This document shows, one piece after another, positions 1-64,000 of a DNA stretch of 64,000 nt. The notes below the pieces were generated by a model that searched no databases, was not told where the DNA came from, and worked only from the letters and a program-made list of their open reading frames with translations. Position 1 is the first letter of the stretch. Every line of letters begins with the position of its first letter. Source of the stretch: Gossypium raimondii (taxonomy: Eukaryota; Streptophyta; Magnoliopsida; Malvales; Malvaceae); contig NC_068577.1 in the NCBI RefSeq assembly GCF_025698545.1, forward strand, positions 2,451,501 to 2,515,500. The letters are read 5' to 3'. Both the position numbers and the translations under genes were made by a program.

Positions 1-105
1 TTATTGTTAGCGTAAGAGGTCGTGGGTTTAAGTGCGTTGAAACGCATTATCCTCTTATTTAAGAGTTGAGAGGAATTATGGATAGTTTTAAACATTATAT
101 CAAAA
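1..105 (+). mobile_element. tRNA-derived SINE, 5' end cut by window edge
   Basis: A box-B-like motif (GTGGGTTTAAGTGCG) is followed by a conserved tail containing GAAACGCATTATCC and ending near an A-rich run. The same arrangement recurs around 11285-11440 on this strand and around 13565-13760 and 27447-27640 on the other strand, which marks a dispersed SINE family. The A box lies outside the window. Confidence 0.5.
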
Positions 106-429
106 AGAGAATATATGATAAAAACCTATATATATATTTATAATTATATCAATAATTACCATTAAAATTAATCATTTCGAAGACTTATTGTGAAGGCTTA
201 AAATCCTAAAGTTTAATAATGCGATTTCAGCCTGACCCTTTGCTTTAATTGAAAAAAAAAGTTTGAATGTTTCCATCTGTGAAATTATATTTTAAACAAG
301 ACATTAAAATATACTTACTTTTAAAATGTAATTAATTATATGTTACATAAAAATAAAAAAAATTAGCATAATTTCACAATATGTACGATATTAAAATGAT
401 AAAAGTTTAGATTAAATTGTGAATAAAAT

Positions 430-1050
430 GAAACCTCTAGGTATTAACAACATTATTAATACTAGAAATTCTATCACACGCGTAATGCTGCGTGTGAAAA
501 CTATGTACTTAGAATACATGTGTTAGTTTAACAATAACATACAACAAATAATGAAACGTATGACTTAAAATTAATAAATAAAAACACATGAAATATTTAT
601 GATATTAAAATGACATTTAAATACTCAAATACATCATATTAAGAATTCTAAGCGCATTGCAATTATTTTTCATAGTGTTGTCATTAATCTCGAGTTAGTG
701 TCGAGTTGACTTATGGCACTAACTCAATCAACAATATTATCAATACATAAATTTTATCACATGCATATGCATGTGGAAACTACGTATTTGGGATACGAGA
801 GTGTGTTTAAAAATAACATGCAATAAATAATAAAACATGTGGTTTGAAACTAATTAATAATAAAGACACATGCAAAATGTATGATGTTAAAATGAAAAAA
901 TAGATTAAATTGTGCGTAAAACAAAATTTAAAGACGTAAATATTTCAGATTAAGAGTATTAAATGCATTACAATTGTTTATCATGGTGTCATCATCAATC
1001 TTAAGTTGATGCCGAGTTAACTTGTGACACCAACTCAATCAATAATATTA
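430..1050. repeat. Two-unit direct repeat of about 300 bp
   Basis: Two diverged head-to-tail units lie at about 443-733 and 734-1050. Both carry a CATGCATATGCATGTG-like palindromic patch, then a block ending in TGATRTTAAAATG, then a segment like TTGCAATTATTTTTCAT, then a GAGTTRRTGYCGAGTT motif leading into ACTCAACTCAATCA-type sequence. A partial third start follows near 1050. No coding potential is seen. The closing motif, on the theme GAGTTGGTGTCAC, also occurs singly near 14150, 18865 and 42955. Confidence 0.5.
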
Positions 1051-1680
1051 TCGAATATATATATAATTGATGGAGGTAATAAAATATGCATAATACAATT
1101 AAAATGTAAATATTACATTAAAATTAAAATAAACCTATGGTTTAGTGATAAAGCTAATGTTTTATTGACGTAAATAGCACATGCTCAAATGTAACCGCAT
1201 TGCAAATTTTTATTGGTTTTAAAAAATAAAAGACTAAAATTTATTTGAATAATATAATTTATTTTAATTATATAAGTACATTTTATAATTTTACTAATTA
1301 AGTTGGTGCACACAATTGATTCGTAATAAAATGCGCATTATAAAATTAACATGTAAAAAATATTTTAAAATTTCGAATCTTGGAAGTAACATTGTTGAAG
1401 GGGCAGTCACGAACCTCAAACATAAACAGTAAAACGGAGAAGTAACAAAATTAATTGTAGTTTAAGTAAAAAAAAGAAAAAGAAAATTTAAATACTTAAG
1501 TAAAAAAAGAGTAAAATTTGAGGGGTACTAAGCGAAAATTAAAATCCAATTATCTAGTCAATGGTGTAAACGCTTTGAAGTTTCCAGCCTTAGTTGCAGG
1601 GTATTATGGCGTGCTAAATCAGAAGGCAAAAACAAAAAGCATCCCTCAGATTCTTTTAAAAAATTTCCATTTTGACCCTC
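1051..1680. other. AT-rich 5' flank of OBE3
   Basis: No gene or recognisable element is seen. A pyrimidine-rich stretch at about 1675-1740 directly before the gene probably forms its 5' UTR. No convincing TATA box was identified. Confidence 0.4.
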
Positions 1681-1786
1681 CATCTCTACTTCTCTAATCG
1701 CTATCCCTCTCTTTCTCTCTGGTAAGTTAAGTTTCTCTTTGTTTTTTGATCTCTGTTCGTGTGTGTGTTGCTTTTCATATAAGGCG

Positions 1787-4733
1787 ATGTTTGGAGAGAA
1801 AGATCTCTCAAGTAATCTCCCTTGTGTAGGAGATGAAAGCTCTCAAAGCAAGCTTTCACGTTTGTTTCAAAACAAGGAGAGTTCAGTTGAGAAAGTGAGT
1901 TTTGTACAGAAGGGTATTGATTTTCTTAGAGAATCAAAGGTGGGTCTTGATGGAGGTTACCCTTTACCAAGATCTTCCAAGCCTGGGATTTCTGGCTCCC
2001 AAGAACTCACTCTTAGCTACCTCTGTGAGAACCCTAAACTGGGTTTTTGTTCTGAGAAGACCCAAACCCTGTTGGAAAAAGTTACTACCTACAAAGGGAA
2101 AGAAGTTGTTGATTCTGAGAACACACATCAAGATGAGAAATGGGTTGAAAGAGATTTCCTGAATTTGAGTGAAAGTAAAGGGATTTCTTCCAAAAGAGAT
2201 GTAGAGGATGATTTTCAAGAAAGAGAGACTAGTCATAGGGAGAAAAAGCCAAAGCTTGAGACTTTGAATTTATCTCTAGCTTTACCCGATGTCTCTCTCT
2301 CTCTAACTGCATCGAATGCTTTGCAAAATGGTGATCCTTCGCAACATCGGTCTAGGCCTAGTAGGAGTGTACAGTCCTTGGCACCATCAACCAATAACAC
2401 GCAAACCACTTGCTCTAATGATTTCACTGCTGCTTCATTGTCATACTCTTATTCTGTGCCGTATTCACACAATCCTAGCTGCTCCTTAACACGGAATTCT
2501 ACTGAGAATTATGAGTATTCTGTGGGGAAAGATGATCAAATTTGGTGTGGTGGTGAAGGTACTAATGGATCCGTGCATAGTCGTTTTAGGCCAATTGGTG
2601 ATGGAGTTGCTTTGGCCGGTGCCGGTGCTGGGTTTTCCATGATGCAGGTTAACCGTCATGTGAATAAAGATTCATGCACTAGTCTTCATAGGACTTCTAG
2701 TTCAGATAATCATTCATTTTTCCCATCTGAATTGCTTGCTAAGCCTCGCATAGATAATCATTCAGGGGATTCAAGGAGAAAGGATTCAGAGAATTGGAGA
2801 GTTTTGGAGAGTATGGATGGAGGGAGATCCAGGAAGATTTCTAGACCGGAAAAAATTCTTCTTGAGATTGTGTCTGAGTCGATTCCTGCCATGGCTCAAA
2901 TAATGCAGGAGCTGCCTGAAGAAACCCTCGAATCAACCAAAGAATACTTGAGGAATCTTATTGGAACGCCAGAGAGGAAGGAAGAATTAGTTGGACTTCA
3001 AAGTCGACTTGAGAGGAGATCTGATCTTAGCAAGGAGACTCTCTCAAAGTGCCATAAGGATCAGCTAGCAATCTTAGTTGCAGTGAAAATGGGCCTGAAA
3101 AGCTTCTTGTCCGGGAAAGTAGGACTTCCCATGACCGAGCTGCTGGAGATTTTCTTGTTTATGAGATGTAGGAATCTGACTTGCAAGAGTGTACTACCTG
3201 TTGATGACTGTGATTGCAAGATATGCTCAGGAAATAAAGGGTTTTGCAGTTCTTGTATGTGTCCTATTTGCTTGAATTTCGATTGTGCTAACAATACTTG
3301 CAGTTGGGTTGGTTGCGATGTTTGTTCCCATTGGTGCCATGCTGCCTGTGGCATTCAGAGGAATCTTATAAAACCAGGACCCAGCATAAAGGGACCATCT
3401 GGGGCTATGCAATTCCATTGTATTGGCTGTGGCCATGCTTCAGAAATGTTTGGGTTTGTTAAGGATGTATTTTTGTACTGTGCTAAGAACTGGGTTCTTG
3501 AGACATTGACAAAGGAGCTAGACTGCGTGCGAAAGATTTTCCGGGGCAGTGATGATTCGAAGGACAAGGAACTATACGTCAAAGCTGATGAGCTTTGCAA
3601 CCGGCTCCAAAACAAAATGATGTCTGCTTCAGATGCTTGCAGCATCATTATCCAGTTCTTCAACTGTATGTATCTTTTGTTCTGTCTATATTTTCTGTGC
3701 AAACTAATTCCACGAATACGGATATAGTTCATCACGAATTCATTATAACTAGTCAAACCTGAGAGTTCAGTGCTTTTGATGATTGAGAAAACTGATCAGC
3801 AAAACAAAGTTCTTATGCTACAAGAAGGATGCCTGTCTTTTGTTGTTTAAATTTTATCTTTGATTTGGCTGCCTGCAACTCAGAGTTACACTTTGCTCTT
3901 TGATTAGGACCATTCATGAATTAGTTGAATAAGCATAGTCTTGTTTATGGTTTACCGGTTCCTTTGAACTTAATTCTATTGTTCTATAAACATCCATCTT
4001 AGTAGGCATCCGTGTTGTAGTTTTCCGTCACGGAGTTAGTTATATTGCTGATAAGTCCAGTGATTAATTTTCATGCATCACTCATTTTATGATATTCAAG
4101 TCCCAACTAATTCTACCTCATTTTTCTTTTTGGCCCGCACATATAGACTCTGATGGTTTGTCAGACTTTCCTACCTCCGGTGCATGTTCCAAAGAGTTAA
4201 CAACAACTCAAGTTGACCTTCGAAAAGATGAATCATCGGTGACACCAGGCGCTTCTCTTCCTCAGAAGCTCGTGTTTTACAGCACAAGCTCGGCAAGTGG
4301 GCATGATTTACTTCCGAACGAACACCATCGGAAGGACCTCAAAGCTTCTCTCATGAATGACCTAAAGAGTGAAGATGAATACCGATTTGGAAGGTCATCA
4401 AACAATGATGGATTTGACAGCTTAGAAAGCATGGTAAGAATTAAGGAAGCAGAAGCAATATTGTTCCAAAGCAAGGCTGATGAAGCACGGAGAGAAGTGG
4501 AGAGTTACATGAGGATGATCCGGGCCAAGTCCGAAAAGTTGGAAGAGGAATATGCTGAGAAGCTATCCCGACTTTGCTTACAGGAGACGGAGGAAAGGCG
4601 AAGGAATAAAATGGAAGAACTTAAGGTTTTGGAACATTCACAGTGTGATTACTACAAAATGAAACTAAGAATGCAAGCAGAGATTGCCAGTTTGTTGGAG
4701 AGAATGGAAGCTACAAAGCAGCAATGGGTTTAA
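1787..4733 (+). CDS. OBE3: OBERON3-like PHD-finger protein
   Basis: Two exons, 1787-3665 and 4147-4733, joined by a GT-AG intron (donor GTATGT), give 821 residues. The ATG at 1787 is chosen because the open frame upstream of it begins only with TTG. The N-terminal half is Ser-rich and low in complexity. A helical OBERON region at about 360-470 is followed by a plant-specific Cys/His PHD finger at about 475-555, with a CDCKICSG start and a later CSHWCHAACG core. The last 100 residues, rich in Glu, Arg and Lys, form a predicted coiled coil. Family knowledge: OBE proteins are nuclear chromatin readers that act redundantly in root and shoot meristem establishment, downstream of or together with auxin response. 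The length is somewhat greater than the roughly 730 residues I recall for Arabidopsis OBE3. GGTAAG at 1721 could be the donor of a short 5' UTR intron ending at 1783, but 62 nt is very short for a plant. Confidence 0.93.
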
Positions 4734-5454
4734 CTCTTTTCTTTTTTGTTTGTTTTCTTCTTTTTCTTAATTTATTGGTTAACAATTAATTAATGTAAAA
4801 CGTGTGGTTTGTTCCAAGTTTTTAACCTTATGGATTCTACTTGTTCCCCCCCAATGAGAAATGAATGATTGTACTGAGTTGTGAAAAATTCTTTTAATGG
4901 TAAACCTTCATAGCCATTGAAAATTGAGAGTTGAAGGGGTATCAAAATTGTAATGCTTGTTGCTATCGCAATATAGAATAATCACGTTTGTGCTGTTCAT
5001 GCCAATCTGCTCCCTATGCATATACTATATAATATTTCCATAGCACCAAGAAAAAAGAAAGTGATTGGTTCCCTAGAAAATTTGTTGTATGGATTGGAGA
5101 ATAAAGGTGAAAGGCGGCATCAACGGGTGACGCCCACAAATTACGAGACTTTGGGACCATTGAAATTTTGAATTGAAAATGCGTAAAGATCATCACCATT
5201 TTCTTTTCTGGTTTGTAAAACTGGTTTTCCTGTCTGGACTTTCACTTTGAAATTTGAGCTCAATGGACCCTACTGCACCCACTTGTGGAGCCACCCATTA
5301 AAAGCCGTGAACCTAGACATCATAATTTACATATATATATTTTTCCTTTAATATATTTGATGGGGATTCCTCCCACTGGGTTTTTGCTAACCAGTGTTCG
5401 TATAACTTTAATGCTCCAAAATCATCAATTATTGCATTTAACATAGATGATCAT
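4734..5454. other. 3' UTR of OBE3 and intergenic DNA
   Basis: A T-rich stretch and AATGAGAAATGAATG-like sequence follow the stop and are compatible with a 3' end. No gene or identifiable element is seen in the rest. Confidence 0.4.
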
Positions 5455-5781
5455 TTAGAGAGGGAGAAAGTAAATTCTTGGGGGAAGGAGGGTTTGATAT
5501 TCTTTTTGAGAGAGAAGACAGGGCTGGGAGGGTGGTGTTTGGGTGTAATCATTGAGCAGCAACTGGCAATTTTGCTTTGACTCTTCCACTCTAGGAAAAT
5601 TCCAAGCTGTATGCAAAGCCCATACTGCTATACCCTTCAACAACCGTCTATGCATTTGAGCGGCAGAGGGTAGTCTTTCCTGCGACGGAACTGGTTGGCA
5701 AATAAAACAAAGCACATGCCCTCTATTGCAATGTGAATCATGGATGCTCGCCATTCTTCCCTGGCATTGCAGTTGGTGCAC
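5455..5781 (-). CDS. Unrecognised 108-residue open frame
   Basis: An uninterrupted frame in rather less AT-rich DNA than its surroundings. The N-terminal part is Cys/His-rich ([16 protein letters not shown]) and is followed by a hydrophobic or aromatic stretch ([14 protein letters not shown]). I do not recognise a family, and no intron signals or promoter decide the matter. It could be a small lineage-specific gene, part of a non-coding transcript, or chance. It is listed because its composition differs from the intergenic shadow frames nearby. Confidence 0.2.
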
Positions 5782-8700
5782 AATCCATTTGAGTACATGT
5801 GAATATGGTGGACTAAATTTAAAAAAGGAAAAAGAAAAGAGAAGAGTGATGTTTGTAATGGAAGAATGGCAAGCTCCAGTCAGAGAAAGAAATAAGTGAT
5901 AACAGCAATGCTAGATCATCATTCAACGATGTGCACAAACAAATGCTGTTTATCTATTTTGTATTTGCAGGGTGAATTTAACAGAGCATTTCAATCAGAT
6001 TTCTATGGGGGAGAATTGATGGAAGCAGAATGGTGCAGTGACAGGAAGCAAGGAGCAAGGAAAGAAGAAGAATGGTGGAAACAGGGAGTAGCATGGAGGG
6101 TTATCAGGGAAACGGGGAGTAGAATGTTCATGAGTCATGTGAGCTAGGTTTATAAACTGTATTAATATATTTTATACTTACTCAAATTTAATTTAACTCG
6201 AAATATAGACATCAAATTTTAACAAAGTCCGTCTACATTTCTAATTGTTAATCCGAACTCATTTTCAAATCGCTAATATTATTATTATTTTAAAATTATA
6301 AAAAATATTATTATTTTTAATTATATTATCAAGAGAGATGTGAAAGTTTCATTTGACTAACCGAGTAGATAGCAAACAGTGAAGAAGTTACATTAGAATT
6401 TACGTTTAGGGCTGAAATTAAATTTTATTTTTATAATAGTAAAATATAATTTTACCATTTGAATGGTCTATATTTTTGTAATTTTAAAGAATTAAATTAA
6501 TTTTTTTATTTTTAAGAGGGCCAAAGCATAATTTTACATTTATTACCTGTTCCATTATTTTCCATGTCTGATATTTCTTGCTGCTAGAAAGCAATTAAAT
6601 TATTTTGAATTAATTGAAGTTGAAATTGAAAATTAAATTAAGTAGTGATCGTAATTTTACGCTAGGGGTAATTAAATTTATTTATTTATAAATTTTAACA
6701 TGGTAAAGTCGTCGTAATTAATATTATTTTGAAAATAAAAAGCTGGTTATTAAATTGAATAAATTATATGATCATTGATTTATAGATTCGATAACATACA
6801 CAGTTGTACTTAATACAAAAATAAATTCAGTAAACTCATTTGAAGTGGGATATACGACACACAGTAGGCAGCTTATTGAATCTGGGAACTTAGTGTGACT
6901 TAGTGCGTGCCGCCCACCTTAGAGACTCCGGTGGGATTTGATATTTTTTATTAAAATATTATTATTTTGTCTCTTTTTATTTAAGTAGAACTCTTATGAA
7001 TTTTCCCTCTAAGTTAAAATATAATCATCATTGAGCATGGCTATTCAGTCGGAAAATAGTGAGATTTATTTTTCCCAAATAAAGTCTATTTTCGTGATAA
7101 CTCGAATTAAGCTTCTTGACCATAGAGAGAATTAACCTTCCCACCGGAAAGTTAAAAGTCTTTATTGTGTGAGCAAGTTGTTAATTAGAGTCCATTCTCC
7201 AAGCAAATCGAAAGTTCAAGAATAACAGAGAAGGTCGTGTTGGGTGAAAGTCAAAAATCAACTAAAAAATCGTTAAATTGAAAATCCATGTACTAATTTG
7301 ATAAAATTTATTGTTATAATAATACAAAAACTTAAAATTTCATTGTTTAAACAAACTCGTTTTTTAAACCAATTTTTCTAATACTTCTAGCATAATTCTA
7401 TTGAACACTTGATGGACTAAAGCTTTTCAACACAAACAAAACCAAAATCAGTAAAAAAATCAACCAGAATCATTCATGGAAAGAAAAAAAAAAAAAGGAG
7501 CAAAGAGCCTCATGACAACCTTGCCATCGGCTCCCACAAGCATAAACTCATTTTGAATCAACCCTTCCTCTCTCCTTCCTTTAATGAGCACCTTGACAAA
7601 CACCTCCGCAACCTTCACCTCACTGAAGAATAAGGGAGTCTAAAATTGAACCTATGCCAGAGAGGTGGAAGGAGAAGGTAAGAAAGAGGGGCTTCAATCC
7701 GTGCTTGGCATTATGCATCAATTTTAGGTCGATTTCGGGTTCAGATTCATATTGTTGTGGTGCTTTACTACCACTAAGTCGTTGTTATATTAGTTCTGAA
7801 TCGAACTTTGACTTGAATATTTTACTAATTTGATTTCGAGAAATACTAAAGAAGCATGTAATGATTTAATTTTTTTAATTTTGTTCTGTTTTTAATTTGT
7901 TATTGAACTCTATTGAATGATAATCTTTTTATTTTTCATACATATTAGTTTTTAACAACATTTTCGAGATTTTATTTTCCTATAAATTTTATATAAAATT
8001 TCTAAATAACTTTGAGGGTTTTTTTATACTTTTATGTAGAATCATAGTTAAAAGTTGAGGATTAAAATTGTTATTATAACAACTAAAAATGTCGGTGATC
8101 AAAAAATTATTTTCGTACTTTAATGATCAAATTGTAACTTTTTAATTAAATGACTAAAATGAAAACTTTTTCCTATTCTAATGAATTGTGATGTAGTGAA
8201 TACTTTCTTGCTTGCTTTCTTTTCCTAAAAATTCTTTATTCAAATTGCTTTACTTTTTTTTTTGAAAAGAAAAAAAGATAGATTCCTTGTTCTCTCTTTT
8301 GAATTTGAACTGGATCGGTGGTAAAATTGCTCATGTTACTGGTTTACCGTTTAAATTAATAAATTATTAAAAATTTTAAAAGGAATAAATAATAAATTAA
8401 AAGATTCAGTTTGTACCAGTTCTCGAGTTAATCAGTTCAAAGTCCCTTTTTGAACTAATACCTCGGTCAATTCTTGATCCGATCGGTCGATCTATTCGGT
8501 TCGAACAACATTGATGACATAGAGTAAATTATTGACATTGAATCCAAGTAAATCAAAACATTACCTGTAAAAATATCATAGAAGCTCCTGGATTAAGAGT
8601 TAGATTACATTTAGTCCTCTTTATTTAAAAAATTGACAAATTAGTCATTGTACGTTATATCAAAGAGCATACTAGTCTTTTCATTTAAAACTCCATCCAT

Positions 8701-9262
8701 TTTTACCTTTAACTGACTATGTGATTGAAATAGCGACTAGGTTGTCCTTTAAGTGGTTTTCAAATAATTATTAAAAAAATTATTTATTTTTAAGATTTGC
8801 ATTGAACTAATGATCAGTTTGCTCTTTTTTTTTGTGAATTACAACAAGACAAAGTCCGAACAACAAACGCGACTAGTGCAACTCGAATCCAAGCCACACC
8901 TGGGGCCATGAATACCCTGATCATCAAGCCATTACATGGGGTTCAATCAGTTTGCTCTTTAATGTAACATATAATGGCTAATTTATTCTATTTTTTAATA
9001 GAGAAAGTAAAATACAATCTAACATTTAACGCATACGCCTCAACGATACTATTACCAAATCCTAGCATTTTAAAAAATAAACTTTTAAATTAAGATAACT
9101 AACAACCATTTTGGGTTGATAAATTAAAATGGAATTATAAAAATGAATTACAACATCAATCCAATGTAAAATTCACCCAAAAAAAAATAAAAATAAAAAT
9201 CACACACACGATTGAAAAGAAGGAAAGAAAAAAGGGGGATGATTAATTAAAACAGTAATTGA
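5782..9262. other. Intergenic DNA with repeat remnants
   Basis: No convincing gene. At 5896-6147 there is a short open frame after a TTTGCAG acceptor-like site, with no recognised product. At about 6405-6560 there is a remnant of the GGGGCC-type small TIR family whose best copy is at 10705-10970. At about 8330-8520 there is a GGTTCGAACC-type patch resembling those near 16790-16900 and 24720-24860. At about 8825-8945 there is a possible reversed SINE fragment (ACTCGAATCCAAGCC). The rest is plain AT-rich sequence. Confidence 0.4.
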
Positions 9263-10189
9263 TCAAACATAACGGGCAAGAGCAACACTGAGATCAACAA
9301 ATATGCCGAACAAGAGGATAGACAGTCCCAAGAAATTGACCAAACGTGCTTCACGGTTACTGCGCAGTCCAATGAAGGTAGCTTTCTCCAACAGCCCAGT
9401 GAGAGCCGCCACTATCGACATGTATAGCAATGTCCGGCCACCGCATATGTGCCATGGAAGCAGGCTTTGTCTTGTTACGTCTGGTTGAGTGAACATAAAT
9501 GTAATCAACCCTGCTAACCACTGCACCAGCCCCCACAATAATCAAATTTATGTAACAATAATTTATATAACTCCCAAAAAGTTTAGGATAATATTAAAGT
9601 CTGAAATTTACCTGCAGCACAAACAAAGAAATGGCGGCGATACCGATCCATGAATGCAAACTGTAAACGTCTTCAATGTTGGTCATATCGTGGTACTTGA
9701 AAACAGCACAAAGTCCCACCACTGCAAGCACAAATGCCAGAAGCTGAAGTATCATATGGACTACCTTCTGCACCATGTGTGTCGCTTGTACTGTCTTGTA
9801 CACCATCATTGCTGCATTTTTTTTAACATGATCAGAAAAAAAAAAGATTCAAAAGTTGATTTTTTTTTCCGTGATCAGTTTTGCCAATTACCTTCACCAG
9901 ACAGAAATATGAATCCGCAAAACATAAGAAAGGGGTGAACCTACATGCATGAGAAACAATGAAATCATCTTTTTCATAATTACAACATGTAAATATTTGG
10001 GTTGGTTTTACTTACATTGAAAACACGAACAGCATTGTAAGAATCATATTCGATACCTCCACGATAATGCAGCAACCAAACGAGCATGAGGGCGAAAGCC
10101 AAAATCCCAAAGACGTGAGCAAATATTGTTAGACGAGAAGCTGAACGTTTATATTGGGAGACAACTACGTGGTGGTGGGTGGAATGCAT
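9263..10189 (-). CDS. CYB561: Cytochrome b561 (transmembrane ascorbate ferrireductase)
   Basis: Four exons, in gene order 10189-10016, 9940-9892, 9811-9612 and 9520-9263, all with GT-AG introns, give 226 residues with phases in register. The protein has the six hydrophobic segments of the b561 family. Candidate haem ligands are His60 (in HPFLMF), His93, His126 (LHSWIG) and His165 (LPWH). Their pairwise spacings of 66 and 72 residues match the family's two haem pairs. GEAMMVYK follows the second segment as in other plant members. Family role: ascorbate-driven electron transfer across tonoplast or other endomembranes, reducing monodehydroascorbate or ferric chelates on the far side. The closest Arabidopsis type by position is probably the At1g14730 product (CYB561C), a neighbour of OBE3 there too. 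The assignment to that paralogue rests on synteny. Confidence 0.93.
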
Positions 10190-10246
10190 GGTGATTAAAA
10201 CTCAGGGAGTGGGATTGTTGACATGAAAGAACAAAGGATGAAGGCT

Positions 10247-10256
10247 TAAATATATA
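10247..10256 (-). promoter_or_regulatory. Possible TATA box of cytochrome b561 gene
   Basis: On the minus strand TATATATTTA lies about 60 nt upstream of the ATG at 10189. This would leave only a short 5' UTR, so the call is tentative. Confidence 0.3.
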
Positions 10257-10695
10257 ATTATGTAATTGATTCTGCTAAACTGGCAGGGTTTCTTAGAGGA
10301 AAACTTTTTCAAAAATCTACACCTTTGGGATTGCTTATTTCAGGGTTTTGGCACTTTGGATGTAGGAAAACTTTGAGCTTGGGCAAAGCATCATCCGTAT
10401 TAGTGAATTAGTTGCAAAAATTACTAATTTTATTACAGCAAAAAGAATAAAAGGAAAGGGATTTGTGTAAGCTTTCTCGTCCAAGCAAAGGCTATAGAAA
10501 TAGTAACTAATTAGAGGTTGAACCTATACTTTAATTTTATCAATTTTAGTTTATGTACTTTTCGAGTTGATCAAGTTTAATTTATATATTCAAATTTTGA
10601 AATTTTAATCCCGACTCAAATAGTAACAGTTAGATATCTAATCATGTACTATATATATACAATTATAGATTTAGTTCATAGTCTCCAATTGAATC
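10257..10695. other. Upstream flank, AT-rich
   Basis: No gene. At about 10500-10690 there is a segment of the type AACCTATACTTTAATTTTATC, with echoes at 10985-11170. This suggests an old TIR element split by the 266-bp element at 10705, but its borders are not clear. Confidence 0.3.
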
Positions 10696-10704
10696 ATTCT
10701 AAGT

Positions 10705-10970
10705 AATGGTGGAGCCTGTATTTTTTTTATGGGGTTGAAATTAAATTATATATATTTACGATAGTAAAAATATAATTTCATCATTTTAATAGCCTATATC
10801 TTTATAATTTTTAAAGGATTAAATCAAATTTTTATCATTTTTGGGGGGTCAAAGTACAATTTTATCATTACTAATTTAAAATTTTATAAATTATAAAGGG
10901 TCTAAATTAAAAATTTACCATTTTAAGAGGGACCATGGCCCCTCTAGGTCTCCACTGCGCTTCGCCACTG
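10705..10970. mobile_element. 266-bp TIR element with perfect 9-bp TSD
   Basis: The element is flanked on both sides by ATTCTAAGT (10696-10704 and 10971-10979), a perfect 9-bp target duplication. Its ends are imperfect inverted repeats (AATGGTGGAGCC on the left, CAGTGGCGAAGC read inward on the right). No coding sequence. A second copy with 9-bp flanks lies at 45949-46187 and partial relatives lie near 6405, 22385, 26210 and 27690. The 9-bp duplication points to the Mutator group, but the termini are too short to settle this. Confidence 0.7.
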
Positions 10971-11284
10971 ATTCTAAGTCACTATACTTTTCAAATTTTG
11001 AAATTTCAATTTTAATACAAATGACAATAGTTAATTCAATTTTAATGAATAATATGTAAAAATAATAAAATTTTTGTGAGAACTAACATTTAAATTTAAA
11101 AAATAAAAAGTCTAAAAATAACTAAATTAAAATATAAATATTAAGTCCACAATTTTTAAAAATTATAGAAATTAACAGTACTCAAATTCATACAAGTGTT
11201 TGCAGCTTCACCCTCACTTTAGACGTGCCCCACAAATCTAATAGAACACATGGAAACTTAATAAAAAAGAGAAAACTCTATGTG

Positions 11285-11440
11285 TTGAAGATAAAAAATG
11301 GTCTTAGTTTAATTGGTATGAGTATTGTTTTCAATGCAAGAGGATGTGGGTTTGAGTGCGCTAAAACGCATTATTCTCCTATCTATGGATTAGGGTGGAA
11401 CTATGGATAATTCCAAACATTTTCTTTAAAAAAACAGATA
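11285..11440 (+). mobile_element. tRNA-derived SINE
   Basis: It begins with an A-box-like TTAGTTTAATTGGTATGAG, then about 35 nt later a box-B-like GTGGGTTTGAGTGCG, the two halves of an internal RNA polymerase III promoter. A tail with AAACGCATTATTCTCC and a closing A-run (CTTTAAAAAAAC) follow. It is the best-preserved member of the family in the window. No clear flanking duplication was found. Confidence 0.65.
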
Positions 11441-12309
11441 TAATTAAGAACCTGTAATAAAATTGTTAAAAAGAATTACAAAAATCATTTTAATGATAAA
11501 TATTTTTGCAAATCTACTATAAAAATGAATGAAAGCCATAAATGCTAAGATTAGTCAAAGATAAAATTTCTCTTTTTCTAATTTTAAATATTTAATTTTC
11601 AGAAATATTGGTGCAATTATGCAAATGCTTAATGGTTATTTAACCATTACCAATTGATGTGTTAGTGGAGCATGATGATTAAACCACTTAGCCTTTAATT
11701 TATAATTTTAACATATAATAACCTTAAATAAGTCAACTAAGCATGATTAATTAACTTAATTAAAAAGGCTAATTATAGTATAAATATTAAGAAGTGGAGG
11801 AGAGAGAGAGAAAAAGTCTTCCTCTCCCCTTTGTGCCGTCCAAAGATTGAAGGGAAAGGAGGAAAAGCTTATTTGTTTTTCCATGGTTTTTACCATCCAA
11901 AATTGATAAGGTAAGAATCTTTTTTCTTCATTGATTTTTATGAATTTATAAACATCTCAACTTAACGTTTATTACCCATTAATTAGATTTTCAAATTGTT
12001 AAGTTGAATACAAGTTGTCAATAATGGATAGTTGATGAAATTGAGCTTAATTTTGACGAGAAATTGAAGTATGAGTTTTGAGCATGTTAGGACTAAGTTG
12101 AAAAGTAGAGAAAAGTGTTGGATTTGTTAGAAATTTAACTAGGCTTTATAGATAATTTTATGATATTAGAGACTAAAGTACCTAATTTAATAGCAAAAGG
12201 ACCTTAATTAATATAACATTGATAGTTTGGGAATATAATTAGGATGTTTTGAAGTTTGGGGATCAATTTAGAATGAAGGTCATAGCTTGGAGATGTAGGT
12301 TAGAATAAC

Positions 12310-12415
12310 TCATTTTTTATACAATGCCTACCCTACTCATAAATCCCCCAAATCCTTAAATCGGAGAAAAATATGCTCTTAAGAGCGTTTAGACCCACGT
12401 CTTCCTAGTTGAAAT
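12310..12415 (-). mobile_element. Partial SINE, same family
   Basis: Reversed box-B-like sequence (TTTAGACCCACGTC) next to AAGAGCGTTT, matching the central part of the SINE at 11285-11440. The A-box end is missing or unrecognisable. Confidence 0.35.
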
Positions 12416-12430
12416 TAGACTTTAATAATT

Positions 12431-12944
12431 ATTAGACATAACAGTAAATCTAGACCTCAACGCTTACATTCTTTTGTCAATTTGACACTTATGATTTTTT
12501 GAGCTAAATTTGGTCATTAACATTTCAAAATGATTCAAATCCTTTTTCTTTAACGAAAATATTGACTAAAACATTATTTTTAACGATGTTAGTGTGACAG
12601 TCCGTGTGGCATCCACGTGTACTTCAACCCAACATCACATTATTTGTCTTATATGCCACATTAACAACTAATTTAAAATTTATAAAAATATCCAAAAATT
12701 ATAAAATTATAAAAAAAATTATAAACATCCGCATGAAATACACGTGGATTGTCATGTTTTTGAAAATTTAATGTTTTAGTTGGTATTTTCATTAAATAAT
12801 AATAATTCGACTCTTTTTAAACGTTGATGGAAATGTTTGACTTTTTTTTAAATGTTGAGGTTAAATTTAACTAAAAAATAAGAATCAAATTGACAAAAAT
12901 GTAAACATTAACTGCTAAATTTATCATTATGTCTTATTAAACTT
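12431..12944. mobile_element. Palindromic TIR element, Mutator-like
   Basis: Both ends carry related inverted arms of roughly 100 bp: the left starts AGACATAACAGTAAATC, and the right read inward starts AGACATAATGATAAATT. The arms share TTTTGTCAATTTGA further in. The middle contains a TGTGGCATCCACGTG patch with an inverted partner. There is no open frame, and no clean target duplication was found. Confidence 0.5.
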
Positions 12945-13564
12945 AAGAATTATATACTCAAATTTTGTAATTGGTGGAGTTCATGACTTTACAATGTATA
13001 AACAAAAACTATTTACTTCATTTCCTAAGTCAAATTTTTTCTTTAAATCGGAATATTTCCAATTTTACTTTTAATTTTCTAAGAGAAGATAAGTATAGAA
13101 AGAATAAGCAAAAGATGAGGAAGTTTTTGAGTGGTGGCAAAGTGACAAATGGAGAGGTATTGAGCTGTGCAATCATGGGATGAGACCAAACACCCAACAC
13201 TCCCCATCACATTTTGTCAAACTCAAAGGCCAAGTTGCCAACCCCTTGGCCATTGGCTCCATCCTATTTCCCACCACTATTTGATGTATATTTGGCCCTT
13301 TTCTATGTTCTCTCTATATCTCAAATTCTCAAAAAAAAAAACCTCTTCTTATCCCAAGTTTTGAAGTACCCAATTCTCCGAAATCGACTGATTGGCACTT
13401 TGCTAAAATTTACTCAACTATAATAAATGAGTCCCCACATTCCTTTTAGGGTTGCAATATGCTTGGGAAAACAATTGCTATTATTCACTCCACTATAATG
13501 TGGTTTGACATGTCGAGAATGATGTACATAAATGGACCTACTAAAACTAATAAGAAAAAGGAGT

Positions 13565-13760
13565 GGCTATATCCACAATTTATGTTTTTTTTTAACAATC
13601 TCATTATAAGATTCTTTTTGACACAATTCTTAGAACTACCCATAGCCCCTCCCCAATCTATAAATAAGAGGATAATGTGCTTCAGCGTATTCAAACCCAC
13701 GTCCTCCTGCATTAACAACAATACCCATACCAATCAAGTTAAGATCCACTGATCAACCAC
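13565..13760 (-). mobile_element. tRNA-derived SINE
   Basis: Reverse-strand copy of the 11285 family: box B as ATTCAAACCCACGTCC, box A as CCATACCAATCAAGTTAAG, with the tail portion GATAATGTGC to the left. It lies in AT-rich DNA without genes. Confidence 0.55.
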
Positions 13761-14319
13761 AACAATAATATAATTATATTATGTCTTTATTGCTAAAATT
13801 TGTGAATTTTCCTTATATAATGTCAACATACTTTTCATAATATAATTAATATAAATACATATTCAATGCTTTTTTAAATAATTAATATAAATATGCTTTC
13901 CAATAAAATTGCAATTGATTACATTTCATTTTTATTGAAATTAATGGTTTTAATTTATGATCACATCATATATTATAAAAAAATTGATGTAAAAATATAA
14001 TTATAAGAGAGAGAAAATGAAAAGATTGGTGATGGATTTAAAATTAAGTTAGTTCATATTAATGTATATGATCACTATTTCATATACATATTATCACAAG
14101 ATAATAACATGTGCTATAATAAAATATCTTACTAAGTTAGGTGTTACAAGTCAAGTGACACCAATTCAATTGATAAAAATACGAAAAAGTTAAAGTTGTC
14201 GTTTTAAAAAATATAGAGATAATTAGGCGAATACACAGTTCAAAGTGGCTTTAAATGGCTAATGACTAAGACTCTACACCTGCAGGATTATATTACAGAC
14301 CAAATTACCAAAAAATAAT

Positions 14320-15275
14320 ATTTTACAAAGATTTGAAATCTCCTGATCCTAAGTAAAATAAAAATACATCTGTGGCGAGTTGCCAATAATTTTCTTCTGA
14401 CACTCAGTACTCTTAGACTTCGAAGAATCAGGAGCGATGCTGCATGTTCAGTCTGCTCAGTTGAAGAAGAAACCGTGGAACACCTCTTTCGAGATTGCGA
14501 ATTCACAAAACAGGTCCTACAGGAAGTTGGGTTGGACACCTCGCACATAAACGCAAGTCATACATGGAAACAATGGTCAGCCTCTTTCTTCCAAATGAAT
14601 AATATTAAAATATGTACTACCATGGCAATTACTATTTGGGCAATATGGTACCATAGAAATAGAATTTACTACGAAGGAAAAAAGGAAAGGGTACAAGAGG
14701 TTGTCGATTTTATTAGAGCTATTTACGAGAGTTAGGGCAAGTTAAATCCTCAATAAAAACTAGACTCAGTCCAAGAGAGGTATTTTGGAGACTCCCCAAG
14801 GAAGATCAAGTCAAAGCCAATTTTGACGCAGCGTATTCACAACAAGACATGACAGCAACTGTGGGAGTTGTTATAAGAAATCATGAAGGATTTGTTATGG
14901 GAGCATGTCCTTACCCACTAGGAAGAATAGGGGATCCAACCACTACTGAAGTGAAGGCGTGTCTACATGCCGTCATATTTGGGGAAGAAATGGGCTTTCG
15001 AGATCTGGTTGTCGACGGTGATTCCCTTACAGTCATTAAAAAGCTTAAGTCAGATTCAGTGGATAGATCGGTGATTGGCAACATCATTAGTGAAATCCAA
15101 AGAAAAATACTCAGCTTTGTTACCTTATCTTTTGAGTATACCCCTCGAAAGACAAATGAATAAGCACATGCCCTTGCAACTCGAGAATACAACCTAGATA
15201 ACCCATCCTATTGGATTAAAGAAGTACCAACAAAGATTGAACCCATCATTGCCAACGACCAAAGAAGACTCTAGA
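14320..15275 (+). pseudogene. LINE tail: zf-RVT and RNase H remnant
   Basis: The first part encodes a degenerate zinc-binding region typical of plant L1-like elements (WRVANNFL, then CSVCSVEEETVEHLF, FRDCEF). The second encodes an RNase H-like (RVT_3) domain with FDAAY, TEVKA and VDGDS supplying Asp, Glu and Asp of the active site. A stop and frame change near 14733-14740 separate the two parts, and another stop near 15160 interrupts the last motif (NE-stop-AHALATREY). The reverse transcriptase and endonuclease parts are absent, so this is a 5'-truncated, dead insertion. Related orphan RNase H frames are often annotated as host genes, but nothing here supports that. Confidence 0.75.
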
Positions 15276-15922
15276 ATCGGTAGAAATAGGACATTTTTGT
15301 TCGAGTCCGGGGATGCAACACAAAAACGTCTGTCCTCACCACCCTCTGATGAACTCAGATTTAGGAGAAATCTGGTATGGCGCTTCAATGAGACTCTTTT
15401 GAGGTGATGAAAAGGCACAACCAGTATCCTCCACCACAACAACTATAGATGCAAGAAAGAGGAAATGTGATTCTGATTGACGATAGGATTTAGGCTTTTT
15501 TAAGTTTTCTTAGGTTTTTGCTTTGATTATAGCCTTAAAAGAGGCGTTTTAATTTCTTTTATTTTTTCTTTACTGTTAGGCAAACCTGAGGCACCGCCTC
15601 GGTTATTTATACTCTATTGACAGCTGTTAGACAGTTGGTGCTTTCAGAACTTTGATTAGTGTACCACATATCCTCTTTTTAATGCATTTTGATTTTACTT
15701 CAAAAAAAATTTTAGAGATAATTATATAATTTAAACATGTTATAACTTTTAAACTGACTACATAAAAAATCATTTTCTCAATTAAAACTATTATTTTGTT
15801 ATTTTGTCAAAAACAAACTACTCATATTATTTTTTAAATGTAAATTTTTATATAATATATTATAGTTTTACTCGTGGGACAAATTTTAGTCGTTAGTTAT
15901 GTGTTTTACAAATTTTTTTTTG
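15276..15922. other. Sequence downstream of LINE tail
   Basis: The piece to about 15660 is less AT-rich (GCACCGCCTCGG) and could be the LINE 3' UTR. No gene is seen. Confidence 0.3.
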
Positions 15923-16480
15923 TAGATAAACATGTTCAAGAGTCGGAGTACTACTTATCCAAATTTAAAGGCGCGCTCGAAATATGGGAGGATTTGGACA
16001 AAAGTATAAAGCTGAAAAAATGTGTTTGTGCAAAAAAAAATTATGCTCATTTAAAATATGAGTCGAGCTTGGGCTCCAACATTTAAGGTCCAAGCCTAGC
16101 CCGTTTTCTACTTTGTAATATATTATTTTATTATATTTTGATGTAGTATGTAATTTATATAAAATAAAAGAAAATATATAATATTATAATGTAAACATTA
16201 AAAGATATGTTAAGTTATCAATGTTTAAAATTTAATAAAAGAAATTCACTGAAATAATAATAAAAGAACAAATATTAAATTAATAAATAATATATTTCTT
16301 AAAAAGAATTAAAACATAATATGAGTGAGACTAAAACAAGCTTAGGTTAGTCATTTTCAAATATGGGTGGGCTTGGCAAAACTTGAGGCCCTTATTTCAA
16401 ACCGAACTAGGCTTGGGCGAACACAAAGTGCACTAATATTACTACATAGGTTCAACTCGACCCGGTTTATAAACACCTAT
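15923..16480. mobile_element. hAT-like small element, degenerate
   Basis: The ends resemble the family best seen at 63391-63938: the left end is TAGATAAACATGTTCAAG, and the right end contains CGACCCGGTTTATAAACACCTA. The interior repeats the AGGCTTGGGC-type sub-terminal motifs. No convincing 8-bp duplication remains. Confidence 0.4.
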
Positions 16481-17163
16481 TTGGAGGTTAGGGTTTAGTT
16501 AGCTCATATATAAATATTTATGCAATCACTTGTTTTTACATAGCAAGCAAACATATGAAATAACTTTAAATTTTAAAAATAATAACTACAAATATTTAAA
16601 ATTTTATTTTAAATAACATTTATACCTTATTATAATAACTACAAATATATATTAAAATTGAATAAAGTAGTTTTTTGTGATTTTCATCGAACTTGTACTT
16701 AGTTAACACAGTCATAGCTAGTTATTCAAATAAGCTAGTATATATGTATGAATATGATCATTAATTTATAGTCGTCAAAATCGACTATATTATAGTTTGA
16801 ATAAAATTGGTGATCCAATCGATTCATCGATACCATACAATTAGTAAAAATCGGTTGAACTGCTAAAAAACAAATCAATTAAAATCAATTGAAATAGGTT
16901 AAAACTAGTTTAAACATTTAATTTTATTATTATAATTGATAAATGAATGTTTATATTTTTATCATTATTTATTTGTCTTTACTATTTTTTTCCTATTTTC
17001 CTTGATTTTTGTAATTTTTTATGAATTTTCTTTTAATTATGATTTTTTCTTTATGAACCCAAGTTTCAATTTTTTTAATTATGAATTTCATCTCTTTATT
17101 TTACGAAAATTCAAAAGTTAATATTTACTTTAATTTGTTAGATATGTTTTCTCATAAAATAAT

Positions 17164-17587
17164 GGGTAAACTACAAAAATAGTCACTTTTGTTTGCCTAA
17201 GATTACATTTTAGTCACTTATGTTCGAAATGTTATGTTTTAGTCACTTATGTTATCATTTTGTTACGAAGTAGTCACTCTACTGTTAACCTCCGTTACCT
17301 CCCTAACAGCAGTCCTACGTGGCAGTTCAAATGGGTTTTAAATGTCAACTTGATGTCCAGTTGCTGTGATGAAAATATGTTTTTAATTAAATAAATTTAA
17401 TTTGGACTGCCACGTAGGACATCCAAGTTGGCATTTAAAACCCGTTTAGATTGCCATGTAGGACCAGCGTTAGGGAAGTGATCAGTTTAACGGTAGCGTA
17501 ACATTACACCCAAACATAACATTTCGAATATAAGTAACTAAAATGCAATCTGAAGCAAATAAAAATGACTGTTTTTATAGTTTACCC
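17164..17587. mobile_element. 424-bp Mutator-like MITE, perfect 9-bp TSD
   Basis: TAAAATAAT occurs at 17155-17163 and 17588-17596, immediately outside the inverted ends GGGTAAACTACAAAAATAG and its mirror. The arms run about 150 bp inward and share AGTCACTTATGTTCGAAATG and the GTCCTACGTGGCAG block. No coding capacity, so it depends on an autonomous relative. The clean target duplication suggests a fairly recent insertion. Confidence 0.85.
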
Positions 17588-17596
17588 TAAAATAAT

Positions 17597-19188
17597 TAAT
17601 ATAAAATTACATCCAAAAGTCCAAAGAACAGCATGAGATCCATCCATCATTCAAAATTATATTTAGATTTAAAAATGGAAGATACTATAATCATAAGTTG
17701 ATGTAAATCTATACCTAACACACATTTGAGTTTTAATTTAATTTGATTTATTAAAAGGGATTAGGGTTTACTAATAAAAGAATAAAAGTAGGTTGAGAAC
17801 CAAAATGCTATATTACAATCACATGAAGGCAAAAAACAGTTGATGGGACCATTTGCTTAACCCCCACACTTTATTAATGTCATGTCTCAATGGGACATAA
17901 CCTCAAAACTTGCACTGAAAGAAAACCAAATGTTCATATTCTAAATTTCAATTTTTCAATGTATATAAAATGATGGGATCCAAGGACAGACACATTGAAA
18001 AATCCCAACAAGATTAATTAAGATAAGATATGTTTCAAAATAATAATTAATGGAGACGAAGATGTCGATTGAGTCTTAGTTCAGTTGACATCAAAATTAT
18101 TTTCAGTACAAGAGATATAGGTTCGAGTATGTTCTATGGATAATTCTAAGCATTATATCAAAAAAAAATAAAGAGTAAGAATCGTAATACTATACTCATA
18201 TGAAAGGAAGTAAATCAAAATAAATAATAATAATGTACTAGTTTTTTACGTATTAATTAAAATATTTTAATACCATAAATGGTTCTTCCGGTAGTTTAAA
18301 TATATGATATTAAAATGATTTAAATAATTAAATATAAATTTGTATGTTAATAAAGAAGAATTCAAAAGTAATATTATAAGATGAAGTAGGTAAAAAAGTA
18401 TAAATATTTTATTTTTTAAAATTGTAAAATATTAAAATGAAATAAAGGTACAACAAATTCTTTTCTTTTTACCAAAGAATATACCATTATTTTATTCTTA
18501 GTTAAAATGTGGTAAATAATATACTTACTTGTTTGAAAAAAACAAATTTATTTATTAATTAATTTTAATTATAAAAATAAAAATCACTTTAAATTTAATT
18601 AAAAAAATATTTTAAACTAAAACTTTGCTTATATATTCTCGTATATTCTTTTATGATTAGTGAGTGTAGGGCAGACAAACATTCCATCGGTCCACATCAG
18701 CTTAAAGCAGAGGCATTTCCTTTTTATGTAATTGTATTTTCTTCTCCTTTAGGACGTTTGAGGAGGCAAGGAGCTGAATCTATTGTCCCCATGTTTATGA
18801 CTAAAATGCCCATGCCTGTTCTCCTGATTTTATACCCTCGTTATGAAATAACAAAGGTTTAATTGAGTTGGTGTCACTTATCAATCGATTTTTAATTTAA
18901 TTAAAAAAATTATCAAACACTCGTCATTTGAGGATTTTTTTTAGATCTTTTTATATTTTTATATAAAATCTAAAAATGTATACACATAATGAGATTTGAA
19001 TTAAATGTACCATGATTTTTGATATTTTAAACAAAGTCTCGTTTATTTTTTAATTTTTTATAAATATATTTGTTACATATTTTTTTCACCCTGTATTATA
19101 ATTTAATGGTTCATAAAATTTCTTAGGGATTATACCTAAATCATTTTTATTAAAAAGTGAATTTTGAATTAAAAAAAGGAGAAGATTA
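17597..19188. other. AT-rich intergenic DNA with a SINE remnant
   Basis: At about 18070-18165 there is a weak SINE-like copy (TTAGTTCAGTTGACATC, then AGGTTCGAGTATG, then an A-rich end). Nothing else is recognisable. Short open frames at 18653-18862 have no supporting features. Confidence 0.35.
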
Positions 19189-19196
19189 GGCACATG

Positions 19197-19767
19197 TAGA
19201 CTTGATCATGGGTCGGGTCACCCAGCTTGGTTCGAGGACCCACCTGAAAGTTGAGAGGTTTTGGGCAAAAAAATAAGGTCCGTTTAGAAAATGGGTTGAG
19301 CCTTGGATGAGCTTTTTTTGGCTAGGGCTCGGCCCAAATTTGCAAAAAAAAAAAGTGTTGTTTTGCCACTGTTTTGCTGTCATCTCACTATTATATTGCT
19401 ACTATTTTATTATTATTATTTAGATATTGTATAACTCTTATTTTTTTTGTTAATTTTGTTACTATTTTAGAGGCATTTACTTGTTAAGTTGCATTTATTT
19501 TAGTGTTATTTTAGTATAAAGACTTTTTAAATTTATTTTCAATTCGTTGGGAAACATTTATTTTAATATTTTTAGTGTATTTGATGTATTATATATTTTA
19601 AATTTATTTTTATATAAAAAAATAATACGGATAGGTCGGGCCGGGTCAGGCCAAGCTCAAGTTTTAACTTTTTTAATCCGAGTTGGGCTTGGACAAAATT
19701 TTAGGCCGAGCTTGAGCCTATAAAATAGGTTGAAATTTTGTTACGGCCCGATCCATGATCACCTCTA
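19197..19767. mobile_element. hAT-like element with decayed 8-bp TSD
   Basis: The ends are TAGACTTGATCATGGGTC and, read inward from the right, TAGAGGTGATCATGGATC. The flanks GGCACATG (19189-19196) and GGTATATG (19768-19775) differ only by two C/T transitions, consistent with an aged 8-bp duplication. The inside is GGGTCGGG-rich near the ends and AT-rich in the middle, without a transposase. Confidence 0.6.
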
Positions 19768-19775
19768 GGTATATG

Positions 19776-21115
19776 GTAAACATTCCCAAAAATAGTAAGG
19801 AGGAAGGGATGTGAGGAGTTAGAGGTAGGGCTGAGCAAAAAAACGATATGAATTAATATGAAAAAGATCTTAAAATTTTGTTAAATAATATACAAAAGCT
19901 ATAAAATAAAATTCATTTTATCAAAAAAATTTAAAAATTTAATATGAAAAAACAAAAATCAAATCGAATTATAATAAACAATTTTAAAAATTTAAATTTG
20001 ACAGAACCGTACCGGTATCGAGTTAGAGGATGAAATAATTGAGATCTTCATTACATTGTGGAAAAGTGGCAATTGTAAGCTCACGCGCATGGAATCCAAC
20101 GTAGGCAAGAAATTTAACATTGGACTTTGGGTGATGGATGGAACCCATGCTGTTCTTGGAAAACGTTTAAGAGATATTATGTTTTTTTTTCGACCGAAAG
20201 CCGAGTGGGAGGCTGTATTTAACGGTGGGATTGAAAGTGATGATTGGGAATTGACCCCCGCCCCCTCCGCCCATGATTAACGGCGTTGACGTCCGGGGTG
20301 TAAATCACAATCGGCCCTAACCCATTGCATTGCATTGCATGCATGCCTGCCCTTAAATTGCGCTCTAACTTGGTTCTGTCTTCCTCCCGTTTCTGGGAAA
20401 TAGAAATTTCAAATGGTTAATAGATTTATTATTGTCTGCCAAAAAGTGCAACGGCTAGTTGATGCTGACGTGGAAGAAGACAAGATGTCACGTCTGCTCA
20501 GACAACCTCTGACCCATGGGGCTCCGCTTCCTGTACCAAACTATTGAAGCAATTTAAGAATATAATTTTATGCATGAAGTTTTTATTTCACTCGCTTTTT
20601 ACGTCTAATCATCTAAAACGAAACTGGTGTTGTATGCTAAATGCACCCCCAAAAGGATGTTGATGGCGGCGTACTGATGGCACGGTTAGCGTTGTATCAG
20701 GGGATGTTGTTGTTGGGGAAGTGATTAGAAATCATCTGGACAAGAGGATATTCTTGAGTATAATAGGCTGTTGGGACCTTGTTTGATATATAATGTTGAG
20801 TTTTTGGGTATTTTGGATGAATTGATTCTTCTTTAGAATAGATGATGTAATAAAGTGTTGATTCGAATAGATAATATAAATGTTCTTCAAGCCATTTAGG
20901 AAATAGTCTCAACGATATCTTATTCAACACTTATCAAACATATTCAACAGTTTCGGTTGGAAATAGGCCAATGCGAAACAGAGCAGGTCCCTAAAGAAGA
21001 GAACATAGAAGCGGTTTGCATCGCTAAGATAGCTTTTGACAAAACTAAGTGCACCCCCAAAAGGATGTTAATGGTGGTGATTGAAGGATCTTGAAATCTA
21101 TTCTGATTTAAGGCT
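19776..21115. other. Intergenic DNA, partly GC-richer
   Basis: A 74-residue frame at 20056-20280 (+) has no recognised family. The stretch 20260-20560 is unusually GC-rich for this interval, with TGACGTGG and GTCACGT motifs that resemble bZIP sites. Near-identical 30-bp words (GCACCCCCAAAAGGATGTT) occur at about 20640 and 21052, about 410 bp apart in direct orientation. The whole could be the relic of a gene and its promoter, but I cannot identify it. Confidence 0.3.
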
Positions 21116-21124
21116 TTGGCATTA

Positions 21125-22136
21125 GGCTGAATTATCCAAAAATGTTTATTTTTAATTATAATTATCGGATTAGGTCGATTTTTGTAAATTTTATCGGATT
21201 GGGTCGATTTTGAAAAAAACGCGTCCAGCTGGACATGTCTTTAAGTAGATATGAAAGAAAAACACTTCCAATTAGATAAGTTTTCAGCTTTGGCCAAATG
21301 GATAAATGCTAGTGTTTTTATTCTTGAGTCCCGAGTTTGATTCTTCTTCTACTGACATTTGTATTTTTTATTTCACGTTGCTTCAAGCTTTTTAAATCTT
21401 TAATTAATTTTTTTAACATATTAGTTCTTTGGTTAGATGGTTAAATAGTTACAATTACATCCTTGAGTCTCAAGTTTAATTCATCTCCGACTCATATTTG
21501 TATTTTCTATTTCATGTTACTTCAAGCATTTTAAAATTTTAATTAATATTTTTAACATTTTAATTCTTTCGTTAGATAGTTAGATAGTCGTAAGTACATT
21601 CTTGAGTCTCGAGTCCGATTCCTCTACTACTCACATTTGTATTTTTTATTTCATGTTGCTTCAAGTTTTTCTAATTAATATTTCTAACATATTAGCTTTT
21701 TTCGTTAGATGGTTAGATAATTGCTATTACATCCTTGAGTATGAGATTCCATTATTTTTATGAACATATTAATGTATTTTCTATTTTAACTTTTAACTTT
21801 TTATTTATAAAATGAAATAATTATTGCAAATATCATTAATTGAAAGAAAATTAATAATATGCTTATAAAAATAATTAAAAAATCATCAAAACATTAATTA
21901 AAAAAAACTTGAAACAATATGAAATAAATAAAAATAAAAATGCAAGTAAGAAATGAATCAAACCTGGAACTCAAGGCTAAAAGCACTAACATTTAATCAT
22001 CTAGCCAAAATTGAAAGTGTATCTAGTTGGAAGCGTTTTCCTATCATATCTACTGAAAACGCGTCCAAAATCGACCTAATCCGATAAATTTTATAAAACC
22101 GGCCTAAGTCAATCAGCATTTTTGGGTAACTAACCC
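21125..22136. mobile_element. 1012-bp Mutator-like element with internal tandem repeats
   Basis: TTGGCATTA occurs at 21116-21124 and 22137-22145, a perfect 9-bp target duplication. The inverted arms share CCAAAAATG, ATCGGATTAGGTCGATTTT, ACGCGTCCA and a long inner portion of about 250 bp. Between them lie three and a part head-to-tail copies of a roughly 139-bp repeat starting near 21321, 21460, 21599 and 21732, each with CTTGAGTCTCGAGT. No open reading frame is seen, so it is non-autonomous. Confidence 0.85.
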
Positions 22137-22145
22137 TTGGCATTA

Positions 22146-23206
22146 GGCCTAATTTGTTTTTTCCCTATTGACAGATGATTTTGGGTATCGGTTGAACATA
22201 ACCTATAGGATGCAAAGATGATGTATTGTTGTTTGGTTTGTTTACTTGACATTCTCTGCTTCATTCATTTCATCTTGATTTGTGATTTTCTGCATTGTTC
22301 CTATCCTCCTCATGAGTACATCATCATTTTTTTTTCCAATGTCTTCAATGAATCTACTCTTTCAACCAAAATAGAATTTAAGAACGAAGTTAGAAATTTA
22401 TTTTTGGGGCAAAAATTAAATTATAAAAAGATTAAACCGAAATTTTTCATCTTTGGGGGCCTTCCCCTTGGCGCCGTCCTTGTGAATTACCATTTAATTT
22501 ATTATTATTTTGATATAATGTTAGGGGTGAGGATAGAGGTAACAAGGTTCGAATCCAATGTCAAATGGATATTTGACAAGAGATTTAACTACCATTTCAT
22601 ATAAGTCAAAACATCATTTGATTTATTGTATATATATCAATTTCTTAACCAAAAAAAAAAATCTAGATTAAATTTAAGGGTTTGGTTGAGATTAAATGGG
22701 TAGGAATGATGTTGATTCCTAAAACCCACCCAAATCCAATCAAACTCCACCATTGAGATGGATTATGTGTTTTAATTTTTGTAGTTACAAAAAATCATAT
22801 TAACCATCATTTTACTTTATATATTTTTTATTTCTTAAAGTATTTATCGGAGCGAATCTTATAATTAGGGTAGATAGTAACATTTTGCCTTATCCTTTAT
22901 AATGAATCCAATAAACCAAATAGGATTTGCACTCAACCCCACCATACAAACCTTTGCATTTTATCATCACTGAATTATCAAGAAATTGTCAACGACATCT
23001 TAATTGTGTTGACACAAAATTCAATCATCTTGAATGATTAATGGCTAGTTTACTAACGAGGTTGAAAAATATAGTAAAAAAGAGTTTTTAAAAAATTTGA
23101 TAATATTTTTTATTATTGTTAAAAAGTTAACTTAAACACGAAAAAATTGATTTAACATTAATTAAATGTGAGGAAAAATAACAAACATCACAAATTCGAA
23201 AAAGCT
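22146..23206. other. Intergenic DNA with small repeat remnants
   Basis: At about 22385-22485 there is a piece of the 10705 TIR family (TTTGGGGGCCTTCCCC). At about 22530-22620 there is a tRNA-like AAGGTTCGAATCC patch that may be a SINE fragment. A chance frame at 22218-22604 crosses both and is not credible as a gene. Confidence 0.35.
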
Positions 23207-23216
23207 TAAAATTGTG

Positions 23217-24004
23217 CTTTTTTTATAAAAATAATATAAAAATTAATTAATTACGAAAATAGGTTGGGGATAAAATATTTACGAAAGTGAGCTGTTTGTT
23301 ATCGTATCCACTAGTGTCGCCCGACACATCGGTAACACCACTCCCCTTTTTCAATCAATCATCACCCAATCATTAGGCTTTTAAAAAATATTTTTTTTTG
23401 TTACCACTATATCAAGCGACATCCGTAGGTATTTTAAAAGATACCTATAAAAGTATAAGTATACACCGTTGGAGAAAAAAACAACAAAAAAAAAGTTATA
23501 TTTTTTATGGGTGCCACCGGACTGTCAGTCTATTGGCTGCTGAGAGCTCTCTTATTTTTGCTTTTAGGCTTTGAGAAGTTGTTTTACATTATGGATTTTA
23601 CTTATGGTCATTCCTCTTGCAGGTGAGGACTTTGACTAGAGAGTTACGAACTACTTCATTAAAATAATTAAGAAAAAACATGGAAAGGACATTAGCAAGG
23701 ATAACATGGCTCTTGGGATGCTTAGGAGGGAAGTTGAGCGTGTCAAGAGATTTCTTTTTCATTTTTTCTCCTACTATATACTCGTATTTTTATAAGTATT
23801 CTAAAAAAATACATAGGGTGTTGCCTGATACCATGACGATACTAAAAAATTATTCTTTTAAAAGTCTAATGATTACGTGATGTCGTCGATGTGTCAGGCG
23901 ACACCGATATTTACTATAACAAACGACCCATTCTTGTAATTAAATTTTCTTTAATCTTATTTTTATAATTAATTAATTTTTATATTATTTTTATTGAAGG
24001 GACC
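23217..24004. mobile_element. Pack-MULE-like element carrying a BiP/HSP70 exon
   Basis: TAAAATTGTG flanks both ends (23207-23216 and 24005-24014), a 9-10 bp target duplication as made by Mutator-like elements. Long imperfect inverted arms run inward from each end for over 200 bp, sharing TATAAAAATTAATTAATTA, GTTTGTTAT, the GTGTCGCCTGACACATCG block and AATCATTAGRCTTTTAAAA. The unpaired middle (about 23530-23750) is not repeat-like. It contains an intron end (CCTCTTGCAG) followed by a host chaperone exon, described separately. It encodes no transposase. The combination of long TIRs, target duplication and captured host sequence defines a Pack-MULE. Confidence 0.75.
23622..23749 (+). pseudogene. 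BiP: Captured BiP (ER HSP70) exon fragment
   Basis: The frame reads GEDFD, one stop, then [19 protein letters not shown] and [14 protein letters not shown]. This matches the BiP stretch usually written [41 protein letters not shown], in the ATPase domain of luminal-binding protein. The HGKDISKDN signature separates BiP from cytosolic HSP70s, which have HKKDISGN there. A splice acceptor directly before GEDFD shows that genomic DNA, not mRNA, was captured. Only about 42 codons are present, with a stop after the fifth, so no protein is expected. Confidence 0.85.
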
Positions 24005-24179
24005 TAAAATTGTGATTACCAATCAGATTGAATTTAGTGCAACAAAATCAGCTTAGCACTTGATTAGCATAATCGTGAGTGGCGTTAGTTAAAAAACGGT
24101 CCAGTTCCAGCTGTACAGTAAATGCATTCACGTTTTCTTATTGCCACAAATAAAATATTGCAAAAAAAACACAAAATTT

Positions 24180-24540
24180 TGACCGTTGATATGATTGGAA
24201 ATACGCGTCGATGCGCCGAATTTTAAGCCGTTTCACTATAGCCACGTGGCACGCCGGATTATGGAAATACGCTAGGGCCCCACGCGATTCTCGTAGGAGG
24301 CAGCGGCCACCTTTCACGCTTTTGGCTTTCTTTTTCTTTTTTTCGGTTTCCATAATTACCCTCTCTTGGTCTTCAGAATTTGTGAATACGCCATTCGAAG
24401 GTCCTCGTTTAGGGCAAATCAGTATATACGTAGAGTATTGAAGGGTAATTTAGGAATCACGTGACACGCGGCGCTTCACTGCCGTGGGCTGTGGGCGGTT
24501 TCAAAAGCAAAGGAAGGAAGCGTTCCGTGTTGAAAATCAG
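24180..24540. promoter_or_regulatory. GC-rich island with G-boxes, no gene attached
   Basis: Sharply less AT-rich than the flanks, with GCCACGTGGC at about 24241, TCACGTGACACGCGGCGC at about 24457, several ACGCG words and pyrimidine runs. CACGTG is the bZIP/bHLH G-box core. The island looks like a plant promoter, but no coding exon follows on either strand within several kilobases. It may be a relic promoter or a distal element of a neighbour, or it may serve a non-coding transcript. Confidence 0.3.
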
Positions 24541-24876
24541 TTCCATTAATATTGATTGATTTAATCAATAATTGAAATTATTCCTTCGTTTCTAAGTAAA
24601 ATAATTTATTGTTTAGTATTATTAGTTAAAAGTATGAGGTATTGAGTTCGAGTTTTATTATGTATAATTATATTATGCGAGTTTTTGATTTCATTATATA
24701 CTTATGTTATGCGTAGATTCTTTTTTTTATAATATATTTTAAATCGAATCGATTAAGTTATTGATTCAATTAAAATTTTTTAAAAATAGATTAAAATTTT
24801 AATTTAACAAATGTTTGCTCGATTCAACTGGTTCGTATCGATTCTTGAGTTAATCAATTCAAAACCCCTCCCCAAC

Positions 24877-25274
24877 TAGGAGTGTTCAAATTTCGATTAA
24901 AACTTAATTAACCAACCAAATCTATTTAATTCGGTTAATTGATCGGTTAATCGATTTAATTTAGTTAGAGGTCGGTTAATGATTTTTTAGAAGTTTGATT
25001 ATCGGTTAATTCAATTCAAAATTAACCGAACTTAATAATTAATAATATAAATTATATGTAGTTTTAATTCGGTTAATTCGGTCAAATGAAATCAAATTTT
25101 TTGTATGTTTTATACTTGTTTTAACAAAAAAAAAACATATAAATTTTAGTTAATTCAGTAGTATTTCGGTCCGGTTAATTTTTTTAAATTTCGGTTCGAT
25201 TAACAATTAAATAATTAAAAATGTTGATTAATTCACTTTGATTAACCGAACAGTTAACCATTTGAACACCCCTA
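24877..25274. mobile_element. 398-bp hAT-like MITE
   Basis: Ends TAGGAGTGTTCAAATTTCG and, read inward from the right, TAGGGGTGTTCAAATGG are inverted repeats. The inside is dominated by CGGTTAATT words in both orientations. The flanks give no clear 8-bp duplication. Confidence 0.55.
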
Positions 25275-28200
25275 CCTTAAACCGGTATCTCAACCGATTT
25301 TTAATCCAACCTTTTTTTTTATTCAATTGGTAAAAATAGATGAATTCTGAAAAAAAAAAAGTTTTTATGGTTTACTTTTAGTTTAATATTAAACCCAAAT
25401 TTGGTTCATTTTATCTCGATAATATTTAAATATTAAAAGGAAAAATCTCTTTTAGGCCCCCCAAAAGTCATTGCAATCATTATTTTTACCCCTAATGATT
25501 TACATTTTATCACACTTTCTTTGACATTGCTCACTCTTGTCTTTGTCCAGTTGATTAATTTTATTCTTTACTTATTATTATAGCAAGCTTTTGACACTTT
25601 ATCCCTCTTTCAAAACTTCAAACTTTTTCATAAAGAAAGAAAATTCAAAGTTCAATTTTCAAGCTTTGGGAGCCTTGAATGAGGGATAAAGTGACCAAGT
25701 AAATTTATACACGTAGATGAAAAATATATGTAAAAAGTTTATATAATTTAAATTAATATTTTTTTTAAAAATGATAATACTTAACCACGGGTTAGGTGAA
25801 ATATTAAGGGTTTCTCCTACTTTAATCAGTGGTTAAGAGTTTGATCTTCGTTTTGAGTATGAAGAACAACTTTAAATTCCATAATCAGCGTCTACCCCTT
25901 AATAGACCTAGAAAAATATGAGAAATTAATCATTAAACTCACTTCGATAAGTACCTTAAAATGAAATAATAATAATACATATAAGGGAAACAAAGTAGTT
26001 TATTTTAATAGTTTTTAAGAGGTGGGGTTATCTTTTTCAAAGTAATTAAGGTTTGTTTTAAAGACATAAATCTCCGGTATTAACTCATAATTTGTAGAAA
26101 AAGTGGTTTTTAAGTCAATTCCTTAAGTAAGTATCAAGATTTTTTAGTAAGGATAAAATTAGGAATATGAAAATAAATCTTAGAAATACTATGTAAACAC
26201 TCGAATGGTATGGGCAGGGGCGAAACCAGGGGCTGGCAGGGGCCTAGGCCCCCATAAAATGGAAAATTTTTGAGTATTTGGATTAAATTTAAATTTTAGA
26301 GTTGATAATATTAGGAAAACTTTATCTGAATATCACTTTTAATCGGATAGAATTGAGTTTGAATAATAATAATAATACAATTACAATTACATGACACAAT
26401 AATATCTTATAATATAATAATATAATGGTGAAATTTCAATTCTAATCTTTCTATTTTTGAGATTATGTAAGAACGGTTAAATTTTAGTTTCGATCTCTTT
26501 ACTTCATTCAAATTTGAAATTTAATCTCTATACTTTAATTTCGACATAATTTGGTACCTCAACTTTTATAATATCATTAGTTAAATTAAATGCTTATCTC
26601 AAAATTAAAATGCTTATGCGAACTTTTAAGAATCGTTAACATTGTTAAAACTCTCTATTAAATTCATGTCCATTACAGAATACCAAGTGAGTAATTTTTT
26701 TTTTAATTTCAAAATATCATACCAATAAATTCGACTGAAGCATTTTAACGATATTAACAAATAGACCTAAAATTTCAAAATTCAAAAAATAAAGAGATTA
26801 AATTCCTAAAACTAAAAGTATAAAAATTAAATTCCAATGTATGATTAGTGTTGGAGTTTGTGTAACCCGAATCTCATCACTTGTTGAAGAAATAAATCCA
26901 GTGGTAAAATAAGGGGATCTATGGGGGCGAATTAAGCACAAAACTGGACTGGGGTTGCGACGTTCGCCCCCGTAGTACGGACCATACCGCACAAGTAGAG
27001 TCCATAAAGAACTACATTCTACTATTGACTTTGATTAAAACAAGATTTTTAAACCCTTAAATAGATATAATCGAAACTCGGAATTGTGAATATATTTTTA
27101 AAGATTTGTATGTAAGTATTGAAAATCCAAACCCTATAACTAAAGTCCTCTTTGGATACGCAATATATATATGTATGAATTCAATGTATTGTGATATTTA
27201 AGATAGTAATTTTAAAGATAAAGTCGAGCCAATCTCCTTGGCAATATATGGGTGGGATAAAGATGAACACCCATTTGAATATTACAAGAAAATATTTTCA
27301 TGAATTTGAAATTCCGAATATGGTATTTGCATATTTGTGAATTTAAATGCTTCACAAGAACCTTGTATTTCTTTAAGCTCTTAGTTTTCAACTATTCAAG
27401 TTTCAAAAATTCAACCATGTGAGACATTAAATTAAAGAATCAGTGTTTTTTTTTTGAACAATCTTATTATAGGTTGTGGTGGTTGTATCTGTTCTTTTTG
27501 ACACAATGTTAGAATTATTTATAGTCTTTTTCTAAACCATAAATAAAAATATAATGCGTTTTAACACACTCGAACACATGTCCTCTTGCATTATCAATAA
27601 CGCCCATCTCAACCGGGTTAAGGTTCAGTCAGTTAAATTGATTTTTTTAAATGTAAATAGTAACTGAATAAAAAATATGAAAATAAAAAAAATTACTTTA
27701 GGGGTTAAAAATGAATAATGATTTGGAAGCATGGTATAATTTTATCATTACATTAACTTATGATTTTATAAAATTTGAAGGGCTTTTATATCAAATTTAT
27801 TAGTTTTTGGTCTTGCCTTCGCCTCTAGCAATTTGAGATCTTGAGACGATAAATCAAACATCCGTCTCACAAAATAAAAAAATCTTTGTTACTTCGATTT
27901 GAGATAAAAAATCATGTTGAGAAAACTCAAATCGTCAAATCGTCAAAAAAAATTGTATGTTCACCATTAAAATGCTAGGGAGAACAAGTCTTTAGTTTTA
28001 GGACATGGACATGCTAGAAAAAAGAGTTCATGCCTACTGACTCTGTTCTGAATTCTCAGTTCTGACTCTTGACTGATTTCTCAAACCTCCTTTCACTAAA
28101 AATTATTAGGAAAAAAATAAAAAATAAAATTTCTAAAATATGATGGAAAATGATGTTGAAAATGAAAAAGTAAGAAAAAGAAAATGGGAGAATAATTTGG

Positions 28201-28400
28201 AAAAAAAAAAAAAAACCTGTCTACATATGAACAGCTAACACCTGCTCAGTCTCCCAATAAAATGACCTGCTATATTGTCTTTCTTTTCAATTTTTATTAA
28301 CCTTTTTTGGTTCTCATAGCTGTAGAGAGATTATTCATATTATTATTCCTTTCTTCTTCTTTCATTCTCAACAATCTCTTCCCCCTCTTCTTCCATAATA
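25275..28400. other. Intergenic DNA upstream of XTH28 with repeat remnants
   Basis: Contains pieces of the 10705 TIR family at about 26210-26290 (GGCGAAACCAGGGGC) and 27690-27840, a probable decayed TIR palindrome at about 26431-26845 (matching arms near ATTTCAATTCTAAT and its mirror), and a SINE at 27447-27640. No gene is seen. Poly-A and pyrimidine-rich runs near 28200-28400 lead into the XTH promoter. Confidence 0.4.
27447..27640 (-). mobile_element. tRNA-derived SINE
   Basis: Reverse copy of the family at 11285: ACTCGAACACATGTCC represents box B, CCCATCTCAACCGGGTTAAG represents box A, and the conserved AATGCGTTTTAAC tail word is to the left. More diverged than the copies at 11285 and 13565. 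Confidence 0.5.
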
Positions 28401-28413
28401 CTCTTTCTCTTCA

Positions 28414-28420
28414 TATATAA
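28414..28420 (+). promoter_or_regulatory. Possible TATA box of XTH28
   Basis: TATATAA lies about 65 nt before the start codon within a CT-rich promoter region. Position suits a short 5' UTR, but other AT-rich words are close by. Confidence 0.35.
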
Positions 28421-28484
28421 TCTTTATTTTCAAACACCCTAAATTTACAACCACATATTCCAGAGAGGATTTTTTAAAAAAAAA

Positions 28485-30485
28485 ATGGTGATGAAGTTAC
28501 CTTATCTGGGTTCTTGTTTGTTTTTGGTTTTTTTTAGTCTGGTTTCTATTGTTGCTTCTGGGTCTGGAAAAGGGCTCCCAATTCTTTCATTCGATGAAGG
28601 ATATAATCAGTTGTTTGGGGATGATAATCTAGTTATCCATAGAGATGGTAAAGCTGTTCACTTGTCTTTGAACGAAAGAACAGGTATGTTTCTTTTTTGC
28701 TGATTTGGGTTCTTCTTTTTTTCTTTGTTGTTTCATTAAAAAGGAAACATTTTTTTGCTTTTGATGGTGGTGAAAAACAGGGTCGGGGTTTGTGTCACAA
28801 GACCTTTACTTGCATGGTTACTTCAGTGCTTCAATAAAGTTACCTGCTGATTACACTGCTGGAGTTGTGGTTGCTTTCTATGTGAGTTTATCTATGTTCT
28901 GCATTAATCTCTTTCCTTTTTTTTTATATTAAAATCTATTTATCTAACAGTTAATTATTTTAGAAGCTCTCTCAACAGTCCTTTTAAGCTCATGGTTGCT
29001 GTTTAGTGTTAATTAATCTGTTTTTTTTTAATTCTGATACTAATGAGACTCAGATGAGTTTGCCACTGTTTTCTTCACTTTCCTCTCATGGTTCAACTTG
29101 GAGTTTGAATAGGGTCTTGAATAAAGACTTTGGTTTTTCTTTTCAAGTCACAAAAATTTCAAATTTTATTCAAGAATCTGATCAAAATACACATGGATAT
29201 GACTATGAACATGTTCAACTTATCTCAGGTTAATTAGAATTTCCAGATGGTTTTTTCATGTTGAAGGAGATGGCTTCTTTCATAAATGAAATTCATTTTC
29301 CTGAATATGGATTTTAATTTATGTGATAAACAGATGTCAAATGGTGATATGTTCGAGAAGAACCATGATGAAATAGATTTTGAGTTCTTGGGTAACATTA
29401 GAGGAAAAAATTGGAGGATTCAGACCAATATTTATGGCAATGGAAGCACCAGTGCTGGCAGAGAAGAGAGATACAATCTCTGGTTTGATCCTGCTGATGA
29501 TTTCCATCACTACACTATTCTCTGGACTGCTTCTCACATCATGTAAGCATTCACAATCTATATCCCCAAATACTCGTGTTGGACATCCGACCCAATCACA
29601 AACATGGATATGGGAATATTACCCTTTAAGCATTGCCCCCACCATCTCTCCTATAATTTGTTGTTGTGTTGCTTTCCTTTTTCCTCAAATGGTTAAGTCC
29701 TTTAGTTATGCTGCTCTGCTCCAACCACAACTTTTTTAACCTATGAACATTGTATGATTAAGTGCTGAACATGCTGTTTTGAAGAGTTATGGTTTTGATG
29801 TGATGGTTGTATTGTGATGTAGGGTAAGTTTCTTATTTTGGGATGTTTATATATTACACGATATGAAGTCTGGTTTTGCTTGTAATGGCATCCCTTCTTA
29901 CCTCCATCCAGTTTTTCTTCTAATACCACCATAACTAAATTGTTGGTTTTGTTTTTGATGGTAATTATTTTTGCTTGCAGATTTTATGTAGACAATATCC
30001 CCATTAGAGAGTTCAAAAGAACAGCTGAAATGGGTGGAGATTTCCCCTCTAAGCCAATGTCATTGTATGCTACAATATGGGATGGATCTGATTGGGCTAC
30101 TAATGGTGGCAAATATAGAGTCAATTACAAATATGCTCCTTATGTAGCGGAATTCTCCGATTTAGTCTTGCACGGCTGCGCAGTTGATCCAATCGAGTTT
30201 TCATCCAAGAGGTGTGACGGCACGCAAAGTTGGGAACAACTCACAACCAGTATCACCCCATCACAAAGAAGCAAGATGGATAGCTTTAGGAGGAAGCACA
30301 TGACATACTCTTACTGCTATGACCAAACCAGATACAAGATTGCTCTTCCGGAGTGTGTGATCAATCCCCGAGAAGCTGAAAGACTGAAGAAGTTTGACCC
30401 TGTCACGTTTGGAGGAGGCAGGCGCCACCATGGGAAACGACACCACCACATGCGAGCAAGCCGGTCTGAGGCTGATTCCATCTGA
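28485..30485 (+). CDS. XTH28: Xyloglucan endotransglucosylase/hydrolase, group III
   Basis: Four exons, 28485-28683, 28781-28881, 29334-29542 and 29981-30485, give 337 residues with all introns GT-AG. A signal peptide (residues 1 to about 26) directs it to the wall. The GH16 catalytic motif [10 protein letters not shown] lies at 111-120, with Glu113 as nucleophile and Glu117 as acid/base. An N-glycosylation site NGS follows at 136-138, as in most XTHs. The C-terminal XET_C region with its Cys residues ([26 protein letters not shown]) is complete. The basic tail ([14 protein letters not shown]) is typical of the longer XTH27/28 type. Role: cutting and rejoining xyloglucan chains in the cell wall; some group III members are hydrolases. 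An open frame inside intron 2 (29006-29233) is not an exon. Confidence 0.95.
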
Positions 30486-31832
30486 TGAAAGACCTTTGAC
30501 CATTGTTTTCCTCTCCTTTTCATTCAGCTTGGGGATCAGTTTTGTGTATAGAGAGAGGGGGAAGACTGCAGAGCACAGCACATATACATATATATATATT
30601 GAGGGTGATATGAGTCATTATATATGTTCAATGATGTGGGGGGTATGTGTATAGTTCCATACCTTTTTAGGTTTCGCTGTCCATTTTTGTTATTGATGCA
30701 ATAAAATACTTTAGCAGATTTAAAACATCTTTATTTTTTAAAAAGTTAATTTAAGTATCATTTTCTGCTTTCCCTCTTGGTGGTTCAAAGAGACAGCTGC
30801 AGCACCCAAAATTGCTGCATTTAATGTCCTAAGTTTGGGGTTATCTCTATGTCTGTTAGCATGTTGCTGATCAATATGTATATGCCACTGGGTAGTTGGA
30901 ATCTAAGGAGGGTTAGATGTGACAAGTTGGGGAGATATACTTTTAAAAAATATTACTAAATTTTATTTTTGAGCCCTCCAAAAACTAATAATTTAATTTA
31001 AACCCTTTAACAAAAAAAATTAACTTTGACATCTAAAATTTTATAATTAAAAAAAAAATGTTGATTTCGCCCACTACAGAACATAAATTCATCCATTCCA
31101 AGGGCATTAAATATAAAGCATTTGCACAAAATCATAAGGTGAAGAATAGAGGTCACAAATTTTTGGAACAACTTGTGCTTAGATTCCAATATCATTTGAC
31201 AGCCAATTCTGAACTGGAATTGCAACCTCATTGAGTAAAATTGAAATGAAAAAAAAATGAAGAAATCCCAGTATTTTAGACCACATAATAATAATTCATA
31301 GTTATCCATATGCACTGACATAAATCATGTGCAAAGCTCAAAAAGAAAAGGCTACATCTCACTATCTTTTAAAGCAGATATCTTTGATTGCTACAGATTG
31401 TAACCTGCATTTCCCTAACAGTGAAAGAAATCAAAGAAAATGGATTTGATTAACACAAGCTAACAAGTGCAATATCAATATACATACCTGCTATAAACCC
31501 TAAAATTTGACTTTGTCCAATAGTATCACATGTATGTATAACCCTTCCTCTTACTAATCCATGTAAAGTAGATGAATGTAAGAAATATCATGTAAATCAT
31601 TTACACGATGCCATGGTGTGTTATGTCCAAGATTTTTCTTTTCTTCTATAAGAAACAGCTGTTAAGAAATATAAATGATAGTCCAAAAGCAAAATGTCCA
31701 GAAGATGCTTTCCAGCAACAAGAGGAGATGCATTCAGAAAAGTTCTCAACACAAATACGACTCCAACTAATTTCGAATTCTACTACCAAACTTACATTTA
31801 CCACCAAAGTATATCAGTAAAGAACAAGATCT
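30486..31832. other. XTH28 3' UTR and intergenic DNA
   Basis: A TATATATATA run at about 30585 and AATAAAAT at about 30700 probably mark the XTH 3' UTR and polyadenylation region. The rest to the ASB pseudogene shows no gene. Confidence 0.4.
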
Positions 31833-34800
31833 CTAGTTCTGGGATTCAGCTGCCTCCTTTCTCTCTATCAGTTTGATGAAATTCTGAACAATTATTTTGC
31901 CTTCAGAGGTTATGATGCTCTCCTGACTGAAATGAACACCCTACGGTTTTCAATCAACTTAATGAGCGTAAAGAGAAGTAAATGGAAAAGATTGATATAG
32001 TAATACTTCAGTAAGTGGAAAATAAGCATAACAATGAGGGACAGCCTCTGCATAAGGCTTTTTTTGGGACCCTTCTTTTCCTCGACTCTTGGTTTGTGAT
32101 AAACGGAGGAAAAAGATGACATAAAGAACTTGTTAAAAGTGCTTGTTTTATGATGGTAGCTTTAGTTTCTTTTATCTATAACCAGACTATGGAATCAAAT
32201 CATATAGAGGTATACACAAATTACTAAAACTGAATGAAGGAATGTATGTGGAAGATGTGGAGATCATAGTGTGAACAACATCATCGGCCGTCTCATAACG
32301 ACGATGTTAGAATTGAAGAAATGTTCTTAGCAGTGATGGGGGTTAATATAGGGGTATAATTAAGATGAAAAAATAGCTATTTTAATTCCTAAAATGCTGC
32401 AAAAACCAAGGGTGTCATGTCTAAGGCACTGAAGTCAAGAAAGGGTACTCCTATGAATCTATGATGCCATTAGAGATGCTATTACATTGATATCTCTAGG
32501 CAGTAATGTCAGAACAGAGGTAACTAAGAGACGAGAGACTTTTTGATAAATATGAAAACAAGTGACATTTTGGTTTTCAACATAAAATAGGTTGTTAGTT
32601 AACATTTTCATACTGAAATTTAAAAGGTATCGATGTCTGCAAGTGCATGTATACAAGAAGACACCATTTTGGCCAAAAAAAGAAGACACCACTAGAAAAA
32701 TCAATATAAACTTAATAAAATTAGGAGAATAAAGCACATTGCAGAAAGAACCTTAGTAGATGATTCTTAAAACAAGTAATTGGTCAAACATATATCATGG
32801 TTGAGCTATGATTCTCCAGAGATTAAAATTATGGTGCCAGGCCAATTATTCCAGATATAATTATAGTGATTCTATCAATTAGGAGTGCATCTAATTTATG
32901 TAAAGAAATCAGTTACATCACAGCAAATACAATCTTACCAGCCAATCAGTTAGTTGTCAATTTGACTGTAGGTGTTTGTTCTCATTCAGAAAATCATTGT
33001 GCTAATACGTTATAAGTAAAATAGACAGCGGTCTTACATGTAGATACTTGTATATCTTGTGCCGAGCAGCCATTATCAGTCCATCTTCTGTAAAAGCAGT
33101 AACCTTGAGTGCTTCCAAAGGAAAACCATCCATATCAAGAAAGGCATCGGGACCTCTGCCAGCTTGGAATGGGCTGGAAAAGGCACAAACTTAGTAAGAA
33201 TTGCTGATAATCTGAGGTGTAATTAATGAAATAAATTGGAAATTGTTTTTAAGAGTAATTTAATAGAGCTTCCAAATGTCTAGTAAAAATAAAGAAGGAT
33301 AGTAGCAGAAAAGGGAAATGAGGTTTTGACCAAGTATGCCACACAGTAATAGTATATTACATTCTCACATGGGGGCTAGGGGTGGTTGTGAGGGAAGCAA
33401 GGTGCAGTTTTCTGTGAGAGAGATTGGTTTTAGTTTCCCAAGTAAGCATGGCAACATGCTCAACAGTGACTATATACCCTTAGACACTATATGAACTTCA
33501 TATGACTGGGCTTCTTTTCTCGTATATTTATAGACTCCTCACTCTCAACACCCTTTCATTGCCAATCTCATAGCTAAACCTAGGTCTGAAAGCGGCAGGG
33601 TGATTTGCAAAACTGAAACATAGACTTCACTAATTAAAATGGCTCTTCTTCTGTACCTTTCTCAAATTCAGTTTGCTAATGTGAGATTTTAACGAAGATA
33701 AGATTTTTTTCATACCACTAGTTTTTCAATGGCCAACAAATTTAGGACCTGATTAGCTACATAAGTAGCCAACCATGCACATTATGTGTAACATGCTGTA
33801 TTGCATGAAAATAGATCACATTCTGTATAGAGCTCTACTGATTTTCTGACCTATTGGAACCATCTAGCATTGGTAAACAAAAGCTGACAGGGTGTAGAAT
33901 CCTTCTCAAGGGGCATTGGAAAAAAAAAGTGGAAATTGAAACATGTTTTACAGCTCCTTATCCACTATTTTGCCTATAAAGTAAACACAATTTCCTAACA
34001 GTTGAAACTTGCTAGGGGAAAAGTGCTATTAAGGAATCCCTGTACTTGAAAGGTAAAAGAGAGCTCAAGAAACAAATTTGACTGTATTGATAGTTTGAGC
34101 ACATAATTTAAGCACACTTTAAGAATTTAAAAAGGAAAAATTGTGGGACAAAAAGTATATACTTTGGCAATCCTGTAAACAACCCAGCATCCTTCTCATC
34201 ATAATAATATACACAACAACTGTCGCCCTGTTTAAGACCATATGGAGAACGTACTGTCTTTCCTGCATTTTACAATGAAGTCAAACAAATAATGTTAAGA
34301 TCCCACCAGCAAGCAGCCCAGCTTCATGATAAACATACACGACTATGGAAGTCACTTCCTTAGAATAAATATTGAGATAATGTAGAAAGATCCTGAATTA
34401 AAATGAATAACAGTTACATAAGCTATCCTTGAACACTCACCTCTGAAAGCCTCACAAATGCACCACATTCCCATACAAACACCTAACAAAGGTACAATCG
34501 TCCAAGCTCCAAAACTGTTTGCAATAATGTTCTGGAGTCTTTGAGCGTGCCTGTACAATGGATACAAAGTATATAAAATGCTGAAATACGACAGATTCTT
34601 ATGCTTTGGTTAATACGGCAAACTAGTACCTGGACCCGGGGAGATGAGCACTCCCCTAGGGTTTTTCCTACAATATAACAGGAGAACTAGTCATTATGTG
34701 AATAAAATCTCTAGTTATAAGATAATTAATAACCATTCACCACCCGAGTGACCATCATGTTATACAAGTAAATAGTATTGTACTAGTCAAAAGGCTAAAA

Positions 34801-36262
34801 TTCTTACCTTTTCAACTCTTCCACGGTTAACTCATCATTCCGACAAACCTTGAGACTACATCCAAGCTCTCCCAAATACTGCAAAGCAACATGTAAATTC
34901 TGAGGGTTTTCTGTAATTAGTCAATAGCACAACTCAGAAAAGACTAAAAGCAATCAAACAAAAAAATTCGTAAGGCAACATTTCAAGATCAGAAAATTAT
35001 TATCAACTCCTTTTACCCCTTTCATAAGGCGGCAATCAAATGAGCCATGTCTACTGCTTAAAAGGACAAAGACAAGATTGAAGTAAGGATGATTCCCAAC
35101 ATTGGAAGCAAGATTTCACTCTATTCCCTAATAGTTGGTTTCTCAGTGCTTGTGCTTGTGCTTGTCCTTGTCGGGGGGAAATCTTTGACCAATTTCTAGC
35201 ACCATAAACATAAAAAACTGTCTCATGCTATTGATATTCATTGGTCAAAGACATTAAACCAAGTGACCAACAGTATGGAAGATGCTGAATTGAGTTCACT
35301 GCACCATATGAATATTCATTCAGCAGGAATCACTTTTGACATATCATGTTTCTCACTGATAATAAAGTTGCAACAATTTCGTTGAGGTAAATAGTTTTGA
35401 AAAATAATCCTTTACTTTCAAAGAAAGAACTAAAATTAGACCAAAAAAGAAAAATTCAACAGTTCAGGATTTTCTTTCTAGATCATATACAAGCATGAAT
35501 ATATTCTTTCACACACAAGTACAACAAATTTACTATAAACCTGCTAATCAATAATTCTGTTACCTGTCGTTTTCCTAACGATTTGTAAGCAATCAAACAG
35601 CATATCTAGAATCAAGTCTTAAAGCAGGGCAATTAAGAAAGGCAAAAGATTAGTATGAAAATGACACAAAATTTTGAACATGTAACCAAACCTGGCAAAG
35701 ATTGGAAGTGAAAAAACTATCATAGTTGTCAATGAGGATAATGGGATTCTGGCTGTCTTGCTTAGTCTCTGTTAGATACTATGCAAAATATGTATGAACA
35801 GAAAGATAACCTATAGTGTAATTCTTTAATCAATATTCCCTCTCTTGAATGAACATATTTATGAAGTTTATATACTCATATAAGAATAACTGCTCCTAAC
35901 CAACTACTTAACAGATTTAACAGACTAACAATCTTAACAATCTTTATACTATTATTTAGCAGTCTCCAGCACTGAAAAGGCTGAATCCGGTACAGCTGAC
36001 GGCGCTGATAATTTTCCAACAACCCCACTTCTCTTTGTTAGCAAGAAACCAACTCCTGCAAAACACAACAAAGAAAAAAAAAAAAAGAACCTTTCTTTGA
36101 TTACACAGTACACCCAAAAAAATTTGATAGAAAAGAAGATAGAGGAAGAGAGAGACTTGATGGAGGAGAGAGCCTGGATAGTTGAGGCAGAGATGGGGTT
36201 TTAAGAGAAAGTGAAGGTTTTGGTTGAACCAGAGATGATTGCATAACAAAATTAACAGCCAT
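31833..36262 (-). pseudogene. ASB: Anthranilate synthase beta subunit pseudogene
   Basis: Introns are retained, so this is a decayed duplicate and not a retrocopy. Recognisable exons in gene order are 36262-36091 (plastid transit peptide, PKPSLSLKTPSLPQL), 36055-35692, 34878-34808 (ELTVEELKR), 34667-34630 (NPRGVLISPGP), 34550-34441, 34262-34163, 33173-33038 (TEDGLIMAARHK) and 31940-31833 (IITSEGKIIV to the stop). Family role: the glutamine amidotransferase that feeds ammonia to anthranilate synthase alpha in plastid tryptophan synthesis. Evidence of death: a stop at 36101-36103 in the transit region, a one-base loss in exon 5 after LQTVLELG, and replacement of the catalytic His-Pro of FHPES by Ser-Gln (FSQES). 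The nucleophile Cys (GVCMG) is kept. Exon 2 is split by an LTR-type insertion. A recent copy that is still transcribed cannot be excluded. Confidence 0.88.
35770..35961. mobile_element. Solo-LTR-like element (192 bp) in ASB exon 2
   Basis: The element begins TGTTAGATAC, ends ATTTAGCA, and is flanked by GTCTC at 35765-35769 and 35962-35966, a 5-bp target duplication. The sequence resembles the element at 49009-49219 (shared TAACTGCTSCTAACCAA words). No internal region remains. The TG...CA ends and small size fit a solo LTR or a TRIM-type relic. The intact target repeat suggests a moderately young insertion. Confidence 0.75.
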
Positions 36263-36539
36263 TTTTCTTCTAAACAAAGAAACAAAGCAAAGTAGTTTTT
36301 TTTCAAGGCGCTAGGACTCTGAGAGGAAGGTTTATCAGTTTCAGTCTTATGTCTTGCAGGGATTCTGCTTTATAGAAAAATAAGTTGCACAATGTTCTTC
36401 ACATGGCCGTCAGTTACCTAGAAAAGCAATGTAATTGAACAACATTTTGTTCTCTTTTAGGTGAATTGCCAAATCCTTCTTAGATGCTTTCCATGCCTCA
36501 AATCTGAATGGGATTCAATTAAAAATATATATACTCTTG

Positions 36540-36760
36540 ACTCAATAAAAATTTAACAATGACTTATTTCTTCTGAGTGCATAAAGTAATGGGTTTTCTT
36601 TTGACAGGTGAGATAGAGATGAGTTTTGAAGGGATTTAACAAAAAGGGAAGGTTTTGGTTGAACCAGAGCTGAGTTGGTAGTAAAATATAACAGACTTGA
36701 AGTCTCATTGAAAAGAGAATAAAATGGCAATGTATGTTCAGCTTCGATCATCTTGGGACA
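36540..36760 (-). pseudogene. ASB: Fragment of ASB exon 1
   Basis: On the minus strand, SALVQPKPSLFVKSLQNSSL matches the transit-peptide stretch SSLVQPKPSLSLKTPSL of the longer pseudogene, at about 300-500 bp upstream of it. Only the 5' part of exon 1 is present. It is a separate partial duplicate. Confidence 0.6.
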
Positions 36761-36958
36761 TAATTATCATTTCCATCTTCATAAAGAAAAAGAAAAATGG
36801 AAATAGAAATATAGGCAAAAGATTATCCAATGAAAAAGACTGTTATGGAATGCAGTTGTAACTGTCATTTCATATTTCTGTCAATTACTCTTTATTGTAA
36901 TGTTTTGGTATTCTTTTAATAGTACGGTGCGTTTTGTATTTGAGGGGTGTGGGGGGGT

Positions 36959-38716
36959 TGGGAAAAACACCGTTTAAGGAAACGGTGTAATTTTGGCAAT
37001 GGTTATTCTGCCAACTGTTACCATCCGTTATTCTGCTTTTCTTAATAGCCAATTAGAGAGAGCAGAGGTAGTTATGAAATTTGAAAACCATATTCAATTT
37101 TCTTCTCTCTCGTTTCTCTCTTTCTCACCTTCTATTTTCTTAAATTTCTTCTTTCAAAATCACCTCGCCACAAATGTATCAGAGCCTCGTCGATTCTCAT
37201 GGCTACTGAGGGCATTACAACCAGGCTTCAGAAAGATATGACACTGATTCAGAATGAGCTTACATAGTTGCAAGCAAAGTTCAATCAACTGAGCATAAGG
37301 ATTGATGCACCTCTTAAGGACTTCCAGGAAAGAATTAATAATGAGGTTCGTTCTGAGGTAAGATCCGAGCTTCGTTCAAAGCTCCACTCTCTGTTTGAGC
37401 AGTACTTTAGCCAAACTCCTCTTATTGTGGTTACTGGTTTGGTTTCAAACAAAGGAAAGGGAATTCTAGGCGAGAGTCCTCCAGGATTCCATCAAGAGAA
37501 CAATTTGTTGTGTCTCCCATACTAGATCTGAGACATACTGGTGCGTCTTCTCGTGTGAGCAGCTTGGATGTTGGGAGTACTCTTTTCAGAGTAGATTGTC
37601 CTCATTTTTATGGGAGTAATTTTCGAAGGTGGTGGTCTAAGTTTGAAAAGTACTTCGAATATGAGGGGGTAGGAGACCATGCTAGAGTTCCGAGTGGTGA
37701 TGTTGCATTTGGAAGGGAAGGCATTGGATTGGCATCACTTCTTTGTCCAGAGGCAGGGAGAGTTACATCAAGTAACCTGGGATCTATATGCCAATGGCCT
37801 GAATGAGCGCTTTGGATCTGACTCATTCCTTGATCATATGGCTAAACTTGTCTCACTCAGGCAACAAGGATCTGCCGATCAGTTTCATGATGGATTTGTA
37901 AGTTTCCTGAATCAAGTCCACTTGCCTGAAGCATATGCACTAAGCATTTTCACAAGTAATTTAAAACCTGAGACAATACCTTAAGTTGTTCAAGCCACAA
38001 ACCTTGGTTGAAGGGGTACATTTTAGCTAGACAGGTTGAAAATATTGTCTTAAGACCTTCTAGGAAGTGATTACTTGTGAATAATGCAGTAGGCCCTTGT
38101 AAACCTTTATTGCTTGTTTCCAGAATGCATCATGGTAATGGGGGCCTTTCACCAGTAGGTGGTTCTGGTGGTGTGGTCAATACTGGTCAACGAGTCCCCA
38201 CTAAATCTCTTTCTCAAGCCGAGATGGATGATAGAAGGAAGAAAGGGCTTTGTCTTTTGTATGGCTCCAAATATACACTAAGACACAAATGCTCCAAATC
38301 CTAATTATATCAGCTTATCATTGAACCATAAGTTGATCAAGATACTGATGCCAAAAGTCCTACTTCAGAGGAGTTCCAAGACTGTCCTGACCAATTAGAG
38401 GTAGCAGATCAAATGTTTGAGATTCCTACTCTAGTGTTGTCTTTACATGCTCTTCAAGGGTCACAAGGGCAGAATACTATGACATTTTGTATTTGAGGGG
38501 GGGAATCAACGATTGCTTAAACGTCTCGTTTTGGGAAAAACACCGTTTAACGAAACATTGTAGTTTTGGCAATGGTTATTTTGCCAACTGCTACAATTCG
38601 TTATTCTGCTTTTCTTAATAGCCAATTAGAGAGAGCAGAGATAGTTATGAAATTTGAAAACCAAATTCAAACCTTCTATTTTCTTAAATTTCTTCTTTCA
38701 AAATCACCTCGCAACA
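36959..38716 (+). mobile_element. Gag-only LTR retrotransposon fossil (TR-GAG type)
   Basis: Terminal direct repeats at about 36959-37172 and 38531-38716 share GGGAAAAACACCGTTTA, GGCAATGGTTATTYTGCCAA and CAAAATCACCTCGC. The left repeat is followed at about 37175 by a primer-binding site like TGTATCAGAGCC (initiator Met tRNA type), and the right repeat is preceded by a G-rich purine tract. The inside codes only for gypsy-like Gag (HFYGSNFRRWWSKFEKYF, KALDWHHFF, QVHLPEAYALSIF), with no protease, reverse transcriptase or integrase. It is therefore a non-autonomous element. It is broken, with several breaks in the Gag frame. The repeats differ at many sites and by one length change, indicating considerable age. 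The exact left border is uncertain. Confidence 0.75.
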
Positions 38717-38719
38717 AAG

Positions 38720-39035
38720 ACACGTAGTTTTGAAGATGCAATCAAACCTGGCAAAGATAATCAGCGAAACTATAATAGTTATGAATGAGGATAATGGGAT
38801 TCTTAGTGTTTTACTTACTCTCCAAACACTGAAGAGGTTGAATCCGATGCCAATGATGTTTTCTCAACAGTCCCACCTCTCTTTCTTACCAAAAAACCAA
38901 CTCCTGCAAAACAACACAAAAAGAACCTTTCTTTAATTACACTGTACATAAAACCAAAAAAAAAGAATAGGGAGAGAGAGAGCCTGGATAGGTGACATAG
39001 TCACATAGATGGGTTTTGAAGGGTTTTACTAGAGA
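38720..39035 (-). pseudogene. ASB: Second fragment of ASB exons 1-2
   Basis: Closely parallels 35690-36200 of the main pseudogene: CCTGGCAAAGATAATCAGCG matches its exon 2 end, CACTGAAGAGGTTGAATCCG its middle, and AACCAACTCCTGCAAAACA its intron boundary. It lacks the 192-bp LTR insertion present in the main copy, which confirms that exon 2 was originally continuous. It is severely decayed. Confidence 0.7.
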
Positions 39036-39360
39036 ATTGAAACAATTTGGATCAAGGCCCGAGGAATGAATTAGAACAAGCTAAGGACGAATTTATAAGA
39101 AGCTCAAACTAAGAAGGAATTATATTGGAAATATCCCGAAACAGAAAAGTAAATTTCTTCCCCCCAGCAAGCCTACGCTTTTACAGAGAAATCCCTAAGA
39201 AATTATTTTCATCTTGCACGGAAAAAAAATCTCCATCTTCTTCCATCTCACACCGCAAGCCTACCCTTTACGCCCTCTTCTTCTCTTAAAACTCTATAAC
39301 CATGGATTCTATATCCTTTTAAAATATAAAAATCAAAATACTCCCAAAAATATTCTACCC

Positions 39361-39367
39361 TATAAAA
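39361..39367 (+). promoter_or_regulatory. TATA box of U11/U12-20K gene
   Basis: TATAAAA preceded by CTACCC, 151-157 nt before the start codon. Transcription would begin near 39392, leaving a 5' UTR of about 125 nt that contains the GA repeat. Confidence 0.5.
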
Positions 39368-39479
39368 GCCCCAACACAAAGTTTTCCATCCCTTTGCTGT
39401 CACTGAAAACAACCGAAACCTTTCCCCTTTTACTCTGATTTGGCTTCCAGTTATCGACTAGTATTAGTAATAGAACAAG

Positions 39480-39482
<3 letters not shown>

Positions 39483-39516
<34 letters not shown>
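39483..39516 (+). repeat. (GA)n microsatellite in 5' UTR
   Basis: About fifteen GA units end two bases before the ATG at 39518. GA/CT tracts in plant 5' UTRs bind GAGA-type factors (BPC family) and are length-polymorphic. The strand is that of the gene. Confidence 0.85.
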
Positions 39517-39517
<1 letters not shown>

Positions 39518-39518
<1 letters not shown>

Positions 39519-40180
39519 TGCCGCTAGGGAAGTATTACTGCGACTATTGCGATAAGCAATTTCAAGACACTCCTGCTGCTCGAAAACGCCACTTGCAGGG
39601 CCTCCAGCACCTCCGTGCCAAAGCTCAATGGTTCCACTCCCAAAACGCCCAAGGTACTCTCTCACTCACTGCTTTTCTCCCAACTCCCCTACTTCCTGCT
39701 TTTTTATTCACATGCTTGTGATTGCAGATCTTTATCAAACTTCGGTACCACCCTTTTCGAAAGGCGTCTGCAATCGCTTCCTTAATACAGTAAATATCCC
39801 TCTCTTCTCCTCTTGGAATGCCATTTTTGTTTCTTTTTTACTTCAATCATATAATATTCAAGTGCACTTGGTTTTCCTGTTTTAGGGATTTTGCCAGTAC
39901 GGAGATAACTGTAAATACTTCCATCCCAACAATGATTCTCGGACCCCAAATCCTCCACTTTCAACTGCACCACCAGGTTTTTTTTTCTCCCTCTGTTTTA
40001 TTAATTCATATTTGTTTATGCAGTGCAATGCAAGTAAGGATGGGTTTTGTTTATGTTGTTATAGGTGGTGTAGAGGGAAATGGAAATGGTATGACAATAT
40101 CGTGGGGTAATCTGCCCCCATCCTTAAAGCCCCCACCTGAGGCTGGATATCCACCTCTTCCTTTTGTGGATTGGGGATAA
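39518..40180 (+). CDS. U11/U12 snRNP 20 kDa-like protein (ZMAT5 type)
   Basis: Four exons, 39518-39653, 39728-39789, 39886-39976 and 40065-40180, give 134 residues. A U1-type C2H2 zinc finger is at the N-terminus (Cys8, Cys11, His25, His31; [12 protein letters not shown]). A CCCH finger follows with exact C-X8-C-X5-C-X3-H spacing (Cys60, Cys69, Cys75, His79; [15 protein letters not shown]). The C-terminus [22 protein letters not shown] is of the same kind as the end of human ZMAT5 (ELPPSLRAPPPGGWPLQP...WG). Family role: a subunit of the U11/U12 di-snRNP that recognises minor (U12-type) introns in the nucleus. The start is set by the alignment of the first zinc finger. The upstream in-frame extension is only the GA repeat. 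Confidence 0.93.
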
Positions 40181-41480
40181 ACTCTCTCTCTCTCTCCCCC
40201 TTGCTCTGTTTCTAGACACCAATTTCCTCATTTAGTTTCTTCATTTGTTAAAGCTGTATCTTCTTGTTTATATTATTATTACATATTAGATCACCCACTT
40301 TCATTTCCCTGTTCTTTCTCCTTTTACATTTCTTGTCATCATGAGTATGTCAATACCTTGATAATGGGAATTCATTATATTACACAACACAGTTGTCTAA
40401 CAAATCTAAAAGGTGAAGTGTTATGGTTCAATTGATCCTTGGTTCAGTTTAGTTTGTGCATTATAGGAACAAATGGTAAGAATGCAAGTGAGAGTATGAA
40501 TGTTGTATGATTAGGTGGCGGAATTTGAGTAGACTTCCAAAGCCTATCCATAAGCTTCAGAGCTTACTGACATTTAGAGATTATTTGATGTTTCAAAGCT
40601 TCAAGTGCCTGTCTGATCAACCTCATATTCGTAGAGGAAATTCAACCTGGTAATTGGAATTCGCTTCAGTTCTTGCACTTCTTTGGTTGCTAAGGCATTG
40701 AAATATTTTGTTTAAAGGGATGCAAAACTTCTCGTCTCTTAAATTTCTGGCTGAGTTGCTGTACGAGTCTGAAATTAGAGGAAATTGCAATGTGAGGGAT
40801 CTCTGTCTGGGTTACTCTTACCCATTTGGAGGTCATTGAAATCTGGGATTGCACCAACTTTGAGGCACTGGTTTCATAAGATTTTATTTTATTTTAATTA
40901 ATTTATAAAATGTTTATATATTTAGTTTGGATCCCATTTTGCCTATATGTATGTAACATGCTCCAGAATTTTCTGATTTCTTTTAAATGATGTATATTTG
41001 AAACAAGTTGATTTTTAGAAGATATATCTAATTCAATTAGAAAAATAAAAATAAATTTTCATTTTTATATACTTTCAGTTTTAAAGTTTTATCTACTTTT
41101 TTTATACGAAATATTTAAATGATTTACAACATAATCTTTAAATTTACGTTGTTTGTCAAATCACTCCAAAATAAATGAAAAATTAATGTTTGTTAATTTT
41201 GTTGATATGTCATACACGTGACATATTAGTAATTAAATAATTTTAAAAAGTTCAAGTATTAAAATTTATAAAGTATTAAAATTGTTAAAAAGTAAAAAAA
41301 TATTTTTAATTTTTAGAAAATTAATTAATTGTTAACACGTGGCAATTCATGTTTATGCCACGACATAAAGTTAACAAATGTTAACTTTTCATCTATTTTG
41401 GGTAATTTAACAAATAATGCAAGTTCAAGAGTTAAAAGAGATAAAAAATTTTAAATAGTGGGCTAAAATAACTTTGTTTT
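40181..41480. other. 3' flank of U11/U12-20K and intergenic DNA
   Basis: At about 40490-40870 a less AT-rich stretch on the plus strand (CTAAGGCATTGAAATATTTTG, CTGTCTGGGTTACTCTTAC, GATTGCACCAACTTTGAGGC) looks like eroded coding sequence of the leucine-rich repeat type. It has no open frame, and I do not name it. A palindromic TIR-like patch lies at about 41090-41470 (arms near AAATTACGTTGTTTGTCAAATC and its mirror). Confidence 0.3.
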
Positions 41481-41559
41481 CTTGTAAAGATAGAGTGCCA
41501 AATAAGTCATTATGTCAAAAAATAGAACTGAAAAATCGGTTAAAATTTGATAAATATTA

Positions 41560-42083
41560 TAAAATAAAGAGAGATGGGGAGAATAAAGAACAAAGAAAAT
41601 ATAAAAGCAACAAAGAATGTACTTTATTGATCAAAAGGGTGGTTACAATACTTCATCAGAATCTCTATTTATAAGCATAAGAAGTATAAAAGAAGTAAAG
41701 ATTAATTCTAATAACTATTAGAATTTAAAGTCTATCAAAATTTTATCTTGATGGACATCCACTTAATAATATATTCATAACACTCTCCATTGGATGTCTA
41801 TTGGTAGATAATGTGCCTCATTAATACCTTATTAGGAAAAACCCTGTAGGATAAAAACTTAACGAGGGAAAAACAGTACACAATCTATAATACGCATAAT
41901 ATGTTGCCTCATTAAAAACCATACCAGGAAAACTCAATGGGACAAAACCTCGGTTAAAGGAAAAAGAGTACAATGCGTATTTACTCCCCCTCATGAAAAC
42001 ATCACATATTTTCTCGTATTTTACGTATTCAAAACTTTATCTTGATCATGATGGACATCCACTTAATAAGATATTCATAACAA
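41560..42083 (-). mobile_element. Degenerate Ty1/copia 3' end with LTR
   Basis: The words GATGGACATCCACTTAATAA and ATATTCATAACA occur twice (about 41749-41784 and 42049-42083). Read on the minus strand, each starts with TGTTATGAATAT. Between them is a copia-type 3' non-coding stretch (CCTCATTAAAAACC, TGGGACAAAACCTCGG, ACTCCCCCTCATG). The left part has the TATA-like TATAAATAGAG and a polyadenylation region of an LTR. It is broken, with no coding region left. Confidence 0.6.
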
Positions 42084-42278
42084 TAAAATCATTTATACTA
42101 TTATTTAATCCTGTAATTGAGTTGTTGCCATGAGTAAACTAGGTACCCATTCCATTAATAAAATTATAAAAATATCCGTTCGTAATTAAAATAAGTTATT
42201 ATGAACTCTTTTTAATTTAAAAAAAAAATTACATGTGGTTAGATTTGAACTCACGCTATTTACATAAAAGGTTAACAT

Positions 42279-42808
42279 GTAGTTTTCCCTCTAAACTTGT
42301 CCAAAAGTATCTAGTTGGTACTTGAATTTTTTTTACCTAGTTGGTACCTAAACTTGTATTCTATCACCCAGGTTGATACCTCCTCACTAACACTGTTAGT
42401 GAGTGTTGACATGCACTGATAGCCAATATGGTGGTGACACGTGGCAGCTTCTCAATATGGCATGTAATGAGCATAAATTAAAAAAATTAAAAAATATTTA
42501 AATTTAAATTAATTAATAAAAAAGAATAAATTTTTATCTAGGTTCATCTTTGATATGAATAAAATCATATATTTTTTTATTAATTTGTATATTTTTAAAG
42601 TTTTTAAATTTTTAAATTTATATCTACCACGTGGCATACTGAGAGGTTGTCATGCATCACCAATAGATTGGCTATCAATGCCAAGTTAGCATAAACTAAC
42701 GGTGTTATTGTAGAGGTATCAACCTAGATGACAGAATACAAGTTTAGGTATCAACTAAGTTCAAGTACCAACTAGGTACTTTTGGACAAGTTCAATGGGT
42801 AAACTACA
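42279..42808. mobile_element. Palindromic Mutator-like MITE, about 530 bp
   Basis: Arms of about 200 bp are inverted repeats: AAACTTGTCCAAAAGTAYCTAG on the left and its mirror on the right, plus AGCCAATATGGTG and the CACGTGGCA block on both sides. There is no open frame. A clean target duplication was not found. Confidence 0.65.
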
Positions 42809-43008
42809 TATTAGCCCTTGCATCAACAAAACATTTAACTTTACCACTAAACCAAAGCTTTATTGTAATATAATTTTTACATTTTAATTGTATTATGCAT
42901 ATTATTTTCCCATCAATTGTATATATTGATAATATTATTAAGTGAGTTGGTGTCACAAGTCAAAGCAACACTAGCTCAATATTGATGACAACACTGTGAT
43001 ATTATTAA

Positions 43009-43980
43009 TGTAACGACCCAATTTTTAGTGGTATCAAAAAATGCAGTTTTGGGACCCCATTTGCGTAACCCAGGTTCGTAAATATTAAATAGGGATATTT
43101 ATGGAGTTAGTGTATAGATTAATTGAAATTTGGATAAGTAATTTAGCTGAAATTGTGATTAATTAGACCTAGGGACTAAATTGTAGAAGATTAATCGCTA
43201 TAATTTTTTTATTAAGAAAATGCTTGGGGACTTAGATAGCAATTATATAAAGGATAAAAATAGTAAATAAACCAATTTGCAATATGAGATAGTGGATTTT
43301 GGAGCTTGATTTAGCTAGCTCATGTACCAATTTGTAAAACTGTTAAAGTTTTGAAAGTTACCATTATTGAGAATTAGATGAAATTGGTGTGAAATTGTTA
43401 GAAATTAAGCTTGGTATATAAAAAAGACTAAATTGTAAAGCTTAATTGTTAGCTTCATACATTAGGTACCAAATTGAATAAAAGGAAAATATGTCATGAA
43501 ATGTTAGTAGGGATAGAATATAGAAGGTTCCTGATGAGTTTTGGTGAAATTAGATTCTAATCCGAGGCCCTAAATTGAAAGTTATATTTGTCTCGGTTTT
43601 AGAGACTAAATTGAGTAAATTACAAAATTTGTGTAATTTGGTATTTGATTCTGATTAGGCTAGATATTGATTGTATAATATGTTTTATAATTATTTGTAG
43701 CTAATGACAACACCGAATAGCTGAGACGGAAAGGAAAATAAAAAATCGTTGACGAGTGATGCATGAAACCTTGATTTGTACTTTTATGATTCAGGATCGA
43801 AATATTTGATTTCATATGCATGTTTATTGGTTGTTGAATCATTGAGGTGAGTTTATTATGATAATATGAAATATTTTGATTGAATTTGGTATGAAATATC
43901 AAGATTAGAGAATTAAAATGAATAAAATAAGAAATGATATGAAATACTTAAATTATGATATGTGATATAAAAATTATATA
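43009..43980 (+). mobile_element. Partial gypsy-type LTR
   Basis: It starts TGTAACGACCCAATTTTTAG, a typical beginning for many plant Ty3/gypsy LTRs. It continues with AATTAGACCTAGGGACTAAATTG-type words and a GACAACACCGAATAGC patch. The right end is not defined, and no internal region is attached. It is a fossil, solo or truncated. Confidence 0.5.
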
Positions 43981-43983
43981 ACT

Positions 43984-45607
43984 TATTCTTTTGCCTATTT
44001 AAATAACTGTTTGAACAACTATTGCACCAGATTTAACTTTCCACAAGTCATTTTTCAACTTGAAATAGTAAGGCCTAATATAACTAGCCTTCCCACGATA
44101 ATTGAAAACCATTCTCCTTGTTTTATTCTTCCCTTTCATATTGTTGCAAACATGTTGCTGTCTAAGTGATGTTCTATTCAATATTGCAACATTAGATTGA
44201 ACATATCTTATTTTTCTCCACCTTTGATCTTTCATTAGTTTGTAATAATGAGATCTAATATGTTTGGCCTTTCCACAATACTAACAAACATATTTTCTAT
44301 TATTATTTTTACTTGTTTTAAAAGAAGAAATAACAACCATATTTTATATTTAATAAAATTCCTAGGAGATATAAGTTTCTTACCAAGTTCGAATCTCCTG
44401 ACAACAAATATCTCATCACTTTGGCTTTCACATTTCTCGAAAGTGGCTTCACATCATTTAACTCTTACTCATTTCTTTTCAAAGTTGCATCTTTTTTTAT
44501 ATATAGTTTTATCAATCATTTCATTAGCTTTTTTTAAATCAACAATCATATCATATCTTTTTTACCACAGTTTCAAATCTTTATTATTTGGCTAAACACA
44601 TCCTTTAGGTTGAAAAAAACATCATTGTCATTTTCTAATTTAATGGTTTAATCACCGAATGGACGTGTGATAGAACCACCTTTCTTATTGGACTTCATTA
44701 TTGCAAACCGTAGTTTAGGATCCCTTTCAAGTATGTTTGAAGTCAAGCTCTGATACCAATTGTAATAACCTCGATTTGCTCTGTGTTCAATTTGATATTC
44801 AGATAGTATGTTTAGACAATATGTTCAAACAAATGTTAGAATAGAACATAGGCAGTATGCAAATAAGAGAATGAGAAAAACAAACACAAGAAATTTGTTA
44901 ACACAATTCAGATTCACTAATCCTACTTTGCGAAACCTTACTTAGTAAATGATTTTATTCAACAATTGATCCAGTAACCTATTGACTAAATCTCAATCTA
45001 CCCTTACACAAAGAAGTGATTGTAGCCCCAATAACTAACCCCGACTTGTTACAAATCATTCACTCAAAAAACCTCACAATACAACTAGTAAAACTCTCCA
45101 ATAAGCCTAGAAAATGAGTGCAAAAATGAAAAGAAAAATCAACTAAATCAGCACAAGCAATCTCCAAGCTTCCTCTTCAACATGCAAATTGATGCCTATT
45201 TATAGGCCAAATAAGGCAACCTTCAAGATCAGATTTTGTAGAGATAAATACTTCAATTTGGTGCATAATAATCCAAGATAAAAGCCTCCAAAAATTATCC
45301 CAAAATACAACCTTATCATTAAGTAAAATCATCAGCTTAACCATAAATAGCTTAAAGGATAAATATAAATATAAGCTTTATCCAATAAGGCAAGTAGATC
45401 AAATCATCCTTAAGCCACCAATTTCGATTATCATGGTTTGAGATGGATTACAATACATCTTGGAATCCATTTGCTTATGGTAAAATCATGTGTAAAGGAT
45501 CCCGTCGATCAAAGGTCTTGTCTGAACAAGTGTTTAAATAGTTGTTTAAACATGTTTGTTTGAACAAGAGTCGAGTCATCAGTCTTGAAAAGCCTTGGTC
45601 TTAACAA
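43984..45607 (-). mobile_element. Partial copia retrotransposon: 5' LTR, PBS and gag piece
   Basis: Read on the minus strand: an LTR of roughly 840 bp beginning TGTTAAGACCAAGG near 45607, a primer-binding site TGGTATCAGAGC near 44749-44760, then Gag sequence with two CCHC-like zinc-knuckle remnants (CXYCGKXXHIRXHYXKL type) near 44030-44290. Protease, integrase and reverse transcriptase are missing. It is broken, with multiple breaks and a truncated 3' side. The family is Ty1/copia from the CCHC context. Old. Confidence 0.6.
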
Positions 45608-45948
45608 GTTAGTCGACTATTTTAAGTAATTTACTTTTTAAAATATGTATTTTTACTTTTGGTGTGAATTTTTCCTTTAATTTTATAAATTTATTAGATT
45701 ATGGCATGTTTAATATAGGTGAATATATTTATACAAAATTCATATAAGATTAAAACGAAGCTTTAGTTAAATTAATAAAAATCAAATATCTTGATAATAA
45801 TGATTTGATATTACATATGCATCTTTGTATTTTTTTATAGTGAACAAATATGATATATTTTTCTCCTTTTATCTTTTAAATGTACAAAAATATCGAGGTT
45901 TAAAACAATGTTATTTTAAATTATTTTCAAAACCGATGAACAGAACCA

Positions 45949-46187
45949 AGGGCAAAATCAACAAATTTTTTAGAGGCCAAAATTAAATTGTAATTTTTAC
46001 GATGGTAAAAATTACAATTTCATCGTTGTGATAGCCTATAGCTTTATAGTTTTTAAATGAATAAATCTAATTTTTATAATTTTAGAAGGACTAAAGTGTA
46101 ATTTTATCTTTATTAATTTAAAATAAATATCTAAATGAATTTTTCGATTTTAGAGGATTGGGCCTGTGACCCCTAGTTTCTCCCTGA
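45949..46187. mobile_element. Small TIR element upstream of BBX gene
   Basis: 239-bp relative of the element at 10705-10970, sharing AAATTAAATTGTAATTTTTACGA, ATAGCCTATAGCTTTATA and AGGACTAAAGTG. Its flanks ACAGAACCA (45940-45948) and AGAGAACCA (46188-46196) are a 9-bp duplication with one mismatch. It ends about 380 bp before the uORF of the BBX gene. Confidence 0.6.
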
Positions 46188-46566
46188 AGAGAACCATTGT
46201 CAACTCTAGCTTCCGATCAAATTATATGAAAAGAACTAAAATCTCTGAAAACATATAATACAGGGACCTAATATAGAATTAGACCAAACTGATAAAGGAA
46301 ATCAAGCTAGAAAACTGTACGGGGATTTACATACTTGCAGCGAGTCAGCAATTTTCTATCTCGCAGTTTCCTCGGGACTTTCATTTGAAAAAGAAAAAAG
46401 GAGTTCATTACTTCTCTGCTTCAGCTACTCCTTGTAACGATTTTTCTTTTCCTTTTCAATTTGGTCCTTTCAATTTTCTTGTTGGATTTGAAGCAGTAAT
46501 CCTTTTCCGAATCGTTGAATTCCCCTGTGAAAATTTCTGATCGGTGTTTCATCGCTCCGTTGAAGA

Positions 46567-46593
46567 ATGCCGTCGTCGCCACGAAAGAATTAG
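46567..46593 (+). promoter_or_regulatory. Upstream ORF in BBX 5' leader
   Basis: ATG CCG TCG TCG CCA CGA AAG AAT TAG, eight codons ending 30 nt before the main ATG at 46624. If it is inside the transcript it could lower translation of the main frame. Transcript start is not known from the sequence. Confidence 0.4.
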
Positions 46594-46623
46594 TAAAACG
46601 GAAAACAAACGGATAAAACTAGA

Positions 46624-47728
46624 ATGCGAACCATTTGCGACGTCTGCGACAGCGCCGCCGCGATCATATTCTGCGCCGCCGACGAGGCTGCTCTCTGCCG
46701 TTCCTGCGACGAAAAGGTCTATTTTATCATTTCATTGCCATTTTAGTACAATTAATTGATATCCGCATAGTTATACAAGTCTACGTATATATGTATACTT
46801 GATGTACTCCAAATTCTGTATACTCCAAAATTAGCCGTAGTTTATATATATATATATAATTATTTCTGAAATTGATTTTATTTTGCTAAATTAAATCAAT
46901 AAGGAAACTTTTTATTGGGAGTTTTTAGGTTCACATGTGTAACAAGCTTGCCAGCAGACATGTCAGAGTTGGTTTAGCCGACCCCAGCAATGTCCCACGC
47001 TGTGATATATGTGAAAATGCACCTGGTATATATATGTCCTTTTTAATTGTATAATTATTGTGTAAACTACAGTTTTTTGGAAATTTGTTGTATAATTTGG
47101 TCATTTGTTGATATTTTTGTACGTAGCTTTCTTTTACTGTGAAGTGGATGGTAGTTCCCTTTGCCTGCAATGTGATATGATTGTACATGTTGGAGGTAAA
47201 AGGACCCATGGGAGGTATCTCTTGTTGAGGCAGAGAGTTGAGGTTTGTCACTCTTTAGTAGGCAACATTTTATGTTTTCATGTAATTTTTGGAAAGCCTG
47301 CTAAAATTCTTTCCTTTGCATGTAGTTTCCAGGGGATAAGCCTGGTCGTTTGGAGGAACCAGGTTTACAACCGCTCAGTCCGAATGAAGTAAGGAAGGAT
47401 CTGAATCAGCAGTCAAAGCTTGCAGTGAGAGAGAACCGGCAAAACCATGGAGTCTCTCATATTCCATTGCATGATGATAATGCTAAGGGTGATGGAGAGG
47501 TAGGAAATGAGTTGATTGATCTAAATGCCAGGCCACAACAGGTGCAGGGGCAAGCTTCGATCAATCAGGTATCTTCGATTGACTAGCTTTTTTCGTTCTT
47601 AGAACTTAATTGATGAGGTGACTGTTTTGTTTTTTAAGGAGCAAGCCATGGATGTTTCGAGTGGCAATAATCATGACACTACTAGTGGGATCCCTGATGG
47701 ATCCTTCAAACAAGAGCCTGAAAAATGA
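46624..47728 (+). CDS. BBX19: Double B-box zinc finger protein
   Basis: Five exons, 46624-46716, 46929-47025, 47127-47242, 47326-47568 and 47639-47728, give 212 residues. B-box 1 (about 5-45, [21 protein letters not shown]) and B-box 2 (about 57-97, [21 protein letters not shown]) keep all zinc ligands. The linker [20 protein letters not shown] and the FPGDKP after the second box are typical of the BBX18/19 (DBB1) group. No CCT domain is present, as expected for this group. Near the C-terminus LIDLNARPQ contains a DLNxxP motif, the second form of the EAR repression motif. Family role: nuclear cofactors in photomorphogenesis, flowering and thermal response. In this window it is followed by a convergently oriented chloroplast aldolase, the same pairing as in Arabidopsis. 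Choice of 19 over 18 is a guess. Confidence 0.92.
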
Positions 47729-50056
47729 GCTAGGTATAACTATTATCCCCTACTTATACTGTTGACTTTGTTTAAGAGCATTGCAACCATGTGGCTCTAA
47801 GATTTTTCTGTTTTTATGTGCATTTCTTGATAATTCATTATAGATGCTCATTATGTATTTGAATCTGTGTGATATCAAATTAATAAAGTGTACAAATAAT
47901 TAATAGGATTTCCCAAGCAGGTTGGCTTCCTTTCACACGACATTGGTGCTTAGATAGTATTTAAAAGACTTGTCTGGTTTTTCAAAGTAGAGCTTGACCT
48001 GCTGAGCAATTCCTGATTCTCATAGTCATATGAGAAACAGATGGATCTGCATCTAGTTGTTTATGAATTATTAAACTACAGAGTAAGAATGTCTAGGCTT
48101 TTCTATTAGGGGCAAGTTCTGCGTTTTTGAGAGAAATGGTATCCTGTGCAAGTAATCTTTAACCTTCATGCATGTGGAAAGTCAGCTTCTGCTGGCCTAT
48201 CTGTCTCATGGTTTGTTTCTCTTATTTAGGCTCGTGTCGAACAAAACTAGTCCGGCTGGTTATAGGGTTATACAAAAACTATAGTGCTATCATTTTCCAC
48301 TGGCAAAAGGATATAATTTTGATGAAAAAGCAATAATGTTTTGTTACTGAAGTTGATTGGTCCTTTGTTTGTGATGAACTTCCCATGGCTAAAGCTTCCT
48401 TTCTTTTAAGTCCAGATATTGGATCAATTTACACCTCAAGTTTTGTTGCTATCATGTCTGAGATTTTCTTAATAAATCACACAACTACCATGTTTGTTAG
48501 CTCATTTTATCAGGGCATTTGCTTTGATTCAAGTCTATGACAATTAAGAGTAAGACAAACAACTGGGAAATATAGTCGCTTAAACAAGTAGTAATTGTTG
48601 CTAGTTCTACGATTTCTCTTACGTTCCCCTCAAAACATGCACACACATATGCACACACACAAACCTTTCTTTCTACTCCTTTGATAATTGAATGAGGTTT
48701 CTTATCAAATAATGTTGTCCAAATTTTTGGCTGCTGCAGATATAGCTGGATCAGTTTTCTCACATCTATGTATTTATTGAGTAAAGCGCTTGCCTTTGTC
48801 AGATATGTCTTCCTTGCCCTTGGATTAGTCTCTGTCTATTCAATTCCTTTACACAAATGAAAACTTTTGAAGGTAACTTTACCCATGTACCAAAATCAAC
48901 ATTCTTGCTTAACCGAAAATAGTTGTGACATTTATGTTTGTTTGAATTGCCAACTATATGTCCTTTGTGAATGACCATTCATTTAAATTTCTTGAACATT
49001 ATTGCTGGTGTTAGTAACTGTATGAAATTGAATAACAAAGAATAATTTGGAAAATAGAATGAATGACTGAATATTCTAGTATTATTTACTTGCTTGGATC
49101 AGTACAAGAATAGGACTTATATACTTGAGTGAGACTAACTGCTGCTAACCAATCTACTAACAATATGCCAGTCTGTATAACAGATTAATAACAACCTAAC
49201 GTTTTCTTATACTCTAACAGCTGGTGATTACAATGACTAGTTGCCATCAAATTGTAAGTGGGAAATAGAAGAGTAATGGAGGGGAAATTTTCACTTTTGA
49301 AAGGAAAAATTCCCCCGCTTGTTTCTCCGGAAAATTTCTTTTCTTTTTTGGTTCGAATTTTGGGGCCGGAAGCAGAACAAGCAGTGGGAGACTATGAATC
49401 ATGTTGCTCTTACACCCCTTCTAAGTGGCATCCAATTTTACCTTTGTTTAACTTCCATTATGGCGTTTCTTCTACTTTTGCCACACTCCAATAGCAGCTG
49501 AATTTTTTTTGATGGAATCCAATAATAAGATGGTGAAATATTATGAAAAACACAGTTTAATTGTGTCAGTAGATCCGTCTATGGATTGGGTGCACTCAGG
49601 CACGTGTAAGTCTATTTCAATTTTTATGCATAATGATCCATCCTCTTAAAGTTAAAAATTCCTCGGAAAATGGATCGATCATTAAAAGAGAATCTGTTTC
49701 TCTTATAATTTGAGCAAATCATTTCATGTCCAATTCTTGATTCATTTTTGAACGGATTTTTTTAGTCCAACATTTCCAAGCAGACATCATCAAGCAGGAT
49801 CGAGAAATGGTAATGCGGAAGTTAATCAGATCAGTTTACCCTAATTTTTCGGTGGCTAAAATGCAGATTCAAGCTTGTTTTAGTATTTATGATGATGCAT
49901 TTATAAGTAATCTCATCAGCAAGAAGTTTATTTAACAGTACATTGCAATCCAGAACAAAAAGTAGTCTCCAGAGCCTATAAAACATTCAACACAAAGAGA
50001 AAGAAACCATATCATGAAATCTCCACCATCTCAGCTAAAGCTTTGTTTGCAGCAGC
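47729..50056. other. BBX-aldolase spacer, unit A
   Basis: No gene. Homologous to 55236-56884 in short colinear blocks at about 85-90 percent by eye. About 48833-48998 has no counterpart in unit B, and a solo LTR sits at 49009-49219. The ORF at 49258-49494 is not conserved as a reading frame in unit B. Confidence 0.5.
49009..49219. mobile_element. Solo-LTR-like element (211 bp), unit A only
   Basis: It starts TGTTAGTAACTG, ends CTCTAACA, and is flanked by GCTGG at 49004-49008 and 49220-49224. The homologous place in unit B (near 56037-56045) reads straight through without it. Related to the element in the ASB pseudogene at 35770-35961. No coding region. Confidence 0.75.
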
Positions 50057-51679
50057 TTAGTAGACGTAGCCCTTTACGAACATTCCTTTCTTGGCCTCTT
50101 CTGATTCTCCCTCGCCGGTGTATTTCCCGAGCTGAGCGAGTGAGTTGGCCTTGGCACGGACAAGGAGTGCATCCTGAGCAGCCTTAACGTTCTCAGGTCT
50201 GCCTCCCCATGTCTTCAAGCAAGTGTTCTGGAGAGCTCTGGCATACGAGAATGAGACGTGCCATGGGTTTGGAGATTGGTTCATTGCGTTCAAGTTGAGG
50301 GTTGCTTCAACCTCGGATTGTCCGCCAGACAAGAACTGCACAACAGAAACGGTTTGTCCAATCCGTTAGTACGGTTCATTTTATTATTTCACAATGCTTT
50401 AGTATAGAAAATGTACCATGATTCCAGGAACAGCTGGGGGGATTCTCCTGTGGAGGAGCTTGAGAGTGTAATCAGCAACTTGCTGTGGGGTGGCCTTGTC
50501 TTTGCATTCAGCACCAGGAGTGACCATGCTGGGCTTGAGAAGGATGCCCTCAAACATGACATTGTTCTCAGCAAGGTAGAAGAAAACCTCAGCCCAAACC
50601 TTCTGCGCTACTTCGAAAGTCCTATCAATTCCATGGTCACCATCAAGCAAGATTTCCGGCTCCACAATCGGGACCAGTCCACTGTCCTGCAACACAATGG
50701 CCACAAAAATCACTTCTCGACAACAAGTAGCATACACATAATGATTACTCCACAGCTTCATCTATCAACTTACTTGAGAAATGGCGGCATAGCGAGCAAG
50801 TCCCCAAGCTGCTTCTTTCACTGCCAAGGCAGATGGACCATTTGGAATGCTCACAACGGTACGCCTGTCCGATCAAAAAGAGCTAATAGTGTTATACAAG
50901 AATCCTTTATTTCAACACTGCATAATATGGTTGAGAAGTCATCGAACATGGGGTTACCATTTGGCGAAACGAGCACCCTGCTGGTAGTAGGCAGCTGTGC
51001 GGGATGAAAGACCGTCAAGACCTTGGCACCATGACTCGTTGTTGGAACCAGGGAGTGGAACCAAACCCTGTTATTTTGTTTACCAAATCATTCAGTTCCA
51101 AGTATCCTCTTTAAAGATATGAATTTGTGGGTGCTTTTTGGTTAAGCTTTATACCTTGTCAACTTTGATACCAGGGACAATCTTTTGCTCAACAAGAACA
51201 TCGACCATCTTTTTCCCATCGATGGTAGATTGGTAGAGAGTCTCCTCGAAAAGGATAGCTCCCGAGATGTAGTCACCGAGGCCAGGGGCAGACACGAGAA
51301 GTGTACGGTAAGCTTGCCGGTTTGCCTCGGTATTCTCGAGACCAATCGAGGCAAGCCGTTTCCCACATGTAGCATTTGATTCATCCATGGCCAAAATACC
51401 ACGACCTGGAGATGCAACAGTTTTCTACATCCAAACAAAGAAATAATATTTGAGCATGCACGAGATAAAAATACGATTCAAGACTACATTAATTCTAAGA
51501 CATACCGCGGTCTTAACAAGCTCGTCGGCATATGAACTAGCACGGACGGTAAAGGCGACCGATGTAGGGTGTGACCGTACAAAACAAACCGAAGGGTGGC
51601 GGAGGTTTTGGCCCTTAATCCACTCGGACTTGTCGATAATAGGTGAAGACTTGAGGAGAGTAGCGGAAGCAGAAGCCAT
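50057..51679 (-). CDS. FBA: Chloroplast fructose-bisphosphate aldolase (copy 1)
   Basis: Six exons in gene order 51679-51506, 51424-51155, 51067-50958, 50864-50774, 50686-50417 and 50335-50057, all GT-AG, give 397 residues. Residues 1 to about 45 are a Ser/Ala-rich plastid transit peptide. Class I aldolase signatures follow: [28 protein letters not shown], and the Schiff-base Lys266 in GILLKPSMV. The C-terminus ends in GYVY with the essential terminal Tyr. Reaction: condensation of dihydroxyacetone phosphate with glyceraldehyde 3-phosphate (and erythrose 4-phosphate) in the Calvin cycle. Length equals the usual plastid FBA1/FBA2 size. It converges with the BBX gene about 2.3 kb away. Confidence 0.96.
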
Positions 51680-51751
51680 TTTTCTTGGGCTTTGAGAGGG
51701 CTAATCAATGAAGCAAGTCGAAGGGGCTTTATTATGTTTAGTTTTTCACTA

Positions 51752-51818
51752 TAATCTTATCTCTTCAATCCTGGCCTTCCTTCACCACACATGCAAGTCT
51801 CACTCACTGGATTTTATA
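51752..51818 (-). promoter_or_regulatory. Aldolase 1 promoter: TATA box and I-box
   Basis: On the minus strand TATAAAA at 51812-51818 lies about 135 nt before the ATG. A GATAAG I-box, common in light-regulated promoters, lies at about 51756-51761, downstream of it in the probable leader. The whole stretch 51690-51960 is matched by 58530-58790 in front of aldolase 2, with the TATA box intact at 58664-58670. Confidence 0.5.
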
Positions 51819-52060
51819 CTTGCGTTTGTCTATACTATCACTATACCAGAAGATGTCGCATTTGAGGCTGTCGTGCTCCGACCAATGCTCTTGTGCCATG
51901 TGGATGATAATTTTGCACACTTGGCCGGGATGCATTCCGTGGTTGATATGGATGATTCTATACTCACCTCGTAAAACATTGTTTCAAATACGTTTATTTT
52001 TTTCCCTTTTTTTCAATTTGCTTTTATTTTTTATTTAATTTAAAAAAAATTTAAAGGTTT

Positions 52061-52651
52061 ACTATAACATTTGTTACCTGAATTTGACACTTTTTTCTAT
52101 TTTGGTACCTAATTTTTTTGGTCCAATTTGATATTCAAACTTGACTCTTTTTTCTAATTTGATACCTATTTTTTTGGTTCGATTTGGTATTTGTCAAATG
52201 TTTTACAAATTACTCCAATATCTAACAATGTTATTCTTTACAAGGTAGCAAAAATAATCAATATATTTTATATGTTCAATTACTTTTAGTTTTATTTAAT
52301 TAATTATTTTATTAATTGAAAATAATGAATTTCTTTTAATTTGGAGTTTTTAAAATATTTTTTCTTATTTAATACTAATTCATTAACCATAGTCAAATAT
52401 CTATTTTTTAACATGAATTTCCTATAACAATAACAATATTTTTGTAGCATAACCAAAAAATTTTAACACCGTTAGTGTTTTGCATAATTTGTATAACATT
52501 TAATAAATTTAGTTACCAAATTGAACCTAAAAAAAACTTAGGTACCAAATTAGGAAAAAAATGCCAGGTTCAGGTGCCAAATTGGGCCCAAAAAAATTTA
52601 GGTACCAAATTAGGAAAAAAAATGTAAAGTTTAGGTTCCAAATGTTATATT
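52061..52651. mobile_element. Palindromic TIR element, unit A only
   Basis: The ends are inverted: ATAACATTTGTTACCTG on the left and its mirror CCAAATGTTATAT on the right. The arms repeat TTTGGTACCTAAATTTTT words two to three times each, so internal slippage has expanded them. The corresponding part of unit B (about 58840-58870) is short and lacks it. No coding region. Confidence 0.55.
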
Positions 52652-52951
52652 AAGGTGAAATTAAAATATCATTCATTCGTGTTGTAGCTATTTTTCCAAC
52701 AATATATCTTTAAAGTTTGATAGTAAATTCTGTCTAAAAGTACAATATGTCTTACTATTACATTTAATATTTGTTCATAAAGTCAAAATGTAATTAATAA
52801 TATTATTAACAGGTTTCTTTTTTTCTTTTTGAATAATATTAACAGGTTCCTATTAAACTAGAATATGTGGCATTTTAAATGGGATGATTGAGTCGATTAT
52901 ATTGATAATAAACTTAAGTGGATAAAAATTTGAAAAGTATAAAAATTGGAG

Positions 52952-53903
52952 GGTTAAAATATGTAATATAGTTGCTGTACTTTTTGAAAATTAAGAATTT
53001 AGTCCTTGTATTTGTATTTTTAAAAAAATTAAATCTTCTATCTTTCAAATTTTAAAATTTAAGTCCATCTGCTAACACTAGATTTGATCATTGGTCAAGC
53101 TGGATTCGGGCCAAGTCGATGTAGAAATTTAGGCTTAGACTTAGCCTGAAAAATAGACTTAAAATTCTATTCAAATCTGACCCAAATTAAATATGCTAAA
53201 CCCAAGCCCTATACGACTTATCCTATTAAAATTTTTAAATTATTTTTTATATTTAAAATATAATACACCAAATTCACTAAAAATATTAAAATCAAAAAAA
53301 ATAACAACCGAAATTAGACATTTGAGGGTAAAGTTTTGGGTTACAAAATTCATCAATTTATAGCAACAAAAGGATGTGGTGTTAAGTTTATTACATTGAC
53401 TAGTAACAAAATTAGTCTTCAAAAATGAATACCTAACCTTAAATATTAATTTGTTAGTTAGGTTGTTTTTACACACTAACCTCTCCAAATAAATATTAAT
53501 CAAATATCGTGGTTTTTTTTTTTTAGAAAACGAGTTTTAATTTTTATTCAAGTTTATTTTTTAATTTTATATTTTTGTTTAAACTTTCTCAGTTTTCAAG
53601 TGGTTCTTCGGGCCTAAACAGATGGTTCAACTCATGATCAGGTCTAATTAATACCGTTAACTTTCTTTGTTAAATTTGTTGCAATGACATTTTGAAATTA
53701 AAAAAAATAACCACTTGATAGCCATGTAAATAAAAACAACATGTTGTAATTAACTTGAATTTAACAAAAACAAAAATGGTATTAACAGTTAGACCTGAAT
53801 TTTGAAATCTGAAAAGTAGATGACTAAAAATTCCTGGAAATACAAGTACAATGAATAAATTCCTAAGGTTTGAAAGTACAGGGACTATATGGATAATTTA
53901 ACC
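52952..53903. mobile_element. Mutator-like MITE split by a hAT-like element, unit A only
   Basis: Arms GGTTAAAATATGTAATATAG (left) and GGTTAAATTATCCATATAG (right, inward) are inverted repeats over about 110 bp each. The flanks AAATTGGAG and AAATTGAGG form an imperfect 9-bp duplication. Unit B at about 59200-59215 reads AAAGATTGAGGACATAAAC, the unoccupied target. The hAT-like element at 53079-53646 lies inside its left arm junction. Confidence 0.65.
53079..53646. mobile_element. hAT-like element nested in a MITE
   Basis: Ends TAGATTTGATCATTGGTC and, inward from the right, TAGACCTGATCATGAGTT. Flanks GCTAACAC (53071-53078) and ATTAATAC (53647-53654) differ by three transitions, compatible with an aged 8-bp duplication. 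Member of the family at 19197 and 63391. No transposase. Confidence 0.6.
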
Positions 53904-53984
53904 AAATTGAGGGCATAATTAGACATTTCAAACAATACGGCATATTGAAGAGTACAAATGCATGATATTCAGAAAGGAGTTTAG

Positions 53985-54245
53985 AGTGTGGGTAAAAGAG
54001 AGATTCCTTCTCAACTGAAAGTAACCAAATATGAGGTTCTAAATTTGTGCAGGTTAATGGCTGTGGTTTTGAAGTGAAGCCCCCACATCGGACGGTTGAC
54101 AGAATGCCATCCCTTGAGATTTTTCTTTCATGAGGACCTCGGAGAATGGAGCCAAAAGCATATGATATGAAGTGTGGCTAAGATTCATGAAAACTGGGCT
54201 TCTGTTTGCATTTGTGGCCAACTGCAACGCCTATAAGAATTAACC
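53985..54245. repeat. Conserved block before tRNA-Glu, unit A
   Basis: About 250 bp beginning GAGAGATTCCTTCTC and containing GGCTGTGGTTTTGAAGT, CCATCCCTTGAGATTTTTC and TGTGGCCAACTGCAACGCC. It is matched by 59880-60130 in unit B at roughly 85-90 percent by eye. No frame is open in both copies, so it is not an obvious gene. Confidence 0.5.
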
Positions 54246-54317
54246 AAAAACCCCTGATTCATGATAATGACTGCCGAAATTTTTCAAACAAAAAACGATC
54301 GGAAAAAATGAAAAATT

Positions 54318-54389
54318 TCCGTTGCCGGGACTTGAACCCGGGTCTCTCGGGTGAGAGCCGAGTATCCTAACCACCTAGACTACAACGGA
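54318..54389 (-). tRNA. tRNA-Glu(CUC): tRNA-Glu (CUC)
   Basis: 72 nt on the minus strand, TCCGTTGTAGTCTAGGTGG to the T-arm GGTTCAAGTCCCGG and acceptor CAACGGA. The acceptor stem TCCGTTG/CAACGGA pairs fully. The anticodon arm CTCGG-CTCTCAC-CCGAG places the anticodon CTC at 54355-54353. Intronless. Box A and box B are intact. A T-rich stretch downstream is a plausible polymerase III terminator, although it is not a clean run. Confidence 0.95.
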
Positions 54390-54640
54390 ATCTTGTTTGT
54401 TAATTTGAATAAAATAATTTAAGTCATTTATTGATTAAGTTGCTATTGAACTTCCTACAGTATTCCGGATTTTTAGTATTTTTTTCTCACCCATATATAA
54501 AAAGTTACAAAGAATCAATAAATTTATCAATTTATAACCTTTTGGTTACTTGTCTCTTAACTCAATATGACATAGATAGGCTTAATAGCTAATTTGGTCC
54601 CTAAACTATAACTAAAATATTAATTTCATACTTTCCTGAA

Positions 54641-55235
54641 GTGTGATATGATTGTACATGTTGGAGGTAGAAGGACCCATGGGAGGTATCTCTTGTTGAG
54701 GCAGAGAGTTGAGGTTTGTCATTCTTTAGTAGGCAACATTTTATGTTTGTTTGTAATTTTGGAAAGCCTGCTAAAATTCTTTCCTTTGCTTGTAGTTTCC
54801 TGGGGATAAGCCTGGTCGTTTGGAGGAACCAGGTTTACAACCGCTCAGTCCGAATGAAGTAAGGAAGGATCTGAATCAGCAGTCAAAGCTTGCAGTGAGA
54901 GAGAACCGGCAAAACCATGGAGTCTCTCGTGTTCAATTGCTTGATGATAATGCTAAGGGTGATAGAAAGGTAGGAAATGAGTTGATTGATCTAAATGCCA
55001 AGCCACAACGGGTGCAGGTGCAAGCTTCAATCAATCAGGTATTGTCGTTTGACTAGCTTTTTTCGTTCTTAAACTTGAATGCTAAGCAGTGTAGTAAGAT
55101 GTTCTTTTAGAACTTAATTAACGAGGTGACTGTTTCGTGTTTTAGAAGCAAGCCATGGATGTTTCGAGTGGCAATAATCATGACTCTACAAGTGTGGTCC
55201 CTGTTGGATGCTTCAAACGAGAGCCTGAAAAATGA
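54641..55235 (+). pseudogene. BBX19: Truncated BBX copy, unit B
   Basis: Homology to the BBX gene begins inside exon 3 (at TGTGATATGATTGTACATG). Exons 1 and 2 and half of exon 3 are missing, so both B-boxes cannot form. The rest is well kept: exon 4 ([14 protein letters not shown] to LIDLNAKPQ) stays open, and exon 5 ends in EPEK and a stop. No promoter is attached; directly upstream is the end of unit A. A transcript could start only from flanking sequence. Confidence 0.88.
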
Positions 55236-56884
55236 GCTAGGTATAACTATTATCACCTACGTATAGTTACTTCTTTTAAGAGCATTGTAACCATTTGGCT
55301 CTAAGAATTTTCTGTTTTTATGTTCATTTCTTGATACTTCATTATAGATGCTCGTTACGTATTTGATATCAAATTAGTAAAGTGTACAAATAATTAATAG
55401 GATTTCCCAAGAAGGTAGGCTTCCTTTCACATGACATTGGTGCTTAGATAGCATTTTCCAAGACTTGTCTGGTTTTTCAAAGTAGAGCTTGACCTGCTGA
55501 GCAGTTCCTCACTCCCATAGTCATATGAGAAACAGATGGACCGGCATCTAGTTGTTTATGAATCATTAAACTATAGAGTAAGAATGTCTAGGCTTTTGTA
55601 TTAGGGGCAAGTTCTGCTAACGTTTTTGAGAGAAATGGTATCCGGTGCAAGTAACCTTTAATCTTCATGCATATGGCTAGACTGCTAAATAACTTTTGAT
55701 CCCAAAAGATGGTAACATGGCGGCTTCTGCTTGCCTATCTATCTCATGGTTTCTCTCTCTTACTTTAGGCTCGTGTAGAACAAAACTATCCGGCTGGTTC
55801 TAAGGTTACTCTTACGTTCCCCTCAAAATATGCACACACACACACATGCGCTCACGAACAGCTAACCATTCTTTCTACTCCTTTGATAATTGAATGAGGT
55901 TTCTTATGAGATAATGTTGTCCATCAATGTTTGGCTGCAGATACAGCTGAATCAGTTCTCGCACATCTATGTATTTATCGAGTGAAGCGCTTGCCTTTGT
56001 TAGATATGTCTTCCTTCCCCATGGATTAGTCATTATTACCGGTGAATTAGAATGACTAGTTGCCATCAAATTGTAAGTGGGAAATAGAAGAGTAATGGTG
56101 AGGAAATTTTAACTTTTGAAAGGAAAAAATTCCCCTGCTTGTTTCTCCGGAAAATGTCTTTCCTTTTTCTGGTCGAATTTTTGGCCTGAAAGCAGAACAA
56201 GCAGTGGGAGAGTATGAATCATGTTGCTCTTCCACCCCTTCTTAGTGGCATCCGTTTTACCTTTGCTTAACTTCCATTATGGTGTTTCTTCTATTTTTGC
56301 CACACTCAAATAGCAGCTGAAATTTTTTTGGATGGAATCCAATAATAAGATGGAGGAATGTTGTGAAAAATACAGTTTAACTGTGTAAGTAGATCTCTCT
56401 ATAGGTTGGGTCGGATTCAGTCAAGCACTCAGGCATGTGCAAGTCTATTTCAATTTTAATGCTTAAGGATCCTAGGTTAAACAATTGGTTTAACTCCACG
56501 GAAAATGGATAGTAAAAGAGAACATCTCACGTCCAATTCGCCTAATATTTTTGCTTAAACTTGTTTTTCCAGTCCAACATTTCCAAGCAGACAGTTTAGA
56601 ACAACGTCGAGCAGGATTGAGAAATGATAATCCGGAAGTTAATCATATCAGTCTACTCTAATTTTTTTTTATCACGAAAATGCAGATTCAAGCATGTTTT
56701 AGTATTTGTGATGATGCCATTTATGAGTAACCTCATCGGCAAGAAGTTTGTTAACTAACAGTACATTGCAATCCAGAACAAAAACTAGTCTCCAGGGTCT
56801 ATAGAACATTAAACACAATGAGAATGAAAGAGAAACCATATCATGAAATCTCCATCATCTCCGCTAAGCTTTGTTTGCAGCAGC
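55236..56884. other. BBX-aldolase spacer, unit B
   Basis: No gene. Homologous to the unit A spacer in order, with small insertions and deletions. It is useful as the empty-site reference for the 49009 element. Confidence 0.5.
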
Positions 56885-58512
56885 TTAATAGACATATCCC
56901 TTTACGAACATTCCTTTCTTGGCCTCCTCTGATTCTCCCTCGCCGGTGTATTTGCCGAGCTGAGCAAGTGAGTTGGCCTTGGCACGGACAAGAAGTGAAT
57001 CCTGAGCAGCCTTAACGTTCTCAGGTCTGCCTCCCCATGTCTTCAAGCAAGTGTTCTGGAGAGCTCTGGCATACGAGAACGAGACGTGCCATGGGTTTGG
57101 AGATTGGTTCATTGCGTTCAAGTTGAGGGTTGCTTCAACCTCGGACTGTCCGCCAGACAAGAACTGCACAACAGAAACGGTTTGTCCAATCCGTTAGTAC
57201 CGTTCATTTTATTATTTTACAATGCTTTCGTATAGAAAATGTACCATGATTCCAGGGACAGCTGGGGGGATTCTCCTGTGGAGGAGCTTGAGGGTGTAAT
57301 CAGCAACTTGCTGTGGGGTGGCCTTGTCTTTGCATTCAGCACCAGGAGTGACCATGCTGGGCTTGAGAAGGATGCCCTCAAACATGACATTGTTCTCAGC
57401 AAGGTAGAAGAAAACCTCAGCCCAAACCTTCTGCGCTACTTCGAAAGTCCTATCAATTCCATGGTCACCATCAAGCAAGATTTCCGGCTCCACAATCGGG
57501 ACCAGTCCACTGTCCTGCAACACAATGGCCACAAAAATCCCTTCTCAACAACTAGTAGCATACACATAATGATTACTCATCAGCTTCCTTTCTCAACTTA
57601 CTTGAGAAATGGCGGCATAGCGAGCAAGTCCCCAAGCTGCTTCTTTAACTGCCAAGGCAGATGGACCATTTGGAATGCTCACAACAGTACGCCTGTCCAA
57701 TCAAAAATAGATAATAGTGTTATACAAGAATCCTTTACTTCAACACTACATAATATGGTTGAGAAGTCATCGAACATGAGATTACCATTTGGCGAAACGA
57801 GCACCCTGCTGGTAGTAGGCAGCTGTGCGGGATGAAAGACCGTCAAGACCTTGGCACCATGACTCGTTGTTGGAACCAGGGAGTGGAACCAAACCCTGTT
57901 ATTTTGTTTACCAAATCATTCAGTTCCAAGTATCCTCTTTAAAAATATGAATTTGTGGATGCTTTTTGGTTAAGCTTTATACCTTGTCAACTTTGATACC
58001 AGGGACAATCTTTTGCTCAACAAGAACATCAACCATCTTTTTCCCATCGATGGTAGATTGGTAGAGAGTCTCCTCGAAAAGGATAGCTCCCGAGATGTAG
58101 TCACCGAGGCCAGGGGCAGACACGAGAAGGGTACGGTAAGCTTGCCGGTTTGCCTCTGTATTCTCGAGACCAATCGAGGCAAGCCGTTTCCCACATGTAG
58201 CATTTGATTCATCCATGGCCAAAATACCACGACCTGGAGATGCAACAGTTTTCTACATCCAAACAAAGAAATAATATTTGAGCATGCATGAGATAAAAAT
58301 ACGATACAAGACTACATTAATTCTATTTAAGTACATACCGCGGTCTTAACTAGCTCATCGGCATATGAACTAGCACGGACGGTAAAGGCGGCCGATGTAG
58401 GGTTGCACTGTACAAAACAAACCGAAGGGTGGCGGAGGTTTTGACCCTTAATCCACTCGGACTTGTCAATAATAGGTGAAGACTTGAGGAGAGTAGCGGA
58501 AGCAGAAGCCAT
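56885..58512 (-). CDS. FBA: Chloroplast fructose-bisphosphate aldolase (copy 2)
   Basis: Six exons in gene order 58512-58339, 58252-57983, 57895-57786, 57692-57602, 57514-57245 and 57163-56885 give 397 residues, the same lengths and phases as copy 1. By eye only about five residues differ: four in the transit peptide region ([10 protein letters not shown] for [10 protein letters not shown]) and one Ala to Ser near the C-terminus (QDSLLV). Lys266 of the Schiff base, the ILAMDES motif and the terminal Tyr are all kept. The introns are also very similar, while flanking spacers are more diverged. The promoter with its TATA box at 58664-58670 is included in the duplication, so the copy is probably expressed. 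Confidence 0.96.
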
Positions 58513-59234
58513 TTTTCTTTTTGGTTATGTTTATCTTTGGGCTAATCAATGAAGCAAGTCGAAGAATGTTATGAGGGACTTTATTATGTTTAGTTTTTCA
58601 CTATAATCTTATCTCTTCAATGTTGGCCTTCCTTCACCACACATGCAAGTCTCACTCACTCGATTTTATACTTGTGTTTGTCTATATCACCCTATCATAA
58701 GATGTCACATTTGAGGCTGTCGTGCTTTGACCAATGCCGTCATGCCATGTAGATGATAATTTTGCACACTTGGCGGGGATGCATTCGTGGTTGATAAAAA
58801 CATTGTTTCATATGCGTTGAGTCATTTTACTTTATTATCTATTTTTTATTTAGAATAAAAAAAAATTACCATAGTTCATTTTGAACATAAATTCATGGTT
58901 ATTTCTCTTAATAATATCGTTTTCAAGATCTCTTTAAGAGTGTAATGTGATTTATCACTAAACTCAACACTCGTTAGTAAAATCAAAATGCAATTAATAA
59001 CATTGTTAACAAATTTCTATTAAACTTGAATATATATCGTTTTAATATTTAATTAAGACCATTAATCAAGTAAAACAATAAAACACTACATTCAAAAAGA
59101 AACAATGACACACCTAATTAACTATGATTGGATTTGATGATTAGGTTGGTCAGTTAAAGTACTTGTAAATTTAGTGGATAAACCTAATTCAAGAGTATAA
59201 AGATTGAGGACATAAACATTTGAAATTGTAGTGG

Positions 59235-59820
59235 ATAAACATGTGTAAGTAACAAACAAGTAAATTAAGGAAGAAATTAAAAAGATCGAATACACAAATT
59301 TTATGTGAAAAATTCCTCTGAAGAGGATAAAAAATCAGGAGTAAAGGGATATTTCACTAATAAGATAAAAATATAAGATAGAGAGAGTCAAAATAAAGAA
59401 AATCCGAAACCCTGAAAGAAAAATATTTTGTACTAAAACACAGAATTCTCTCTTAACTATGCTATTTTCTGCATCTAAATCTAATTCGCACACTAATCTC
59501 GGTGGCTCTAAGGTGACTTATATAGTGAACATGTTACTTGGTGTCCACTTATCCTAGATACACTTTAGCTACTAATTAATGTAATATACTATTAAATGCT
59601 TAGTGTCTAATTAGGAAATAATCCAAAAATTGTCATCCAATGAATTAGCTATACATATTTTCATATCTCGGCATGATGACAGTTGCTTGTTGCGACATCG
59701 TGTTCTCTCATTACGACGTCACTCTCTGTTTTGGTCTGAAATACAAGGCATAGTCCACATAAATAATAAAGAATATTTATACGGAAAAAAAAAACAGATT
59801 TTTTCTTTCCTTGTGATGTA
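59235..59820. mobile_element. Degenerate copia-LTR-like insertion, unit B only
   Basis: The sequence AATACACAAATTTTATGTGAAAAATTCC with GAGGATAAAAAATCAGG resembles the R/U5 part of many plant copia LTRs. It has no counterpart in unit A. Borders and any coding remnant are not recognisable. A fossil. Confidence 0.35.
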
Positions 59821-60237
59821 GTAAGAGTACAAGAACATCATATTCACAATGCAGTTTGCAGTGCGTGTAAATTAGAGGTGTTGGAGAGATTCCTTCTGAA
59901 ACTAAACAAACATGAGGTTCTAAAATTTGTGCAGATTAATGGCTGTGGTTTTAAGTACAGGGTCTTGAAGTTAAGCCCCTACATGGGACGGTTGAGAGAA
60001 TGCCATCCCTTGAGATTTTTCTTTCATGAGGACCTTGGAGAATGGAGCCGAAAACATATGATATGACGTGTGGCTAAGATTCATGGAAACTGGGATTCTG
60101 TTTGCATTTGTGGCCAACTGCAACGCCTGTAAGAATTAACCAAACACAAAAATAAATTCTCGCAAACCCCTGATTCATGATAATGACCGCCGAATTTTTC
60201 AATCAAAGACGACCGGAAAAAGAAAAAGAAAAACAGT

Positions 60238-60300
60238 TCCCATTGCCTGTACTTGAACCCGGCTCTGTCGGGTAAAAACCAAGTATCCTAACCACTTAGT
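60238..60300 (-). pseudogene. tRNA-Glu pseudogene, unit B
   Basis: Matches the tRNA at 54318-54389 over the T arm, variable region, anticodon arm and D arm, but with many changes (GGGTAAAAACC in the anticodon region) and no 5' acceptor strand. It cannot fold into a tRNA. Confidence 0.75.
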
Positions 60301-60318
60301 GAATTTTTAATAAAATAT

Positions 60319-60846
60319 AACAATCCTTACTCGGTCTGATTGTCGGATCCGAGCTAAAGAATGCTATAACAATTAACGGATCAATTACATACATTTAACA
60401 TCAATAACATTCAATAATTCAACAAACACAAGTCATAATTCATGGTTAATATGATTTTCAAACAAATCCGGGTTTTAATCGAGCTTACAAAAGTTCTTAA
60501 GCTGACCCGAGTACAAATAAGGACTAAGTTAGAAATTTTTAAACAATTAGGGAAAATCATAAAATAGGACCACACAGTCGTGTGCCTAGACTATGTTAAA
60601 AACTGAAACCGTGTAGCTGGAGTCAGTCGTACGACTCCCTTTTCACATGGTTACTGAAATTTTCATACTTTTTGTTAAATTTTCCTAAGCTCAATTGAGG
60701 CTTGGATATGACTCTATATTATGTTGAATGGTTGATATGATAAAAATTTGTCATGTTTTACTGTGAATTGTTTGTTATAAGTTTGTTTCGTATGGTAGCA
60801 CACCATAATTCGTTCCTGACGACAATGATAAGTAAAGGGTGTTACA
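60319..60846 (-). mobile_element. Solo gypsy-type LTR, unit B only
   Basis: Read on the minus strand it begins TGTAACACCCTTTACTTATC and ends near GGTCTGATTG...GGATTGTTA, a style common to plant Ty3/gypsy LTRs. It interrupts the region homologous to 54390-54430 of unit A. No internal region. Broken and old. Confidence 0.55.
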
Positions 60847-60949
60847 TTATAACCTGAAGATTAATAATTTAAGGATTCCATTCATTAAGTTGCTAATGAT
60901 GGGTCGTTAAATCAATATTTCTCAAACGTACGATTAGTTATTTAATTGG

Positions 60950-63380
60950 TATTTTTTTTTGTCACTCAACTATGAAAAATTATAAAATAATCATAATATT
61001 TCGATCATTTGTTTGTTAACTCAATTACGGATATTTGAATCTACTACAACAGTAACAATGCTACATAAACTAAGTCGTTCAATTTTAAATTTTTTAAGGG
61101 CACGAAAAGTACAGTGCATAATACCCTTTAATTTGAAGTTTTTGAGGTTATGACATATATAAAAATTGTAAAGAAGAAAAATAGAGATTAGTAGTGACTT
61201 AAGAGGACAATTAAGGGACTTCATCTCACTATATAAGAAAAGTAAGTTTCAATGTCATAGGTCATCGACCCATAGTTAATTACCCAAGTACTTATAATTT
61301 TATAAAAAAATTTCATAATCCAAAATCTGACCTGGCCTTGTGATCCTGAATTCGATCTATAACTGATACTCTCGCAATCTCGCAAAGTCAACATGATGGA
61401 ATGCCTCGCGAGGGAGACATGTGAATATTTTTCCCAATCTTGCGAGGCAGGACATGCAAACACGTATGATGATACTTGGGTACGAATTTTGTCAAAAAGA
61501 TACATCTAAAATACATGTTAAACTTAAAGGAATGGTGTATCGTCTTGAGTTATATGAATAACACTTAACCATCCCTAACATATCCCATTAAAGGAGCCGT
61601 ATCTTATAAATAAGGAAAAATCGCTACATGAAAAAGGCAGAAAAACAAACCTCAACACTACCATTAAAAGAAACGTCCTCAAAGCATTAAAGAGTAGATC
61701 AAAAGTGACCCTTTTGATGATTCTAATTGTTCTACTACCATATATTAATTAGGTTGTCTATGGTTTTCTTATAAATAAATTCACCATTTAACAATAGGAA
61801 AACAAAATGTTCAATATTAAGGTTGAATTCAATTTATTGAAAAAAAATAAAAATAGGATTTGAAATATGAAAATCGGTTTCCTATTAAAATACATATACA
61901 TGATAAGATTTGAATCCAAAATATTAATCTTTATACTCTCAATCGGAAAAGGTTAGATTTTTAATGGAACTAACGAAATAAGAAAACGTTGATTATAAAA
62001 TTGAACCCACAACCATATGATTGAAAACTTTATAGTTTAACATCTATACCAAACAAAATTATTATTATAAATCTTGTAATTTTCTATTTTATGCAAATAT
62101 TTAATCATATCAGTAAGTGTGTTTTCGACATTGCAATTTTACATCCGACATTAAAATTAACAGTAAATAAAGAAAATGACCCTGAAAGTATATCAAACAC
62201 TAATGCCACAATTAACAAGAACTTCAAAAAACTTACAAAAAAAAGAAGAAGGAGATTTACATATTGTGTGACAACAAGAAAAGAAAGAACTACCCTTTTT
62301 CATTTTCTTATAATTTTTATAATGTTTTACAATTTTAAAAGTTTTATAATTTAAAATTACATTTAAAATAAATTTAGACTTTCAAATGAGTTTGGACATC
62401 TATTCATTATGGACTTGAATGTTTATATATATATATATATATTTGGAGTTTTTGAAATTTTGCTGATGTGGATAGCCATGTTAACATCACAATGGTTGAC
62501 TCAGCTGTCATTAATGACCACATCAATATAGTAATAGTCAAAGACAAAAATCATTAATCAATAGGCTTAATTGATGTGTTTTTAATGTTTGAGGACTTTT
62601 TAATTAATACAAAATTTTCCACTAAAAGTTTGTGAGTAAGATAAATAGGTAAATAGCTACTTATCCCTTAATGTTGAAAATGTTAAATTGACTTTATTTT
62701 AAAAAATGAATTATATCATCTTCTTTTTAGATATCTAAATTTACAAATAGTCTCAATTTGATCCTAATTCTAAAAATACATAAAATAATATATATATATA
62801 TATATATAATACATAAATTTATTATTACATTGTTTTGAAAATATTTATCTATTTTTGCATATTTTTGATTTTTTAGAATTAGGATTAAATTGATATCATT
62901 TGTAAATTTTGAGGGTTAATTTTTAAAATTATGATTCAATTGATATAATATGTAAAAGTTGAGGGCTAAATTTATTGTTATATGAATTTTTTTAACTATC
63001 GTAGCTTGTCGTTTGTGATTTTAACGAAATTGACCAAAATGATGTAAGTATATATCGTGGGTGTTTAAATTGTAAAATTTCTATTTTGATGCTTAAAATG
63101 AAAATTTTATAATAAAATGATAATCTATGTAGTTTACCTAATTTTAAAAAATTAATTTTATTAGACAATATTTATATTCTTTATTTATATTTGTGTGTGC
63201 GATGCACCGACTTAAATTATTAAAATTTTGACAATCGACATTTTTTATTGAAAATTTTGTATTAATTAAAAATTAATAGAGATCATTTAATATATATATA
63301 TATCGGTTTTCTATTATGATATCAAGGGAAATAATATTGCACGGGTTTGAATAGTGCAATATTATGATATCAAACAGATT
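60950..63380. other. AT-rich intergenic DNA
   Basis: A less AT-rich stretch at about 61330-61460 (CTCGCAATCTCGCAAAG, CCTCGCGAGGG, TTGCGAGGCAGG) followed by a TATA-like TTATAAATAAGG may be an LTR remnant. (TA)n runs occur at about 62427-62443, 62790-62808 and 63290-63302. No gene is seen; the frame at 62091-62354 has no support. Confidence 0.35.
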
Positions 63381-63390
63381 TGAATTGTAA

Positions 63391-63938
63391 ATAGATTTGT
63401 TCATGGGTTATTCGTTCAGGCCCAAAGGCCTGTCCGAAACTTAGGAGAGTTTCAGTAAAAATATTAGGCCTGAAAAATGGGCTTAAGCAAAAAATGAGGC
63501 CTATTTAAAATAAGAGTTGGACTTAGTTTGAACATTCAAGGCTCAACTCGACCTATTTTTAAGTTTATAATACTTTATATTATATTATTTTTTTATATGA
63601 TGTAATTTAGAACACATTTAAAAAAATAAACCTATACTAAATATATAATATTACTTTAATGTAAACATTAAAATAAAGTTAACATGACTATATAAAAATT
63701 TTCAATAAATAAAAAATGTATAAAATTATTAAATATTAAACTAATATAATATAAATATTTTTTTAAAAACAAAAAAAATATGGACGGGCCTAAATGGGCT
63801 TGGGCTAATCTTTTACAAATATGGGCTAGTTTGGGTAATATTTTAAGCCCATATTTTAGGTCGGGTCGGGCTTGGACAAGTATAAAGTATGTTAATATCA
63901 TGCTTAAGCCCAACCCGACCCGGCTCATGAACACCTCT
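63391..63938. mobile_element. 548-bp hAT-like element, perfect 8-bp TSD
   Basis: AATTGTAA at 63383-63390 and 63939-63946 is an exact 8-bp target duplication, the length made by hAT transposases. Termini ATAGATTTGTTCATGGGTT and, inward from the right, AGAGGTGTTCATGAGCC are inverted repeats. The subterminal parts are rich in GGCCCAAGCC-type words, the middle is AT-rich, and no transposase frame is seen. Best-preserved of four family members here. Confidence 0.8.
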
Positions 63939-64000
63939 AATTGTAACGTAGTATTATGGTATCAAAATTCTTTTCACAAGAGAGAAATATTAATTTAGAA

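Follow-up and report, generated by a model that had tools for sequence, protein, structure and literature searches.

Pack-TYPE transposons, known from rice and maize, are defined in the available text of PMC8903248 as non-autonomous elements with terminal inverted repeats (TIRs) that hold captured coding DNA. In tomato, the PM-ZIBP family of Pack-MULEs comprises 14 copies, mostly with tandem arms, and the accessible sections of the same paper treat the integration of acquired sequence into extended TIRs as known and describe the mechanism of Pack-MULE acquisition, as of 2012, as "yet to be understood" (Ferguson and Jiang 2012, PMC3310237). For the Pack-TIRs of animals, capture is attributed in the portion of PMC8277862 at hand to template switching at microhomology, and the multicopy ones are said to have spread by transposition. 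Among the titles and opening abstract lines of the open literature searched, no report of a BiP-carrying MULE in cotton was found.

Here we describe a cotton element that is very probably a non-autonomous Pack-MULE. As judged from its DNA sequence, about 200 bp of genomic DNA from a C11-type gene for BiP, a chaperone of the endoplasmic reticulum (ER), would have been copied into it in a single capture, and the element would then have transposed and later decayed. It lies within a stretch of 64,000 nucleotides (hereafter the window), which corresponds to C13:2451501-2515500 of a 750.8-Mb assembly. Because the donor gene, the breakpoints and the arm-cargo borders are readable in a family of four copies, the way in which Pack-MULEs capture genes can be tested on an actual example.

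Structure, copies and surroundings of the element

The element is 788-789 bp long and spans positions 23216/7-24004 of the window (features in Table 1). It is flanked on both sides by TAAAATTGTG, exact over 10 bp; among 20,000 random pairs of 18-nt stretches from the same window, a 10-mer was common to 0.065% and a 9-mer to 0.125%. Local alignment of the two arms (267 bp on the left, 244 bp on the right) gave a score of 201; 500 shuffles that preserved dinucleotide composition scored 32.5 on average and never more than 67. The first-pass annotation had described flanking repeats of 9-10 bp, inverted arms of more than 200 bp and, in the middle, an intron end followed by about 42 codons of BiP, and each of these descriptions is upheld by the values given here and by the pieces in Table 1.

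Table 1. Coordinates of the element's features and of its BiP-bearing relatives (window positions unless a chromosome is named)
Feature	Position	Strand	Remarks
Left target-site duplication (TSD), TAAAATTGT(G)	23207..23216	.	Matches 24005-24014 exactly over 10 bp, or over 9 bp when the terminal G is assigned to the element
Left terminal inverted repeat	23216..23528	+	Arm-arm alignment; family matches
Inverted (antisense) copy of BiP exon end	23534..23553	-	Inner edge of left arm; identical to the antisense strand of three of the four BiP genes compared
Captured 3' part of BiP intron with splice acceptor	23554..23622	+	60/67 identical to g11a
Captured BiP exon piece, about 42 codons	23623..23750	+	113/128 identical to g11a and g11b; protein match
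Right terminal inverted repeat	23751..24004	-	Arm-arm alignment
Right target-site duplication	24005..24014	.	Exact repeat of left copy
C10 BiP element	C10:6874300-6875286		Locus L031
C12 BiP element	C12:1116933-1118152		Locus L032
C7 BiP element	C7 about 26636495-26637105

The arms are about 245-270 bp long and, since they are only about 69% identical, the element is evidently old. Similarity of the left arm to several BiP-free family members extends to 23527/23528; the right arm, compared with those of the C10 and C12 elements, is without its innermost part, where the BiP exon end would stand in sense orientation. By eye, near-palindromic motifs of type GTGTCGCCTGACAC can be recognised in the arms at 23314-23335 and 23895-23912, and motifs of this type recur in some BiP-free members (L014, L026 and L027). 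No stop-to-stop frame longer than 70 aa exists inside the element, as befits a non-autonomous one. Several attributes by which Pack-MULEs are recognised are found together at this locus: a TSD, long inverted arms, a fragment of a host gene along with its parental gene, no transposase, and mobility as a unit.

A search of the whole assembly with the middle of the element returned nine candidates, all nine of which were scored; very common words were skipped, and this number is thus a count of the copies found, with others possible. The candidates resolve into four BiP-bearing elements (this one and those on C10, C12 and C7) and five BiP genes, which supply the parental genes (two on C11 and one each on C2, C8 and C13). 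The four elements lie on four chromosomes and hold the same captured piece between related arms, as a unit that moves would. Exact TSDs of 9-11 bp are present at two of the four, each with its own, that of the C10 copy being TAATATAAT(GC); at the C12 copy no TSD was found, and the C7 copy is truncated on the left. All four elements share the left border of the BiP piece, and the C10, C12 and C7 elements also share the right border, which is missing in this one. A single capture followed by transposition explains the piece and the borders that the copies share. The other copies have been altered by deletions (small ones in the C12 and C7 elements), by a tandem duplication or by loss of the acceptor. 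The C10 element carries part of its BiP exon piece as a tandem duplicate (L031, about 2152-2340), and in the C12 element an insertion of more than 200 bp breaks the left arm (L032, about 2045-2283).

Outside the element, the left flank has 10 weak genome matches besides itself, none longer than 93 bp. The right flank has one, C3:42617066-42617281 (L070), at 72%, where the similarity begins 30 bp to the right of the TSD; no match to the arms or to BiP was found in the 1.8 kb around it. We considered this C3 stretch as an empty site, but it is not a clean one because the left flank does not align there. The corresponding part of the window is the 240 bp at 24044-24283, on the right side of the element; it shares 72% identity with the C3 stretch, and the pair may go back to an ancient duplication in which a promoter or 5' region has been conserved. 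Elsewhere in the window, two nearly identical 198-aa open frames at 50411-51007 and 57239-57835 are probably a tandem gene duplication. The frame opposite 50411-51007 is presumably that of a class I aldolase, and the frames at 28443-30485 we take, from their motifs, to be exons of a xyloglucan endotransglucosylase/hydrolase gene.

Donor gene and arm family

The captured piece consists of 69 bp of intron, with the acceptor CAG kept, and an adjoining 128 bp of exon in which one in-frame TAG (23637-23639) follows five residues. For comparison we used the BiP genes g11a (C11:61709072), g11b (C11:61690978), g2 (on C2) and g8 (on C8); identities and tree refer to these four, the fifth gene, g13 on C13, being left out. 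Over the intron part, g11a (Table 1) is followed by g11b with 58/67, g2 with 49/66 and g8 with 44/66 identical positions, and the C11 pair is the best match for the intron and exon parts alike. Because identity to the C11 genes crosses the intron-exon border, the piece appears to have been captured from genomic DNA. In a tree of the BiP segments, the four genes stand apart from the elements with a bootstrap of 92% (200 replicates), and the elements branch close to where g11 and g2/g8 part, a position that does not single out one donor. Together, these comparisons support as donor a C11-type BiP gene or its ancestor, taken up as genomic DNA.

After capture, the piece seems to have decayed with no sign of coding constraint, since its exon and intron parts decay alike and its codon positions change evenly. 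Between elements, identity is 0.79-0.86 for the exon part, which does not exceed the 0.82-0.92 of the intron part. Differences from g11a, summed over the four elements, number 17, 23 and 23 per codon position, as against 4, 2 and 16 in the genes g11b, g2 and g8.

The arms belong to a larger family. The left arm alone has at least 41 matches in the genome, the BiP elements included (40 of 136 candidates scored). One BiP-free member of 3.0 kb, at C2:36426810-36429830, has matching arms at both ends and encloses an 83-aa piece, which in turn has at least 150 matches, itself included (150 of 1005 candidates scored). The peptide has no Pfam family match. In at least seven places, its relatives lie 0.61-0.66 kb upstream of matches to PF10551 (MULE) on the same strand, and the C2 piece is probably a relic of the N-terminal end of a MURA-type (mudrA-type) transposase.

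No intact autonomous partner was found between the related arms examined. An arm pair on C3 (35204321/35215281) was set aside as a candidate, as its middle 7.45 kb holds hAT pieces (a BED finger and a hAT dimerisation region), and so was a pair on C13 (14153101/14165501), in which the 5 kb read holds a reverse-transcriptase piece. The stop-to-stop frames listed for the C3 and C13 pairs (at least 90 and at least 80 aa; three pieces scanned against Pfam) contain no MULE transposase, and none of the PF10551 matches listed (150 of 2055 candidates scored) falls inside the C3, C13 or C5 arm pair. No exact TSD of at least 9 bp was found for the BiP-free pairs of arms on C2 and C3, and in L017, L024 and L029 the pairs examined gave no clear TSD, AT-rich chance repeats apart. 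For L014, L017, L024, L028 and L029 only short open frames were listed, and no other host gene was recognised in them.

The first-pass annotation had named the element a Pack-MULE, and this name is borne out by the TSDs of 9-11 bp at two of the four copies, the long arms of a larger family, the presence of parental genes and a relative with a probable MURA relic. Its further proposal of capture from genomic DNA agrees with the identity to g11a over both intron and exon. In addition, two of the checks that it had suggested came out in its favour: copies of the arms occur both with and without the BiP piece, and identity to the genomic BiP gene spans the intron-exon border.

An inverted exon end at the edge of the left arm

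One feature had escaped the first-pass annotation. At its inner edge, the left arm carries the end of the BiP exon as an inverted 20-mer, a perfect complement to g11a, g11b and g2 and not to g8; the rest of the BiP piece sits in the loop between the arms. The inverted 20-mer is present in all four BiP elements, with 0 mismatches in this copy, 5 in C10, 4 in C12 and 3 in C7. Its forward counterpart at the right border is kept in C10, C12 and C7 (1, 2 and 3 mismatches, respectively). In BiP-free family loci, at up to five mismatches, the inverted 20-mer was found in 0 of 21 (21 of 30 loci fetched). The occurrence of the inverted exon end at this edge in all four copies indicates that the arms extend into the captured gene.

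In C10, C12 and C7, the alignment of arm against arm continues via a short spacer into the BiP piece, with a ragged tail beyond the BiP 20-mer in C10. The best alignments of BiP-free members (L014, L019, L026 and L027), whose scores of 80-103 lie above the maximum of 66 reached in 240 shuffles, end 0-17 bp before the place of the inverted BiP piece. Weaker BiP-free alignments do pass it (L011 with a score of 73, L029 with 52, L024 with 51 and L020 with 46); among these, L011 alone lies above the shuffle scores, and it is ragged there. Over the seven 20-nt copies, 18 of 140 positions (12.9%) differ from the gene, and because the exon bodies differ from g11a to a like degree (9-16%), the extension of the arms would date from about the same time as the capture. 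At the left border, by eye, the junction between the inverted exon end (CTCTCTT) and the intron falls on TCTT, which occurs in the g11b intron (ATTCTTAG) and is missing from the g11a intron (ATTTTTAG).

Other origins for the locus have to be weighed against these observations. The stop codon in the BiP piece, and its decay without coding constraint, would also suit a processed or segmental BiP pseudogene that came to lie between the arms by chance or was surrounded by inserted arms. The intron end that is kept, however, means that the source was not a spliced mRNA, and the same piece recurs between related arms on four chromosomes, with inverted BiP sequence within the arms and different TSDs at two copies, all of which leaves a pseudogene highly improbable. 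We give even less credence to the idea that a chimeric transcript uses the captured exon for coding or splicing: this copy has kept its acceptor CAG, but the frame meets TAG after five residues, change is even over the codon positions, and deletions, a tandem duplication or the loss of the acceptor affect the other copies. That the arms come from another group of long-armed DNA transposons, and not from Mutator, might be argued from the fact that no complete transposase was found between such arms, yet this is very unlikely in light of the 9-11 bp TSDs at two copies and the C2 relative with its probable MURA relic.

A different kind of alternative would make the element a source of small RNAs, with an arm transcript that would fold back and yield small RNAs directed against BiP genes. 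The folding energy of the strand as RNA is -248 kcal/mol, far better than that of its shuffles (z -15.4, 20 shuffles), and the 20-mer offers a perfect antisense match to three BiP genes. This folding is achieved mainly by the arms, however, and most of the BiP sequence lies outside them. The longest exact sense matches to the four BiP genes compared are 14 nt in the exon, 15 nt across the intron border and 17 nt in the intron; moreover, the sense partner of the 20-mer is missing in this copy, and positions 23000-24300 contain no Rfam match at the gathering score. Such a source is therefore very unlikely, and small-RNA targeting of BiP, possible in principle, finds little support in the sequence. 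For the BiP gene itself, no effect is evident from the present sequence evidence.

We thus return to a Pack-MULE formed by one capture, whose later transposition would have been driven by the MURA-type transposase of an autonomous relative. How the arms came to reach into the cargo can be pictured as follows. Repair synthesis would have joined the right arm to the BiP exon, and the left arm would have been rebuilt as a copy of the right one; this copying may have overshot the junction by about 20 bp into BiP sequence, and the synthesis would then have changed template where a short stretch matched the intron end, leaving the arms extended into BiP. We are tempted to regard the inverted 20-bp BiP end, tentatively, as a possible fossil of the capture, left when one arm was copied from the other by folding back and the template was switched within the gene at a 4-bp match. 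Against this scenario counts the fact that the TCTT match at the proposed switch point is that of the g11b intron and not of g11a. In addition, an identical scar would result if the arms had undergone gene conversion shortly after the capture, and the order of events in the template-switch scenario stays a proposal. For the extension of TIRs as such, it is reportedly Hanada 2009 that is cited. If the capture scenario is true, and if arm-cargo borders often carry this kind of scar, the scar would tell how Pack-MULEs acquire genes. In this old BiP-carrying Pack-MULE family, it is the extension of the arms into the cargo that deserves to be followed.

Comparison with described Pack elements

With PM-ZIBP, as presented in the accessible sections of PMC3310237, the BiP element has in common that it is non-autonomous, with long arms, a TSD of 9-11 bp, a captured gene fragment, several copies and a parental gene in the genome. 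It differs in that four copies were found here, as opposed to 14 with mostly tandem arms, and in that its arms extend by about 20 bp into captured exon sequence. The arm identity of about 69% is also lower than the 80% given for the tomato TIR library in that part of the paper. Measured against the available text of PMC8903248, the BiP element fits the definition of Pack-TYPE transposons; rice Pack-MULEs tend to be young according to the same text, whereas the BiP element is strongly decayed. Finally, as for the Pack-TIRs in the portion of PMC8277862 at hand, a template switch at microhomology is invoked here, and several copies would have arisen by transposition. Pack-TIRs are TIR elements of animals, whereas the element described here is from a plant, and it is in this plant element that we note an inverted captured end.
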